A stretch of 64,000 nucleotides of DNA from Eutreptiella sp. 'Long Island Sound 2002' (taxonomy: Eukaryota > Euglenozoa > Euglenophyceae > Eutreptiales > Eutreptiaceae), in NCBI GenBank assembly GCA_964036045.1, contig OZ038378.1:22430441-22494440 (forward strand). The letters run 5' to 3'. Of this stretch, positions 1 through 64,000 are shown in pieces; within the stretch, counting starts at the first letter, position 1; the number at the start of each line of letters is the position of its first letter. Made by a program: the position numbers and the translations under genes. The notes beneath the pieces were generated by a model that saw only the letters and a program-made list of their open reading frames with translations, did no database searches and was not told the origin of the DNA.

Positions 1-1040
1 CGGAAATTGCCGTGGGGTTGGGCCCTTGAAGTTGCCATGGGGCTGGGCCCCTGAAATCGCCGTGCGGCTAGGCCCCGGAAATTGCCGTGGGGCTAGGCCC
101 GTGAATTTACCGTGGGGCCGGGCCCTTGAAGTTGCCGTGGGGCTAGACCCCTGAAATTGCCATGGAGCTGGGCCCCTGAAAATCGCTGTGGGGCTGGGCC
201 TTGGAAATTGCCGTGGGGTTGGGCCTTTGCAGTTGCCGTGGGGCTGGGCCCCTGAAGTTGCCATGGGGCTGGGCCCCTGAAATCACCGTGGGGCTGGGCC
301 CCGGAATTTGCCGTGGGGCTAGGCCCGTGAATTACCGTGGGGCTGGGCCCTTGAAGTTGCCGTGGGGATGGCCCCCTAAAAACTGCCGTGGGGCTGGGCC
401 CGTGAAATTGCCATGGGGCTGGGCCCCTGAAATCGCTGTGGGTCTGGGCCCCGGAAATTGCCGTGGGGTTGGGCCCTTGCAGTTGCCGTGGGGATGGGCC
501 CCTGAAGCTGCCATGGGGCTGGGCCCCTGAAATCGTTGTGGGGATGGCCCCCTAAAATTGGCGTGGGGCTGGGCCCCTGAAATCGCCGTGGGGATGGCCC
601 CCTCAAATTGCCCTAGGGCTAGGCCCTTGAAGTTGCCGTGGGGCTGGGCCCCTGAAATTGCCATCGGGCTGGGCCCCTGAAGTCGCCGCGGGCTGGGCCC
701 TTAAAGTTGCCGTTGGGTTGCGCCCCTGAAATTGTTGTGCGGCCTCCTATCGTCGGCCTGGTCTGGGTCCTGCGGATGTTGTGCTGCTGCTTTGTGAAGT
801 TGCCATGGGGCCGGGCACCTGAGGTCGTGTGGCTGGGTCCCTGAAGTGGCTGCGTGGCCGGGCCCCTGATGTTGGCCTGGTCTGGATGCCGGAGATACTC
901 TGCTGCTGCTTTGTGAGGCTGTTGTGGGGCTGGCCCCTGCAGGCGCCGTGGGGCGGGGCCCCCGAAATCGCCGCGGGGTTGGGCCCCTGATGTTGCCGCG
1001 GGGCTAGGGCCCCGGAAGCCGTTGTGGCTTTTGGCCTCTG
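1..1040. repeat. 25-bp G/C-rich minisatellite
   Basis: Successive units of the form GAAATTGCC-GTGGGGCTGGGCCCC recur every 25 bp, for example starting near 3, 28 and 53. They vary mainly at the C/T positions and in the GCCC run. The array is regular to about 740 and then decays, with longer interspersed segments up to about 1040. Because 25 is not a multiple of 3 and stops are rare, long spurious reading frames rich in Gly, Pro and Trp appear on both strands. I see no gene. The left edge is cut by the window. Confidence 0.9.
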
Positions 1041-2315
1041 ACATCGTGTTGGCGGCAGGTGCATCAAGCGGGCCTGCTTAGACTGCTCCAATCAGTGTGC
1101 AGCTCCCGGAGGACCTAAACGGATGTGTTTTGTTTTCAAGCAGATCGTGCGTCGTGTAGTGTTTTCTGGCCGGCGCGGCACACATGACTTCATTAATGGA
1201 TGCGCCGCTTCCGGAGGACCCGCCCCACCCAGGGTCCGTCGCACTAAAGCTAGGAGAGTCCAACCCAACCCAAGTCAACCCCGAGCCCCAATTTCGCGAG
1301 TCGTGACACGCAAGCTACGCCTCTTGTGTGGTGGGGCGCATCCTTGCTCCCAGCACCCCCCTTTTGACCCCCTGTGTCTCCTTCCTACTAACCCTAACCT
1401 TCCCGAACCGCTTTTGTCACCCCCCTCCCCACCCCCTTGTCACCCCCCTCCCTCTTGTCGCCCCCCTCCTCCAAGGCCTCCCGGAGGTGGGCCTCCGCCT
1501 CCACCCGGGTGCGGAAGAGGAGCTCCGCCGGCACTCGGAAGGTGCCCCCCTCTTTCCGTATCTTCCTCTTCTTCCCCTTTTTCCCCTTCTCCCCCCCCGC
1601 GCCCCAGTGGACCGCTGCGACACCACCCACCAGTCCCTTGGGTCCAGCTCCTCATCCCAATCCCTCGACAGCGTCCCTTGGCTGACGGTCCCCCGGTTGC
1701 CCTCCTCCACGCAAGGGACATGCCGGGTGTTCCCCACACCCGGCACATTCCCATGGGGGTCACGGCCCCTATTTTCCAAGGGTTCGGCTTGGGTGGGGCG
1801 GGGGGCTTGGCCTTGGCCTTGGGCTTGGGATGTGGTTCGGGGGGGGGATTGGGGGGGGCTCCTTCCCCACTACTCTCGAAGTGGCGGGGCTTCTTGGGCT
1901 TTCTCGGCGCCTTTGGGGGGGGGGCTTGGGGAACTTAGGCGGGGGGGGGGGGGGGGCTTCCCACCGCTGCTGGTCCTGCATCTGCTGCTAGTGCTGCTGG
2001 TGCTGCTGGTGCTGCTGCTACTCCGCCTGCTGCTGCTATTGCTGCTGGTGCCCCCCCCCTCCCCCACCTTAACCCAACCCCTGCGCTACGGTTTCATCTC
2101 CCTCCCCCCCCCGCTCCTGCCCAACTCCCACCTACCCAACGTGTACAGCAGTGAGAGGGCCATATTGGGTCACTCCTCAACATGCGGCCCAGCTCGGTGA
2201 CCCCCATGTGGTGCGTCCGGCCCTCTCCATCGCGCCACTCGACCCGCACCCCGCGGGGGTCCCCACCGCACGATTGCAGGCCGATGACATGTGAGAAGAG
2301 AAACAAAAGGTAGAT
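1041..2315. other. GC-rich low-complexity stretch, no supported gene
   Basis: The plus strand is pyrimidine-rich with many C5-C9 and G7-G12 runs, and has a CTG/CTGGTG-rich tract at about 1978-2050. Open frames on both strands are proline-, arginine- or glycine-rich. The minus strand has short stretches of more normal composition (about 1780-1600 and 2339-2150) that could be remnants of the downstream end of the minus-strand gene at 2.3-5.2 kb. No start, splice site or domain supports a specific model. Confidence 0.5.
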
Positions 2316-2424
2316 GTGTTCTAGCAACGTTCTAGGCAACTATTCTAGCGACGTTCTAGCGACGTTCTAGCGGCAGCGGCGGCGGTTTGGCTAGATCAAC
2401 GCTAGAACGCTTCCGTAGATCAAC
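2316..2424. repeat. CTAG-rich repeat, copy 1
   Basis: The motif TTCTAGCGACG and variants occur four times in tandem. They are followed by GATCAACGCTAGAACGC-TTCCGTAGATCAAC and another CTAGAACGC. A diverged copy in the same orientation lies at 3117-3236. Both copies end in the arrangement 'tagatcaac...cgcttccgta.atca'. They flank the proline-rich piece of the minus-strand gene, so they may lie in introns or spacers, as the CTAG block inside the intron at 4345-4470 does. Confidence 0.75.
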
Positions 2425-3155
2425 TCTAGAACGCACACAGCATACGGTGCCTTGTGTGTCGAGGGTGGTGCGGATTGCCTCCAGGGCATTGGTGAAGGCA
2501 TCCAGGGGGTTGGGGGGGGTGCGGCTGCGGGGATCCCCCGGCTTCGGGGTTGCTGGGGGTCTTGGGCTTGGGCTTGGGGCGGGAGGCGGTGCCGTGCACC
2601 AAGGAGGCATACGCCCCCTTGTTGGCTGCCGACGGGTCGAAGCCCCCAACCCCCATGATATCCGACCACGTCGGAGAGCACTCCCACGTCCTCCCAGCTA
2701 CCTGCATACCCCCAGCCCTATGGCCCCCCAGCAATGACCCAGGAACCAGAAATGCCCTCCCCCCCCCTTTTCGATGTGGGGGTGAAGACGTTGAATTGGG
2801 CCATTCCAAAAATCTTCACCCCATTGTCGGAACGGGGGGCCACTGGTCCGCGTTCCCCTTCCCGGTCCAGTTCCCTTCCCTTTCCCTTCCCCTCGCCCCC
2901 CACCTCCACCTCCACCACCTTCGCCACCTCCTCCGTGTCCTCTTTTACCGCCGCAGCGGATTTCTTGGCGGAGCGGGGGTGAGGGGGTGGCAAGAGACGA
3001 GGAGGAAGCTGGCCTTGGGGTTGGGGCTCGGGCTGGGGCTGGGGTTGGGATTGCATGCTGGAGCAGCTGTGCCAGCAAGTCGGCGGTATGGTGTTCCTAA
3101 GCAAAAACACGCGGCACCGTTCGAGCGACGTTGTAGGCAACTGTTCCAGTGGCAT
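2356..3155 (-). pseudogene. Proline/basic-rich downstream part of a minus-strand gene, frameshifted
   Basis: I do not recognise the family. Read on the minus strand, different frames take over one another. First comes a Gln/Pro-rich stretch, then a Lys/Glu-rich acidic-basic segment (about 3030-2880), then a segment ending in repeated Lys-Pro (KPKPKPK), then a more ordinary stretch around 2510-2440 containing NPLDAFTNALEAIRTTLD. The frame changes fall at homopolymers, which suggests indel decay or unrecognised introns. Similar Pro/Lys-Pro linkers occur in the plus-strand cluster (PKPKPKPKPGK near 10.15 kb and KPKASKRKP near 13.2 kb), so this may be the tail of a gene of the same general kind. 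The function is unknown. Confidence 0.4.
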
Positions 3156-3236
3156 TCTAGCGACGTTCTAGCGACCGATTGCGCTGCCTAGATCAACACT
3201 ACAACGCTTCCGTACATCAGCGCTAAAACACAAGGC
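3117..3236. repeat. CTAG-rich repeat, copy 2
   Basis: This is a diverged direct copy of the block at 2316-2424. It shares GACGTT-TAGGCAACT, TTCTAGCGACGTTCTAGCGAC and the 3' part TAGATCAACxCTxxAACGCTTCCGTA, with point differences throughout. It separates two coding-like pieces of the minus-strand gene. Confidence 0.7.
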
Positions 3237-3650
3237 AAAATACTTGCTCAATGATGTGCTCGATGAGCTCGGCATTTGAACTGGCCATGATGATGAGGAG
3301 CGCTCTATCCAAGGGAAGCCTGCATGTGGCCCTGGCTCCTCCTCACCTTCATGGCATCCCTACCCGAGCATGGAACTTGCGGCCGTGGCCCCCCGTGCGC
3401 ATCCCAAGACACATTGAAATATGCAAAAAGCCAAGTAATACATTTTGCTTGCACACTGGCCCCCCTTGTGGATGGCCGACCATTTCCGCCCTGAAACCTC
3501 ATCCACATCCTTCCCCCTAACCCCCCCCCCCCCGATTGTGCTCGTTATGCCCACATTTCAGAAAGCGGTTGATACTTTCTAAAAATGTCGCCACAAAACA
3601 TGGCCAACCCAAATGGCCAAATGTTGTGCAACATGGCCTCTACATCATGC

Positions 3651-4344
3651 TCACGGCTGAGTAGATACCATGATGCCGTACCATGGGTGCAGTGACGGCA
3701 AAAATCCTGTGCCTGTGGCACATTTCACCAGGTTGGGACCCTGATATGTACAATAGAGGGCCTGCAGCAGGTCCCACATGTTCGCGGCGGCCTTGTACTT
3801 GGCCGCGCCTCGCCTAATGCCAAGGCACCTAGCAATATCACGCCATGCTTCAAAAAATTGGCCGTTTCTTCCCCATCTTGGGAAGCTGCCCCGTAAATTT
3901 TCCAACCCGCACGCCTCTTCGACAGGAGGACTTGGGGGTCTTGCCGGAGCGAAGGGGTGACCCCCCTAGCCTCCTGGTCAACAAACTCCCCCAACAAGTG
4001 GCCCATGGCCATCATCAAGTGCAAAATGCACAACACGACGAGGCACGTGACAATTTCGAAATCGGTTCCATGCTGCAACCGGCAGCTTGCAAAGAAGGGG
4101 TCCCAAGGAGGAAGGCCATGTAAGGGGCCTCATCACCCTCCCTGGTCCGCGGGATAGCACTACCCTCCCAAGTCTTCTTTTGGGTGTTCCATGTCCCCTT
4201 GTTGAACATGTAGACCACTTGGGGGCATGTGGACACCCTGATCACCCTCCGTGTTCACGGTTGATCCCTCCCGAGGATCACCTTTGCCTCCTCTTTGGAG
4301 GCCCCCCATAGGACGAGGCCCGTGTCGATGATCTCTTTAATCAC
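3651..4344 (-). pseudogene. Second exon region of the minus-strand gene, frameshifted
   Basis: The 5' boundary is a splice acceptor: minus-strand GTTTAG followed by GTG ATT AAA GAG, which continues exon 1 in phase 0 across the intron 4470-4345. The frame begins VIKEIIDTGLVLWGASKEEA, meets an in-frame TGA after about 30 codons and runs on to about 4015. A second frame then looks coding (4078 to about 3930, DFEIVTCLVVLCILHLMMA), and a third (3905-3651) contains WGRNGQFFEAWRDIARCLG and NMWDLLQALYCTYQG. I do not recognise the protein. One in-frame stop and two frame changes argue for a pseudogene. From 3650 down to 3240 I see only scattered fragments of similar composition. Confidence 0.5.
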
Positions 4345-4470
4345 CTAAACACGAGACATTGCCGGTGGTGCATTTCGTTGTACTCTAGTCTAGCCAAGCT
4401 TGTAGCGACCGGTGTCCGAGGCTAACTAGAACAAAACTAGAATGAGTGAAAGGCACTAGATGAGAAGAAC
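4345..4470 (-). other. Putative GT-AG intron carrying a CTAG-rich block
   Basis: On the minus strand the donor is GAG|GTTCTTC at 4470 and the acceptor is TGTTTAG|GTGATT ending at 4345. The intron is 126 bp and joins two open frames in phase 0. Its interior holds CTAGTTTTGTTCTAGTTAGCC and TTGGCTAGACTAGAGT, related to the CTAG-rich blocks at 2.3, 3.1, 5.3 and 16.4 kb. The intron is inferred from frame continuity, with no transcript evidence. Confidence 0.5.
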
Positions 4471-5199
4471 CTCCCAATTGCTCTTCCACAACGTCCCAAG
4501 GGTGTCCATCGCCTTGTCATCGCAATTGGCCATGCTCAACACCCAAAGGCCCGCTGGGGAGCAGGCCAAGCGGTCGAAATTGTCCAAGGAGATGGTGAGT
4601 CGGGTCCAATTGCCCCCGGCCACGGGGTAGGCACCCCCCCGGAAGATGAATGTCAATGGCAAGGAAACGATGGATTGACCCCACCAAACCCGGCCGGGAG
4701 TGGATGTACTTGACCCATGAGGCGAAGGGCCATGAGATCCCGGTGGCCTTGTGTCATCCAATTGCACGGGGACGACCAAATCCTTCCAACGAGCTTGGAA
4801 GTCCGGCTCGGTGCAAATCCGCCGGGAGTAGGGGCCACGGGGGACGGTGCGGTGGTACTCCAACTTGCGGTGCCTCCACGAGGACTCGGGGGCCCTCAAG
4901 TTGACCACAAGTTCACACATGGCAGTGGGGAGCAGTAGGGAGGCGGTGTATGCCTCAACGGCGGCCTTGCATGCCTCACCCGTAGTTTGGATGGAAGTGG
5001 CGTTGTTCGCATGTTGGACGGTGTTGTTGAATTGCTGCTGTGCTAAGGGGCATGATAGCGCCCACCTGGCCAAGTAATGGCCCACCCGCTCATCCTTGAG
5101 GCCAGAAGCCCCACTCAAGTCCCGTCGTGCCTTAGACAATAGGGAAGTATCCTCCCCGGTTGGGGAGGGAGCAAGGGGGGAAGTGGAGGGACATTTCAT
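4471..5199 (-). CDS. Exon 1 of an unknown minus-strand gene (243 codons)
   Basis: The frame is open from ATG at 5199 to the splice donor at 4470. Unspliced, it would add four codons and stop at 4456. I do not recognise the family. The N-terminal ~30 residues are Ser/Pro/Thr-rich. A helical Ala/Gln-rich segment follows (LARWALSCPLAQQQFNNTVQ, then NNATSIQTTGEACKAAVEAY). The middle has Trp- and Arg-rich patches (ESSWRHRKLEYHRTVPRGPY, then FQARWKDLVVPVQLDD). The C-terminal part is hydrophobic with SIVSLPLTFIFRGGAYPVAG and ends near LWKSNWE. There is no signal peptide. The composition is ordinary, unlike the repeats around it. The next exon, about 130 bp downstream, is damaged, so the gene as a whole is probably dead, most likely a mobile-element gene. 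Confidence 0.5.
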
Positions 5200-5314
5200 T
5201 GCAAAGAAATACGAAATATCTAAGTGTGTGAGAGATGAACACGGGAGAATGCACTATGGGCAATAGCAAGCATGCACGGCGCGGCAAGGAAGAAAATGGC
5301 ACTTGTCGGTGGGC

Positions 5315-5411
5315 ATTATATCGTTCTAGTGTTGATCTAGTCTAGCCTAGAACATCTAGGCTAGAAGTTCTAGGCTAGAACAAAATTGGGTGTTTTAGCG
5401 TGTACGAAGGG
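5315..5411. repeat. 97-bp CTAG block, copy A
   Basis: It begins ATTATATCGTTCTAGTGTTG, continues with CTAGGCTAGAA palindromes and ends GGGTGTTTTAGCGTGTACGA. A second copy lies in direct orientation at 16,385-16,482 with about 12 differences. CTAGGCTAG-type motifs make it locally palindromic. It sits just upstream of the coiled-coil exon at 5.4 kb. Confidence 0.85.
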
Positions 5412-5439
5412 AACCGCGGATCTGTTGCTGGCACGAGGT

Positions 5440-5778
5440 GATGATCTATTGGAGGAGGATAACCCCCCTCACATTGCGGAACACTTCATGAAAATATGAA
5501 GCAATCGAGCATTGGAAGCAACAAAGGCGGATGTGGCTCACATCAAGGATCAATATGGACAAGCGCAACATACGATACAAGCACAGAAAAGGCAAACCAA
5601 ACACATGCAGACCAAGATAGGCATGGAGCAAGCACAACTCCAAGAGTTGAAGAAGACAACGAACACGACCGGCTTGCCTATCTCTCATCTCACAGAAAGT
5701 CTTGGCCGTGCATTTGTTGTGCTAATTCAAATACGCCATAGAGCTAGCGATTGGACTCGACCTCCCTCTTCGAATTTG
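5440..5778 (+). pseudogene. Coiled-coil exon with strong splice donor and one in-frame TGA
   Basis: The frame reads DDLLEEDNPPHIAEHFMKI, a TGA at 5497-5499, then about 90 further codons in the same frame. From ALEATKADVAHIKDQYGQ to MEQAQLQELKKTTN it has heptad-like spacing and is rich in Gln, Lys and Ala, so a coiled coil is likely. The frame ends at TTG|GTGAGT (donor at 5779), in phase 0. I do not recognise the protein. The ATG at 5512 could start a shorter intact product. Alternatively the TGA marks decay. It lies between the 97-bp CTAG block and the 60-bp minisatellite. Confidence 0.45.
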
Positions 5779-5937
5779 GTGAGTATCCTCACATGTCACC
5801 GTAGTGCTCGTCCTGCAACAAAAATCTTGTTTCGCATTTTTGCCCGCGGAGGGGGGGTTCGGAACCTGTGTGAAACACACCGTAAAACACACCGTAAGAT
5901 TCCACGGTGCTTTGACCCGGTATTTGCTTCGCACGAC

Positions 5938-6130
5938 TCGTCAAGGGTGCCCATAATTTTACCCGCAGCCTGTGTAGGCTTCCCTTGCACGGACAACCAG
6001 CTCATGTAGGCTTCCCCTTCACGGACAACCCGTTAAGGGTGCCCTCAATTTTACCCGCAGCTCGTGTAGGCTTCCCCTGCACGGACAACCCGTCAAGGGT
6101 GCCCTTAATTTTACCCGCAGCTCGTGTCTC
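5938..6130. repeat. 60-bp minisatellite, array 1 (about 3 copies)
   Basis: The unit is exactly 60 bp between the last two copies: the TTTTACCCGCAG core ends at 6060 and again at 6120. It contains TCAAGGGTGCCC, TTTTACCCGCAGCTCGTG and TAGGCTTCCCC-GCACGGACAACC. A shorter partial unit precedes it. The same unit reappears at 18,727-18,834. I see no function. Confidence 0.85.
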
Positions 6131-6666
6131 TAGGGAATTTGTTATGTCCTCTTGTGTTCTACTTGCTTGCCGTTGTCCCCCAGCCCATGCAACCCCACCC
6201 TGCCAGCTTTCAAAAGCGAGGAAAACTGAATTTTTGTGTTCTGACCGGCATGCCCCTTTTCTCCAATTGAATGTCACCTCCGGTGGCGCGGGATCTTTTC
6301 ACTGTTCTGCCCGATAAAATTCTGACAGATACACCATGCACCATGCAACCCCTTCCCCGGAACCCCCTTGAATGGAGATGGCAAAACATTAGGTTCCGTT
6401 TTTTGGTAGCTTTTTTTTTTGGCTCACCACCAACCCACCTCTCTTCTTTCACAAAAGCAGTCCGCGGAGCCCCGGCGGCGCCGCTTACCTCCTTGGATGC
6501 CAAGAGGGAAGAGCGACACTCGGACTGGTGTGGTCAGCCAGGGGCATGGATGACAGCCGCTTTTCTGTGCAAAATGAACCTATTTTAATCAAGTTATCTT
6601 TTGGTTGTGACATGTTGTGATACATTCGGATACACCACTCTTTTCTTGCCTTTTTTTCTGCCCGCC
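6131..6666. other. Spacer without a supported gene
   Basis: The composition is mixed, with a T10 run near 6411-6420 and a TTCTTTC tract. Short open frames exist on both strands but have no supporting start context, domain or splice site. A possible promoter or 5' leader for the plus-strand cluster that follows cannot be recognised. Confidence 0.4.
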
Positions 6667-6861
6667 ATGCCTGACGCCGCACCCGATGGCAGCACCCGCA
6701 CCCATGAGGTGCGGTATGAGTACAAGGGTCCAAGACCAGCGGAGCCGCCGGAGTGGCATGGCACCGGGGTAGTTGTGCGGGGTTTTTCTTCGACCCGGAC
6801 GAGGCCCTCCCAACCTCTTGTCCGGGTCATCGTGCCGCCGCAACCAGCCCCCAGCCAATAG
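6667..6861 (+). CDS. Small open frame at the head of the plus-strand cluster
   Basis: The ATG at 6667 follows a T-rich tract and opens 64 codons (MPDAAPDGSTRTHEVRYEYK and onward) to a TAG at 6859. The stop is followed at once by GTAACG, a possible splice donor, so the piece could be a 5' exon whose true frame use differs. The composition is Pro/Arg/Thr-rich with a charged middle. There is no recognisable domain. The next coding-like piece starts 75 bp downstream. Confidence 0.3.
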   Translation: MPDAAPDGSTRTHEVRYEYKGPRPAEPPEWHGTGVVVRGFSSTRTRPSQPLVRVIVPPQPAPSQ

Positions 6862-6936
6862 GTAACGAACCCATGACCCTCCTTGCCTTGTCCTTTCCTA
6901 TCAGACCTTTCGCCCCCTTCATCTCTCAACGGGACA

Positions 6937-7350
6937 ATGACGGATCATTTTTTTAATCTGTCGCAATCATTGCCTTTTCTGCCGTATGCTCCAGCGTCCC
7001 CCCCCTCGGCTGGATGGGGGGATGTGCCTCAATTGCTGCAGTACGGCGATGAGGGGGACCACTCACCATGCGACTCGTACACTGCCAAACCTCTATCACA
7101 GTTGGCTTCGCCGCAACCACCCATGCTAACTCCCCCACCAACCCCGCCATCACCATGCAACACTCCCCCCTCACCCATAGCCCCGCCACTAGGAAATCCT
7201 CCATCACCACCCTGCCTCAGCCCCCCCCGCCAAAGATCGTCCCAGCTCAACAGAAACCCCCCCCCCCCTCCCCAAGGCCACCAACCCCATCACCCCAAGG
7301 ACCGAGCAGTGGCTGTCCCGGCCCCTAGCAACACTCGATGGCTGGTTTGA
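6937..7350 (+). CDS. Proline-rich open frame
   Basis: ATG at 6937 (MTDHFFNLSQSLPFLPYAPA) opens 137 codons to a TGA. The first ~45 residues are of ordinary composition and end in an acidic patch (YGDEGDHSPCDSY). The rest is proline-rich (QPPMLTPPPTPPSPCNTPPS), with a homopolymer C run near 7258. Proline-rich N-terminal tails recur in the other genes of the cluster (10.85 kb and 14.25 kb), so this may be the 5' part of the 8.2-kb gene or a separate small gene. It was not recognised. Confidence 0.35.
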   Translation: MTDHFFNLSQSLPFLPYAPASPPSAGWGDVPQLLQYGDEGDHSPCDSYTAKPLSQLASPQPPMLTPPPTPPSPCNTPPSPIAPPLGNPPSPPCLSPPRQRSSQLNRNPPPPPQGHQPHHPKDRAVAVPAPSNTRWLV

Positions 7351-7445
7351 TTTTGGGTGGACAAGGTACGCCTTTGCCTCGAGGCGCTGGGGCCATGTAT
7401 CCCTATGGAGGGACAACGGGTATCTAGGTCCCGCTTCCTAGAAAG

Positions 7446-7757
7446 ATGCCTAGAGCGGCCCACATGATCCTCGCCCGTTCCATTCCCCGTCCACCCCGCT
7501 CCGCCGTCCCCAACGTCTCCAACTTCCCACGAGCAAGGAGGCCCCTGCCAACGGGTCAAGCCAGCCTACTAGGGCTGATCTCACACCAACGGACCTCGTT
7601 GTTGGGCCTTTGCCCCCCCCCACCCCTGCCCCTGCCCATAGACGCCGCTGGTGCTAGGGCACCCACAATCACCACAATCCCGCCGTGTCAAGGGGCACCT
7701 TCGTCTCAACCCCGAGAGCACACCTTCTTAGGAGGCCTGAATTGCCCGCCCTGGTGA
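7446..7757 (+). CDS. Pro/Arg-rich open frame, possibly a continuation of the previous one
   Basis: The frame opens MPRAAHMILARSIPRPPRSA and closes at a TGA after 103 codons. Its composition continues the style of the 6937 frame but in another phase, so it could be the same protein after an indel or intron. It stops 450 bp before the large gene. No domain is visible. Confidence 0.25.
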   Translation: MPRAAHMILARSIPRPPRSAVPNVSNFPRARRPLPTGQASLLGLISHQRTSLLGLCPPPPLPLPIDAAGARAPTITTIPPCQGAPSSQPREHTFLGGLNCPPW

Positions 7758-7909
7758 CCCTCAAGAAGTCGAATTTGTTACCCCGAACTGGGGTGTTTTT
7801 TTAGGGTATGAAATGCAGGGGGGGGGGGGGGGTCACTGTTTCAGTTTATGGTTTAAAAGCCCTTTTCTGCACCATACCAATGTTCCAATTCTAAACAGCC
7901 AATTTCAAC

Positions 7910-7955
7910 CCCCAAATCAGCCAAATTCCAAAAATGAAGCGAAATTTCGCCACTC
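7910..7955 (+). repeat. 46-bp spacer block with palindrome, copy 1
   Basis: The block runs from CCCCAAATCAGCCAAATTCC to GCCACTC and includes the palindrome GCGAAATTTCGC at 7939-7950. It matches 12,703-12,748, inside the intron of the second large gene, with one mismatch. The block therefore occurs both in an intron and in the spacer upstream of the first large gene. Confidence 0.9.
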
Positions 7956-8011
7956 TTTTGAAATTGGCCGATATCATACCCCTTTTTCATGCATTTTTTC
8001 ACTCATGAGAC

Positions 8012-8023
8012 GCGAAATTTCGC
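8012..8023. repeat. GCGAAATTTCGC palindrome
   Basis: The context is GAGACGCGAAATTTCGCCACTCC. It is the second palindrome in the 450-bp spacer before the 8.2-kb gene, 73 bp after the first. The flanks GAGAC and CCACTC are shared with other copies in one orientation or the other. Confidence 0.85.
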
Positions 8024-8213
8024 CACTCCTTCATTATTTGATGTTTTGATACCCTCATTGTGTCTTTGTATATTTGTGTGCTAATTTGATTTCATTTGTC
8101 CCGAAATTTGTGCCTTTGATGAATTTTATGAACATTCCGACAATCTTGACATGGAGTATGTTCCCTGTTCTGAGGCAAATATGTGAGTATTTCCTTTGAG
8201 GTGACCACATGAC

Positions 8214-10310
8214 ATGGATCCGGCACTGCTAAGGGTGGTTGTCGCGAGTCGTGAGTTTCTGAACGTTGATGACCTCATGACGGATGTTGCCAATGGGGGC
8301 TCTGCAAGGTTATTGGCTGTCGGGGCCCTGGCAATGCGGACAAATCGACGATCACGGAAGGACTTTACACGGTTGCTGTTTGCCCATGGAACACGGAAGA
8401 AGCCCTGTTGGTACACTGTTTTCTCAAATCAATTGCTATGCTTGTGGCGACTTCTGAGAAAGATGGCAGCCCCTCATGCACAGTCCGAGGATGTACCAAT
8501 ACCTATTTCATTGAGCCGATTGTTGGCTCCCAGAGGACTTGTGCATGCAGCTATGCCCTCACTTGCTGCCAATGCGCGACAACAAGCAACTTGGCTTTGG
8601 CAAAACATGCAGAACCACCAGATGGCGCTCTGGTATGACAACTGGGTGAAAAAGAATTATGGGGTGGACCCGCTTCATCTTGACCACTCCATAAATTGCA
8701 CAGCTGTGGCCGTGTTACATTTGCCAGCCCTACCACCATTTCCGGGTCATGTCTCACTACTTGATGCCGTTCAGACAATTGGGGCACATGTTGATGCTCT
8801 ACAACTTCGTCATGCGGATCTGTTTCGGCGTGTTAATGCCCTTCCTGACATGATTCAGCGTACCTTTGTCAGAGTCCCCCTGGACATTGTGCGGCAAAAT
8901 GTGCTATCTGTCCGCTGGCAACCGATGATGCTGTCTGAGCTACGGTGTGGAACCAAACTGGATCACTTGAAACTGCTAAATACAATCCGGCATGTGCAGC
9001 AGGCAACTCGTCATGATTTACCTTTGTGTGTGGATATGAAGATTCACTATGAGCTCTTGAAATACCTCTATGGGCAGAGTTACACTTCATGGAATTTCCA
9101 ATTGCACTTGTCAAGCCTCCCACTCATCTACGGGGTTTGGCACCCGTACAAGCATATGATCACCATGCTTTACCGCAACTTTATGCCCATTATATGTGTG
9201 ATGGAGAGAGTACACACCGATTTCAAGGAAGGGGATGCAGTACCAACAAAGGTTAAGCTCCTTCATATGGAGAAGACAATACTGGCGCTTTGTCTGAATG
9301 CTGGCACTTACCTACCAAGAGTTCAGGCAAAACTTGATGCATATGCCGTTGCGGCGCAGAATGGACCATTGACGGACATGCAGTCTAAAAGCAAGGAGCT
9401 AATTTTGGGGTTGAAGGTGTTGTTGAAGGAGTATTGTCCTGTTGCATTTAGGATTGGTGTCCTTGTGAGAGACTGCAATAGGGCTGCTAGAGATCCCGGA
9501 AGTGGGAAGAATGCCTTGGCACTGCTGGAGTCTTGTTTGTTGGTTATGCTTTCTTTGGTGGGGAATCAATAGGAGAATGTGGAGTACATCAAGACATTGG
9601 TGGCTGCTCTGGTCACATGGCAGCGTTGGCACTCTCGGGTGCCCGGTTGTATTCACAGTGAGGAATATGGGGAGGCTATGTTGAGCAGGTTGTGTGCACA
9701 GTGCCGGATATGGACTACCATCACATCCCTGAGTGGCCCCTCCGAAATTTTTGTAACGTTGAGTCAGACCTTGACAGGGAGGAAGAACGTGCGGTTCTCA
9801 CTGACAGAGGAGTGTGTGAAGCGGTATGGGTCCAATTTGAGGAGGTTTATTCTGAGTGTGTCTGTTGCATCCTTGCCCATTGTACAATGGAAGCCGCCAC
9901 CCCTTTGGGTAGTAGAAGCAGTTGTGTTGCGTACTGTAGATGACCTTCAGTTTCCTAGTACATTTGCAGCCGTTCCACCACGTAGCGTTCCTTTTAGTGT
10001 GTTCCACAAATATATTAGGACCCTTCTTCGTAAGAATCCCCCAAGCGATGACCATCTTACGGTTCTACAGCAAACGGTGCCTCCATCAACGATTGCCGGG
10101 CAACGGAATGTGGGTATCCAGAGAGTGATGCAAATTACCCGCCCGCCCGAGCCCAAACCCAAGCCCAAACCCAAACCAGGGAAAACGGTTGCACAACGAG
10201 GTGCCCCTCACCCCAGCCCCCCCCCCAAGACACGGTGCACCCATCGCCAAATCTGCCCCAAGGAATCCAAAACCATCAGCCAAACCTGGCCCTCAGCAAC
10301 CGCAGAATAG
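8214..10310 (+). CDS. Large unknown gene A, one reading frame interrupted by a single TAG
   Basis: ATG at 8214 (MDPALLRVVVASREFLNVDD) opens 452 codons to a TAG at 9570-9572. The same frame then continues without a break for 246 codons to 10,310. I do not recognise the family. Visible features: a basic patch (MRTNRRSRKDFTRLLF) near residue 45; the segment LPLCVDMKIHYELLKYLYG near residue 275 followed about 20 residues later by LPLIYGVWHPYKHMITMLY; and after the TAG an Arg-rich Cys-containing stretch and a basic linker (PEPKPKPKPKPGK). An Asp-containing strand followed by a conserved-looking GVWHPYKH block could belong to a transposase-type catalytic fold, but this is a guess. No signal peptide or membrane span is visible. 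The length and clean frame indicate a real, recently active gene. TAG could be a mutation of CAG or TGG, or readthrough. Confidence 0.7.
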
Positions 10311-10372
10311 GGTACAGCATTCGAATGGGGGGGGGGGGGGGATGATGGCCCCCAGGTGGCCTTGTTTTCCAC

Positions 10373-10471
10373 AGTGACAGTGATAACAGTAGTGTCTCGG
10401 ATGATGACGACATAGTAGCTATTCTGGATGAAGAGGAGGTTTTTGGACAGGATACTTCACAATGGGACTGA
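10373..10471 (+). CDS. Acidic C-terminal tail, probably of gene A
   Basis: After a G12 run the frame reads SDSDNSSVSDDDDIVAILDE and closes at TGA 10,469-10,471. It is in a different phase from gene A, so either the G run has slipped or a short intron ending at CCACAG (10,374) intervenes. A Ser/Asp-rich tail with the same end pattern, DGDDASAILFDE, closes the decayed gene at 17.9-18.3 kb. That repetition is the main support for this being a real domain. Confidence 0.5.
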   Translation, partial: SDSDNSSVSDDDDIVAILDEEEVFGQDTSQWD

Positions 10472-10530
10472 CATACCTGTTGTCTTCACAATGTACCAGA
10501 TACTGTTTTTAGCACATTTTGGTTTGAGAC

Positions 10531-10542
10531 GCGAAATTTCGC
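10531..10542. repeat. GCGAAATTTCGC palindrome between genes A and B
   Basis: The context is TTTGAGACGCGAAATTTCGCTT. It lies about 60 bp after the stop of the gene A tail and about 300 bp before the start of gene B, so here it is intergenic or in a UTR. Confidence 0.85.
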
Positions 10543-10844
10543 TTGCTTTTGGGTTTTGTGTGTTTTGAGCCTGTGTCCCACAGGGTGCTGTTACACTGCT
10601 GCCACTTGTACCACTAATGTGCTATTCATTTTTGTGTGTGATCCCGACTCTCATGGTTTTACGTATTACATGTTGCTGAGGCTGTCATGATGTGTGATTT
10701 CAGCTGCTCTGTGCAGCATTCCTTGATGTCCCCTTGCAAAGGCTATAATTGAGGAATAAGTGGTCCGGAAACAACCAAATCACCACTGTCTGTCAATGTG
10801 ATCCATGCCCAGAGCACCCTGATTTCCTCCAAGCCCCCACTGTC

Positions 10845-11168
10845 ATGTCATCCGTACCCACAAAACCAAACACCAATGTGCCTGTGGCCCCAGAGCCATC
10901 CTCTTTATCACAACCCTCGCAGGGGTCCTCCGAGGGCCCCAGTCAACGGAATCCGGTCAGCCGGGGGAACAAGAAGGCCACTCCGAAAACGGACACCCTA
11001 GCAGATGCCGTCCAGAAGACAATGGTGTTATCCCACAAGGTCCTGCGGGTGGATGTTAACCGCGAGCATGGGCAAATCCGGACGGTCAGCGAGACCAGAC
11101 CAAAGCTGCGGCTGGAGGATTTGGCAAGGGTACCTCCCGTGGGGATCATCAAAGGATTACTGGTCTAG
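10845..11168 (+). CDS. N-terminal part of unknown gene B
   Basis: I chose ATG 10,845 (MSSVPTKPNTNVPVAPEPSS) because the frame has no earlier ATG in coding-like sequence. The first ~45 residues are Pro/Ser/Gln-rich. Then come a basic stretch (NPVSRGNKKATPKTD) and an ordinary folded-looking segment (VLSHKVLRVDVNREHGQIR, TRPKLRLEDLARVPP). The frame ends at a TAG at 11,168, but from about 11,141 another phase clearly takes over, so there is a frameshift or a very short intron near GGGTACCTCCC (11,128-11,138). The function is unknown. The proline-rich tail resembles the other genes of the cluster. Confidence 0.5.
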   Translation: MSSVPTKPNTNVPVAPEPSSLSQPSQGSSEGPSQRNPVSRGNKKATPKTDTLADAVQKTMVLSHKVLRVDVNREHGQIRTVSETRPKLRLEDLARVPPVGIIKGLLV

Positions 11169-11951
11169 CCTGGCAATTGTATGTTGCTGCACTTGCTTCT
11201 ACACGTCTGTCGTTTGCATACTGGCCTGGGGACGAATTTTCTTCTGTTATTGCCTCAGTGGGTAGCTTCTGGATCATTGGTGGCGAACATGTCTTTTGTG
11301 CGGCGAGGAGACTGGCCAATGAACGTGAGAAAAAGAATCTGGACCCTTTGAGATGGCAGCTGGAGTTTGAGTCTATGGTTCTGAAGTGGGATACTCCCGT
11401 GCGCCAGAGGAGACGTCTAGCCGGCCACCAGCAGACAGCGCAGCTGTCAGGCACAGGAGCATGCATGAGTGAGAGGGCTGTGCTGCTGATGGAGAACTTG
11501 GAGGAGCCTGAGAATGCTGATCTCGGTCTCACTAACGTGTGCCGCCAGATATTGGAGGAGGCTGGACTGACAGCTGATGAAGGAAGCCTGGTGTGTGACT
11601 GTCGCTCTCATGCGCATTGTTGTCCCAAAAAAGTTTGGTTGTATGCACTGTAGGATTCTGTGGCACGACGCTGGCTACCCTTGGCTAGAATGATTGATGC
11701 AACTGGCTATACAGCAATTGATGGAATTCGCAATTTCGAGAACAGGAGGATCCCCTTGGCACTTGCATCATTCAAACCATTGGAGGAGCTCATTGGACCA
11801 CACTTTGCACAGTGTGCCAAATACATGGAGACTCCACGAGCCACTGTTGCAGGAGTGGCTAAAGTGTTATGTGAATGCCAACGGGAAATGCGATGTGACT
11901 GGATTGTTATGCATCCTGACTGTCCAGAGGAGTTGGTTCACCCATCCCGCA
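11141..11951 (+). CDS. Middle part of gene B, interrupted by one TAG
   Basis: The frame reads GDHQRITGLAWQLYVAALAS at the start, and then a hydrophobic segment (SVIASVGSFWIIGGEHVFCA) that could be buried or membrane-associated. It continues past a TAG at 11,651-11,653 without loss of frame (before it WLYAL, after it DSVARRWLPLARMIDATGY). Cysteine/histidine pairs (VCDCRSHAHCCPKK, then CAKYM, CECQREMRCDW, HPDCPEE) might bind metal, though their spacing fits no family I know. The frame closes at TAA 11,984, which lies inside the proposed intron ending at 12,028, so this TAA need not be used. It was not recognised. Confidence 0.5.
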
Positions 11952-12028
11952 GTATGTTGTGCAGGCATCCTGAATTGCACTATTAAATCATCGAATTCTG
12001 TTGATAGTGGCGAAATTTCGCGTCTCAG
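11952..12028 (+). other. Probable intron of gene B containing the palindrome
   Basis: The acceptor is CGTCTCAG at 12,028, where a new open phase (WKHGLDTQFFSITGN) begins. The donor is less certain. GTATGTT at 11,952 looks like a consensus donor but leaves the phase wrong, while GT at 11,932 or 11,956 would join in phase. The GCGAAATTTCGC palindrome at 12,010-12,021 lies seven bases from the acceptor. Loss of coding character and the in-frame TAA at 11,984 support an intron here. Confidence 0.45.
12010..12021. repeat. GCGAAATTTCGC palindrome near a splice acceptor
   Basis: The context is TAGTGGCGAAATTTCGCGTCTCAG, which is the GAGACGC...CCAC form in reverse orientation. In this orientation the flank supplies the CTCAG acceptor itself. 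Confidence 0.85.
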
Positions 12029-12677
12029 GTGGAAACATGGTCTGGACACCCAGTTTTTCTCTATAACAGGAAATACATCCGAGATTGCTACCCTACAGCG
12101 TCATATCAAGGGGATTGGTGCATTGAAGTTCCGCTGTGCATGCTGGGTGTACACTGATGACATGCCTATGCCTCCCTGGGACTCTGTGTGCAAGGCCGAA
12201 TTCTGGACATCCTCAAAATATGTAGACTTCAGGAGCCACCTGGCCAGACCTCGGAATACCTTTGACATTGCCAGCTCCGAAGGGAATGTGGTTCACTTGA
12301 AGACAGTCTCTGGTTCTGGTGCAGATGCTCTTGGCGGTGAGTCCCCCTTTCAGCTTTGTCTTCTGAATCCTACTGCCATTTTGAATGCTACTGTCGTTGG
12401 GTGGCCGTTCATACTGGCTGTCATTGAGGTTCCAAAGGGCTGGTCCACGGGTCTACCACCTCTTGCTGTGCGACATGTTTCAATGGGGAAACCACTGGTG
12501 GTTGCTGGTGAGTTGGCGGACGTACGAATCATCATGAGCCAGCTGCAGACTGACCTAGCTGAGGAGGGAGTGCATCAAGTGAGTGTCATGGTGTACAACA
12601 CTGGCAGCCGCAGTCCGAATTTCACTATGATGCAATCAATGATGACAATTGTCACGTTGACTCAGATTCCAAGGAAG
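12029..12677 (+). CDS. Internal exon of gene B
   Basis: The frame runs without a stop from the CTCAG acceptor at 12,028 to the donor AAG|GTACATT at 12,678. It reads WKHGLDTQFFSITGNTSEIA at the start, then Cys/Trp-rich FRCACWVYTDDMPMPPWD, a small-residue loop (VSGSGADALGGES), hydrophobic strands (NATVVGWPFILAVIEVPKGW) and MVYNTGSRSPNFTMM. The mixture suggests an alpha/beta globular domain. No catalytic motif is recognised. The exon ends in phase 0 and is continued in phase by the next exon. Confidence 0.6.
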
Positions 12678-12782
12678 GTACATTGCCCCCTGTGAATTGA
12701 TACCCCAAATCAGCCAAATTCGAAAAATGAAGCGAAATTTCGCCACTCCCGCCATTTTGCCCAATTTGCACCATCTGTTTAG
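12678..12782 (+). other. GT-AG intron (105 bp) of gene B, joins in phase 0
   Basis: The donor is AGGAAG|GTACATT and the acceptor is CTGTTTAG|CTGCCG. Removing 105 bp joins the frames ending TLTQIPRK and beginning LPMYVTFREGPLPS with no change of phase, and removes a TGA at 12,693. The intron contains the 46-bp block 12,703-12,748 and its palindrome. This is the best-supported intron of the cluster. Confidence 0.75.
12703..12748 (+). repeat. 46-bp spacer block with palindrome, copy 2
   Basis: It matches 7910-7955 with one mismatch and lies wholly within the 105-bp intron. The palindrome GCGAAATTTCGC is at 12,732-12,743. Confidence 0.9.
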
Positions 12783-13559
12783 CTGCCGATGTACGTTACG
12801 TTCCGTGAAGGCCCATTACCCAGTATCCTGTGTCCTAAGGCTGTTCAATGGGTGCTGGATGTTCTGAAAGTCCCGATGAATCTTACAAACTGGGTGCTGG
12901 TGGGGTCTTGCTCTCCAAAGCTGGCTGTCCAGCTTCAAATTCGTCTCAAGTCGGAAATTTTGGTTGTATTTGGTTTTCTCAAAGCTGCGGTTGATGAACT
13001 ACCGAAAGAAACTGTTGAGCTTACAACCGGCACTTTAAGAGGGGCTAACTCTCTTGCCCCAATCTACTGGGAGTTTGTGTTGTCACAACTGGACTAGGGT
13101 GTGCCCGTCGACACCACTGGAATGGCTTATGTACCTGATGACCCTGATGAACAGCACTGCATGGATAGTATGCCGGACGTGGATGCCAAGCCCAAGGGAA
13201 CCCCAAAGCCGAAGGCATCTAAGCGAAAGCCCCAGAAGGGGGCAGCCAGCAATCCCCCCGGTGTCGATGCAGGTGGCAGTGCCGAGCCCCAAGCAACGCC
13301 TGCGAAAAGGGCTCAATCACCCTCTGTTGAGGCTCCAGCGGCGCAACATGATGAGGAGCACACACAGCAGCAGAGTCTGCAGTTGGTCACGCCACACAAA
13401 GGCACTACACATCCACTGTGTGAGCCGAAAGGACCGTCACCGTCACCACAGGGATTGGAGAACTTTGCGAGTTTGGTGAGTGGTGGGACGGCACCAGCAG
13501 CCCAACCACAGCAGCAACCTCAAAAAGGAACGCGTTTGGGGAACAAACGACGACGGTGA
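12783..13559 (+). CDS. C-terminal exon of gene B, one in-frame TAG, basic tail
   Basis: The exon opens LPMYVTFREGPLPSILCPKA and has an ordinary folded-looking domain for about 100 residues (VQWVLDVLKVPMNLTNWVLV, then GSCSPKLAVQLQIRLKSEI). A TAG follows at 13,095-13,097, and the same frame continues for 153 codons to TGA at 13,557. The part after the TAG is a low-complexity tail: acidic DDPDEQHCMDS, basic KPKGTPKPKASKRKPQK (nuclear-localisation-like), Ala/Pro/Gln-rich, ending GTRLGNKRRR. If the TAG is a true stop the protein ends after the folded domain, which would also be a sensible end. The function is unknown. Confidence 0.55.
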
Positions 13560-14251
13560 TTTGGTGTTGACTGCTATGATGAGATGATGGTGACTGCAGA
13601 AGCACCATCCTCTGAGCAGTCATTTTGAATTTTAATTTGTGTCTGACTTTATTTGATTTGTTATTCTGACACACCCTTTGTGGGTATTGGCACATGGAAT
13701 TGCCTTTTGTAGGCAACATTTGGTAATTTCTTTGATGTATGTTTGTGTATTGATTGATTGTAAAGAGTTCCTTATGGTTCGAATCGTATGCCTGTGATAT
13801 TTTGTATCAATCTTGTACTGTGGCAAGCAGGCAATGCACTGACAGTATTTCATACCTCAATATACTGCATTTTGCCAAATGTGGCGAAATTTCGCATCTC
13901 ATTGAAATTCCCTGAAAATGGGGGTCTGTTTCAACATACATCAGTGTACTGTTTCACAGTGTGTCATCTGTACACAACAGAACCCCTTTAGTGGACAATG
14001 CAATTTGTCCTTGAGTGCTATTTCTTTGAATTTTAATGCCTGTTTTGGATGGTTTGCAGTGTCCTCAATTGGAGGCAAAATGGTCCAATTGGACAATATG
14101 GGGCATGATTTCAGTTCAAAACTTCATACGTTGTGCGCTGTGTGCAATTAGGGGGTAGTAATTCACCATTTTTTTCACACCATGAATGGCCTTCATTTCG
14201 CAGACCCCCCCCCCCCCCAGGCAATTAAGGCCTCCTGAGACCTTGAAGAAG
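13560..14251. other. Spacer downstream of gene B with one palindrome
   Basis: The stretch is T-rich on the plus strand and holds GCGAAATTTCGC at 13,884-13,895 (context AATGTGGCGAAATTTCGCATCTCATT). It also has short AT-rich open frames without support and a C12 run near 14,208. It could be 3' untranslated sequence of gene B. Confidence 0.5.
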
Positions 14252-14548
14252 ATGGCACGTGGTGACCCGCCCAACCAATCCAAACCCAAGCTTGCCCCCG
14301 CACCCGGGAACGGTGCCACCCCTATCGCCGCGGTCAACCGCACCCAAGAGCCATGCTGCATCGTACCCACCCAGCAGTGGCGCCGAAACCCGTCCGTACG
14401 TATTTCAAAACATAAACAAGGTTCCATTCCTATGTCCATTGCTTGCCACGGCCGCCGTAGCATCTCTGTAGTGTCTATCGATCCATGTCCCAGAAGTCTG
14501 CCTCGGATTGCGCCTCAAGTGTGTGGCAGTGCGCTGTGGACATTGTAG
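14252..14548 (+). CDS. Proline/basic open frame at the head of a second, decayed gene set
   Basis: ATG 14,252 opens MARGDPPNQSKPKLAPAPGN and runs 98 codons to a TAG. The Pro/Lys-rich first ~25 residues resemble the N-terminal tails at 6.9 and 10.85 kb. The rest contains Arg- and Cys-rich stretches and no recognised domain. Coding potential downstream to 14.9 kb shifts frame, consistent with decay. Confidence 0.3.
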   Translation: MARGDPPNQSKPKLAPAPGNGATPIAAVNRTQEPCCIVPTQQWRRNPSVRISKHKQGSIPMSIACHGRRSISVVSIDPCPRSLPRIAPQVCGSALWTL

Positions 14549-14905
14549 ACAGGAATGTCTGCCCCGCCATAGAGGTTGGGGTGAATGCCGTACCATGAGT
14601 GATGAGGAGGATATAGCGGGTACGTTGAAGTGGGATTTGCTTCGTCCAATTGCAAGACTCTGCTTCGCGCCAAAGCCGCCGTGCTTCATCTCCACTGTCG
14701 ACCGCGCCATTTTTTTGCGAACTATCGTGCCGAGCTAGTATCTACCAGCAAAGTATGACACCACGCTTGAAAGGATGGTCAACAAAAAGAATTGAAAATG
14801 GAGGAAATCAGGGCAGTTCAGGCCCAGCTTTGGAATACGCCTTCTCGGCACCGCATGGCACCGGGGATGATCTGGCGCCATGTTTGACTCTGTTGCCCCC
14901 CACCC

Positions 14906-15631
14906 GTGGCGCAGTTATTCCTTAGGGATTCCGATACTCCGCGGGACGCAAAAAGCAACAGGATGTGGCAGCTACTCAAGTCCGTGCTCAGGGAACCTTA
15001 CGGCGAAAAAGCCGCGTGGACGCACGACCAGGTGAAAGATTGGACAAAGAACGCGAGCACGTGCGCGGTGGAAAACGGTGGCTCATCCAATATCCACCAA
15101 TCGTCATCATAGTTGAACCCGCCGAGGGATGACAAGCCTGGTGTGCCCCGTCTGCTGGTGAATGATGTGTGTTCCGACGATATTACGGGAACCATCCTGA
15201 ACGCCCATACAATTGACATTGAGGGAGTCCACACCCCTCTCGGGGGCTGCAGCAGTGCTGTGCGCGGCGACGATGATTTCCCTAGGGGAGCGCGGAAGCG
15301 CGTCCTGCAGATGGCAGAGCAAATTGATCGGTCGATCCGCCCCGTACCACATGATTGCAACGGCCTGGGAGGAATGGAGGTCCGTTTAGCAGTTGCTGGT
15401 GCCAAAAATGCCCCCTTGCGACTGTCGCACCCGCAAGCAAAACTGGCCAACTGGTTGGTGCGTGGGAGGGCCCGCGAGGTGGACAGGGAGGAAATCTGCA
15501 TGACATGGCATAGGGGCTGCAGACCCCACTTGAGCCGTGGATGTTGTGATTCACAGCACTCGTACACAACAATGTGGGACAGACGTGGGGCAGAGCCCGT
15601 ACCACTCCGTACGCCATACTCCATACTGTAG
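14906..15631 (+). CDS. Unknown gene fragment, one in-frame TAG
   Basis: The frame runs 241 sense codons with a single TAG at 15,110-15,112. Before the TAG it reads QLFLRDSDTPRDAKSNRMWQ and LREPYGEKAAWTHDQVKDWT. After it come DDKPGVPRLLVNDVCSDDIT, HTIDIEGVHTPLGGC and MEVRLAVAGAKNAPLRLSHP. The composition is ordinary and charged, unlike the surrounding low-complexity DNA, so this is probably real coding sequence. No family is recognised. It ends just before a 400-bp AC-rich tract. The position downstream of gene B and the same TAG pattern suggest it belongs to the same cluster. Confidence 0.4.
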
Positions 15632-15689
15632 CTACTCGGGCCGTGGGACGATAACGTATGACGATGACGGAATTACATGTGTGCCCACA

Positions 15690-16065
15690 CACATGACATC
15701 ACAGAGCATACAACAACATACCACAACACACACCACAGGGTGCAGACACCAACAACATGCCCCAACCGGCTAAACACCCAACAAATAACCCAAGCGGCCA
15801 AACAACCCAACCACCCAAGCAACCAACACACCATTCAACGAACCACACCAACCACACCACATGAAAACACAACACACCACAACGCACGTCACGTCATATG
15901 ACCACAACACACTACCCCCCCACACAGTACAACACACCAGAGCCAATCACACACTACAACAGACCGCAGCGCAGCACGGCACACCACAGCACACCACACC
16001 ACATGACACCTAATGAGACCACAACACACCACAACATTGCACAGCATTGCATTGCATACCTGCAA
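15690..16065. repeat. AC-rich, strand-asymmetric low-complexity tract
   Basis: The plus strand is almost entirely A and C for about 370 bp, with many ACACAACACACC and ACCACAC steps but no fixed period. G and T are rare. Open frames through it are Thr/His/Pro-rich artefacts. Confidence 0.8.
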
Positions 16066-16301
16066 ATTGAAATTGTAGTTTGTCAGTCAAATATCCAAAA
16101 AATCCAATGAGAAACCACCCGTGAAACAAAGAAAAGAACACCCTCCCAGACCCCTGAGTTCAACCCCCCCCCCCGCCCAAGGTAGTTCTCAAGCCCCCCA
16201 TGAAAAATCTGTGACAAAAGCAAAGACGCCCCCCCCCCCCCCCCCAAACCAACGCTTGAAGGGAGGGCAGCCCCACAGTGCCCGTGCGTACGTCAAAATG
16301 T

Positions 16302-16355
16302 GTGCGTGCATGTGTGTGTGTGTGTGTGTGTTTGTGTGTGTGTTTGTGTGTGTGA
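16302..16355. repeat. TG dinucleotide microsatellite
   Basis: This is an interrupted (TG)n tract on the plus strand, preceded at 16,231-16,245 by a C run. Confidence 0.9.
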
Positions 16356-16384
16356 TACTTTGTTTTTTGTGTTCTACCTAGGCT

Positions 16385-16482
16385 ATTATATCGTTGTAGT
16401 ATTGATCTAATCTAGGCTAGAACATCTAGGCTAGAGTGTTCTAGGCTAGAACAAGATTGGGTGTTCTAGCGTGTACCAAGGG
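16385..16482. repeat. 97-bp CTAG block, copy B
   Basis: This is a direct copy of 5315-5411, about 11.07 kb downstream. It is followed immediately by the next decayed gene, just as copy A is followed by the coiled-coil exon. Confidence 0.85.
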
Positions 16483-16498
16483 CACTAGGGGGGGGCGC

Positions 16499-17787
16499 AT
16501 GAATGTAAACTTGCAAGTAGCCGTCATAGATTGTCTGGGAAATCTCATCCCCCACATGGACATCAGTGTACCTAGCAGCACCATGCTCGTTACGTGGTGG
16601 GAAATGTCAAAGAAGGCATTTAATGCGTGGCGCATGGAGGAACACATAGAGGAGTTGAACCTTCTACAGAAAATCAAATTTCCGATCTCAGAACCCACCG
16701 CCGTAATAACCCTTGATTTCATGTGTGGTGACCACCATTATATTTGATTTGAGACCCGCACCAACGGTTTTCACTATTTGACTGGTCTCGCACAGATCAC
16801 ATGCGAAAGCTCTTTTGGGGTACACACAACCTCCCCACCAATCCCGGTTTCCGTCTAGGTGCCGTTGACAATGTTGAGAACATGCAATTTGTGCTGCCCA
16901 TCCTGCACAACTTCAAGGGCACAGTGTGACGCTTTTTTGGTATATTTGGGTGTGCCTTGGATGGCACCCAGCAAGTTGCATTCGTGGCCATGCTTTCAAA
17001 GGTGGCAAAGTGGTATGTTGTGTCTGACAATGCACAACAAGCAGCTACAGAGGCCCGCAACGCTTTGCATCTCAATTGAGTCTCACAGGGCGTGAGTCGC
17101 GTGAGCCGTTGGCTATTGTTTTGGGCATGATTTTGCCTGTGTCATTCGACTGGGCTGCCTTGTCACGGTGCCATGTTCGCGGTGCTGCTTTATGCAAGTG
17201 ACCCGAAAATGCCTCCTGTTCATTGGAGAGCAGCGGGTGCACTACACACCTTTCTGGCACTGCTAGTCATGGAGTTGGCAGAGGCCGGGAGTACATGCAC
17301 ATTGTCTTGCCATTCTTTGTTGCACACATGGGGGTTGCCCGTATTGTCACTATGCACCAGCGATGAGGCAGGTGAGAGCAACCTCCGTCCCAGCAAGCAC
17401 TTTGCCCAAGTAACCTCAACAGTCCCCGACGACACGATTCACGAATGCCTGACTCATGAATTATACATGAAGCTGTTGCACACCAGTGCAACTAGGCGGC
17501 AACTAGGCGGCATGGTCGCTTATGGCGCCCACAACGGCGGCCCATCATTCTCGAGTCTTGCATTTTTGGAGCTGCTGAAGTGTGGCGCCATGCGCATGGT
17601 GCATGTCCTAACATTGTGGTCGGTCATTGGGGATGCCACCATGTACATTGATACGAGTGCCCACAATTTGAAGTTGGGACTGCCAGGGGTCCAGGGTCGC
17701 AGTGACGTTCGCCGTGTGTTTGCGCAATGTGCGCAGGTACAGAGCACCAAGCGACATTCGGAGCCATGTGATTTGAGCATGTTTTAG
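16499..17787 (+). pseudogene. Decayed gene of the cluster, several frames
   Basis: The first frame (ATG 16,499, MNVNLQVAVIDCLGNLIPHM) runs to TGA 16,745 and continues in phase (FETRTNGFHYLTGLAQITCE) to about 16,858. A second phase follows (RLGAVDNVENMQFVLPILHN), with an in-frame TGA, up to about 17,078 (SKVAKWYVVSDNAQQAATEA). The third and longest frame, 17,173-17,787 (204 codons), holds DPKMPPVHWRAAGALHTFLA, then DAGESNLRPSKHF-like sequence and SVIGDATMYIDTSAHNLKLG. It was not recognised. Two in-frame TGAs and phase changes show decay, although some phase changes could be introns. The cluster position and the acidic tail that follows at 18.1 kb suggest it is a relative of gene A. Confidence 0.45.
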
Positions 17788-17902
17788 GCTTGGCCGATGG
17801 CCCCTTGCACACCAAATCGTGTGTTTCAGTCCAGCAAGATAAGAAAAAGGTCCACAACGGTGGACGACCGCCCGGCCAGCACTCAGCAACCGGTGGCATC
17901 GG

Positions 17903-18310
17903 ATGTTGAATTCCGTTAGGCTGCTTCAGAGTGTGACGTCTTGCGGAAATGCACAAAACCCTGTGTGCAAGTGCCGTGTGGCCTTGAAGAGCACAATATA
18001 TAAAGAGGAGCGAAGTGATCGCGACTCTGATCAGGGCAGTAGTGGTGAGGAGTTTCCTCGTTGGCCTACACAACGGTGCAAACACACCACCATCGTTGGT
18101 GCAAGTAACAGTAGCAGTAGCAGTAGCAGTAGCAGTAGCAGTAGCAGTAGCAGTGATGGTAGCACTAGCAATGACACAAATAGTGAATCAGTCACCACCA
18201 GCGATGGCGACGATGCATCTGCAATTCTTTTTGACGAGGCAGGTTGGTGCAATATGTCTTCGGCTGTTTACATGTTGTCAGAACTGCAGGAGTTTGAATC
18301 GAAACACTGA
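17903..18310 (+). CDS. Poly-serine/acidic C-terminal piece
   Basis: This open frame reads a basic/acidic stretch (KEERSDRDSDQGSSGEEFPR), a pure serine run encoded by alternating AGT/AGC (18,106-18,153) and then acidic SDGDDASAILFDEAGWCN, ending at TGA 18,308. The closing pattern DD..AIL.DE matches the gene A tail at 10.4 kb. The serine run is a hexanucleotide microsatellite and so prone to length change. The true start is upstream and lost, or in another exon. Confidence 0.45.
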   Translation: MLNSVRLLQSVTSCGNAQNPVCKCRVALKSTIYKEERSDRDSDQGSSGEEFPRWPTQRCKHTTIVGASNSSSSSSSSSSSSSSSDGSTSNDTNSESVTTSDGDDASAILFDEAGWCNMSSAVYMLSELQEFESKH

Positions 18311-18351
18311 TTGGTGGCAGCAGTACATATGCTTTTGCTTTGTACTTTGTG

Positions 18352-18722
18352 TAGGTGGGGCCGCCGCAAGGGACCCCCCCCCCCCTTGCGGTGTGTGGTA
18401 CCCATGGCCACACATACCCAAGCCGATGGTACCTTGATGGTAATCATGGGCGCTGCGAACTGTCAGTTATTACCTTGTCCTCATACCCAACAGTTCGGAG
18501 GTGCCGGGCACTTTTTTTTGTTTCAATTTTTCGTGTCTTCTCGTGTGCATGTGTCCTACCATTTGGTTCTCAGACAATGGTGTAAGTAGGGCCGCCGCAA
18601 GCACGCGGTGTGTGGTACCCATGGCCCCTGCGAACTGTCGGGCCGCATACCCAACAGTTCGGAGGTGCCCGACACTTTTTTTGTTTCTTCTTGTTTTGCC
18701 TATGTCCTACCCTTTGGTTCTT
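18352..18722. repeat. Tandem duplication, units of about 236 and 135 bp
   Basis: Both units start GGGGCCGCCGCAAG or a close variant (18,357 and 18,590). They share GCGGTGTGTGGTACCCATGG, GCGAACTGTC, CATACCCAACAGTTCGGAGG, a T-rich stretch and TGTCCTACC.TTTGGTTCT. The second unit lacks about 100 bp of the first. Confidence 0.8.
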
Positions 18723-18726
18723 CCTA

Positions 18727-18834
18727 CCCATCAAGGGTGTCCGTACTTTTACCCGCAGCTTGTGTAGGCTTCCCCTACACGGACGAGCGGTCAAGGGTGC
18801 TCGTAATTTTACCCGCAGCTCGTGTAGCTGCCCT
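18727..18834. repeat. 60-bp minisatellite, array 2 (about 1.8 copies)
   Basis: This is the same unit as at 5938-6130 (TCAAGGGTG, TTTTACCCGCAGC, TAGGCTTCCCC and ACGGAC). It begins directly after the tandem duplication. Confidence 0.85.
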
Positions 18835-19457
18835 TACACAACCCACCCGGAAACCCACGAGGAAGCATCCCAGCGAGTTTCACAGGCAAAATCAGAAAGT
18901 GTTGTGGCATTTTCCCTCGTAAAAGGTGTTCCCAAAGTGTCCGACATAGGACGAGCGCCACGGTTACATATGTGGCAGCATCTACACTTGAAAATCTCAC
19001 CTGTCTCCCGCCATGCCAAGTTTATGGATTGTTTTCGCTTGATTTCTACATTTCTTGCAGTTACAAGACTCAAGCAGGGCCTTCTTTCTATCACCACGTC
19101 TCTCATGCCAGAGCACAGACCCACCTTGGTAAAATTGCTGGAATTCTTGAATGAGACAGATGAAACTCACCACCAACAGTCACAAAAAGTGGAAGGCTCT
19201 CTTAGGCATCACACACAGGCTAGGTCGCCACAACTCACAACAAAAACCCCAACGCCCATGTACCTGCGGCTCACTTGGAAATGTGAAGTTGGGGCTCAGC
19301 TGGGGCTAAAACGGCTCATTTGGGGCTAAGTGGTGTTTTTCAAGGGGTTTAATGTGAAAAGTTGTGGCTTTTGGGGGTGGGTTGGGGTTTTGGAATGTCC
19401 CCAAAGGGACACCAATCCCTAGGCCAAGAGGATTTGACCGGGGGGGTTTCTTTTTTT

Positions 19458-19906
19458 CGACGGCTCAGTTGACTGAGCACCCCGACTGAGCCGTCACTGA
19501 GCCGTCGCTGAGCCGGCCCACTGAGCGCTCACGGAACGCGCCAAATGGCTCAGTGAGCGCTCACTGAGAGCTAATTAGGGGCTCACTCAGGGCTCACTCA
19601 GGAGTTTCTCCCCCTTTCCGCCCTCTCTTCCCACCCTTGCCGGCCCACACTTCACCCTTTTCACACCAACATTGGTCCGCAGTTCTCACCACGTCTTTTC
19701 TCCAAGAACTTGAGCGTGCATGCACACATACATACTTACATACATGTACCCGTGGCGACAAACACACAAACATCCAAACACACACACTTCGTCAGGGACA
19801 CAAATATCCAAACACATACACACACATACACCATACACGCGTCCACACGCACATGCACATGCACAAATTGACAACCACTTTCATTCGTGTGTGCAATTAT
19901 CTTGCA
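19458..19906 (+). repeat. Left main inverted arm of the foldback element
   Basis: It is the inverse of 21,845-22,303. It starts with repeated GACTGAGCCGTCACTGAGCC motifs, passes through a unique-looking stretch near 19,600-19,720 (TTTCTCCCCCTTTCCGCCCT), and ends with ACATACAC-type steps. The two arms differ by a few substitutions and small indels. Confidence 0.85.
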
Positions 19907-20018
19907 ATTTGTAACACAGAGTGTGCAGTGTGCAGTGTGCAATACACAGTATGCAGTGTGCAGTGTGCAATACATAGTGTGCAGTGTGCAGCGTGCAATA
20001 CACAGTGTGCAGTGACAG

Positions 20019-20232
20019 CGTACAGTGACAGTGAACCATGAGTGAGCCCTCACTGAGCGCTCACTGAGCCATTTGGCGCGCTCACTGAGCGCTCACTGCG
20101 CCGTTTCGCGCGCTCAGTGAGCGCTCAGTGAGCGCGCCAAATGGCGCAGTGAGCGCTCACTGAGCGCGCCAAATGGCTCAGTGAGCGCTCAGTGAGGGCT
20201 CACTCATGGTTCACTGTCACTGTACGTTGTAC
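20019..20232. repeat. Central hairpin, arms of about 100 bp
   Basis: The left side reads CAGTGACAGTGAACCATGAG, then TGAGCGCTCACTGAG repeats and CATTTGGCGCGC. The right side is the inverse, ending CTCATGGTTCACTGTCACTG. The centre is near 20,125 in CGTTTCGCGCGC. Beyond the arms the imperfect symmetry continues, with CAGTGTGCAGTGTGCAATAC on the left and TGTACACTGTACACTG on the right. Confidence 0.8.
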
Positions 20233-20580
20233 GTGTACACTGTCACTGTACACTATCCATGGACACTGCCAATGGTGTCACTGTCTACTGTCAATGTACA
20301 TGGTACACTGTACTCTGGCACCGTACGTTGTCACTGCACACTGCACACTGCCACTGCACACTGTCACTATACACTATCACTGTACATTGTCACTGTACAC
20401 TGTACACTGTACACTGTACTCTGTACACTGTACTCCCCAAGGTCTCATAGAATGTATCCCCACACACAGTACGTCCGCCACAACGCCCAAGTCTCTATAC
20501 TAGCACTCTACACTGTCACTCTACACGCACTGTATGCTCTCACTATACACCGTCACTGTACACTGTCACTGTAAACTTGG
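20233..20580. repeat. CACTGTACAC-type tandem repeats
   Basis: Degenerate 6- and 12-bp steps (CACTGTACACTGTACACTGT and CACTGTCACTG variants) fill the right shoulder of the central hairpin. Their inverse lies at 19,915-20,018. Confidence 0.75.
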
Positions 20581-20788
20581 TGCGGTCTTTTTTGGGAGGG
20601 GGTGGATGGTGATTTGAGCCCCCCTCTTTGTAGTCCTTTACCCCGCACCACCCCCCCCCCCACCGCTACAGCCAGAACCCAAAGAACAGCTGCAGCCACA
20701 GTGAAAGCTGCAACTGCAGCCTTCGCCACAGCCAGGGCCACACACACTGACACAACCACAACCAAATCCACACACAACGCAGCTTGCA

Positions 20789-20872
20789 GACACACACCCA
20801 CACCCACACCCACACCCACACCCACACCCACACCCACACCCACACCCACACCCACACCCACACCCACAACCA
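20789..20872. repeat. CACCCA hexanucleotide array
   Basis: About 13 uninterrupted copies of CCCACA occur on the plus strand. They are followed by a CA-rich region and by a (CA)n tract at about 21,099-21,150. Long spurious Thr/Pro and Val/Gly frames result. Confidence 0.9.
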
Positions 20873-21844
20873 AAGCCGCAACCACAGCCACTAGCATAAC
20901 CACACCAAGAACGACAGCTACCACAACAACCATGGCAACAACCTCACGCAAGCCCAGAACCACAACCACAACCACAAACACAACCATACCTGCATCTGCA
21001 GCCACAAACACAATGTTATGCGCACACAATCAAAGCCTATGCCACACAACACCAAAACCAACAACAACATCCAAAACAACAGCTGCAAAAGCTCCAACAC
21101 ACACACACACACACACACACACACATTGGCACACACACACACACACACACCTGCGCGTACACACATTCACAAATCCACATACGCACACAAACCTAGACAA
21201 CCAGAGACCAAAGAATGCAGTCACACGCTCACAGTGACGCACAAGGACACCTTCACCCACGCATCGATCCAAGCAAGCCCCCCCCCCCCGACTCACACAC
21301 AAACATACATACAAGCACACTAAATGAGAGAAACCAAGAGGGAACAAACCATCCACACTTGTGCACATGCGCATGGGCACAAGCACACACCCACAAACAC
21401 ACACAATAGCACAACATACCTGCAAAGGTCATCGTCATTGCCGCCACCATCATACACTCGATGCCATGGCCAGCAAAAAGGGCAGGGCAAGGGGACGCGA
21501 CAGGCAAGATAAGAGAAGGGGTTGGCATGGGGTAAGCGGGGGGATCAGGCATGGCAAAAGGGGACGGGAGGGGATAAGGAGGGAGGGGAATGACTGTGTC
21601 ATGGTGTAGGTCAAGATGGTTGTGTGATGAACCTCACAAAAGCGAGCAATATCCTCTGTGCCCTATTTGTGCTTCATGGCGCGCGTGCCCGTGTGTGTGT
21701 GGGGTGGGTGGGTGCCATTGTGATGAGGCAACAAGGAACACCCTTGCAAATGGTTAGGTTCATATCCCCGAACCCCAACCCCGTAACCATCTCTCCCTAG
21801 CCGTTCACTTCACATGGTTCAATGTGGCCATGTGTTTATGTACA

Positions 21845-22303
21845 CGCAAGATAATTGCACACACGAATGAATGTGGTTGTCAATTTGTGCATGTGCATGT
21901 GCCTGTGGACGTGTGTATGGTGTATGTGTGTGTATGTGTTTGGATATTTGTGTCCCTGACGAAGTGTGTGTGTTTGGATGTTTGTGTGTTTGTCGCCACG
22001 GGTACATGTATGTAAGTATGTATGTGTGCATGCACGCTCAAGTTCTTGGAGAAAAGACGTGGTGAGAACTGCGGACCAATGTTGGTGTGAAAAGGGTGAA
22101 GTGTGGGCCAGCAAGGGTGGGAAGAGAGGGCGGAAAGGGGGAGAAACTCCTGAGTGAGCCCTGAGTGAGCCCCTAATTAGCTTTCAGTGAGCGCTCACTG
22201 AGCGCTCACTGAGCCGTTTGGCGCGCTCAGTGAGCGCTCAGTGAGCCGGCTCAGCGACGGCTCAGTGACGGCTCAGTCGGGCGCTCAGTCAACTGAGCCG
22301 TCG
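21845..22303 (-). repeat. Right main inverted arm of the foldback element
   Basis: This is the inverse partner of 19,458-19,906, ending CAGTCAACTGAGCCGTCG. Outside the arm both sides also carry a T7 and a G/C run in mirrored order (GGGGGGG..TTTTTTT on the left, AAAAAAA..CCCCCCCCC on the right). Confidence 0.85.
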
Positions 22304-23281
22304 CCAAAAAAAGTACCCCCCCCCTTGAACCTTGACCAAGTGAGTATCTAAAACTTCTAAAAACATTAAATGCACATTACCTAGCATGCAAAACGCACAA
22401 CAAACAAGCACAAAGACATCGCAATGCACAACTGAGCCCCAAATGAGCCCCAACTTCACATTTCCACTTAGCCACCAGTGAGCCGCAGGTACACAACTCA
22501 CCCCCTATGCATGGACTACTGAGATGGATAAACATGGAAAAATCAGAGAGTCTGGCAAAATAATTACACATGGCGGTGTGTCTCAATATGTCAGAAGGTC
22601 AACATTTCTCTCCTAGTGATTTACATGCACAATGGAACACGCTAAATACTCATGCATCACATCCCAAGTTGGATTGAATCATACAAAGTTTATTCACACA
22701 GGCAGAGCAGGAAGCACCATAGGATACACAATCGGTAAGCACAAGTCACAATGCAGCCAAGCAAGCTGAGCAAAAAAATCAACAAGCTAGACAAAGCTCA
22801 CAGGCAAAATCATCAGATCCAGCAAAATATCCCATATGCATATTGGTTGCATGGAATGCGGTGTCAGATCCTCAGGAGCAGGACATTTCTGCTCGTATAT
22901 TGGGCACGGCCCTAAGGCCAGTTTTTGGCAAGAATTTCTGTTCAATCAATGATGACTGAATGGAAGGCACCGGAGCCTGTTGTATGTTGGGAGTCGTAGA
23001 GGAAGGAAAAGATCAGGCAAATACACTAGGTATGTCCATGATTTTAGGCCGGAGAATAAATTGGAAAAAAGCAACTCATCAACCCTGGACCCCTTTGGTC
23101 CCTCAAGGATTTTATCACAATTCACCACAAGCTCAAGAAACGAATCAATCAGCAAGCAAGAAAAACATAAGAAGAAGGTCACACCTCAAGTGGCTCTGTT
23201 ACATCGGACGATCATAGACACAAAAAAGACAATAAACGCAAGCGAAAGACAGATACATACAATTGGAAACGAAGCCGTTGA

Positions 23282-23461
23282 AAGTCAAGATCATGGTGTC
23301 CACAACACTCGAAAACCGACAGAAGACATCGCTCACGCTCTGATTCTAGGTCAAGATCACCGGTCCGCAGAACACCAAAGAACACTCCGCAACACAGCCA
23401 ACGGGCAACCTCAGCAAGTTACCCAGCATCCTTGGACACCACAACACACAGACGTCCATAA
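23282..23461 (+). pseudogene. Arg/Ser-rich ORF1-like fragment of the LINE
   Basis: The frame after a TGA reads a basic stretch with HRSRSDSRSRSPVRRTPKNT and ends at TAA 23,459-23,461. Upstream in the same phase the sequence is also Lys/Arg-rich (DNKRKRKTDTYNWKRSR). LINE ORF1 proteins are commonly basic and nucleic-acid binding, which fits the position upstream of the endonuclease. The RS dipeptides resemble splicing-factor tails, so a captured RS segment is another option. Confidence 0.4.
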
Positions 23462-24050
23462 CCATACCTACCTATTTACACCTGAACAAGAAAGGTGGAC
23501 CTACAACTGGCCATCCTGACCCACTCCCACGAGCTCTTCCCGTGCCGTCAGACTTCCCAATTCATCAAGTGAGTCAATATGTATTCCCATCGAATGGAAA
23601 AGAATTGGATAGCCAATGGGGCTTCTAGATCTAGGGTACTCAGTGTGTCTCATTTCGTGAAGTACCAGCAGATGTTCTCTCCCTTTTGCCAGTTCTTGCT
23701 AGAGTTGGCCCATTTTTGTGTCAGTGGGCGGATGTGTTCTATTAAATCCAACTACAAGGAGCCTTGCAAATCTCAGGTCAATCTAAATCTGGTACTCGGT
23801 ATTGTTCTCGTATACCAACTAGTCATTCTGTTGTATTGCTGATGCATTGGTTTACACAGTTCTCAGTAACACACGCATCACTCACCAACACATCCACTAC
23901 CCTTCTCATGGTACTCTTCAAACCTCGCACTATATGCAGAGCACTCAGGATCACAGGCTCAATACCAGCCCGTTTATATAGTTCACTGTTCAAAGCAATA
24001 GAATGTACCATAGTGCCTCAGACGATGGATGCAAAATACCCACGTGTATA

Positions 24051-24842
24051 TGACTCAATACACAAATCAGCATCAAGGAAAAGGTAAGACATCTGCATGC
24101 GTGGACCAAGGAAATGAACTTCCCGGACATCATGTTATTACAGGAGGTTGCAAAATTGCCCCGTGATTGCATGTTTCATCCCCTGTATATGGCCTTTTGT
24201 ACAAGCAGAGATGGCAACTCATTGGGTGTTGCTATCTTACTGTGTAGAGTTTCGGGCATGCCGTTTCAAGAACAACATGTTTCATGGGATTGCCGAGCCA
24301 TTGTGGTTCGAGTCTTATACAAGTCACAACCTTTACAAGTCTTTAACCTCTATCTCAAATCAAAAGTGGAGGCCCACGAGATACGGACAACCTTGGAGTG
24401 GGTCACCCCCTTTTTGATACCCAAGCACTGGTACCATATTGTAGGTGGAGATTTCAATCAACAAGGTGAATGGGATAAAGAATGTCCCTTTGCAAGTCCA
24501 GCAATCACAGGAGCCATTTTGGATACATTTCAGGACACAAATATTAGTCCGGTGGAGAAGGACAAACCTGGACCCACGTGGGTCGGAGCGCAGGGACATG
24601 TCAGGGTGCTACATCATTTCATGACATCTTGTACGACTGTCAATCCGCGTGAGGCGCATGTATCTTATCAGTGTTCCTTTCCCACTGAGCATTTCCCAGT
24701 GGTATTATACTTGCACCATATGAATCTTATTGTACAGGAGTGTTTTAGGCGCTTGCGCACCAGCACCTCCTTTGATGAAAGTCAAAGAAACCCACACTTT
24801 GTTTTCCAACAAAGTCAAGTCCCATGCTTTCCAAATTTGTGA
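24051..24842 (+). pseudogene. APE-type endonuclease domain of the LINE
   Basis: The domain starts NTQISIKEKVRHLHAWTKEM and has the second-block motif IMLLQE (catalytic Glu), followed by the core SLGVAILLCRVSG and FNLYLKSK. HIVGGDFNQQGEW has the catalytic Asp and Asn, and a final SDH-equivalent reads FPTEHFPVV (the Asp is replaced by Glu, the His is kept). The Asp and His expected in the TWVG...LHHFMTS segment are not clear. The frame is open from 24,051 to TGA 24,840. It would nick target DNA to prime reverse transcription. The altered last motif and missing start suggest inactivity. Confidence 0.75.
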
Positions 24843-25194
24843 TGTATATTCTTGTACCTGTTGTGCTTGTGCTATATGTTGCCACCACTGGGGGTGTCCC
24901 TTGACATAGACTTGCATTCTGTGCATGGCTTTCAACACCAACGTGGGGATAGAATATGCATCCTATGGTTCCCCAAATATGTCAGTGATTGTGTCCAAAA
25001 TTGCTTGTGTAAAGTGTGCCTTTGATCGTAAATATCTGTTGAAAACGTGCTAACTGTGCAGAGGTGATTTCAATGGGCATCTCATATCTACATGTGGCCT
25101 CTGTGCATGCTGACGGTGGTAGGGTTCTCTGTCGACATCCCAATACAATATTGGAACCTACATATGTGTCCCAGCATAAACCATAGGCAGACAT
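24705..25194 (-). pseudogene. Spacer of the LINE with better coding character on the opposite strand
   Basis: Two minus-strand frames (24,941-24,705, with MVLKAMHRMQVYVKGHPQWW; 25,194-24,982, with YEMPIEITSAQLARFQQIFT) look more protein-like than the plus strand, which here is Cys-rich and full of stops. APE-type LINEs carry a Trp-containing linker between endonuclease and RT, so this may be that linker in inverted orientation, i.e. an internal inversion. The alternative is chance open frames. Confidence 0.3.
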
Positions 25195-25330
25195 GTTAGG
25201 TTTAGTTGCTTTGGATCAATTCCGGCAGCGACATTTGTCACCACCTCTAAAGGTGAGTTGAGGAGAAATTTTACGGTGGATACACTAGAATCCGCCGAAA
25301 TTTCCTACATTTGTATTGACTGTTGGCTGT

Positions 25331-25723
25331 TTTCGACATATGCTGAAAAAAGCCCCCCGATCTACCCCTTTTCGGAATCTAATGGAAGCGAGAATGGTGA
25401 ATTTACTGTCTCATCAACAGTTACACGAATTGGCAGAGTTGTATAATCAGTGCCTTTCTGGGGAAAACATGTGTAGCAAAGATTGGGGAGATTTCTATGC
25501 ACTTCTTTATAAAGTGCCCCATGGCCCCATCGCAAATTGTAGACCATTGTTAAATTTCCATGCGTTATGGAAATTGTTTTCTGCGTGCATGAAGCAACAT
25601 GTTTCTTCCTTGTTCCAACCGGAAGTCATTCCTGTCACGCAATTTGCATTGTGGAGAAAATCCTCTGCAAATGATGTCCTTTGGGTCATTCATGACCATA
25701 TCAATGACAGGTGGTTTCACAAT
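25331..25723 (+). pseudogene. Reverse transcriptase, N-terminal block (LINE 1)
   Basis: The frame reads LKKAPRSTPFRNLMEARMVN, then RT block 0/1 features: YKVPHGPIANCRPLLNFHAL WKLFSACMKQ (compare the usual N-W-RPISLL-YK pattern) and ALWRKSSANDVLWVIHDHIN. The catalytic blocks are absent here because the sequence is broken by an insertion at about 25,724. They resume at about 26,597. Confidence 0.7.
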
Positions 25724-26596
25724 CAAGGGATTCGCCTATAGGCGAATCACAGGATTCACCCCATAATACCACTCATATGCACTTTCACTATAGAATCTTT
25801 TAAAGATTTTTGGGTTCTCAGGCCCGTCAGGCCAAGTAAAGAGATCCAGACCAAATGTCAGCCATCAGCATGGAGTCCCTCACCTTCAAAGATTTCGTCT
25901 CCAAGGGCCAGTTCGAGGTCTACAAGAGCACCCTCCCCGCAGACCACTTGGCGAGAGCGGCAGTGGAAATCATGCAGCGCATCAGAGATGCGGGGGTGGA
26001 CCATGACAAATGGCTGCAGGACCTCAAGGTGGCCTCTGGTTGGGACGAAGATCCACTCAAACTCCTCCACGCCATTGCTGGCTATGAGAGCTGCTGTCGA
26101 TGCACAATTGAGGTCCAGACAGGGGAGTTCAAGGCGAAAAAGGAGACGGAGCTGGCGGTCAGCGACGAGATCAGGGCTCGCATCAAGTCGTTTTTGGAGT
26201 CGCAGTGGAGCACTTTTGTGAAGCTCTGCTCCAGTGCCGAAATCGCGAAGGCGGGAATGGAGGTGGCACAGCTGGCAGCCAAGCACCGCCTAGCCATCCG
26301 AGAGTTTGCTGAGGACATCCCGGAGACCCGAGAGCCAGAAGACCCCGAATTCGTGCTAAAGGCAATGGGAGCGCTGGCCCTCTTCGACAACTTCAAGTGG
26401 ATCATCATCCGGGAAGGCCACAAGCTGAATCTGGTAACGGCAGATGCATCGGATGTGGGAAAACCAAACGCATCTGTAGACCCGGAGGAGCAGGAGATCT
26501 CAAAACAGTGCGCCAGTGAAGGAGCAAGCATCAGTGTTGGCTTTGTGTACTGTGTATGTGTGAGCTGTACCTGTCAGGAGGTTAGGGGGGAATCGT
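25724..26596. other. Insertion into the LINE RT domain (about 870 bp)
   Basis: LINE coding sequence stops near 25,723 and resumes near 26,597. ACAAT is present at 25,719-25,723 and again at 26,597-26,601, so a 5-bp target duplication is possible, though boundaries are not certain. The left end carries the perfect 20-bp palindrome GATTCGCCTATAGGCGAATC at 25,729-25,748. No poly(A) and no matching inverted end are visible on the right. The GC content and codon use differ clearly from the LINE. Confidence 0.5.
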
Positions 26597-26616
26597 ACAA
26601 TATTTTTGGTGCTTGA
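25855..26616 (+). CDS. Intact single-exon gene of unknown function nested in the LINE
   Basis: ATG 25,855 (context CAAATGT) opens 253 codons, GC-rich at third positions. I do not recognise the family. It is predicted soluble and largely helical: MESLTFKDFVSKGQFEVYKS, HLARAAVEIMQRIRDAGVDH DKWLQDLKVASGW, a Cys pair (ESCCRCTIEVQTGEF), AVSDEIRARIKSFLESQWST, AKAGMEVAQLAAKHRLAIRE FAEDIPETREPEDPEFVLKA MGALALFDNFKWIIIREGHK. The acidic end is DPEEQEISKQCASEG. The last ~30 codons (GFVYCVCVSCTCQ and beyond) change character and run into LINE sequence, so the ancestral stop was probably lost. No intron is visible, so a retrocopied host gene is possible. Confidence 0.65.
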   Translation: MSAISMESLTFKDFVSKGQFEVYKSTLPADHLARAAVEIMQRIRDAGVDHDKWLQDLKVASGWDEDPLKLLHAIAGYESCCRCTIEVQTGEFKAKKETELAVSDEIRARIKSFLESQWSTFVKLCSSAEIAKAGMEVAQLAAKHRLAIREFAEDIPETREPEDPEFVLKAMGALALFDNFKWIIIREGHKLNLVTADASDVGKPNASVDPEEQEISKQCASEGASISVGFVYCVCVSCTCQEVRGESYNIFGA

Positions 26617-27275
26617 TGACATCCGACATGCCTTTGGCTGTGTACAGCATACCACATTAGAACATGTATTAAGATTAGCAGGCTTTCAAGAAAGATGGAT
26701 CAGCATCATCATGGGTGCAGCACAAAACTCTTGAATACACACGGGAGGAAAAAGGGTAATAAAGCTAGCCATTACAATTTTCCGGGCTGGGATTGCCCAG
26801 GGATGTCCGATTTCAGCATTAATATTTTGCCTCTTGCTGGAACTATGCATTGCAATCATTAGGCATCAGATTCCCATGCCAACCAGTCCAGGAGGTGCTT
26901 TTTTTTCTTAGAATCTCATACTTGGATGACACAACGTTTGTCTTGGATAATGTAGATGACATGCAGCAATTATTAGACAAATAGATGATTGCAGGCCTGT
27001 ATACGCATCTGCATACTTCGGTGGTAAAACTCACACCCAGAGGCACATCCATGACAGGTGGCAAGGTACAATATCACACTCATGTTTTCAGGGCGGGAGG
27101 GAGCACACTCATTTTGCTCAATGCAAATGATTATGGCCAACTTTTGGGGAGACATGTTTTGCCTCATGTGTTTCATAGACAGGATTGCAGAAAAGCTTTT
27201 GTCGGCATGCAAGAGAGCCGGTATAGCTCTCAGATTAGAAAGACTTTCAACCAACTATCCTCTCCTCATGTATAA
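26597..27275 (+). pseudogene. Reverse transcriptase, catalytic blocks (LINE 1)
   Basis: The frame resumes with IFLVLDDIRHAFGCVQHTTL (first catalytic Asp block) and RLAGFQERWISIIMGA, followed by an in-frame TGA. Then come FRAGIAQGCPISALIFCLLL (the GxxQGxPxS block) and FRISYLDDTTFVLDNVDDMQ with the YxDD-type second catalytic site (YLDD), and a TAG after DMQQLLDK. The continuation at 26,985-27,275 is the thumb-like region. These are standard LINE RT blocks in order. Two stops make it inactive. Confidence 0.8.
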
Positions 27276-27869
27276 TGCGAATGCTGGGGGTACCCAAAGA
27301 TGGATAGCTGGAGTCCGCCCCCAAGCACATGCCACAATGCGTTTATGTGATTTTGCAGCAGCCTCAGCTATCAAGGCCACAACGAACTGTGCCCCCGTTC
27401 CCTCAGCTACTTTCATGCGCCACTACAGTTTGGTTGGACTGGAATACTCCTTGCCACGGTGACCATTTTGCATATTTTTGTGGTTACCATCGTCAGATGA
27501 GCAGGACATCTCAATCCTTTAGTTCGTAATTTTGTGATGCATGGGCTTTGGAGAGCAGTGCACAATTTCCATCCTGACATGCCATGTATACAGGAAATGT
27601 TTGGGAACATTTGTCCCTCTCACAGCACGGATTATGACAGATTTATCCAATACACACACCTCATGGACATTAAAGTCCATTTGGCCCCGCATACAATGAA
27701 ATCGGACGATCACATTAACATGCATAAGTGCACACACAGTTGGCAAGCAGTACAGATGCATGCATGGATGACAGCAGGAGGCAGAAACTTGCACTCCGCT
27801 CGAAAGGCTAGGTGGCCCATACCGGATTGGATGTTCCACCTTCCAAGCATGGTATCAAAGCCTGCAGTA

Positions 27870-28260
27870 GCATGTGAAGCCATTTTGCTGCACATCACGT
27901 TTTTACCAGCAAACCCGTTTTTTGTCACAGATGGGTCCAGACTATCTCATGGGAGGGTAGGAGGGGTTGTGGCTATCTGTGACTCCGACACTTTGGTGTA
28001 TCAAGTGTATCCTATACATCGCCCCATCTACCTAGACCACTCCTTCGCCATTGAAATGTATGTAGCATGGATCACTTTGCGCATGTGAATAACCCCGGGT
28101 ACACAAGATGGAACATGGTACACTAAGTCACACACTAAGACACATACGAGGATTCACAATGGTACATCTTAGCACTATAGTCCGATTCAAATCGGACAAT
28201 ACCAATCCTTCGGGACTTGCTTTCCGCATGCAGACAGCTCTCCTCGAAATTTCCGGTTCC
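27870..28260 (+). pseudogene. RNase H-like segment of the LINE
   Basis: PFFVTDGSRLSHGRVGGVVA fits the first RNase H strand with its Asp (TDGS). FAIEMYVAWITL fits the helix with the catalytic Glu, and FKSDNTNP may hold the third Asp after a frame change. A TGA separates the second and third pieces. The position after RT and before the zinc knuckle agrees with I-clade LINE order. Confidence 0.55.
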
Positions 28261-28597
28261 TATACATATCTTCTCACATTGAAAAGGTACTGTGCTGGAC
28301 ACCATCCTGGACAGCGTTGACCACTGTGCAAAGAAAACTGCTTTATCTCAAAGACCAAAACTTGGATGGAATTCTGATCTGCAGGACCCACAAGCAGTCT
28401 TTTCATATAAGGTTAGGCAACAACATGACATGGATTCATACATACATGCAAAGATGCTGGAACTGTACTGCAAGGTACAGAATACAGATTTCAGAGCTCA
28501 CGTTCTAGAATATGCATTGTTTACGTCAATAGTCATGAATGGATATATCATGTGGAGTACACATCTTCACATAGTTGCATACAAGCAGAACATCTAG

Positions 28598-29050
28598 CAG
28601 CCGCAGCCATCCAAGTGTAGTTGGTGTGAAAAGAAAAATGATGCACGTCACATGCTGGAAGAATGCCCGTACCGAGATGTGGTAAGATATGTACTGTACT
28701 TGAAACTGGCAGTTCTGATACCGGATATCCTACCGTCTTGGAAATAATGCATACCCACCCCCTAGGGCTTGTGGGTACGGCGAGGTGCTACGACCATTCT
28801 CCTGCATGTAATCGGGCAACCTGGTGTGCATATCCCACACATTTCGCTTTGCATCACACCAGATGGGGAAGTAACCACGGATATGACACATGCCATGGAA
28901 AAACTGGGTGTAGAGGAACCTAAACAACAAAAATTGTTGGGTTTCATACTCGCTACCATCCATCGGTTGCGAACTGCAATAACGCTCCCTTTAATGTTGC
29001 AAACACAGGACTTTTGTGCACCCAATGATGCGCCCATGACTTTGTGGTAA
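28598..29050 (+). pseudogene. Zinc knuckle and C-terminus of LINE 1
   Basis: One phase contains CSWCEKKNDARHMLEECPYR, i.e. C-x2-C-x7-H-x4-C, the post-RT zinc knuckle typical of these LINEs. It stops at about 28,747, and another phase (28,769-29,050) continues with GATTILLHVIGQPGVHIPHI and ends PNDAPMTLW before TAA and the A-rich tail. Confidence 0.7.
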
Positions 29051-29069
29051 CAAAACAAAAACAAAAAGT

Positions 29070-31140
29070 TCAACCGGATTGTTTCTTGGCTGTCTCACAG
29101 CCAAAATGTGACCTTGACTGGCTTCTAACTGCTCAAGAATGGCCCAAGCAAACACACCTGAATGTGCCATGGAGCCCGAATATCTCGTGGGCTGTATGGG
29201 AGCAGATTCAGGAGGGAAGGAGTGGTAGGTCAGGCTCACATCTCTCAACATATCCTGCACCACCCCCTTGCCCATTCTGATAGCAGCCTGTCCACTACCT
29301 CATGCATCTCGACGCCTTGTGGTTGTTTATTGATGCTCCTCTGTGTTGCTGTAGGCCCAGCAAAATCAGATGTTCCCTACCCTTTTGTGACGCCGTGTCG
29401 CGTTGATATCCCTGCTGTAGTCTGGACTCGAACCCTCGTCATTCTCCTCACCATTTTCTGAGTCACTGGGCACCATGCCTGCACACAATCCTGACTACTG
29501 TGAGCCCGATGAACCTTGACTGTCAGCTGACTCTCACAGGGGGGGCTACAGCTCTATCAACCCTAGCGACGGGCACGTGGATGCCCAACCACATGCACAG
29601 CACCTACAGCTCCTGGACCCGAGGAGAACACAACAAGCGGTGCGATATTGGGTGCTTGATAAAACGAAGCAAAAAAAATCTGCTGGGCGTTGCAGGACAT
29701 GGCATCATCTTCTTCCTGCTGTTGTGCATGTGCAGTGGCCATACTATTGTCATCTGCTTGCGGTGGCTGTACTGTTGTTGCCCAAAAGTTGGGGGCTACA
29801 TATCCCCTGCGGTCACCCCCTCCCCCCCCAAAAAACGTGCATTGTGGTGCCATGGGTCCGGTCAAGTGAGCCCCCTTTTTCCCGGCGCACCTCTCGCCCT
29901 CTCGTTGGTTGGCACTTGGGGACTATCTGACAACAGATAGGGCAGGAGGAGGAGGAGGAGGAGGAGGAGGACCTGCGACCCAGGCCTTGCTGGACGCACG
30001 ACTAGCACTGCAAATGGGACGCATATGCTAGCTGGTTCCCGTTAGCTCTGCCTCGCTGAGAAGCCAAGGGACTTTTGCGGCAAGTACAGGAGTTTGCCTC
30101 AGGGCCCATAGGCTCACACTCCCCTGCGCACCCTGCTCATAGGCACCCCAGTTCGAGCCTGCCAGGTGGTAGTCAAGTGGGACTATATGCTAAGCACACA
30201 CGGTCCTAATCTCAACTTAGTCACCCCGGCAGTCCGTCCCATAAGCTGACTTGCATGAAATACGAAAGCAAGAATCAAAACTTCACCAGGGTTCCTCAAC
30301 CCATCTGTCCACAAGCGACTGAATTAGACGGTCCGTACAGATATCTTTTGGATGTTTATCATGTCCATCCCCTCATGTGCCTTAGATGGGGAAGGGATTT
30401 GCTTGAGATGTGCACTTGAATGAGTGTAACAAAGAGGGGAGGATCAAAAAGGCCATTTTTGGGGGGTGTTTTCAGGGGATGGGAGGGGGGGGCGGAATGA
30501 GGGACCAGTGATGGGGGATCTCATATTTGGGGGAGGGAGGCGTTCCGCTGAGGGCAAACGATGAGGTGGGGCTTGGCTGAGAGTGGGGGGGTGGACAAAA
30601 GTTCTGATGTCTAAAGCCAAATAGGCCTTCCAGCCCTTTCATGAAGTTCTGGTGGCCCTGTATGCTAGTTTAGTCGTCCATTTGGGCCATTTGCCATTGA
30701 AATACGTGTCCCCAGAATCGGATTTTGAGCCACATGGCCTAAGATGGTGCCGCCTGTGGCTGCCTAGTTTGCATCCCGCAAGTTCAATTTGTTTGTTTTC
30801 GGGCGATGACTTGGGTATAATGGGAAATTGCAGGCGAAGCAAGGCATACAAGACACGAGCAAAGCAAGCCACTTTGTTTTCTCAAATCAGATGTTCATGT
30901 GGGCTTTGGTGCTATTTTGGGGGGGAAACGGCCATCTTCTGCCTAAACTGAGCCAGAATAGCATCTCAGTCTGCGGCTTGTGCGCTAGGCCGCTGTTGAG
31001 CTTTTGGATCAAAGTTGGGATTTGGCAAACGAACCTGTGGGGGTATGAGACGCTACACTTGCGATTGGTGGCAGACCGCTATTTTATGGTAATGATCAAA
31101 ATGCAATCCACCTTGCAACAAGCCTAGGAAAGTAAATGTG
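29070..31140. other. Spacer without a supported gene
   Basis: It contains a (GGA)n tract at 29,946-29,970, several G runs (30,460-30,600) and many unsupported short frames. Near 29,429 the minus strand reads GGTTCGAGTCC, a perfect polymerase III B-box, with a poor A-box-like TGGTGCCCAGTGAC upstream. The stem pairing of a tRNA is absent, so at most this is a SINE remnant. Confidence 0.4.
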
Positions 31141-31149
31141 AGGTGAAGC

Positions 31150-31345
31150 ATTGAGGACTAGTGGGGGTTCCAACTCCGGGGCCTGCCCTGGCCGAGTGGT
31201 CAGACAGATCTGGTTCAGACAGATCTGGTTCACTGATCCTCCTCCTCCTCCTCCTCCTCCTCCTTCCCTCCCTCCCTCCCTCCTCGGCCGGGGCAAAAGG
31301 CATACTGACTCCCGGGTCAACCCGGTTTTGCTGGTCGGCCTGATA
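31150..31345 (+). mobile_element. Possible tRNA-derived SINE remnant with CCT microsatellite
   Basis: TGGCCGAGTGGT at 31,189-31,200 matches the A-box of Ser/Leu-type tRNAs, and GGTTCCAACTCC at 31,167-31,178 resembles a B-box from a preceding unit. A 15-bp direct repeat (CAGACAGATCTGGTT) follows, then a (CCT)n(CCCT)n tract to 31,282. No cloverleaf can be folded by eye, so a functional tRNA is unlikely. Confidence 0.3.
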
Positions 31346-31589
31346 ACCCCCTACTACGTAAATATCTCCTGCCTCCGACGTCCGCATGTGCTGCGTGGCC
31401 TTTTTGTGCCGCACTGGGTGTAGCAGCCGGTGCCTAAGCCGTTCCTCTTGTCGCCTCCTCCTCCTCCTCCCTCCTCTACCTCCTTCCTACCCGTGGTTAT
31501 GACCCTTCATTTTCATATGTTGTGATTCCGTGTTTTGTCCCCGACTTTTTTCTTTGGGTGAGCCGCAGGTGCAAATCCTCTGGTTTCAG

Positions 31590-31779
31590 GTACCCCAGCT
31601 GCACATATGTTGGCCAATGGGGAATGCAAGTGTGGCCGATGATTGTGCCACGGTTGCCCAATTTTGTTACATCCATTGGGGGCAAGTGGATGAACTACCC
31701 TTTTCAGTGGTTCACGTATGGCAGCCTGGCGGGTAGTGTTGGTTTGTCGGTCTATGGCTTTAAAGGCCCATATCCTCAG
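31590..31779 (+). CDS. Spliced unknown gene, exon a
   Basis: The acceptor TGGTTTCAG (31,589) precedes an open frame reading YPSCTYVGQWGMQVWPMIVP RLPNFVTSIGGKWMNYPFQW FTYGSLAGSVGLSVYGFKGP. It ends PYPQ at the consensus donor CAG|GTGCGT (31,780), phase 0. The exon is rich in Trp, Tyr and Gly. It was not recognised and has no membrane segment long enough to call. Upstream exons are not identified. An earlier CCGCAG at 31,567 is an alternative acceptor. Confidence 0.5.
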
Positions 31780-31954
31780 GTGCGTTTACTTCCTGCATCA
31801 CACCCCGCAATCTGTTTAAGCTGCACACCCACAAATGCCGCCAGCTTGTCGTAGTCGCTTAGCAGCCCCGCCGGCCATGCAACTTAGCTTGCAGACTCCG
31901 TTGCAATTACCACGATTTGCTGTGTTTTTGTCGATACCGTACAACCCCCAACAG

Positions 31955-32065
31955 ACGTTCAACGTTTTGCTTCCCGCTACTCCTTGCCTGATCCAATTTT
32001 TTCACATTTTTGGGCATATCACTGGGCTGAGTTTTGAGGTGCTGAGGACACTGCACGGTCTTCAG
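31955..32065 (+). CDS. Spliced unknown gene, exon b (3' end uncertain)
   Basis: The acceptor CCCAACAG (31,954) is followed in phase 0 by TFNVLLPATPCLIQFFHIFG and HITGLSFEVLRTLHGLQ. Removing 31,780-31,954 (175 bp, GT-AG) joins exon a to b without a frame change. Three donors are possible (GAG|GTGCTG at 32,039, CAG|GTGTCA at 32,066, GAG|GTGAAT at about 32,135). None joins the next exon in obvious phase, so an exon may be missing. Confidence 0.45.
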
Positions 32066-32524
32066 GTGTCAACAGGAATTATACCTGCAGCCAGAGGCTC
32101 GGTCATTTGCAGCAGCATCCATGTCCCCAGAGGTGAATGAATAAGTAATCCACCATTCGTTTGGTTGCTGTGGATCCAGTTAGGGCCAGCTGACGTGTCA
32201 ACGTGTCATTGAGGTAATCATTGCTGTTTCTTTGCACTGTATCCTTAAGCGCAGGAGGACTAACATGTCTCATAGCGCCCGGACAACAAGACAATCTTTC
32301 CAGGGGGCATTTCTCGGCGCCAAGGCTGTGATTGCTGCCATCTAAGGTCTACAGTCCTATGCAAGTGGCTACTTCTTCTGGCTTTTCATGGAAAGTAGGT
32401 GGATCTAGGATGCCGTTGTAGTTTCATTGCTTGCTGCATGAAAGAATCTATATGGAAATGTGCATAGCCAAGTCTCCTGTGATGTAACAGCTCCGACTGC
32501 AGTTACTGGTCGTTGATGTGTAGC

Positions 32525-32797
32525 CTGTCGGTTGTAGAGCCCAGCAAGATTTGCCATGTCCCATTTTGTACTCAGGCATGGCTGGTGAGATCAGCCGCCG
32601 CTTGCCTTGGGCCGTACACATTTCTCCCTTGTTACCTCATTCTGAGGGCAGAAGCAGGGCAATTGTGGTCCTGGGCTGCTACAATCATTTCATTGGCGAT
32701 GGTTGCGGAACCAGCTGCTACAAGATGGGCTGAAAAAACGTGGCTTGCAGATTGGATATGTAGTCCAACAGTGAAGAGGCCAAACTCTGCCAAAAAG
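32525..32797 (+). CDS. Spliced unknown gene, exon c
   Basis: The open frame reads LSVVEPSKICHVPFCTQAWL, then ACLGPYTFLPCYLILRAEAG QLWSWAATIISLAMVAEPAA and KTWLADWICSPTVKRPNSAK, ending at the strong donor AAG|GTAAGC in phase 0. It is Cys- and Trp-rich. The acceptor is TGTGTAG (32,523) or the CTGCAG at 32,502. A hydrophobic middle could be a membrane span but is short. Confidence 0.45.
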
Positions 32798-32994
32798 GTA
32801 AGCGCCAAGGCGCCTATTGGCCTCTGAGTAAGAATGTTTTGTTTCATGTGGGATTGGCTAGGAGATTATTGAAAGCATTTCCATTTTTGATTTGGGCTTT
32901 GGTTCTTCTTGCCTTGCCAAGAGTGAGTGCACGTACGAGGAGCAAGAATAGCAGACGTTTCTGGTATTACCAGAATTGTTTCACTGTGCTGCAG

Positions 32995-33264
32995 GACGCC
33001 TCCATGTACTCTATGATTTTTACTGCTTTGCGGTTGCTCAGGTCGTCCCTGCACATTAACAACCCGCTGTCCAATTGCACGATCGTGGCTGTATCAAACA
33101 ATGAAAAGAGAATTCATTCTGCTCGTAGGTTTAAGATCTGTATCTACAAGGCATCTCCTGTTTTTAGCTCAACCCTTGCCTGTGTTACAGTGATACCCTA
33201 TAATTGGCTTCCCGAACTCCATCCCAGGCAGGATTTAAGCTTCCAGACAATCAGAAGTGTCGAG
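32995..33264 (+). CDS. Spliced unknown gene, exon d
   Basis: The acceptor GTGCTGCAG (32,994) joins exon c in phase 0 across 197 bp. The frame reads DASMYSMIFTALRLLRSSLH, INNPLSNCTIVAVSNNEKRI, FKICIYKASPVFSSTLACVT and ELHPRQDLSFQTIRSVE, and ends at donor GAG|GTAGGT in phase 0. Later exons were not found. The unspliced frame would stop at TGA 33,295. The function is unknown. Four exons with consistent phase-0 junctions make a real gene or a recently dead one likely. Confidence 0.5.
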
Positions 33265-33269
33265 GTAGG

Positions 33270-34662
33270 TTGCTGGGATTGTTTGCAGGACCCCTGATCA
33301 CTTGTGGAGAAAATGTTTCCTTTGACACAAAATGGTTTGGGTGATAATTGTACCCCGGCCTAATTTTTTGCCCCCTTAGGGTCGTGGTGTGTATCTTCCC
33401 TTTTAGGATGGAGCTTTTATCACCCCTTTTGGTCAATTGTGGCCTCCAAAAAGCAGCGCACTCTCCCCCTCCAACATGATGACCCCGATATGCAGTCGTA
33501 AACCATGCTCACTTTGGGTGTGGTCCCAAGACAGCAGGGCTGGCAGGGGAATGGCAGCCACGATTCGCGCCCATTTTGGTGTGGCGCTGAGAATGCAGGG
33601 GCGTGCAGCCACAATCCACATTCTTTTTGGTTTGGGCCCCAAACGGCAGTGCTTACGTGGCCAGACACCAGGTTTTTGTTTGGTTTTGGCCTCGAGGCGG
33701 CAGGTGATATGCTCTAGGGCAGTGTAGCCTGCAAGGGAAGGCATATGTAGCCACATTCCATCGCCAACGGAAATCATTGCTTTACACCTGCATTTTATGG
33801 GTTGGCGTCTTAGAACTGCTATGATGTAGAAATTCTGCACCGTTACATACGGTGCGTGATTGTTTGGCCTTTTTTTGGCCTCTGTTGGAGCCACCTTCAT
33901 AGGCAACACGTCCAAATTGGCAAATTTCTCCCCTCCCCTGGGCAAGAGTTGAGTCTATCGAAAGTAAGTAAGTTGGAAGGTGGTGGTCACTGCCATACTG
34001 CAGGTAGAGTAATGTTGTCCGGTTTCCGTTTTTTCTGTTCTGGTCGTTTCATGCCACGGAGAGAGAGACCCTGGCTGGTACCCCCCCCCCCCCCGCCAAT
34101 TGTTCCATTTTGAGTCGATAACTCCGACGTGATGGATGCATGGCATGGCTGGTCTGATGCGTTCAACTGACACTGAACAGGGGTGATGGGCACAATGGTT
34201 TGAGGGGTGTGTTGTTTTTAGGTCATTTGCATCTAATTGGAGGCATGGACTAATATTGTTTTAAAGCAGTCCGATTTTCTTGCCCCCATTTGAAGCATTT
34301 TCTCCTTTCTCTGACCATGCATGATTGGGACAACGAAATGCGAGTCAAATGTATTATGGACCACTAGTTAATCTCTGCCCCACCTCCACACTGCACCAAA
34401 TTGATATTGCCTGCTTTTGTTGAGCTGAAGCTTTTCAATTGGAGGAGCCGTTACCTATTTTTCTCAGTTGGGTCCCACCAAAGTTGGAATATTCGTCAGT
34501 GAAGTATTTGTGGCAATTGTGGCATCCGTAAAGCTGCCCAAGCATGTTTGGTAGAACATCAGAGTATGATGCACAATGCATAGTGAACACTATTATGAGG
34601 ATGGATGAAAAAGATAGTCAAGGTTTTCGTCAAGGTTTTCGTCATAGAATTAAATATTATTA
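33270..34662. other. Spacer without a supported gene
   Basis: Degenerate repeats of about 65 bp with CAGCCACxATxCxC and TTTTGGTxTGGxxCC occur at 33,490-33,690, and there is a C14 run near 34,081. Otherwise there are only short unsupported frames. Confidence 0.4.
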
Positions 34663-34739
34663 TTGCAGTGTGCGCGCCTTTCAAATTTTGCAAAGCAGAG
34701 CGCGCGTGTACCACTACAATGTGCTGTGGTCCATTACAC
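34663..34739. repeat. 77-bp direct repeat, copy 1
   Basis: It begins TTGCAGTGTGCGCGCCTTTC and ends GGTCCATTACAC. A direct copy with about six differences lies at 36,924-37,000, 2,261 bp away. Similarity stops abruptly on both sides. The segment between holds the coiled-coil pseudogene on the minus strand. Confidence 0.85.
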
Positions 34740-36140
34740 TCCCCCCACAAGGTCTGTGCTGGGTTCAGTGCCCAACAGAGGCATCTACAACCAGCACGGG
34801 GCTGATAAAAGGACTCATGGCCTCAGTAGTCCGAGAGAAAGCTGCATTAAAAAAATAGACACTCAGAAAGTGTGATGAAAATACTCAAAACTCTGGTTCA
34901 AACGTACAAAAGCTGACATGTTATCTACTACCACACACAAAACGAACGGTCCTTGCTTAAAAAAAAAAATCAGCCCGCTGCAACAAGGGCTGCAAAAACC
35001 CACTGCAAGAAGTGTTTAACAAAAAAAATATGTCCCAAAATCCCGTGGCAGAATGAGAAGCATTCAGAGCAAAAAGACCAAGCAGAATTGTCATCACTGA
35101 AGCAACAAAATCAGTATGGAACCCGAAGTGATGAACAAAAATCACTCTGGCGAATAGTATAAATTACTTCTTTCATTCTTTATTTTGATGCTTCTGCTTG
35201 GCCCTCTGATTCCCAACACTGCACAGAGCAAAGGAAGAAAAAGGGTACATACAAGAAAAACGGCGTAGTGCGCTCTGAGCCGTATCAAACGTGCCGTGGC
35301 CCGTGGAGCTCAACTTGCAAAATCGTGAACCTCAAAATACTCTTCTTTTGAACACTCCATCGAAAACCTGACGAAGGACGTGGATGAAGACAAACAGCAA
35401 ATGAGGTTCGAACACCTCAGAGACCCTGTGTGAGCGCCGATGCACAACTCAATTTCTGATGCACAAATCATTTACCTGCATTGCAATATATCAATCACAT
35501 CACATCAACAGAAACACTCGTGTGTACTACTGTACTCACCCACTCACTGTACTTAACCAACAAAAAAAAACAAACACAAAAAGAATCCGCATGGGGTATA
35601 AGACGAAAGGCGGACACTCCAAAGTCGCGCTTGGCTTGGAGCGTGCAGGGCGCGAATACAGCACACACAAAGCAACGCTCAACGTAGTGACACAGCACAC
35701 GTTCGGATTCTACTTCCAGGTGTACCTTAGCCCTACATAACACATTTTCAGCTTCAAAAACCAGAAAAAAAATTTTCAGGGTGCACACCACTGTGGCACC
35801 ACCTGACAGGCTGCGGTGGCAGGCTTCCACTTCTGCCCCAGCGCTTTGGGCCAATACGGCGCTGCTACCTATAAAGGGGTCCCGAGGCCTCACGCCTCTA
35901 TAAACGAGGGGGTTCCCCATAAAAGTTCCATGTTGGCCAAGCAGGCCGAAACGGACATTGTGTTACATAAATGGCCCTCAGAGCCACCACCATGCACTGC
36001 AAGCTTCAGAGCTATAGCCATAGAAGGTCAAAGCAAAAAAAATTGCACGAAAACCCAACAAAACAAACAAAGTCATACCATTGACTTGAATTCACCCTCA
36101 CCCTGTCTCACACCCTGTCTCACTGTCACTCGGCCTCCTT

Positions 36141-36698
36141 CTAATTCGCGAACTCCACGTCATGTCCTCGGCGGCGCGCTGCTTCCTTGGCGCGCTGAAC
36201 ACGACGCCCTCCTCTGCGGGGCTGTACGGCGCTCGTACTCTTGTTGGGCGCGATAAGCTGGGCGCGCAAGGCCTGTAGGCGACTCCGTAGTTCCTCTAGC
36301 TCCTGCTTTTGTGATTCTCCGCGGTGCTCTAGTGATCGCACTTGCTGCAGCGCCGAATCACGTTCCTCACAATGTTGCTCCACTCTGGCACGCGCTAGCC
36401 GTAATTATTTGTGTAATCTCTTGCTCAACTTGTCACTGTGTCGCCGCTCCTGCCGTAGCGGAATCTCGAGCTCTCCTTGTTGGTCAGCGAGGCGCAACAC
36501 TTGGTTGCGCAACTCCCATACCTCAACCTTCACACCAACTTCAGCGGGTTCGTGATCTGACGACCCTCCATGCGTTGCAGCCGTGGATGAATACCTGGCA
36601 GACTCTGGATATGCCTTACTGGATAGTGTCGTCCCACTGGATCGCGTCGAACTCTGCTCGTGCCGTTGGCTTCCCTGACGCGGGGAGTTCGATCCCAT
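36141..36698 (-). pseudogene. Coiled-coil protein with one in-frame TAA
   Basis: Minus-strand ATG 36,698 opens MGSNSPRQGSQRHEQSSTRS. A Ser/Thr/Gln-rich head (~55 residues) leads into a long coiled coil: VKVEVWELRNQVLRLADQQG, EIPLRQERRHSDKLSKRLHK, a TAA (about 36,402), then in the same phase LRLARARVEQHCEERDSALQ, QVRSLEHRGESQKQELEELR and SRLQALRAQLIAP. The tail is Arg-rich (RRGGRRVQRAKEAARRRG) and ends EFAN. The total is about 185 residues. Such head/coil/basic-tail layouts are common in retroelement Gag-like or structural proteins. The family is not identified. Confidence 0.55.
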
Positions 36699-36923
36699 GT
36701 GTCTCCTAGATGAACTCGATGGATGGGATTGTAATCAAACTTATGCTTGTTTTTATGAAATCTTCCAAATCAGCATTGATTTCCCAAATCCTATGTTATC
36801 AAACACAACAAACATTAATTCGAAAACGTAATTTCATCCCATCCATCTGTAACAATGCAATACAGTATTTTATAATAAAATACAGAATCAAATTGTGAAC
36901 TACTCACAGCGGTGCTTTAAGTT

Positions 36924-37000
36924 TTGCAGTGTGCGCGCACTTCAGATTCTGCAAAGCAGAGCGCGCGTGTACCACTACAATGTGCTGAGGTCCATTACAC
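36924..37000. repeat. 77-bp direct repeat, copy 2
   Basis: This is the partner of 34,663-34,739. With the pseudogene between them the pair could be the remains of terminal direct repeats, but 77 bp is short for an LTR. Confidence 0.85.
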
Positions 37001-37440
37001 ATTTCAAGTAGCTTAATACTAACAACTTAACTATGATAGAATATCAATAAATGAGAAGGACAAAACAATTTAGCTTCACTGCGGAGTTAGTAATTCGATG
37101 TTAATGAGTGAGACATTCAACCCTCGACAAAGCGGGCAAAATGAAGGTCCGTGAGGGGAAGCCACAACACATTGGCTCGCATATGCGCATTGTTTGTCGA
37201 AAAGATTCACAATACTTGTTAACGACATTCAAACTTCATTGTTGCATGTGTGCCGTGATGGCAAAGATCAAGGTAGATTTTGGTGTTTTTTGACAAGGAA
37301 CCTAAAAGAAGCATAGGATGACTGGAATGCCAAATTTTGATTTATTTGGTAATGTAGGAGGTGTGCTGTCATTTGGCCCAACGACATGAAGAACCATCTG
37401 ATGTTGGAGTTTTATGAAACAAATAGGATGGTGTAGATAC

Positions 37441-37604
37441 TTACGTCTACTAGAACAGCCAGCTCTGTTACTTACGTCTAATGGCCCCTATAATGTTCCG
37501 GCAGACACACAAGATTCTACTTACGTCTAGCGGAATGAGTGTTACGTCTAGCGGAATATTACAACCGGACCAAATTGAACATTATAATGTTCCGCTAGAC
37601 GTAT
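37441..37604. repeat. TTACGTCTA repeat cluster with inverted copy
   Basis: TTACGTCTA occurs at 37,441, 37,472, 37,521 and 37,542. The last two are extended to TTACGTCTAGCGGAAT. The inverse, ATTCCGCTAGACGTA-like, lies at about 37,586-37,603 after ATTATAATG. The arms around 37,542-37,604 could form a hairpin, so a MITE end is possible. Confidence 0.7.
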
Positions 37605-37663
37605 CACGACGTACATCCTCCGTAATTGCGACATATCGTATCTAAAAAGACGGACATTTTCTA

Positions 37664-38423
37664 TCATTTTTTAATCTTTTTTAATTCATTGTGGTATTTC
37701 AAAACTTGCATTGAAGTAGACGCCAACTCAATGGGACAATCAAGACGAACAAGGATCGTTTGTGCCGCCCTCCCAACCGGCGCCTCCGTTACCCCATCAT
37801 GAAAAACGAGAACATCGTATTTAATACTACCATACTTAACTGCAATCTCAAAACCGCAAAAAAAGAAGAAGATGTGTAGTTGGGGTAGCGGCACGCTCAA
37901 AGGTAGCACTTTCAACGTTGTAACGGTAACTATACGCATACAGTACAACCGTTTGTGAGACCAAAAATTCACATAACATTGCAAAACCAATGTTACGATC
38001 CCATATTTGAATCTCAAGTAATGACGGTGCACTACACCGCAGAATTATAATCTTAATGCCGCTAGTAAACATTAACATCATTGTAGCTTTACAAAGCAAC
38101 ACCATCACCCCTTTACAGTAATGCCAAAAAGTAAATAATTCAACTTGTACTTTAGCTTCAAAAGGCATCATAGGCGGAGGGTACATAAGTAAAGTCTTGC
38201 CGATAAAAAAATCTAATTCTTCTAAAAACTTGTCAGCTACCGTACAGTAAGCACAATCAAACCTCACCACGTTAGCCAATTTACCCAAACCATCGGAAAA
38301 CATCGCACATTGCCACTTATGCTAACGGTTCACTATAGCCAGACTAATCTCCGATGCCAACGAATTCGTGTCATCATTAGCGCTCGAAATAACAAAGTTA
38401 ATTGCACATACGAATTCGTTCAT
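37664..38423 (-). pseudogene. AT-rich minus-strand gene with one TAG and one frameshift
   Basis: ATG 38,423 opens MNEFVCAINFVISSANDDTN and reaches a TAG at 38,324-38,322. The same phase continues through MFSDGLGKLANVVRFDCAYC, VADKFLEELDFFIGKTLLMY, FEAKVQVELFTFWHYCKGVM and WDRNIGFAMLCEFLVSQTVV to about 37,880. There an indel at a TTCTTTTTTTG run moves coding to another phase (VKYGSIKYDVLVFHDGVTEA PVGRAAQTILVRLDCPIELA) ending at 37,664. It is about 250 residues in total and not recognised. The region is AT-rich compared with its surroundings, suggesting a different origin or long neutral decay. Confidence 0.5.
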
Positions 38424-38429
38424 TCTACC

Positions 38430-40600
38430 ATGGTGCACAATCCAAGTGTTGAGGTCTCTAGAAAGCGGCGTTGCCACATTACGTTTGGGTTGTAACCGCA
38501 TCAGTCATCGCTACCAAAGTCGAACTAATGCAAAACAAGGTTCAAATTATAAGAATCGAAGGGAAATTATGCTTTTGGCACGCAATTGAGATCATGTCTT
38601 CTACTCCTACCTCCTAACCAACAAACCATCCAACCTCTGCTTGACACGCCCATCCTAAGCGAGCTTGGGTGTAGTTTTTGCGGAACCATGGCATTGACTT
38701 TGCATCACATTGTCAGCAAGCAGCTCCTTTCCCTCTAGGTACTCTTCGGTCCACTAACCGCTATGGTGGGACAGTATTTTAATACCCTACGGACTTCTTT
38801 CAAAGGAACCAACATATGAGAATGGTGTACGTAGAGGCCTCTATGACGGCAAAGCGGTTCTCTTACACAGCTCGCATCATACACAACGGTGCCATATTCT
38901 CTGCAGCATGAAACCGGAGGCATCGGTTCGTAAACAGGGACCTAACGTTCGAGTCCTCTGCGAAGCACAAATTGACGGAACTTTTGAAAAAGAGAGTACC
39001 AGCCGCGGAGACGCCAGAGAAAAGGGAAAGAGAGGGGAATCACCTTGCTTTTTTGCAAAGTGATGACTTGATATCTGGTTAAGTTGGGAAGTTGACTATG
39101 GAGGTTCTGGAGGGGGAAGCAATGACATGGCAACAATCGAACCCTCACAAATCTGATCTTCTACGCCGCAATGGGACCAAGGAGGCCCCCAGGTTGACAA
39201 CGTATATCGACAATTAAAGACATCTTCCATGTGGCTATGCACACTATGAGACCCATTTTTAGCCCCGGTTTAAGCCTGTTTCAGTTCTCCACACCCACTT
39301 AACCCCGCCAATGCTCTAAATTTTGCTCCGCAAACAGCCCTCCACCAACCCCGTACCACTATTTTAGACCCACACAGCCCCCAATGGTCCCCGGGTGCTG
39401 TTTTAGGGCCCTTTCTCTGGAAAGAAAAAAGTGTTCTTTGGTTAGGCAATATCGGACCCGCAGTCTGCATACCGTCACCGCCTTGAGCCCCCCTGAAGGG
39501 GGTAAGGTACGCAGGCGGCTTGGTCACTTATGAGACAGCATTGCACATGCGACGAGGGCCATGATCAAGCAGCGTGACATCTGGTCTTCTCAGACCAATC
39601 CTCGTGGTTGTTGCTCCGGCTTGGTCAAAGCGGTATTAAATGTGATAGGGGTCCTAAATGTACCGGTACATTGCCTTCCAAATGTACCGCCCAATGTGAC
39701 ACCAATCTGATCAATCATTCAAATCAACCATTTGAACCGGTTCCATTTCAAGGATGGCAAAAGTAAGCATGGTGGAGGGAGGGATGGACCAAATCAAACC
39801 ATTTGAAGGAATTCCACTTGAAAGATGGCCTGCTGGAGGGAGGGAGGGACAAGTGCAACCAAATGAAACCAATTCTGACCAATTGAATCTAATCAGGGCA
39901 CGTGGAGGTGGAGGCAAGGGCAGAGGGAAGGGACAGCCAGCAATCCGATCATGACCTGCAAGCGCGAATAGCTTATAGGGCCGAGTGCTCACTATCTCAC
40001 TATCCTTGGTTGCTAGCTACTGGTTTCTACAATTTGTTTGGGCACAGTGTTGCCGTCCATCGCTACGTCTATGGACCTATGTAACCTGCGGTTCACGGTG
40101 TGTGTATGGTGTGTGTATGTGTGCACATGTACATTCGTGGTACAACGGTTATGGAAGCAGGGCGCACACAAAGTCGGCAATGCATCAAATGGCTAAATCC
40201 CGATCCAGCAAGCAAGCAGCGATCCAGCAAGCAATCAGCAATTGGTGGCGTATTCCATGAGTTGCGCCAAAGTGATAAGCAAGACTCAGAAGCGTTCGCT
40301 TGCGTGGTGCGTTGGACGACATCAACAACTTAAAAGGTAATTTGGGCAACACTCCCTCATTCTCACTCGAGGGTGCCGGTGAGAACTTGTCCACGCTCCG
40401 AAAAAAAAAAGGACCCTAATAACTTAGGAATTCCATTTCGCATCAAAAGAGGCTAAAAGGCTTTTATTGGGAGTATCCATATTTCAACGCGAAAAATAAC
40501 TATAGTATCTTGGTTTGCGCCTTTGACATGCCACAATTTGTGGCACAAAGGCTCAAATAGCAAAAAGAAAAGCGCTGTGGACTAGATTTCATTTGTACAG
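38430..40600. other. Spacer without a supported gene
   Basis: A duplicated segment of about 63 bp occurs at 39,720-39,850 (AACCATTTGAA, CCA.TT.AA.GATGGC and TGGAGGGAGGGA recur). AAATGTACCG is repeated at 39,656 and 39,680. No coding region, RNA gene or splice-supported exon was found. Confidence 0.4.
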
Positions 40601-40755
40601 TAAAACCCCTATCACATTTAGGCAATATCCGCGGCCTGTGATAGATTGCGCGCTCCAATGTGCCGGCCTATCGGCCGTCACATTGGGCGCGCAATCTACC
40701 ACAGGCCGCGGATATTGGATATAAAATGCGATAATCGATCGAGGTCTTTAGGAAT
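40599..40755. mobile_element. MITE-like hairpin element
   Basis: The arms 40,623-40,662 and 40,678-40,717 pair over about 40 bp (CAATATCCGCGGCCTGTGAT... against its inverse ...ACAGGCCGCGGATATTG) with three or four mismatches and a short palindromic loop. The left flank, TACAGTAAAACCCCTATCAC, resembles the usual start of pogo/Tc1-type elements (TA then CAGT). The right flank (GATCGAGGTCTTTA) is only loosely its inverse. There is no coding capacity. Confidence 0.6.
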
Positions 40756-40759
40756 CATG

Positions 40760-42950
40760 AACTGGCACTCGAAAAAGGCCGCCAAAGCCTTAATTATGGT
40801 CCACTTGTAGTTCCTTGTGAAATGCTCGCTTTATGGAGTTACTTTGCACTGGGAGGTTGATTTGCCTGTTAATGTTACTTGTGCCCAAATATTTGGCTGC
40901 TGCATTTTGCCGAGGTGAATTCCATTTTGGTTCATTGTTGCGTGGTGACATGCAAGCTCTTGAAGCCAACTTGGAGGTGTTTTGCCGTATGATGAGTCAA
41001 TGGTAGAAATGGGACGCATTGTTGACCAAAGCCGGTTTGTTGAGCATTGATTCCCCTTTCTCCTTTGCCTTTTGGAGCCTTGCTCCACTCTTAAAGATGT
41101 GCCGCTTATTGAGGACTTCCATGTTAGCCACTAGAAATGAACCATCGGGGCAACACTAAGCTTTTCATGGGCGCACATATGGATGTTGGCAACAGAAGGT
41201 CTTACGGCGGGTTACAATGTTGCCATTTTGTAGCTTTATCGATGTATGTTCTGATATATACAAACCCGCCCAGAGGCGCGTTGATTTCATTCAAGGTGAA
41301 ATGGTCGTGGTGTTTCATTTTGATGTCAGACTTGTAGTGCACCACCGAAAACGTCTCGTTGGTAACACACGCACTTGCGAGATCAATCACAAACAATTGC
41401 ACTAAAGTAGATCTGGTAGATCCCGTCGATCCCGTAGATCCTCTAGATCCTGTAGATCCTTTAGATCCTTTAGATCCCGTAGATCTTGTAGATCGTGCAG
41501 ATCGGAAATTGCCAATTGTCTATTCACGGTGCAAGCGAAAATTTTGTACTCGCATTCACGCACTTCCCATTGCCTTCTTGACAACCCTTGTGCTACCGAA
41601 TTGCACGTTATGTCTTTTTGACACTGTGGCTTTTGCTGGTTGCTTTTGGCATGGCGTTGCACACATAAACCATCACACACAAGCAAGGGCCCGGGTCATC
41701 ATAATAGAGTAGAGCTGGAACACCTATTTTCATAGGCATGTGTCAACCTGTAACGGCCCCAAAGTGCACAATAGGACCAAATTTGAACGGACCCCACGGA
41801 AACACTCAGAGATGGAGTATTGAGAGGAAATATTCGGCAACTAGGCATTGCAAACAAATCCGTGATTGTGAACTTGTACTTGTTGTGGATCTCTTGTATG
41901 AACCCTCCCAGCAGGTCGATTGTTGCTTACTGACAAAGCTGGCGGAGTGCCCCTAAACATGTCCCTGCGCAATATTGCCAGGTTTTTGTGTAGCACCCCT
42001 TTGGCGGGCTGAACCATTTTTGTAGCAATAGTGCTCATGCTTGCGTGCCCTTGCTTGATTGAGTTTGTAAGTAGGGTTTGCATATGTTGCATCCCGCCAC
42101 CCCCCAACATGGCAATCATCCAAAACTAAAATTGTGAATTGCGCTGTTGGGCACCTCCAAGAACATTTAGGCCTTTTTTCCTCACTACAATTTTGGTGGC
42201 CGGCTCCGGGTGTGTGCACCCGTATGATGATCTATTGAGTTGTCTCAGTTCGCTAAGCTACATTGGGGGGGGGGGGGCATCCCCTTGACCCCCCCTCCTA
42301 TGTTGCCCCTTTTCGGGAGAGCTTCGCTTTTTTAAAAAATTGCGAGCAACTTTAACTTTTTTCCAAGCCATCCCAACGTTAAATGGTGGCACTTTTCGCA
42401 TTCGACACTAGATATCAACAGCATGCCACTAAATTTCACAATAGCCATGAATTGTACTCTAAGGTGCAAGCCATTTTCATGGTTCCCAAGTGCCATCGCT
42501 TGCGGAACGTTGTCCATTGACAAGTTAGGGGCATTCATTATAATGATCAACAATTCCTCATGGCCAATCTTGGGCCAATTAATCGTTGTTAGTTGCCGAA
42601 ATCCATTCATTGGAGTCCACGCTCAATTAGCCTTTCACATAAACACATACCCACGAGGGTTCAGCGGGCATGTGTTTTGTCCCTTTGCGGAACACCACCC
42701 TTCCACAAACAATCGGTGAACATGGTCTATGATTACCCGACACCGGGGACGTGCCCGATACCGCCATTGAGCTGAGGTAAAATAGCGTCCGCAAAGAGGA
42801 CAAAGAGTGCGATAGGACCATGGTGGCACCGAGGGCATACCACCCTCAGAGTTCCATGGTTGCATTGCACATGTTATGCCTTCGATTAGCTAATTGGATT
42901 GCATGATGTGTATGCACACGAACACTGTCATTTGCACCGACACCGACCCA
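40760..42950. other. Spacer with a 9-bp array, no supported gene
   Basis: Short frames on both strands have no supporting features. A G13 run lies at 42,265-42,278, and the 9-bp GTAGATCCT array at 41,406-41,500. Confidence 0.4.
41406..41500. repeat. 9-bp tandem repeat, about 10.5 copies
   Basis: The unit is GTAGATCCT with changes mainly at the last three positions. Since 9 is a multiple of 3, it reads as Val-Asp-Pro/Leu-Asp-Pro triplets on the plus strand and as Leu-(Gln/Lys/Arg)-Asp on the minus strand. Confidence 0.9.
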
Positions 42951-42957
42951 ATCATAG

Positions 42958-43509
42958 ACACCTGCACTACGACAACCACCGACCACAAACACACCATCAC
43001 GGCGCCCAAAACGCCCAAAAACACAACCTACCCCACCAGCCACACATCCCAACACACCACGCACAACACCACCACCGGAACCCGTGGAAAACACACTGAC
43101 CCCAGACGACGACACCCAACAGACAGAAGGTGACCCACACAGTGCATCACTGAGTGACAATGACGACTCCGTCACAGCACTTGCACATGTCCCTGTTGGA
43201 CCAACAGTGGCCCCGGAGCACACACAATCTGTCCACCATCGGTGGGATACAGAAATTGCCCCCTTGAAATCACTAGTGTTAGGTCGTTGGGACGCCGTCC
43301 AATTTGATGCTATGACCCCTGAAGCGAAGTGGATGTACATCAAATACAGATTCGATGCACATGTGCATTACAGGGGTATACCCCCACCACCCATTGAGAT
43401 GTGGCAAGAAGAAATTTTAGATGTAACATCACCGGAGGCAAGTGCATGGTTTGTACGACGTGACATCCTGGAGATGCAAAATGAAGTGACAAGTGAATCC
43501 GATGGGTAA
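42958..43509 (+). CDS. C-terminal gene fragment with Pro/Thr linker
   Basis: The frame opens after a TAG at 42,955 and has no ATG before its middle, so the start lies in another exon or is lost. It reads a Thr/Pro-rich linker with a basic patch (SRRPKRPKTQPTPPATHPNT), acidic PDDDTQQTEGDPHSASLSDN DDS, then a folded-looking segment: WDTEIAPLKSLVLGRWDAVQ, FDAMTPEAKWMYIKYRFDAH, GIPPPPIEMWQEEILDVTSP and WFVRRDILEMQNEVTSESDG. It closes at TAA 43,507. The linker style resembles gene B, so it may come from a related element. It was not recognised. Confidence 0.45.
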   Translation, partial: TPALRQPPTTNTPSRRPKRPKTQPTPPATHPNTPRTTPPPEPVENTLTPDDDTQQTEGDPHSASLSDNDDSVTALAHVPVGPTVAPEHTQSVHHRWDTEIAPLKSLVLGRWDAVQFDAMTPEAKWMYIKYRFDAHVHYRGIPPPPIEMWQEEILDVTSPEASAWFVRRDILEMQNEVTSESDG

Positions 43510-46150
43510 ACAACAGACACATAGAGTACACACACGCCAGAACACATAGGACAAGACACACAGAGCACGTCAAGGACACTGCCTGAGTAAGTAAGAACCT
43601 CCGTTGCTGCCATACACTGTCTACAGAAAATATTTGTGGCATTGGATTTGTTGCTTTGTCTCCTATCCTTTGTACCAAGTCCACCTGACGACGTGGACCG
43701 TGTGCAGCAATAGAGCCTTTTGGTTGTTTTTTTGAAGTGGATGAATTGAGCCCTACTGGTAAGGGAGTGCTAGCTAAGTAGGTGAGTAGAAGGCCTAGGC
43801 CACATACCCAACTGTTCTGAGGCCTTTCCGGCGCCCCCTTGCCTTGTATCTCATGTGTCCGCACTCATCTATAGGAGCGCGGGACTTGTGAAAGGTTAAG
43901 GAACCACGTCACGAGTGAACAATTGAGGCACCGTGTGATGCATTTGTGGCCCTATGTGCTAAGAGTTACTGGCGGATCGTGCGGACCTTTGGCTGTGTGC
44001 CATTGCTACGTGTTGCACTCGTTGACTTCAAGGCATGAAGTATCATGTGTGCTTGTGCTTCAAGAGGGGAACATTCATGCATCTTCACCTCGACCTGTTG
44101 CCCTCTGTGAAAGCCTCTACCTTTGCTAGACTATTCATTCGTGACAAATGTGTGATACTGTGAGCAACTAATCTTGGGACCCAACGTGTGCTAAGAATCC
44201 TGGAGCCGAGGGCCTAATGGTTTGCTTGTAAAAGGTGGTTGTGGTCACAATGACAAATGTCATGGAGGAGTCCCATGTTCAAGAGACTGTGCAAAACATT
44301 ACCGGACAATTTCATGGGTTATTCACACAATGTTTCAACATGGAGACATCGGGTCACATTCTATGCACTTTGTCTCCATTAGACTGCACATACGCCATTC
44401 AACTTGTCCTCACAGCATTCTGCTACGTGACCGTTCCCTCACAAGTCCACCTGCATAGCTACATTGATTCCCACAAGTCAAGAGGAATTTAAAAAAGCAA
44501 CCACATTCGTTTGCCACACCAAAGATTGTGATTAATGATGGCACTGAAGATCAAAAATGACCAAAATCAAAATTTGGCTATCGTAACGCACCTTGATTAA
44601 TGCGAAGTGGAAGAGATAGTGACGGTTGTTAGTGTGGGTTGTTTGTTACTTGAAACCACTCCGCCAGTGAAAGAAGTTCTTGCATGCCGAGCCCCATGTG
44701 TGCAAGGCATGAACGAGAAGCCAAGTAGTTGGTTTACTTTTGCAGCAACGAACCTTGTGTTGCATGGAGTGCTGCGAGAAGAGCCTAAGAAGAAATAGCT
44801 AAGGGACAAAAAGAGAACAGGTTTGTAAGTTTATACGTTGACTTCTTTGATTGAATGGACTTGAAGTCCATCAGCTCCGGGTCACTATGATGCATCAAGT
44901 TCGCCTTGAAACTTGCAATTTTGGTCCTGAAGCGCTTGCACAGTTTGTGACAATGACACATGTTTGTGGGAGCGTATGCATGGTGCATACGAATGTGGCG
45001 CCTAGATGAGTAGAAAAGCGAAAGGTGAGGGCGGGAGAGATATGCTGGATGTAGCATTGTTTTTTGAAACAACATGAAATCAATTTGCTCATGTCACTCT
45101 TAACCATGAAGCACCTCTGTCGTCAACGCTCTTTAGACCCTCTTTTACGGCATTCCACATTTTGCTTGCCACCTTATGAACCAATCAAAGGGATCTATCT
45201 ACCACCCAATGGGATCACAAAGCACCGCAGTTTGCTTTGACCTGAAGAGTGGTGCTTTTTCATGAAACATCATTGTTTGATCGTAAGGACATTGTGATGA
45301 GCATAACCTGGCATACCAGGAATACTTGGGAGTATACGACAAAAGGGGGGGTATTGGGAAGTAGGACTACGTGTGTAACCGCGAAATATAGGCCCAATGC
45401 GTTCCTCAAGTAAAAACCAAGTAAAAAGGGTGAAAATTCAATAATTTGCCTTGTGCGTGTTTGCTCACCTTGTCATGGGTGAAAATGGATGCATTTCGCA
45501 ACTTGTATCTCTCCCTCACCCTCTTACCCACTTATGGACGTAAATACTTGCTTTTTGCACATGTAAAAGGGGGGTTTTTTGTGTGTTGGCCTTCGCTTAG
45601 GTTGCAAAAGGGGTTAATTTATGCTACTGGGCTCCGCTAACGCAGAAACCACACCACAAGGAACACAGGCCACAACGGCCGTCGGAAAGCATTGACCCGA
45701 CACCACACGTGAAGGGAATAATGGGTAACTGTCTAGGGCCTGGTAAAGAAACTGCAAACCAACGGACTGTCACACGGCAGGGGGGGAACCACTGGTCATG
45801 TATTAATTTTTGAGCATCGCGCTAGCAGAAGACTGGCGCGACCCCACCTGTGCCTGTTTTTGCCCCCCCCTCACCAAACAATTTGGACTACCTTCTCGCC
45901 GTGTCTAAGAATCTGGTCCAATCCAGACCCCATCTGAAACTTGTCCCGAGCCACGTCAGACATCCTGCAACACACATACAAAGAGCAATGTGAAACAAAA
46001 CACTGAGTGTACAATCACATGTGGTTCCGTGACCTTCCATCACCTCTCCTATGTCTAGACCTGAAATGGAAATGGGGCAAGCCCCCCCCCCCCTTTCTGA
46101 AGGGTTTTCTGCATACAGTATGATGTATGGACATAAGGCAACCCATCTTC
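43510..46150. other. Spacer with weak coding-like pieces only
   Basis: Frames at 44,244-44,492 (MTNVMEESHVQETVQNITGQ) and 44,607-44,798 (VVSVGCLLLETTPPVKEVLA) share a phase and have ordinary composition, but stops lie between them. They may be remains of one gene. Nothing else here is supported. Confidence 0.3.
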
Positions 46151-46169
46151 CGGTACCGTGATTCCTGGA

Positions 46170-46480
46170 ACACATAGAGATGGGCCATACCCCGCCGCCC
46201 CCCAAAATGGTGACAACCCCCCTGCCCAACGGGGGGATAAAACCACCCCCGACAAGGGGGGATATAACCACCCCAAAGGGGTGAAACCCCCCCCAAAAAA
46301 ATTGGGGCGAGAAAACCACCCCTTGGGGGGGATAAATCCACCCCCAGGTGGCATAAAACCAACCCAGGGGTCAAAATGGCCAAAAAGGGGGTTGGGGGTG
46401 GTTTTATCTCCTGGTTGGGGGTTGGTTTTACACCCACGACCACCCCTAGACCCACCCCCCCACCACCCCCACCCCCCCTT
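46170..46480. repeat. C/G-run palindromic repeats
   Basis: Degenerate units of about 25-30 bp alternate CCACCCC and GGGGGATAAAACCACCCC-type steps. They create local hairpins and long Gly/Pro frames on both strands. No gene is supported. Confidence 0.65.
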
Positions 46481-47334
46481 AAAATATTTGGCCAAATTCT
46501 CTTTTGGGCCTTTGGCCGTTCACAAATTTTCTCTGGCGCTTTTGGGGACAATTAGTTTACACCAAATTTTCTTCAGCGCATTTGGCACCTCTAAAAACTC
46601 AGCACCACCGGGGCTGGAGGGGGGCTCCCTGAGACCCAAGCCCCTCATAAAAAAAAAGCCCTGGGCCTCGGACGCTACCTGGGCCTCGGATGCTACCACA
46701 CAATGGATGCGGCCACAAAGGATGGCCAAGAGGTCAAGCTCACTCGGCTACTTTGACAGCCCTACTCATTCCCCGCCCCGCACGCAACAAGTACAAGAAC
46801 CAGTGCAAACTAGCCTTGATGGACCTGTAGGACTGGTTCCATGACCTCGTGGTAATCCTGGTGGAGGCACGCGACAACAGCCGATGGGGTGGGAACCATG
46901 AGCTGGGGATGAGGCTGCCATCGGACTGGTTTCAGGGGGCCCCTAACTGAGACCAACAATGCATCATGGCTCACCGCCAACGAACATGCCTACAATGTCA
47001 GTGCATGGACAGACAGACCTAAATACAATGTGCCTCCTATGCAAGGCATCCTTGGAGACAGCTGCCCACCTGTGGGCGTGCAGCACGTAGTTCCACGAGG
47101 GGTGGCTGGCTGGGCAGCATCTTGTGGTGTGGCTACATACCCACATGGATCCTGCGGCTAGTCCAGTCCGTTAGTAGTTGGAACACAATAGGAGGCGGCC
47201 ACATCCCCCCCGTCCATGTGCAAGTGCTCAGCCTCATGTGCTCTGAGGTTAGAGTGCTATGCATCGGAAACCAATTTCATTGCACAATATGGTATGGGAT
47301 ACAAACATAGCTATGGTCCACGCTCTTTTGGGCT

Positions 47335-47873
47335 TTGGCCTTGGTGGCAGCTACAGCTACGTGTTTTCAAGCTTTGGAGTATAAACTTGTCATTAAATCA
47401 AAAATTTTGATGATGGCGAGTTCCATTTTCTTGGATGCAAGTCATGATCCATTGTATTGCAGTGCAATGTGTTTTTTCCACCAAAAGTCTGGGAACCTAC
47501 TTCAAGCCTCACTTGTCGGGAGGAGCCGGTTTGCCGGGAATGTGCTGGGTGCCGCCGGGCATCTATTTTGGCCTTTATGCCTGACCAACATTTTCCTGGG
47601 CATTACCCAAGAATTCCCCACCTTTGGGTCCTCTACATGGCAGGGGTTATGTGCCATGTGTCCTCCGTTTAGGGATCCCGATTATGTAGCCACTTTATTC
47701 CTCTCCACTTTGAGTACTTTGCACAGTTTTGTATCCAGAGGCAGGTCTGTTAGCCCCCTTGCGCACCATGTTTGGAGGATGGCTGATGCGACCGATGAGG
47801 CTGCCGCAAAAAATGATGGTGGGGATGAAGTCTGCACATTGTCCTCAGAAGGACGCCAAGATATTTGGTGGTG
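47335..47873 (+). CDS. Unknown open frame (179 codons)
   Basis: The frame is open from 47,335 to TGA 47,872, with ordinary composition from about residue 15: SKILMMASSIFLDASHDPLY, NLLQASLVGRSRFAGNVLGA, FWPLCLTNIFLGITQEFPTF, VATLFLSTLSTLHSFVSRGR and HHVWRMADATDEAAAKNDGG. Hydrophobic patches are present but no clear membrane span. A second phase at 47,457-47,672 also looks partly coding (CREECVCRECAGC-like Cys cluster), so one may be a shadow of the other. It was not recognised. Confidence 0.3.
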
Positions 47874-48790
47874 AATGTAATGAAAACTGTTCATTGCGGG
47901 GTGTATTGACGCACACAATTGTGGGGACAAAACTGTTAATTGGGCTGCATAGAGTTCTGCAGTTAACATCGCTGTGTCCAGGCACTAATTCTGAAAATGC
48001 AACAACGCCATTCAGGCCCCATGATTGGTGCAGTTGGCGACACACCAGGCAGTGGTACAGGTCTGAGCGCGAGTTCCTCTCCACTTACCTATGCAACACC
48101 CACAAAGGTGTGAATCAACAAGGTGACATGCACATAGCACGATGCATGCAGCCCTAGAGCAGCAAAGGGGATAGTGTCCTGTTGCTCTCCGTGCTGTCTC
48201 CACTCATCCCCAAGATACCATGTTCATGATGACACACAATGCATCTACCCCTGACCCAAATTCCTACAAGTGTTTACAACCTGCACAAACTCACACAAAC
48301 ACAAACACGAAATGTAGGCTGCACACCAAAGGGCCCAGCCGTGAGGAGTAGAACACTGTCATCAGTTGCACTGTTCAAATACTGCAGGCTAAAAGAGTGT
48401 CATACGAGCGCAACACGTGGGTTTGATTGACCATACCACTAGTGTACAAACCCGCTATGACATGTTTCATTGTTAACAGCAAAACAAAGAGCTTTGAGGG
48501 GATCACCAGATGCTATCAAGGCCGTTCCATGTGTCGCATTTACCATAGGCGGGTGCACTTTGCACAGAGTTTCATGGTCAATAGTGAAAATTATAGTTGC
48601 TAGCAAGCATACACATCATGTCTCACACTGTTACAGATTCCCAACTGCATGGATGTTTAAATGCCACATGACTCAGTGTCAAGTCTGTGTTGACTGTACA
48701 ATACTTCTACCATGACCATGCTGAGATGTATCAAGATAGAGATGCACTGGTGCAATGTGCTTTTGCTCTACCTCTGTGTAAAACGGCCCT

Positions 48791-49454
48791 TTGATTGCGG
48801 GTGAACCCATGCACAAGCTGGAATTTTATAGATTTAACAACATATTGGTTAAAAGACCCCTTAAGCAGTGGCTATTTCTCTTCATACGTGATATGGCAGA
48901 CTGCACAAATCCTGTGGTAATGACTGCACTGTTTGGACAACAGTGTGAGTTACGAGGGACCGGCATGGTCATGTATTAGCAACCACCAGTGGCATCAAGA
49001 CTTGTGGTTGTCAAGGAATGATTGAGGTGGGGAATGAGCCATGGGTTTGCTGTGTTTTGGGTTGACCAATTTTGCAAGAGCAGGTACAAAAAAAATTAGA
49101 TGGACCCCGAGACATCTTGTTGAATTGTACAGCACCTGGCGTTCTCACAGGATTGTTTATAACATTGCCATATACAGGATTGCCAGGAGACTGACATTCC
49201 GGGTCAAGCATTTGATGGTGCACCTAACAGCCACGGTCGCAGAAGATTTTTTTGGTTGCAGTGAGTGACTTGGGATCAGAATGGTTCCCCTTCAGGCTTC
49301 TTTGTTGATATTCATCAAGGCAACCCAGGGATTTTGGTTTGGCAGCCTTATGAAATGTGGACAATCACAGCACCAACCAAGACAAGTGGACTAGGAGACA
49401 TCTTTATACAACTACTGCATGATAATCCTGGAACTAAACCTGCTGTTGTGTGAC
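48791..49454 (+). pseudogene. Decayed gene fragments in several phases
   Basis: The pieces read LEFYRFNNILVKRPLKQWLF, then (49,062-49,268) KKIRWTPRHLVELYSTWRSH RIVYNIAIYRIARRLTFRVK HLMVHLTATVAEDFFG, then in another phase (49,265-49,453) GSPSGFFVDIHQGNPGILVW QPYEMWTITAPTKTSGLGDI FIQLLHDNPGTKP. They look like consecutive parts of one protein broken by indels. It was not recognised. The first piece of this series may be the 47.3-kb frame. Confidence 0.4.
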
Positions 49455-49459
49455 AAATG

Positions 49460-50280
49460 GTGGAGGATTGCCAGTATAGATGCGTTGAGTTTGTCGAATG
49501 CAATGATTGAAACCATGACATCATGTGGCATGTCACTCAAGAAAAACCATGACAACTAGCTCAAGAAACAACCACAACGACCCACATTGTCACCCACACC
49601 AAAAATGGTCCAATAACAGCATTTGCCCTTGCACACACCATGAGGGGGTGGTGGGGAGGGTTAAGGGGGGAGGTGGGGGGGTGAAGGCGGTTTGGGGGCG
49701 ACTTCATGCGTGCTATCAGCATCAGTAGCAAATAGTCCTGAGAAATATCTTAACCACCCTTGTCCATGGGGAACACATTTTTACCCCGCACTACTTTGTA
49801 TTCAAAATGCTGAGAATGCAACGTGGAATTCAAGAAATGCCCTCCAAATCCAAAACTTTTTGTGACGCCTTCCCCCCCTTCTGTACCTCCTGTCTCATGT
49901 TGTGGGTTTTGGGGTTTAGAACAGAACTGAACTAAACTGAATATCCCTGCCTGTGGCGTCGCCTCAGTCTGAGCCAGGATTCAAAGAATCTGCCCTGAGG
50001 TTCTCAACAAGCAACCATGAGGACTATAGGGTGAGTGGCACCTTTGGCCACTGGGTCTCACAAGGGCCAGCGGTTGGCAGATGTGAAAACGGTCAAGGCG
50101 ATGGTGGCCATAGCTCCCACCTTTGTGCATCCCCCTCAGTGTCTACATTTAGCAGCCGTGTCTATTTGTAGCAGATGGTGTCTACAACCCACAGAGGGTG
50201 TGATCATTACCCCCCATGTGATGCTTATCCCAATGGCCCCCTCAGTACTCACCACACGTGTCTGTCTTCGCCGCTTTCTG
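49460..50280. other. Spacer upstream of the 50.3-kb gene
   Basis: No supported gene. G/T-rich runs lie near 49,650, and short frames without support follow. No promoter motif can be named. Confidence 0.4.
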
Positions 50281-50290
50281 TCCAGAACAA

Positions 50291-51298
50291 ATGGTTGTCA
50301 TCGGCGACCACGTTGAGATACATGGCATTCGCTCCCAAGCCGCCTACAATGGCCTGATAGGCATTGTGGAGAATTTCCAGGGCGAGCGTTTTCAGGTCCG
50401 TGTTTCCGGCGAAACCAAATCATTCAAGGAAGAGAATTTGCGCGTCGTTCCTCGTGATGGGAGGGGGCGCGAGGTGATGCGAACGCAAGCCCGAGGCGCC
50501 GGGGATGACGACAACCCAATGAAGGACCTCGGAAAGGTAATGCTGACGGGGGCTGCGAACGTTGCGAAGCGGAACTGGAAGATCAGCTCGACGTGGGTCC
50601 TGGGTCTGCTGCTGGCCACTTTCGCGACTGGGTTCACTGTCTCACAAGCAGACGCTGAGGAATACCACAGGCTGATGGAGAACGTAAACACGGAAGCCTT
50701 GGAGCAAGCTGAAGGCCAGATGCGGAGCGTGTGCAACAGGTATCACAACTCTCGCGGATTCTTCAGCTGCAGTGGGGCTTGCGCAGAGTTCCGACGTCAA
50801 TGCGAAGTTGCCCAGCAGAGCGTGTACACTGCGGAGCGCGAGGTCGACGCACAGATCAGCGAGGCCAAGAAGCACGTGGGGATCTTCTCCACGTACGGCG
50901 TGTCCGAGGCCCGGCAATTGTTCTGGAAACGCTTTGGGCAGGGCAAGGACTTCGCCAAAGAGCAGAGCTTCTGGAGCATGCTTTTCATGCACCGTGATGA
51001 GGGTTTGGCCAGTTTTGTCTTCCGAGTTCTGCTCTTTTTTACCATCGGCGTGGTCTCGGCCGCAGTCACATTCCTGTGGTCTTTGTGGGGGGTTGTGTCG
51101 AGCTATCAGGCAGGTTCTGTGCAGGGCCTGCTTTTTATGGGCTTGGCTGCAATTGCTGTCTGTGCTTTCATAGCCACGTGGTTGATTGGCCTGTATCTCG
51201 CGGGTGCTGGGGGCTTGGTGTGTGTCGGCATGACCACTCGCCAGCTTCACCTGGGCGAGGGCCAACAGCGCCGAAGGCAGCATGTACGCAACTACTAG
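50291..51298 (+). CDS. Intact membrane protein with N-terminal SH3-like segment
   Basis: ATG 50,291 (AACAAATGG) follows a pyrimidine tract and an AG (CTTTCTGTCCAG, six bases upstream), a possible cis- or trans-splice acceptor. There are 335 codons to TAG 51,296, one exon, GC-rich at third positions. Residues ~3-48 (GDHVEIHGIRSQAAYNGLIG then IVENFQGERFQVRVSGETKS) look like a small SH3/KOW-type barrel. A single span follows at ~99-118 (WVLGLLLATFATGFTVSQA). Next is a long helical region with four Cys (SVCNRYH, FFSCSGACAEFRRQCEV) that could form disulfides. Two or three more spans are FVFRVLLFFTIGVVSAAVTF LWSL and LLFMGLAAIAVCAFIATWLI GLYLAGAGGLVCVG. The tail is basic (EGQQRRRQHVRNY). It is probably an integral membrane host protein. 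The function is unknown. Confidence 0.85.
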   Translation: MVVIGDHVEIHGIRSQAAYNGLIGIVENFQGERFQVRVSGETKSFKEENLRVVPRDGRGREVMRTQARGAGDDDNPMKDLGKVMLTGAANVAKRNWKISSTWVLGLLLATFATGFTVSQADAEEYHRLMENVNTEALEQAEGQMRSVCNRYHNSRGFFSCSGACAEFRRQCEVAQQSVYTAEREVDAQISEAKKHVGIFSTYGVSEARQLFWKRFGQGKDFAKEQSFWSMLFMHRDEGLASFVFRVLLFFTIGVVSAAVTFLWSLWGVVSSYQAGSVQGLLFMGLAAIAVCAFIATWLIGLYLAGAGGLVCVGMTTRQLHLGEGQQRRRQHVRNY

Positions 51299-53730
51299 AC
51301 TTGCAGGTGGTTGATGACTCCAGGGTCCCATTGCGGCACTTTGCTGCAGTTGTGTGTGGCCTTTTTTTGCATGCACCTGTTCCGTTCCCTGTTGACGAGC
51401 AGGGTACAAAGTCCAGCACACTTGCTGAATGGGGGAGGGGGTGTTTTGAAGGATAAAATTTTGTTTGGACAAAAATGTGAACGCCCGCTGTTGTTCCGGT
51501 TAATTTGTTTTGATCTGAGGATTGGTTTACTACGTTGCGCATGGTGAAGGTATCATGATTTGTGTGTTCCACCTTTATTCTGCAGTTCCCCTTGGGTCGC
51601 AGGGAATTGTCTGGTGGTGGATCCAGCAGCGGTTCAGCAGAGGTTCTTGCCAAGGCGAGGTTGCAGGTGCGGGGACCGCGGATCTGCAGCCCCCCCCCCC
51701 CCATAAACAAGGCCTGGCTCGTATTGCCTACCTGACTCCGGAGACCCATGCTGGTCTCCCTCCTTAATACAGTTTTGCATCACTCACATGCGCCCACACA
51801 CACACGCACGCACGTGTAAGCACCTTGCGAGTTGCAACACCTGGCAGCATCTATCATCTGGCAAAGACTACACATGTGTACATAGACTGTTCCGTGCCCT
51901 TTTCTGACCAGTTCATGTGCCTTGGCGAATGGGGATGGGGATGGATCACCATTTGATGCCGTTAAAGTCCCGCAACGGAAACACACGCAACCCCCTTCTC
52001 CCCTCCTGCTGTTGCCCCAGCACCTGCTTGTCCACCAGGGTCTGACCACAGGCGTGTGCTGGCATCCCTGTCCAAAGCATTATGTTGAATTGCGCTCATG
52101 CTTTTGGGCAGCTCGACAGCGGGAGATATTTTGGAGCCCATGAGCCCCTCAACCGACAGCCCCTCAAATGGCTGTTTCAGGCACTTCGCACGTCCAATTT
52201 GGGCGCATCAAACCATCAAGGGTGGGCCAGTGGGCCAAGTGCACTGGCACTGGCCTAGTTCAGCCGTCCGTTTTTATTTATCGCTATGCTGACCCTCAGT
52301 CACCCATCGACGGCCGCTTCAGGCACTAGTTCCCGATGACACATGAATTCTTCAGCATTTCTACTGTTGCCGAACGTTGCTCTCTGCTGCCCAAGTGTTC
52401 TGCAGTGTTGCCCAAATGATGCTAGTTGTGATTTGATCTGTGGCGCCGTGTACTGCTGAGCATTGCGCGCCGGCCCCCGCTATTGCGGCACAAGACTTTT
52501 GCCATACGAGGCAAGGAGGCTTCCATGGTTCACAGCACAAACGGTTTCATCCGGTGCGAATTCTGAATGTGGTACTGTTTTCACGTTAGAGCATGCACTG
52601 CCTTCGACAACTCTCCACACTCTGTAATCATCGCCATCATTCCGGAACAGGTTGTCACAACTTTTGCCGATGCTCAAAGACCTGTAGCATGCCTCAACAC
52701 TGCACAATTCTCAAAACTGCTGGTGGGCTTTCAACGATCCGGTCATTGCCCCCCCTTCCTCAAAATTACTTCCGAAAAATGAACCATCCGCTGGAGATTT
52801 TGTGCAAACAGCCAACAAAGTGACTTGTAAGATTCCCCAGCTCACCAAGTTGAAATGGATTGCGACCTTTCTTGGCGTTGGATTCATGTATCCTGGCTCC
52901 TGAACAATTTGCAAATGCACGGCTCAAGTATCTTGTGAAGTGCCACTGCACTGCTAAGAAACTTTAGAAAGTGCCACAGCACCGCTTAAGCATCATGCAA
53001 GGTGGTACAGCACCACACAAGAACCTTGGGAGGTACCACTGCTCATCGTCCACCAGCAACGGACATTTGACCATCCCCTCTCCCCACTCCCCACCAGCCC
53101 AGACTGAGCCACAATCAACATAGACAATTATGATGATCATTGCGCTATGGCAGGACAATGATGAATTGGAGAGGGAGTGTTCCATCATCAGTGTTGGATG
53201 CGGTGCAGACGACTGAGGCTGTTTGGTTCATACATGGCAGCGTGCCCTATGATCAGGACCTGGTATAGCTCAAAACAACAATAACAAAAGGGTGGCTGTG
53301 TGAAGGCCTCAAATAGATCTGTGATTGTTTCGCCTGTATCACATAGATGGGCACTTTCAGTGCTGTGCTCACACACACTGTGGAGCCCCACTATTTTGCT
53401 GCTGGGGTAGAGTAAGCACCAATAGTTTGCATCACTTGTGGGAAATGAGTTCTCCCACTACCACCTAAGAATGGTTACAAATGTAGTGTTGCATTTTTAG
53501 TAGGGTATGCTTGGCTATTGGAATTTCTTTCTTTCTCCAGGGCATTGTTTACTTCTCCATGTGTTCCTCCCTCCTCTTAGGTGCCATGGTATTTCATGGC
53601 GCCCCAAAGAAGGCACAGTGTTAGCTACCCCCTGGGGTACCATCACGGCCATCATCAAAGTGGTGCAATCCTATGAACACCAAGCACAAGTGCATCTACA
53701 TGGGTTGGGGCCGCGTGTGCAAGCTTAATT
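51299..53730. other. Spacer without a supported gene
   Basis: The only low-complexity feature is a C14 run near 51,690-51,703. GTGCCACAGCACCGC and GTGGTACAGCACCAC (52,971 and 53,000) form a short degenerate tandem of about 33 bp (52,930-53,045). The first 300 bp would hold the 3' UTR of the 50.3-kb gene. No polyadenylation signal is clear. Confidence 0.4.
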
Positions 53731-53734
53731 TACA

Positions 53735-54625
53735 GCGGGCATTGTGTGCGCAGGGGCAGGGAAGCTGTCCCTCTGCCCTATGCTCGTGTGCAGAATGGTG
53801 GGGGAGTCATCCCTCCTCCCTGTGCCAGTGTGCACTGCGGAGAGGTAGATGTCTCTCCGCCCTGCGGTGCGTAGAGGAGTGGGGAAGCTGTTCTTCAGCC
53901 CCAAACTGGTGTGCATGGGGGTGGGGAAACCATCCCTCCGCCCCATGCGTGTGCACATAGAGGGGGGATGATGCCTCCCTTCTTGTGCACAGGGTTGCAG
54001 GGGTGCACCATCAGCATCTATGCATGTCACCGTCAATCCCAGATCCTTGAGCGACCTACAACAAGCAACCGACCGGCCGTGAATTCTACATACTATGCGG
54101 TGGTAAGTGGTTGGCCCAGAGTGGTGTCCATCCCCCCCCCCGCCCGGGGGGCAACCGTAGGCCCTGGGGGCTGGACAAAGGGGGGGCAGGGTACTTGTCC
54201 CTGCGCCGTGCGCAAGTGTGCCATCCCTCTGCCCCGTGCTGGTGTGCGCAAGGGTGGGCTCACTGTTCCGCCGCCGTATGCCACGGTGCACAAGGGGTGG
54301 GGATTGCAACCTTGTGCCCTCTGCCGGTTGAAACCGGGGTGGTGAACCTTTCTTGCCGCCTTGTGCCGGTTAGCATCGGGATTGGGTACTGCCCCGTGCT
54401 AGGGTGCGCATAGGTGGGGAACCCTGCCCTCCGTCCAGTGCAATTGTTCACGGGGTGGCCCTATGCTAATGTGTACAGGGTTGGGGAATCCTTTGCCCTG
54501 CAATAGTGCGTACAGGGGTGGAGAATCTGTCCGCTTGCCCTCATCCGGATGTGCACGGGGGTGGAGTGCCCGTCCCGCTGCTCTCTGCGGGTGTGCACAG
54601 GGGTGGGAAAATACTTCTTAGGACC
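53735..54625. repeat. Degenerate minisatellite of about 50 bp
   Basis: Units of the form GTGTGCACAGGGGTGGGGAA-xCxGTCCCTCTGCCCTGTGCTG recur every 48-56 bp, with much variation and one unrelated interruption at about 54,000-54,170. Two further units lie at 54,845-54,925 after a 200-bp non-repeat segment. Reading frames on both strands are artefacts. Confidence 0.75.
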
Positions 54626-54929
54626 CTTCAACATCTACGTAGTACCGGACCCCATAACGCCGCAGTGCACCAGCTGCAACCTCCGATGCACCCATCCGTG
54701 TGCAGGCGCCCCCCAGCAACCCCGACCCACGCCCACCTACCGAGGAGGCATATTTCTCTGTACCATACCTTGGGACCCCAACCCCTACCTCCTACCCGCA
54801 GCGGATCGAAACCAAGCATACCGTTACACCACATTGAAACACAAGCACAGGGGTGGGCATGCTGTCCCTCTGCCTTGTGCTGGTGTGCACAAGGGTGGGG
54901 CATCCGTCCCTCTAGCTTTCTAGTGTGCA

Positions 54930-55630
54930 TAGGGAGGGGGATTCCGGGGTCATGCCTCATGACCCACCCCCCCACCCCCCCCGCCACCGGCGAGGTAGGG
55001 TGTGGGCACATCAGGGAGTGGGGGGTCCGGTGTCCGGGGCTGGGCATTGAGCTGGCCAAGCGTAGCGTGATCTTGCGCTGCCATTAGCCCTAGGGGGGTG
55101 TATTGCGCCTTGTGCACAAAGTTTGTACAGGCTCGTACCCAAGCTGCATAGTAGTGCCAAGTACCAGTAGCAACGAGCCTTGTTATGCATCTATGAGTTG
55201 CTTTTATGCTTTGCCCTCTTTTCTAGTGTATTGGTGTATGTGGTTTTGCATCTTTTCCTCTCGTTTCGTGGTATCAATCAAGAATTTGGATTTGGATTGG
55301 CCTTTCGGGTTGGGGATATGGAATGGCCCTTTTGGCGTACATTGTGATTTTGGCGATGGCCTCTTCTCCGTACCTTTGCAGCCGTGAGGACGAAAAGAAT
55401 CTAGATTGCATTATGGGGCTGTCCAACATTGTGGCGCTGTAGTATGGTCTGTATAGGCAAGAATATTGCCAATTGTATCAAAAAACCTCCATTTCTCCTT
55501 GTCATGTGCGCGCTGTGCGTGCAATGTGCCGACATGCCCCCCAGAGGCGCCCGAGGACGTGAGCAGGGGAGGGTCCGTCGAGGGTCTGGGGAGTGCGGCC
55601 GTCTTGTGGGGGCGCAATGCGACGATTTGG
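54930..55630. other. Spacer upstream of LINE 2
   Basis: No gene is supported up to about 55,630. The short open frames at 55,103-55,387 and 55,466-55,675 may be 5' remnants of LINE 2 but have no recognised motif. Confidence 0.35.
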
Positions 55631-55635
55631 GTGCC

Positions 55636-55964
55636 TTGCCGTACTAGGTTGGGTGCTTCAAACACAAACACATGATTCAGCACATCTGGAATGTGCATGG
55701 AGAGTGGTCCACAGAAGACACCATGGTGCTCCTCATTATGGATTGCAGTAATGCCTTCCCCACGTTGTCTCACAACTTCGCCAGGGCAGTGCTGGACTTC
55801 ATTCCGCTCAAGCAAGGGTTCGTGGACCTAATTTTGTCCTCACTATTGTCCTCTTGTTTCTTTCTAGTGGGCAATTCTGTCAACAAATCACATGTTTTCC
55901 GGCCAGGGGCCGGAATTCGCCCAGGGGACCTGTTTTCCCCTCTCCTTTTTTCGTATGTGCTTCC
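55636..55964 (+). pseudogene. Reverse transcriptase, N-terminal half of LINE 2
   Basis: The frame reads CFKHKHMIQHIWNVHGEW, then TMVLLIMDCSNAFPTLSHNF (first catalytic Asp block), VDLILSSLLSSCFFLVGNSV and FRPGAGIRPGDLFSPLLFSY VL (GxxPGDxxSP block). It breaks at the inserted element directly after the target-site copy. The YxDD half resumes 6.9 kb downstream. Confidence 0.8.
55957..55964 (+). repeat. Left 8-bp target-site duplication
   Basis: GTGCTTCC, identical to 62,871-62,878, directly abuts the terminal inverted repeat. Confidence 0.85.
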
Positions 55965-55992
55965 CAGCTATGTGTATAGCGACCTAGTCGGC

Positions 55993-56020
55993 TATCAGAC
56001 ATCAGACATCAGACTTTTAT
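55993..56020 (+). repeat. Subterminal ATCAGAC repeats, left
   Basis: Three ATCAGAC heptamers are followed by TTTTAT. The same block, one T shorter, overlaps the right terminal repeat at 62,833-62,859. Both are in the same orientation, so they are direct and not inverted. Confidence 0.85.
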
Positions 56021-56640
56021 GGACCATTACCCCCCCCCCCCCACCCCAACACCCTTTCTACCCCCCCCCCCCCCGTGTCAGACTTCGCCCCCCCCCCCCC
56101 GTGTCCCCCCCAATATCAGACTTGTCCCATTGTCACCACACCCTTGAGCTGTAGAAGTGGGTTGTGGTCTCGACCCTAGCGTCTGAAACCCAACCAGTGC
56201 TTGCAACCCCTTCAATGATGGTACGTGCCCCCCCCCCCCCCCCACCCCACCCCACCCCACCCCACCCCATCTCTCTGACTCAAACCGATCGGGGGGCTCA
56301 TATGTGACTGAAGACAAGTGGGAACAGAATCCTGATGTCTGGCCCCAGCAACCTCACCTGAGCTAATCGGGTCAGTTTTGCTGGTGGGGTGGGTTGGTGG
56401 GGGTTCATCGGGTTGGGCCGGAACTGTGGAGAGGGGGGGTAGTGGGTTTCGAGCACGGCACAGCACAGCACGGCACAGCACAGCACATCACAGCACATCA
56501 CAGCACAACACAACATACAGCATAGCACAACATATTACAGCACAACACAGCCCCTACGGCCGCCCAAGAGAGCCTCCCTCCCTCCCTCCCTCCCACCCTC
56601 CCTCCCCTCCCTCCCTCCCTCCCACCCTGTCATTTCCCTG
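56021..56640. repeat. C-runs, CCCCA, CACAG and CCCT microsatellites
   Basis: Several C9-C16 runs occur at 56,029-56,102 and 56,228-56,243. They are followed by (CCCCA)n to 56,268, a CACAG/CACAT-rich tract at 56,455-56,550 and (CCCT)n at 56,571-56,630. No coding sequence is seen between the left end and the ketosynthase exon. Confidence 0.8.
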
Positions 56641-56701
56641 CTTGTATGGTTGAGGTTAGGGAGGGTATGCCTGTTTTTCTTTTTCAGGTTTTTTTTTCTA
56701 G

Positions 56702-56997
56702 TTGGTTGGCGTACGTGTTTGGGTTGGTGGGACCCTCTATGACGATTGACACTGCATGTTCATCCTCGTTGGTGGCAACGGATGCTGCATGCAAGGCCAT
56801 GTATGCGCATGACTGTGAGGTGGCCGTGGCGGTGGGAGTAAACCTGCTCTTCAATTTCGAGGTGTTCATCAGCTTTCGTGCAGCCGGGATGCTATCCAGG
56901 AAAGGCCGATGTGCGACATTCTCCGATGATGCGGATGGGTATTTGCGCGAAGAGGGGTGTGGTGCGGTGTTGCTAAAGCCACTATCGAGTGCTTTGG
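56702..56997 (+). pseudogene. Type I polyketide synthase ketosynthase (KS) fragment
   Basis: The acceptor TTTTTTTTCTAG (56,701) precedes an open frame WLAYVFGLVGPSMTIDTACS SSLVATDAACKAMYAHDCEV AVAVGVNLLFNFEVF, then AAGMLSRKGRCATFSDDADG YLREEGCGAVLLKPLSSAL. It matches the centre of KS domains: DTACSSSL holds the active-site Cys that forms the thioester for Claisen condensation, and GMLS..GRC.TF...ADGY.R.EGCG is the conserved region after it. The two catalytic His motifs (HGTGT and GHxE) lie downstream in complete KS domains and are absent, because the exon runs straight into the 52-bp satellite. It has no stop or frameshift in 98 codons, so capture is recent or the piece is still translated. 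Confidence 0.85.
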
Positions 56998-57000
56998 GGG

Positions 57001-59436
57001 TGTAGACCCCCCAAATATTTGACGGACATACATCCGTCAAATATTTTGGGGGTCTACACCCCCCAGATAACTGACGCATGGGCATGTGTCAAATATTTGA
57101 CGGACATACATCCGTCAAATATTTTGGGGGTGTAGACCCCCCAAATATTTGACGAGGCCCCATCCGTCAAATATTTTGGGGGTGTAGACGCCCCAGATGA
57201 CTGACGCATGGGCATGCGTCAAATGTTTGACGGACATACATCCGTCACATGTTTTGGGGGTGTAGACCCCCCAAATATTTGACGGACACACATCCGTCAA
57301 CTATTTTGGGGGTGTAGACCCCCCAAATATTTGACGGACATACATCCGTCAAATATTTCGGGGGTCTACACCCCCCAGATAACTGACGCATGGGTATGCG
57401 TCAAATATTTGACGGACCTGCATCCGTCAAATATTTTGGGGGTGTGGACCCCCGAAATATTTGACGGACACACATCCGTCAAATATTTGGGGGGTCTACA
57501 CCCCCCAGGTAACTGACGCATGGGCATGCGTCAAATATTTGACGGACATACATCCGTCAAATATTTTGGGGGTGTAGACCCCCCAAATAGTTGACGGAAC
57601 CCCATCCGTGAAATATTTTGGGGGTCTACAGCCCCCAAATATTTGACGGAACCCCATCCGTGAAATATTTTGGGGCTGTAGACCCCCCAAATATTTGACG
57701 GAACCCCATCCGTGAAATATTTTGGGGGTGTACAGCCCCCAAATATTTGACGGAACCCCATCCGTCAAATATTTTGGGGGTCTACAGCCCCCAAATATTT
57801 GACGGAACCCCATCCTTGAAATATTTTGGGGGTGTACAGCCCCCAAATATTTGACAGAACCCCATCCGTCAAATATTTTGGGGGTGTACAGCCCCCAAAT
57901 ATTTGACGGAACCCCATCCGTGAAATATTTTGGGGGTCTACAGCCCCAAAATATTTCACGGATGTGGTTCCGTGAAATATTTGGGGGCTGTAGACCCCCC
58001 AAATATTTGACGGAACCACATCCGTGAAATATTTTGGGGGTCTACACCCCCAAAATATTTCACGGATGTGGTTCCGTGAAATATTTGGGGGCTGTAGACC
58101 CCCCAAATATTTGACGGAACCCCATCGGTGAAATATTTTGGGGGTGTAGACCCCCAAAATATTTCACGGATTTGGTTCCGTGAAATATTTGGGGGCTGTA
58201 GACCCCCCAAATATTTGACGGAACCCCATCCGTGAAATATTTTGGGGGTGTACAGCCCCCAAATATTTCACGGAACCCCATCCGTGAAATATTTTGGGGG
58301 TGTAGACCCCCCAAATATTTGACGGAACCCCATCCGTGAAATATTTTGAGGGTGTAGACCCCCCAAATATTTGACGGATTCCCATCCGTCAAATATATTG
58401 GGGGTGTACAGCCCCCAAATATTTGACGGATGGGGTTCCGTGAGACATTTGGGGGCCGTAGACCCCCCAAATATTTGACGAAACCACATCCGTGAAATAT
58501 TTGGGGGCTGTAGACCCCCCAAATATTTGACGGAACCCCATCCGTGAAGTATTTTGGGGCTGTAGACCCCCCAAATATTTGACGGAACCCCATCCGTCAA
58601 ATATTTTGGGGGTGTACAGCCCCCAAATATTGGACAGAACCCCATCCGTGAAATATTTGGGGGCTGTAGACCCCCCAAATATTTGACGGAACCCCATCGT
58701 GAGAAGTTTTGGGGGGTGTACAGCCCCCAAATATTTGACGGAACTCCATCCGTGAAATATTTTGGGGGTGTAGACCCCCCAAATATTTGACGGAACCCCA
58801 TCCGTCAAATATTTTGGGGGTGTACAGCCCCCAAATATTTGACGGATGGGGTTCCGTGAAACATTTGGGGGCTGTAGACCCCCCAAATATTTGACGGATC
58901 CCCATCCGTGAAATATTTGGGGGCTGTAGACCCCCCAAATATTTGACGGAACCCCATCCGTGAAATATTTTGGGGGTGTAGACCCCCCAAATATTTGACG
59001 GAACCCCATCCGTCAAATATTTTGGGGGTGTAGACCCCCAAACATTTGACGGAACCCCATCCGTGAAATATTTTGGGGGTGTAGACCCCCAAAATATTTC
59101 ACGGATGTGGTTCCCTGAAATATTTGGGGGCTGTACACCCCCCAAATATTTGACGGAACCCCATCCGTGAAATATTCGGGGGCTGTAGACCCCCCAAATA
59201 TTTGACGGACACACATCCGTCAAAGACTTCGGGGGTGTAGACCCCCCAAATGTTTGACGGACATACATCCGTCAAATATTTTGGGGGTCTACACCCCCCA
59301 GGTAACTGACGCATGGACATGCGTCAAATATTTGACGGACATTCATCCGTCAAATGTTTTGGGGGTGTAGACCCCCCAAATATTTGACGGACACACGTCC
59401 GTCAAATATTTTGGGGGTGTAGACCCCCCAAATATT
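57001..59436. repeat. 52-bp satellite, about 47 units, two hairpins per unit
   Basis: Each unit has a palindrome TTTGGGGGTGTAGACCCCCC-AAA followed by a second, AAATATTTGACGGA-N6-TCCGTCAAATATTT. Variants read TCCGTGAAATATTT. A few units (about 57,060, 57,190, 57,375, 57,510 and 59,295) carry a third palindrome, GACGCATGGGCATGCGTC. Because 52 is one more than a multiple of 3 and stops are rare, all minus-strand frames give the same 52-residue periodic peptide (SNIWGVYTPKIFHGWGSVKY and onward). I do not regard this as a gene. Confidence 0.95.
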
Positions 59437-62400
59437 GTGGGGGCCTATGGGGGCCTGTGGGGACCTATGGGGACCTATGGGGGCCTATGGGGCTCTTTGG
59501 GGACCTATGGGGGTCTATGGGGGCCTATGGGGGCCTATGGGGGCCTATGGGGACCTATGGGGACCTATAGGGGCCTATGGGGGTCTATGGGGACCCATGG
59601 TGGCTTATGGGGCTCTATGGGGACCTATGGGGGCCTATGGGGACTTATGGGGACCTATGGGGGCCTATGGGGGCCTATGGGGACCTATGGGGACCTATAG
59701 GGGCCTATGGGGACCTATAGGGGCCTATAGGGGCCTATGGGGACCTTTGGGGGCCTATGGGGGACTATGGGGGCCTATGGGGGCCTATTGGCATTTTTGG
59801 GGACCTGTGGGGGCCTATGGGGACCTATGGGGACCTATGGGGGCCTATGGGGGCCTATGGGGGCCTATGGGGGCCTATGGGGACCTATGGGGGCCTATGG
59901 GGGTCTATGGGGACCTATGGGGACCTTTGGGGGCGTATGGGGTCCTTTAGGGGCCTATGGGGACCTATGGGGGCCTATGGGGACCCATGGGGGCCTATGG
60001 GGGTCTATGGGGACCTATGGGGGCCTATTGGCACCTATGGGGACCTATGGGGGCCAATGGGGGCCTATGGGGGCCTATTGGCACCTTTGGGGACCTATGG
60101 GGCTCTATGGGGGCCTATGGGGGCCTATGGGGACCTATGGGGACCTATGGGGGCCTATGGGGACCTTAGGGGGCCTACGGGGGCCTTTGGGGGCACGTGG
60201 GGACCTATGGGGACCTATGGGGGCCTATGGGGCCTACGGCGGTCTATGGGGACTTATGGGGGCCTATGGGGGTCTATGGGGACCTATGGGGGCCTATTGG
60301 CACCTTTGGGGACCTATGGGGACCTATGGGGGCCAATGGGGGCCTATGGGGGCCTATTGGCAGCTTTGGGGACCTATGGGGCTCTATGGGGGCCTATGGG
60401 GGTCTATGGGGACCTTTGGGGGCCTATGGGGGTCTATGGGGACCTTTGGGGGCCTATGGGCGCCTATGAGGGCCTATGGGGGCCTACGGGGGCCTATTGG
60501 CACCTTTGGGGACCTATGGGCATCTTTGGGCACCTTTGGGGGTCTATGGGGACCTTTGGGGACCTATGGGGACCTTTGGGCACCTTTGGGGACCTATGGG
60601 GTCTATGGGGACCTACGGGGACCTATGGGGGTCTATGGGGACCTATGGGGACCTATGGGGACCTTTGGGCACCTTTGGGGACCTTTGGGGACCTATGGGG
60701 GTCTATGGGGACCTACGGGGACCTATGGGGGTCTATGGGGACCTTTGGGGACCTATGGGGACCTTTGGGCACCTTTGGGGACCTTTGGGGACCTATGGGG
60801 GTCTGTGGGGACCTACGGGGACCTATGGGCACCTATGGGGACCTATGGGGACCTATGGGGGCCTATGGGGGTCTACGGGGACCTTTGGGGACCTATGGGG
60901 ACCTTTGGGCACCTTTGGGGACCTATGGGCACCTATGGGGATGGGGATCTATGGGCACCTATGGGGATGGGGGCCGATGGGCGACTCATCGGCATCTAGG
61001 GGGGCCTATGGGGGCCTATGGGGGCCTATGGGGGCCTATGGGGGCCTATGGGGGCCTATGGGGGCCTATGGGGACCTATGGGGGCCTATGGGGGCCTATG
61101 GGCACCTTTGGGGGTCTATGGGGGCCTATTGGAGCCTATGGGGGCCTATGGGGACCTATGGGGACCTATGGGGGCTTGGGGGGACCTTTGGGGGGCTATG
61201 GGGGCCATTGGGACCTATGGGGACCTATGGGGAGCTATGGGGGCCTATGGGGACCTATGGGGGCCTATGGGGGCCTATGGGGGCCTATGGGGGCCTATGG
61301 GCACCTTTGGGGACCTTTGGGGGCGTATGGGGTCCTTTAGGGACCTTTGGGGACCTACGGGGGTCTATGGGGACCTATGGGGGTCTATGGGGACCTATGG
61401 GGGCATATGGGGGCCCATGGGGGTCTACGGGGACCTTTGGGGACCTATGGGGACCTTTGGGCACCTTTGGGGACCTATGGGCACCTTTGGGGACCTATGG
61501 GCACCTATGGGGATGGGGGCCGATGGGGACTCATCGGCATCTAAGGGGGACCTATGGGGGCCTATGGGGGCCTGTGGCGGCCTATGGGGGCCTATGGGGA
61601 CCTTTGGGGGTCTATGGGGAGCTATTGAGGCCTATGGGGGCCTATGGGCACCTTTGGGGGCCTATGGGGGCCTATTGGGGCCTATGGGGGCCTATGGGGG
61701 TCTATGGGGACCGATGGGGGCCTATTGGCACCATTGGGGACCTATGGGGGCCTATGGGGACCTTTGGGGGCCTATGGGCGCGTATGGGGGCCTATGAGGG
61801 CCTATGGGGGCCTACGGGGGCCTATTGGCACCTTTGGGGACCTATGGGCATCTTCGGGCACCTTTGGGGGTCTATGGGGACCTTTGGGGACCTATGGGGA
61901 CCTTTGGGCACCTTTGGGGACCTATGGGGGTCTATGGGGACCTACGGGGACCTATGGGGGTCTATGGGGACCTATGGGGGCCTATGGGGGTCTACGGGGA
62001 CCTTTGGGGACCTATGGGGACCTTTGGGCACCTTTGGGGACCTATGGGCACCTATGGGGATGGGGACCTATGGGCACGTATGGGGATGGGGGCCGATGGG
62101 TGACTCATCGGCATCTAGGGGGACCTATGGGGGCCTATGGGGGCCTATGGGGGCCTATGGGGGCCTATGGGGGCCTATGGGGACCTTTGGGGGTCTATGG
62201 GGACCCATTGGGGCCTATGGGGGCCTATGGGCACCTTTGGGGGTCTGTGGGGGCCTATTGGGGCCTATGGGGGCCTATGGGAGCTTGTGGAGGCCTATGG
62301 GGGCCTGTGGGGACCTACGGGAACCTATGGGCACCTTTGGGGACCTACGGGGACCTATGGGGGCCGATGGGGACTCATTGGCATCTAGGGGGACCTTTGG

Positions 62401-62545
62401 GGACCTATGGGCACCTCTGGGGACCCATGGGCACCTTTGGGGGCCTATGGGGGCCTATGGGGGCCTATGGGGACCTATTGGCACCTTTGGGGACCTATGG
62501 GCACCTTTGGGGGCCCATGGGGGCCTATGGGGGCCTATGGGCACC
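59437..62545. repeat. 11-bp G-rich satellite, about 280 units
   Basis: The units are GGGGACCTATG and GGGGGCCTATG, with changes to CTTTG, CTACG or GCACC. The plus strand carries a GGGG or GGGGG tract every 11 bp. Since 33 bp is three units and eleven codons, all three plus frames read the same 11-residue period (GPMGAYGGLWG type), and one frame stays open for 746 codons (60,476-62,716). Higher-order structure: the punctuation GACTCATCGGCATCTA occurs at 60,983, 61,528, 62,102 and (one change) 62,372, so larger blocks of about 545-575 bp and one of 270 bp have been duplicated. Confidence 0.95.
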
Positions 62546-62832
62546 CTTTTGTTTGCCACTTTCCTTGCTCCCACATTTCCCCCATTTTCCCATTTTGGTG
62601 TTCAAAGTCTTTTTTACTTTTGTACTGCCATGTTTCTGATTGTCCAAGGTGGTTCCCCAATGATTTTTCAATTGTGTCCTCCCTTTTTGTTTTTTTCATT
62701 TGGGGGGGGGGGTTGATTTAGATTTAGGCATAGTTTCTCCCAATTTCCTTTGGGCATTAGACCCCTAGACCCACCTCCAGTAGATAAGAACATCAGACAT
62801 CTTCTTGGACAGACCGCACACACAACATCCCT
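62546..62832. other. Right non-repeat part of the hAT-like element
   Basis: It is T-rich with a G10 run (62,702-62,711) and a single ATCAGAC at 62,792. No coding sequence is supported. It leads into the right subterminal repeat. Confidence 0.5.
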
Positions 62833-62870
62833 TATCAGACATCAGACATCAGACTTTATACACATAGCTG

Positions 62871-62878
62871 GTGCTTCC
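62871..62878 (+). repeat. Right 8-bp target-site duplication
   Basis: GTGCTTCC is directly outside the right terminal inverted repeat and identical to 55,957-55,964. Confidence 0.85.
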
Positions 62879-63355
62879 TTTGTAATTTTCCCGTTGAATC
62901 ACACCCCGGGGGGGGTGGGTGGCATTTATCTGTATCTGGACGACCTATTGATCACCATCCCGTAAGGGTGCATAGACAGGGCTGTTACATTTGTAATGAA
63001 ATACCTTAGCCGTTTTTCGGCCATTTCAGGCTTGCACATCAACCTAGGCAAGTCGGCATTTGTACTAAAAGGACACATAGGTCCCGACGTGCTGCAACAG
63101 TTCAAAAAGGTTGGACTGCAGCAACAACAATATGTCAAACATGTGGGTGTCAAGGTAGGACACCTTATGGTCAAGGAACCCTATTTAGGCCCCCTTCCAG
63201 GAGGCATTCTGTAGAGCATGCATCTTCTCACACTTAGGTCTCAGTGTAGCAGAAAAACGTATACTGCTTAAGGTGTGGGTCTTGCGTACACTACCGCTGA
63301 CTGCAGGTACATATGTGGCAGACAGGTCAATCATATACACAGTGCACCAGGTATA
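62871..63355 (+). pseudogene. Reverse transcriptase, C-terminal half of LINE 2
   Basis: The frame resumes ASFVIFPLNHT, crosses a G-rich stretch and gives GGIYLYLDDLLITIP with the YxDD-type site (YLDD). After a TAA it continues in phase with VTFVMKYLSRFSAISGLHIN LGKSAFVLKG (the SGL.IN..KS block) and YVKHVGVKVGHL. Another phase at about 63,199-63,355 reads AFCRACIFSHLGLSVAEKRI LLKVWVLRTLPLTAG, the usual post-RT thumb segment. Joining the halves across the insertion leaves a 1-base phase difference, so the LINE also decayed by indels. Confidence 0.75.
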
Positions 63356-63359
63356 ACAT

Positions 63360-64000
63360 GTCCTTTTTGGCTTTGAGAGTCGGGGGCTTACCTGCCATCA
63401 ACGGTCACAAAGCAAGGAAAGCGTAGGTTATGAGCTACCTCTGCCTGAGCCCTAGCTCCAAGCCCAAGGGGCACTGGCCAGTGTCTAGTTTTTCTCATAG
63501 CCTTTGCGCTTCCCACATAACGTGCGAGCACACTTCGAACATTTTTGTGTACGCCATGTCGTGCTGCCGCAAGCCTCAGGCCTAGTGTGGCTTCGCCAGG
63601 GAAAGTGCCACAGTTCACCCTGGGCTACATTGCTACCTGCCTACAAGCCCATTCTCACTAACGCGGCGCCATGTTCGGGTGTGCTCCACAGGGGATATCA
63701 TGGAAGCACTGCTGTGGCATTGTTGCCTTTTTGCCAATGAACACGACCACACATATTTCAACACTCCCCTCCTTCGGGCAGGTGTACACAAGGTGAAGTG
63801 TCTATTTTCAGCGGCAAGCTAGCCCCACCCACAGCTCATCAAGCACCTCCCACCCTGCTCATCAAGCACCTCCCACCCTCATGGAGGTCCTTTCAAGCTT
63901 TCCAAAAACTCCCACTCAATGACCGGTCCGTCCTGTCGGTGTGGGTAGGGATGTGGGCCAAAGCCCAATCCCTTGCACTAGTGGCTCCTTCCAAGCGGGT
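63360..64000. other. 3' part of LINE 2 or spacer
   Basis: Open frames (for example 63,504-63,740, with CVRHVVLPQASGLVWLRQGK) have ordinary composition but no recognised motif. A 25-bp direct repeat with AGCACCTCCCACCCTGCTCA occurs at 63,835-63,880. The window ends here. Confidence 0.3.

Follow-up and report, generated by a model that had tools for sequence, protein, structure and literature searches.

The window, the whole stretch of 64,000 nucleotides analysed here, contains a DNA transposon of 6,906 bp at positions 55965-62870 (Table 1). As the earlier note had claimed, the element has perfect 14-bp terminal inverted repeats (TIRs) and is flanked by a perfect 8-bp target duplication, GTGCTTCC. 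A search of the window for the TIR with up to 3 mismatches gave 8 matches, and only the two at the ends of the element (CAGCTATGTGTATA and TATACACATAGCTG) were exact. The subterminal block ATCAGACATCAGAC gave 4 exact matches, 2 per end, against 0.01 expected from shuffling, and its orientation was identical at the left and right ends. The real window contained 117 pairs of inverted 12-bp arms bearing an exact 8-bp duplication, and each of 20 block shuffles contained 0. Among the 20 listed of these 117 pairs, one was the element itself, 14 lay in the minisatellite at 57-59 kb and 5 in a repeat-rich region at 19.6-22.2 kb. Repeats alone can thus yield such pairs, so that the copies found across the genome are the stronger proof of a transposon. 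Ends formed by chance were ruled out by the shuffles together with the 8-bp duplications of these genome-wide copies.

Table 1. Features of the element and of the LINE into which it is inserted (positions in the window).
Feature	Position	Strand
LINE reverse-transcriptase frame, 5' part, decayed, RPGDLFSP motif	55648..55956	+
Target-site duplication, left, GTGCTTCC	55957..55964	.
Left terminal inverted repeat CAGCTATGTGTATA	55965..55978	+
Left terminus, 63 bp, three ATCAGAC units, common to the window and 20 fetched copies	55965..56027	+
Left arm, common to interior types a, b and c	56028..56701	+
Left arm end, splice-acceptor-like, CTTTTTCAG and TTTTTCTAG	to 56687 and to 56701	+
Captured ketosynthase exon fragment (PF00109), Cys in TACSSS; exact ends inferred	56702..56996	+
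Palindromic minisatellite, 26/52 bp	56993..59436	.
Minisatellite, 10 bp, consensus TGGGGACCTA, ~313 copies	59438..62545	.
Right arm	62546..62870	+
Right terminal inverted repeat TATACACATAGCTG	62857..62870	+
Target-site duplication, right, GTGCTTCC	62871..62878	.
Same LINE, 3' part, YLDD motif; two relatives align here without interruption	62879..63250	+

The host genome (2.28 Gb) held 3,283 exact copies of the spliced leader and none of the reversed control; the host is a euglenid, which was not known to the earlier note. Searches of this genome with the two ends gave 823 and 1118 first-look candidates, of which 40 per end (window included) were scored and matched. Twenty copies were fetched via the left end and three were extended to 20 kb. 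The right end was located within 10 kb in 7 of the 20 fetched copies, and one of the three longer stretches also contained it. Perfect 8-bp duplications were present in all nine complete copies, the window counted; L027 had a right repeat with one mismatch. The ends and duplications that the earlier note had proposed as the mark of a transposon therefore recur in the host genome. The copies fell into several interior types (a, b, c and d). Types b and c had the same arm as type a with other sequence behind it, and the window copy shared the last ~118 bp of its right arm with L011 and L016, the type d copies in which a right end was observed. L036 carried an insertion of ~220 bp.

The target duplications of hAT transposons follow the consensus nTnnnnAn, from which GTGCTTCC departs at the seventh base. 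Among 29 distinct left flanks, T was commonest at position 2 (13/29) and A stood at position 7 in 7/29, counts that are biased by the origin of most of these flanks from a query holding the window's own duplication.

The sequences flanking the element are two halves of a reverse-transcriptase-like region, which are in different frames once the element is removed; the LINE copy is therefore decayed. The left flank of the LINE had 18 other matches in the genome. Two of these were read across the breakpoint and both were without the insert, which confirmed the empty sites foreseen in the earlier note and its view that the element had split a LINE. Both outcomes that the earlier note had listed as fatal to the transposon interpretation were looked for, and neither was obtained.

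The family also includes a complete partner copy of 15,818 bp. This partner encodes an SF1 helicase (AAA_11, 1.8e-14; AAA_12, 2.7e-11) and a transposase-like ORF, frameshifted in this copy, and it also has a UCH-like peptidase region. The sequence common to the partner and the window copy comprised only ~63 bp at the left end and ~118 bp at the right end. The non-autonomous status given to the window copy was upheld, and sharing only these termini it is probably mobilised in trans. Motif conservation in the 1,093-aa transposase was scored on 18 aligned rows with the numbering of P0004. Asp 338 (LLDG) was Asp in 17 of the 18 rows and Asp 410 (AVDG) in all of them, and the IRWS motif was found in 15. 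Glu 784 (AVERAISL) was present in 6 rows, 11 being gapped and 1 different. In P0004 the D-D and D-E spacings were 72 and 374, near those of Hermes and Ac.

The hAT transposases possess a D-D-E triad and an RNase H fold that is split by an insertion domain, and the transposons themselves make 8-bp target duplications and have short TIRs starting with CAG and ending with CTG. Membership of the present family in hAT is likely, judging from its duplication, ends and motifs. Profile and structural evidence for it was sought in several ways. When the transposase was searched against Pfam-A, no hAT family, hATC included, was returned with E values as high as 5, and Pfam-A gave no match to a KDZ or P model. 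A PDB profile search gave only two matches at chance level (E 1.8 and 6.3), none of the 86 proteins from an alignment-based search was labelled hAT, and an AlphaFold model from the 18 aligned transposases (pLDDT 34.5) was too poor for fold comparison. The full-length hAT relative foreseen in the earlier note was therefore obtained in part: the 15.8-kb partner and its hAT-like motifs were found, and the hAT or hATC profile match was not. Its assignment of the element as hAT-like likewise stands on the 8-bp duplication, the CAG...CTG ends and the D, D, E and RW motifs, and not on Pfam. Zisupton/KDZ, P and Novosib are cut-and-paste superfamilies that also make 8-bp duplications, and the transposase could have come from one such superfamily. 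The missing Pfam hAT match speaks for such an origin, as do the SF1 helicase and UCH-like peptidase region of the partner, which are unusual cargo for hAT. However, the KDZ and P models were without a match as well, and the order and spacing of D, D and E, the RW motif and the CAG...CTG ends agree with hAT features. We consider an origin outside hAT rather unlikely.

The ketosynthase (KS) fragment carried behind the left arm was recognised by its ORF (56646-57005), which matched PF00109 at 2e-35. The match spans profile positions 150-252 of 252 and so covers the final portion of the model alone, and the fragment ends at the minisatellite. With its active-site TACSSS intact and a splice-acceptor-like sequence upstream, the window copy agrees with the captured KS exon described in the earlier note. 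Elsewhere in the genome the fragment occurred 39 times, 37 of these occurrences being near-full-length (90-99% identity) and 2 split in two. Twelve of the 39 were examined, and all lay in a copy of this element, whose left end was 767-1006 bp upstream. The exon occupied the identical position, directly behind the splice acceptor of the arm, in 13 of 13 aligned copies. This constancy would also be expected if capture had run in reverse and the exon were the single remnant of a PKS-like gene native to the ancestor of the element; but types b and c have the arm with other sequence behind it, and a KS match sought in the type d copies was not found, which makes such an ancestry quite improbable. 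A functional exon cassette, selected and donating ketosynthase sequence to transcripts, would suit the intact frame, Cys and acceptor of the window copy. However, of the 30 distinct substitutions among the 13 copies, 19 were nonsynonymous and 11 synonymous, whereas a nonsynonymous share of 70% would be expected in the absence of selection (p=0.43; modest power). In addition, L032 was frameshifted, L034 had Pro in place of Ser beside the active-site Cys, and the fragment runs out in the minisatellite. A selected cassette is hardly credible on these data, and the shuffling of polyketide modules by a selected exon was rejected. As the copies are without detectable selection, the KS fragment is not evidence of PKS shuffling, the route that the earlier note had suggested. 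As far as can be judged from these sequences, the piece is hitch-hiking passenger DNA on which selection was not detectable (13 copies, modest power).

We are fairly confident that the element belongs, as a non-autonomous DNA transposon, to a hAT-type family in the nuclear genome of a euglenid, that it carries a KS passenger and that a partner probably supplies the transposase. The transposase of the 15.8-kb partner would recognise the two termini, of ~63 bp on the left and ~118 bp on the right, cut at CAG/CTG and reinsert the element with an 8-bp stagger. An ancestral single copy may have acquired the ketosynthase exon right behind the splice-acceptor-like sequence, and the entire KS-carrying unit would then have been amplified. 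Ds-like non-autonomous hAT elements have in common with this family the 8-bp duplication, short CAG TIRs, conserved subterminal repeats, an interior unrelated to the autonomous partner and the D-D-E motif spacing. The present element differs from them in that its subterminal repeats have the same orientation at both ends and its minisatellites are very long, and in that the 15.8-kb partner carries SF1 helicase and UCH-like regions and a transposase without a Pfam match. Pack-TYPE elements of plants, as described in the available part of PMC8903248, are likewise amplified non-autonomous DNA transposons with a piece of a coding gene as cargo. The window element has the TIRs, the target duplication, the non-autonomous structure and the coding-gene piece of this class, and it differs from the elements described there in its euglenid host and in an apparently single capture, behind a splice acceptor.

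The ends of the family resemble those of euglenid nonconventional introns. According to the available parts of PMC4770533, PMC11170887 and PMC6221363, these introns have CAG at +4 to +6 and CTG at -8 to -6, G/C at +7/-9 in most cases (CAGG...CCTG), and a pyrimidine at the end of the upstream exon and of the intron. Direct repeats lie at their borders, with a length of 8 nt in a gapC intron that Euglena agilis acquired recently and reportedly of less than 8 in the others. The nonconventional introns mapped in Euglena gracilis are among 28,337 introns given in PMC11170887. A purine was found at the 5' end of 51 of 55 introns and at the start of 55 of 55 downstream exons (available part of PMC4770533). 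The window element with its 8-bp duplication fits this register, and its end pieces, when joined, form a stem. With +4 as the first base of CAG and -6 as the last base of CTG, the excised RNA would consist of the element plus 3 + 5 = 8 nt, that is, exactly one copy of the duplication. The sum of 8 is independent of where the border is placed within the direct repeat. Paired CAG/CTG ends, border direct repeats and 8 nt outside CAG...CTG are thus common to the element and to the introns as described in these sources. In contrast, the element has C/G at +7/-9 (CAGC...GCTG), and its window copy, which is located in a LINE, has T at both positions where the introns have a purine (intron start and downstream exon). 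It is possible, and we propose it tentatively, that euglenid nonconventional introns are insertions of hAT-type transposons like the window family.

A scan of 295 kb for CAG...CTG of up to 5 kb between 8-bp repeats gave 21 pairs, two of them with well-paired ends, one being the known L016. Among 16 trinucleotides used as controls, 8 exceeded 21 pairs and 6 surpassed CAG in the number of pairs with well-paired ends. No peak at a repeat length of 8 was found in the 295 kb, lengths of 7 and 9 giving 19 and 20 pairs. The tubulin and GAPDH introns with both ends seen were GT-AG, i.e. conventional, in 7 of 7 cases (tubulin C20, C9 and two at C26; GAPDH two at C3 and one at C19), with borders set by eye from protein frames, without cDNA. 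The tubulin pair at C19, with an exon missing between, showed GT and AG, and further donors at C17 tubulin and C3 GAPDH exon 1 were GT. As all the introns reached were conventional, the tubulin and GAPDH data speak neither for nor against the intron proposal.

With these results a euglenid genome gains a countable cut-and-paste family that is probably transposase-linked, and the capture and amplification of a gene fragment are shown in a lineage distant from plants. The CAG...CTG ends and the 8-bp duplication match the register of nonconventional introns in the available parts of the published descriptions. If the intron proposal is true, splicing out such an intron would restore the sequence before insertion, and the purine pair and the pyrimidine pair at the intron borders would be explained as the same duplicated bases. 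In that case, this family would represent an extant relative of whatever gave rise to the introns, and a transposase would be available. The suspected transposon origin of nonconventional introns becomes testable from sequence data alone.

The outline is ordinary and was verified: the element is a cut-and-paste transposon, 6,906 bp long, that carries a gene fragment. The perfect terminal inverted repeats and the 8-bp duplication described in the earlier note were both read directly in the window. The subterminal ATCAGAC blocks, which that note had as shared, were present at both ends, but in one orientation and not inverted. The ends were rare by chance as judged by motif matching and shuffle comparison. 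A scan for 12-bp arms with 8-bp duplications showed that the window minisatellites also give inverted pairs with duplications, and copies elsewhere in the genome are therefore the better proof. Arms in a repeat-rich stretch of the window (19579-22172) gave five more 12-bp inverted pairs with 8-bp duplications.

Layout of the transposon in the window
Feature	Position	Remark
Target-site duplication, left copy	55957-55964	GTGCTTCC
Left terminal inverted repeat	directly after left GTGCTTCC	CAGCTATGTGTATA
Left terminus		63 bp; innermost neighbour is a simple-repeat-rich arm
Two splice-acceptor-like sequences	to 56687 and to 56701	inner end of left arm
Ketosynthase fragment		between left arm and palindromic minisatellite
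26/52-bp palindromic minisatellite	56993-59436	
10-bp minisatellite	59438-62545	
Right arm		after 10-bp minisatellite
Right terminal inverted repeat	62857-62870	TATACACATAGCTG; then second GTGCTTCC

Searches of the 2.28-Gb host assembly gave at least 40 matches for each end, the window counted; 40 candidates were scored per end, of 823 and 1,118 first-look candidates, and the counts are lower bounds. Twenty other copies were sampled via the left end (fetched loci L009-L028, ranks 2 to 21). The right end lay within 10 kb in 7 of the 20, and extension of L011, L018 and L021 to 20 kb located it in one of the three, L011, at 15,818 bp. The search for further copies with the same ends and 8-bp duplications, as proposed earlier, was successful: all nine complete copies, the window element included (4.2 to 15.8 kb), carried a perfect 8-bp duplication, each of a different target sequence.

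The interiors of the 20 sampled copies were typed by sequence, with types assigned among the sequence listed. Type a, the ketosynthase (KS) type, was L013, which resembles the window element. Type b (L009, L012, L024, L025, L027, L028, and L019 with a different minisatellite) contained a short exon-like stretch flanked by TTTTCCAG and a GTATGT donor and, among the sequence listed, a minisatellite rich in CATAGCCCCC. Past the acceptor, the sequence of type c (L010, L026) starts GTTTGAACCATGACGATTG; type d (L011, L014-L018, L020-L023) has another interior. Types a, b and c had a common left arm as far as the acceptor and diverged immediately beyond it. The 63-bp left terminus was common to all 10 type d copies, and the two of the 10 whose right end was reached (L011, L016) had ~118 bp there in common with the window element. 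Within the 52-bp minisatellite of L013 (element positions about 1480-1800), a repeated coding-like stretch resembles leucine-rich repeats by eye (SLNLSGNSVGESGAQALAALKDAASLHTL). The left arm of L036, a KS-carrying locus, has a ~220-bp insertion adjoining CCCCACCCCACC repeats.

The element lies within a LINE reverse transcriptase, which it cuts in two. The left flank had 19 matches in its own genome, itself included, the best other being 78% identical. The empty-site comparison suggested earlier covered two of the 18 other matches, L044 and L045 (73% and 65% identity), and both align across the breakpoint without an insert. The LINE copy in the window is decayed, before insertion or since, because it is out of frame once the element is removed. 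Its short RPGD-YLDD spacing seems to be a property of the LINE itself, since L045 shows the same short distance.

The KS fragment matched PF00109 (2e-35) over 103 of its 252 profile positions, those at the end of the model. A DNA search of the own genome listed at least 42 matches (40 of 571 candidates scored), comprising the window, 37 other near-full-length places (90-99%) and two split places, both on contig C14 and each in two pieces about 210-220 bp apart. The element left end lay 767-1006 bp upstream of KS in all 12 places examined (L030-L040 and L013) of the 39 others; L038-L040 look like copies of one insertion because their flanks are shared. The boundary between KS and minisatellite was identical in 13 of 13 aligned sequences, which points to a single capture with amplification afterwards. 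These sequences held 30 distinct substitutions in the exon, 19 nonsynonymous and 11 synonymous, against a neutral expectation of 70% nonsynonymous (4:1 transition weighting; p=0.43), so the exon shows no sign of selection, in a test of modest power.

An ORF of the complete type d copy (L011+L043), the proposed partner, contains SF1 helicase domains (AAA_11, 1.8e-14; AAA_12, 2.7e-11), and the transposase ORF of this copy has a frameshift. In another type d copy (L021+L042), one reading frame covers first a UCH-like peptidase match (PF00443, 5.6e-7) and then the transposase. A database search with P0003, the transposase-like 695-aa ORF of L011+L043, returned 55 relatives; the best (1,093 aa, 95% identity over 98% of the query) represents 215 sequences, and a second related lineage stood at about 65-68%. 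Full-length transposase relatives are present in public data.

The transposase-like protein P0004 contains the motifs LLDG (Asp 338), AVDG (Asp 410), HRIRWS (516-521) and AEAAVERAISL (Glu 784). Among 18 aligned transposase rows, the first Asp was kept in 17, the second in all 18 and IRWS in 15; the Glu motif was kept in six, 11 rows being gapped at the site and one different. The P0004 spacings are 72 (D-D) and 374 (D-E), and those of Hermes and Ac are near 66-68 and 324-352. Because the D, D, E motifs and spacings come near those of Hermes and Ac, we call this type of transposase hAT-like. Against hAT count a profile search that found no PDB relative and an AlphaFold model with a mean pLDDT of only 34.5. 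The candidate for the relative with a hAT transposase anticipated in the earlier note is a type d copy coding for hAT-like motifs; compared with Pfam at E values up to 5, its transposase matched no hAT family.

The host is a euglenid on sequence evidence. The 24-nt euglenid spliced leader had 1,601+1,682 exact matches in the genome and 0 in the reversed control. A GAPDH-like fragment (query residues ~143-247) was dispersed over the genome (86 of 121 matches, e.g. C7:15619092-15619403) at 33-41% identity, usually with at least one in-frame stop, and a second (~164-320) occurred in 19 places; these are further amplified gene-like fragments. No GAPDH-like fragment was detected by tblastn in fetched loci longer than 1 kb. 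A fragment from the tubulin C terminus (query residues ~360-420) was dispersed in short copies, which made up 20 of 69 matches (e.g. C17:28444592-28444696). Long ORFs at window 8214-12692 had no convincing Pfam match; the ORF at 9573-10307 resembles by eye the 610-aa ORF of L022 and likely belongs to another mobile element. Small contigs C849, C951 and C1549, which could be contaminants, carry beta-tubulin genes (matched part intronless, 79-91% identity to the green-algal query), with tandem copies on one contig. A tubulin-like gene at C26:8016755-8033589 has what looks like a GT-AG intron, about 16.8 kb long.

According to PMC4770533, euglenid nonconventional introns have paired ends, most often CAG (+4 to +6) with CTG (-8 to -6), in 33/55, and direct repeats of 8 nt border a gapC intron that E. 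agilis gained recently. For one intron class of E. gracilis, PMC11170887 gives the consensus CCAGG (+3 to +7) with CCTG (-9 to -6). The origin of these introns is described as unknown in PMC4770533, PMC6221363 and PMC12621601; MITE-like transposons have been proposed there, and double-strand-break repair in PMC4770533. In these published borders, the 3 nt before CAG and the 5 nt after CTG sum to 8, the duplication length of the window family, and the sum holds in any register because a border shift within the direct repeat changes both numbers oppositely. When CAG...CTG is excised from the window element together with 8 nt, a single duplication copy stays behind, which is the pre-insertion sequence. 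It is possible that nonconventional introns are insertions of hAT-type transposons like the window family, but we lean somewhat against it.

In PMC4770533, CAG/CTG is confined to the 33 of 55 introns, positions +7/-9 are G/C in 31 of 55 but C/G in the window family, and the 8-nt gapC repeat is longer than the repeats of the other introns analysed; its authors favour break repair for the gapC intron. The purine reported for intron borders is absent from the window copy, and a scan of 295 kb of fetched sequence gave no excess of such elements at repeat length 8. In the search listings and paper passages covered, largely open-access, neither hAT nor 8-bp duplications were found named for nonconventional introns. 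The tubulin and GAPDH introns that could be reached were conventional. The lineage is under-studied and the proposed partner element is large and helicase-bearing. The element family provides a testable link to the standing puzzle of euglenid nonconventional introns.
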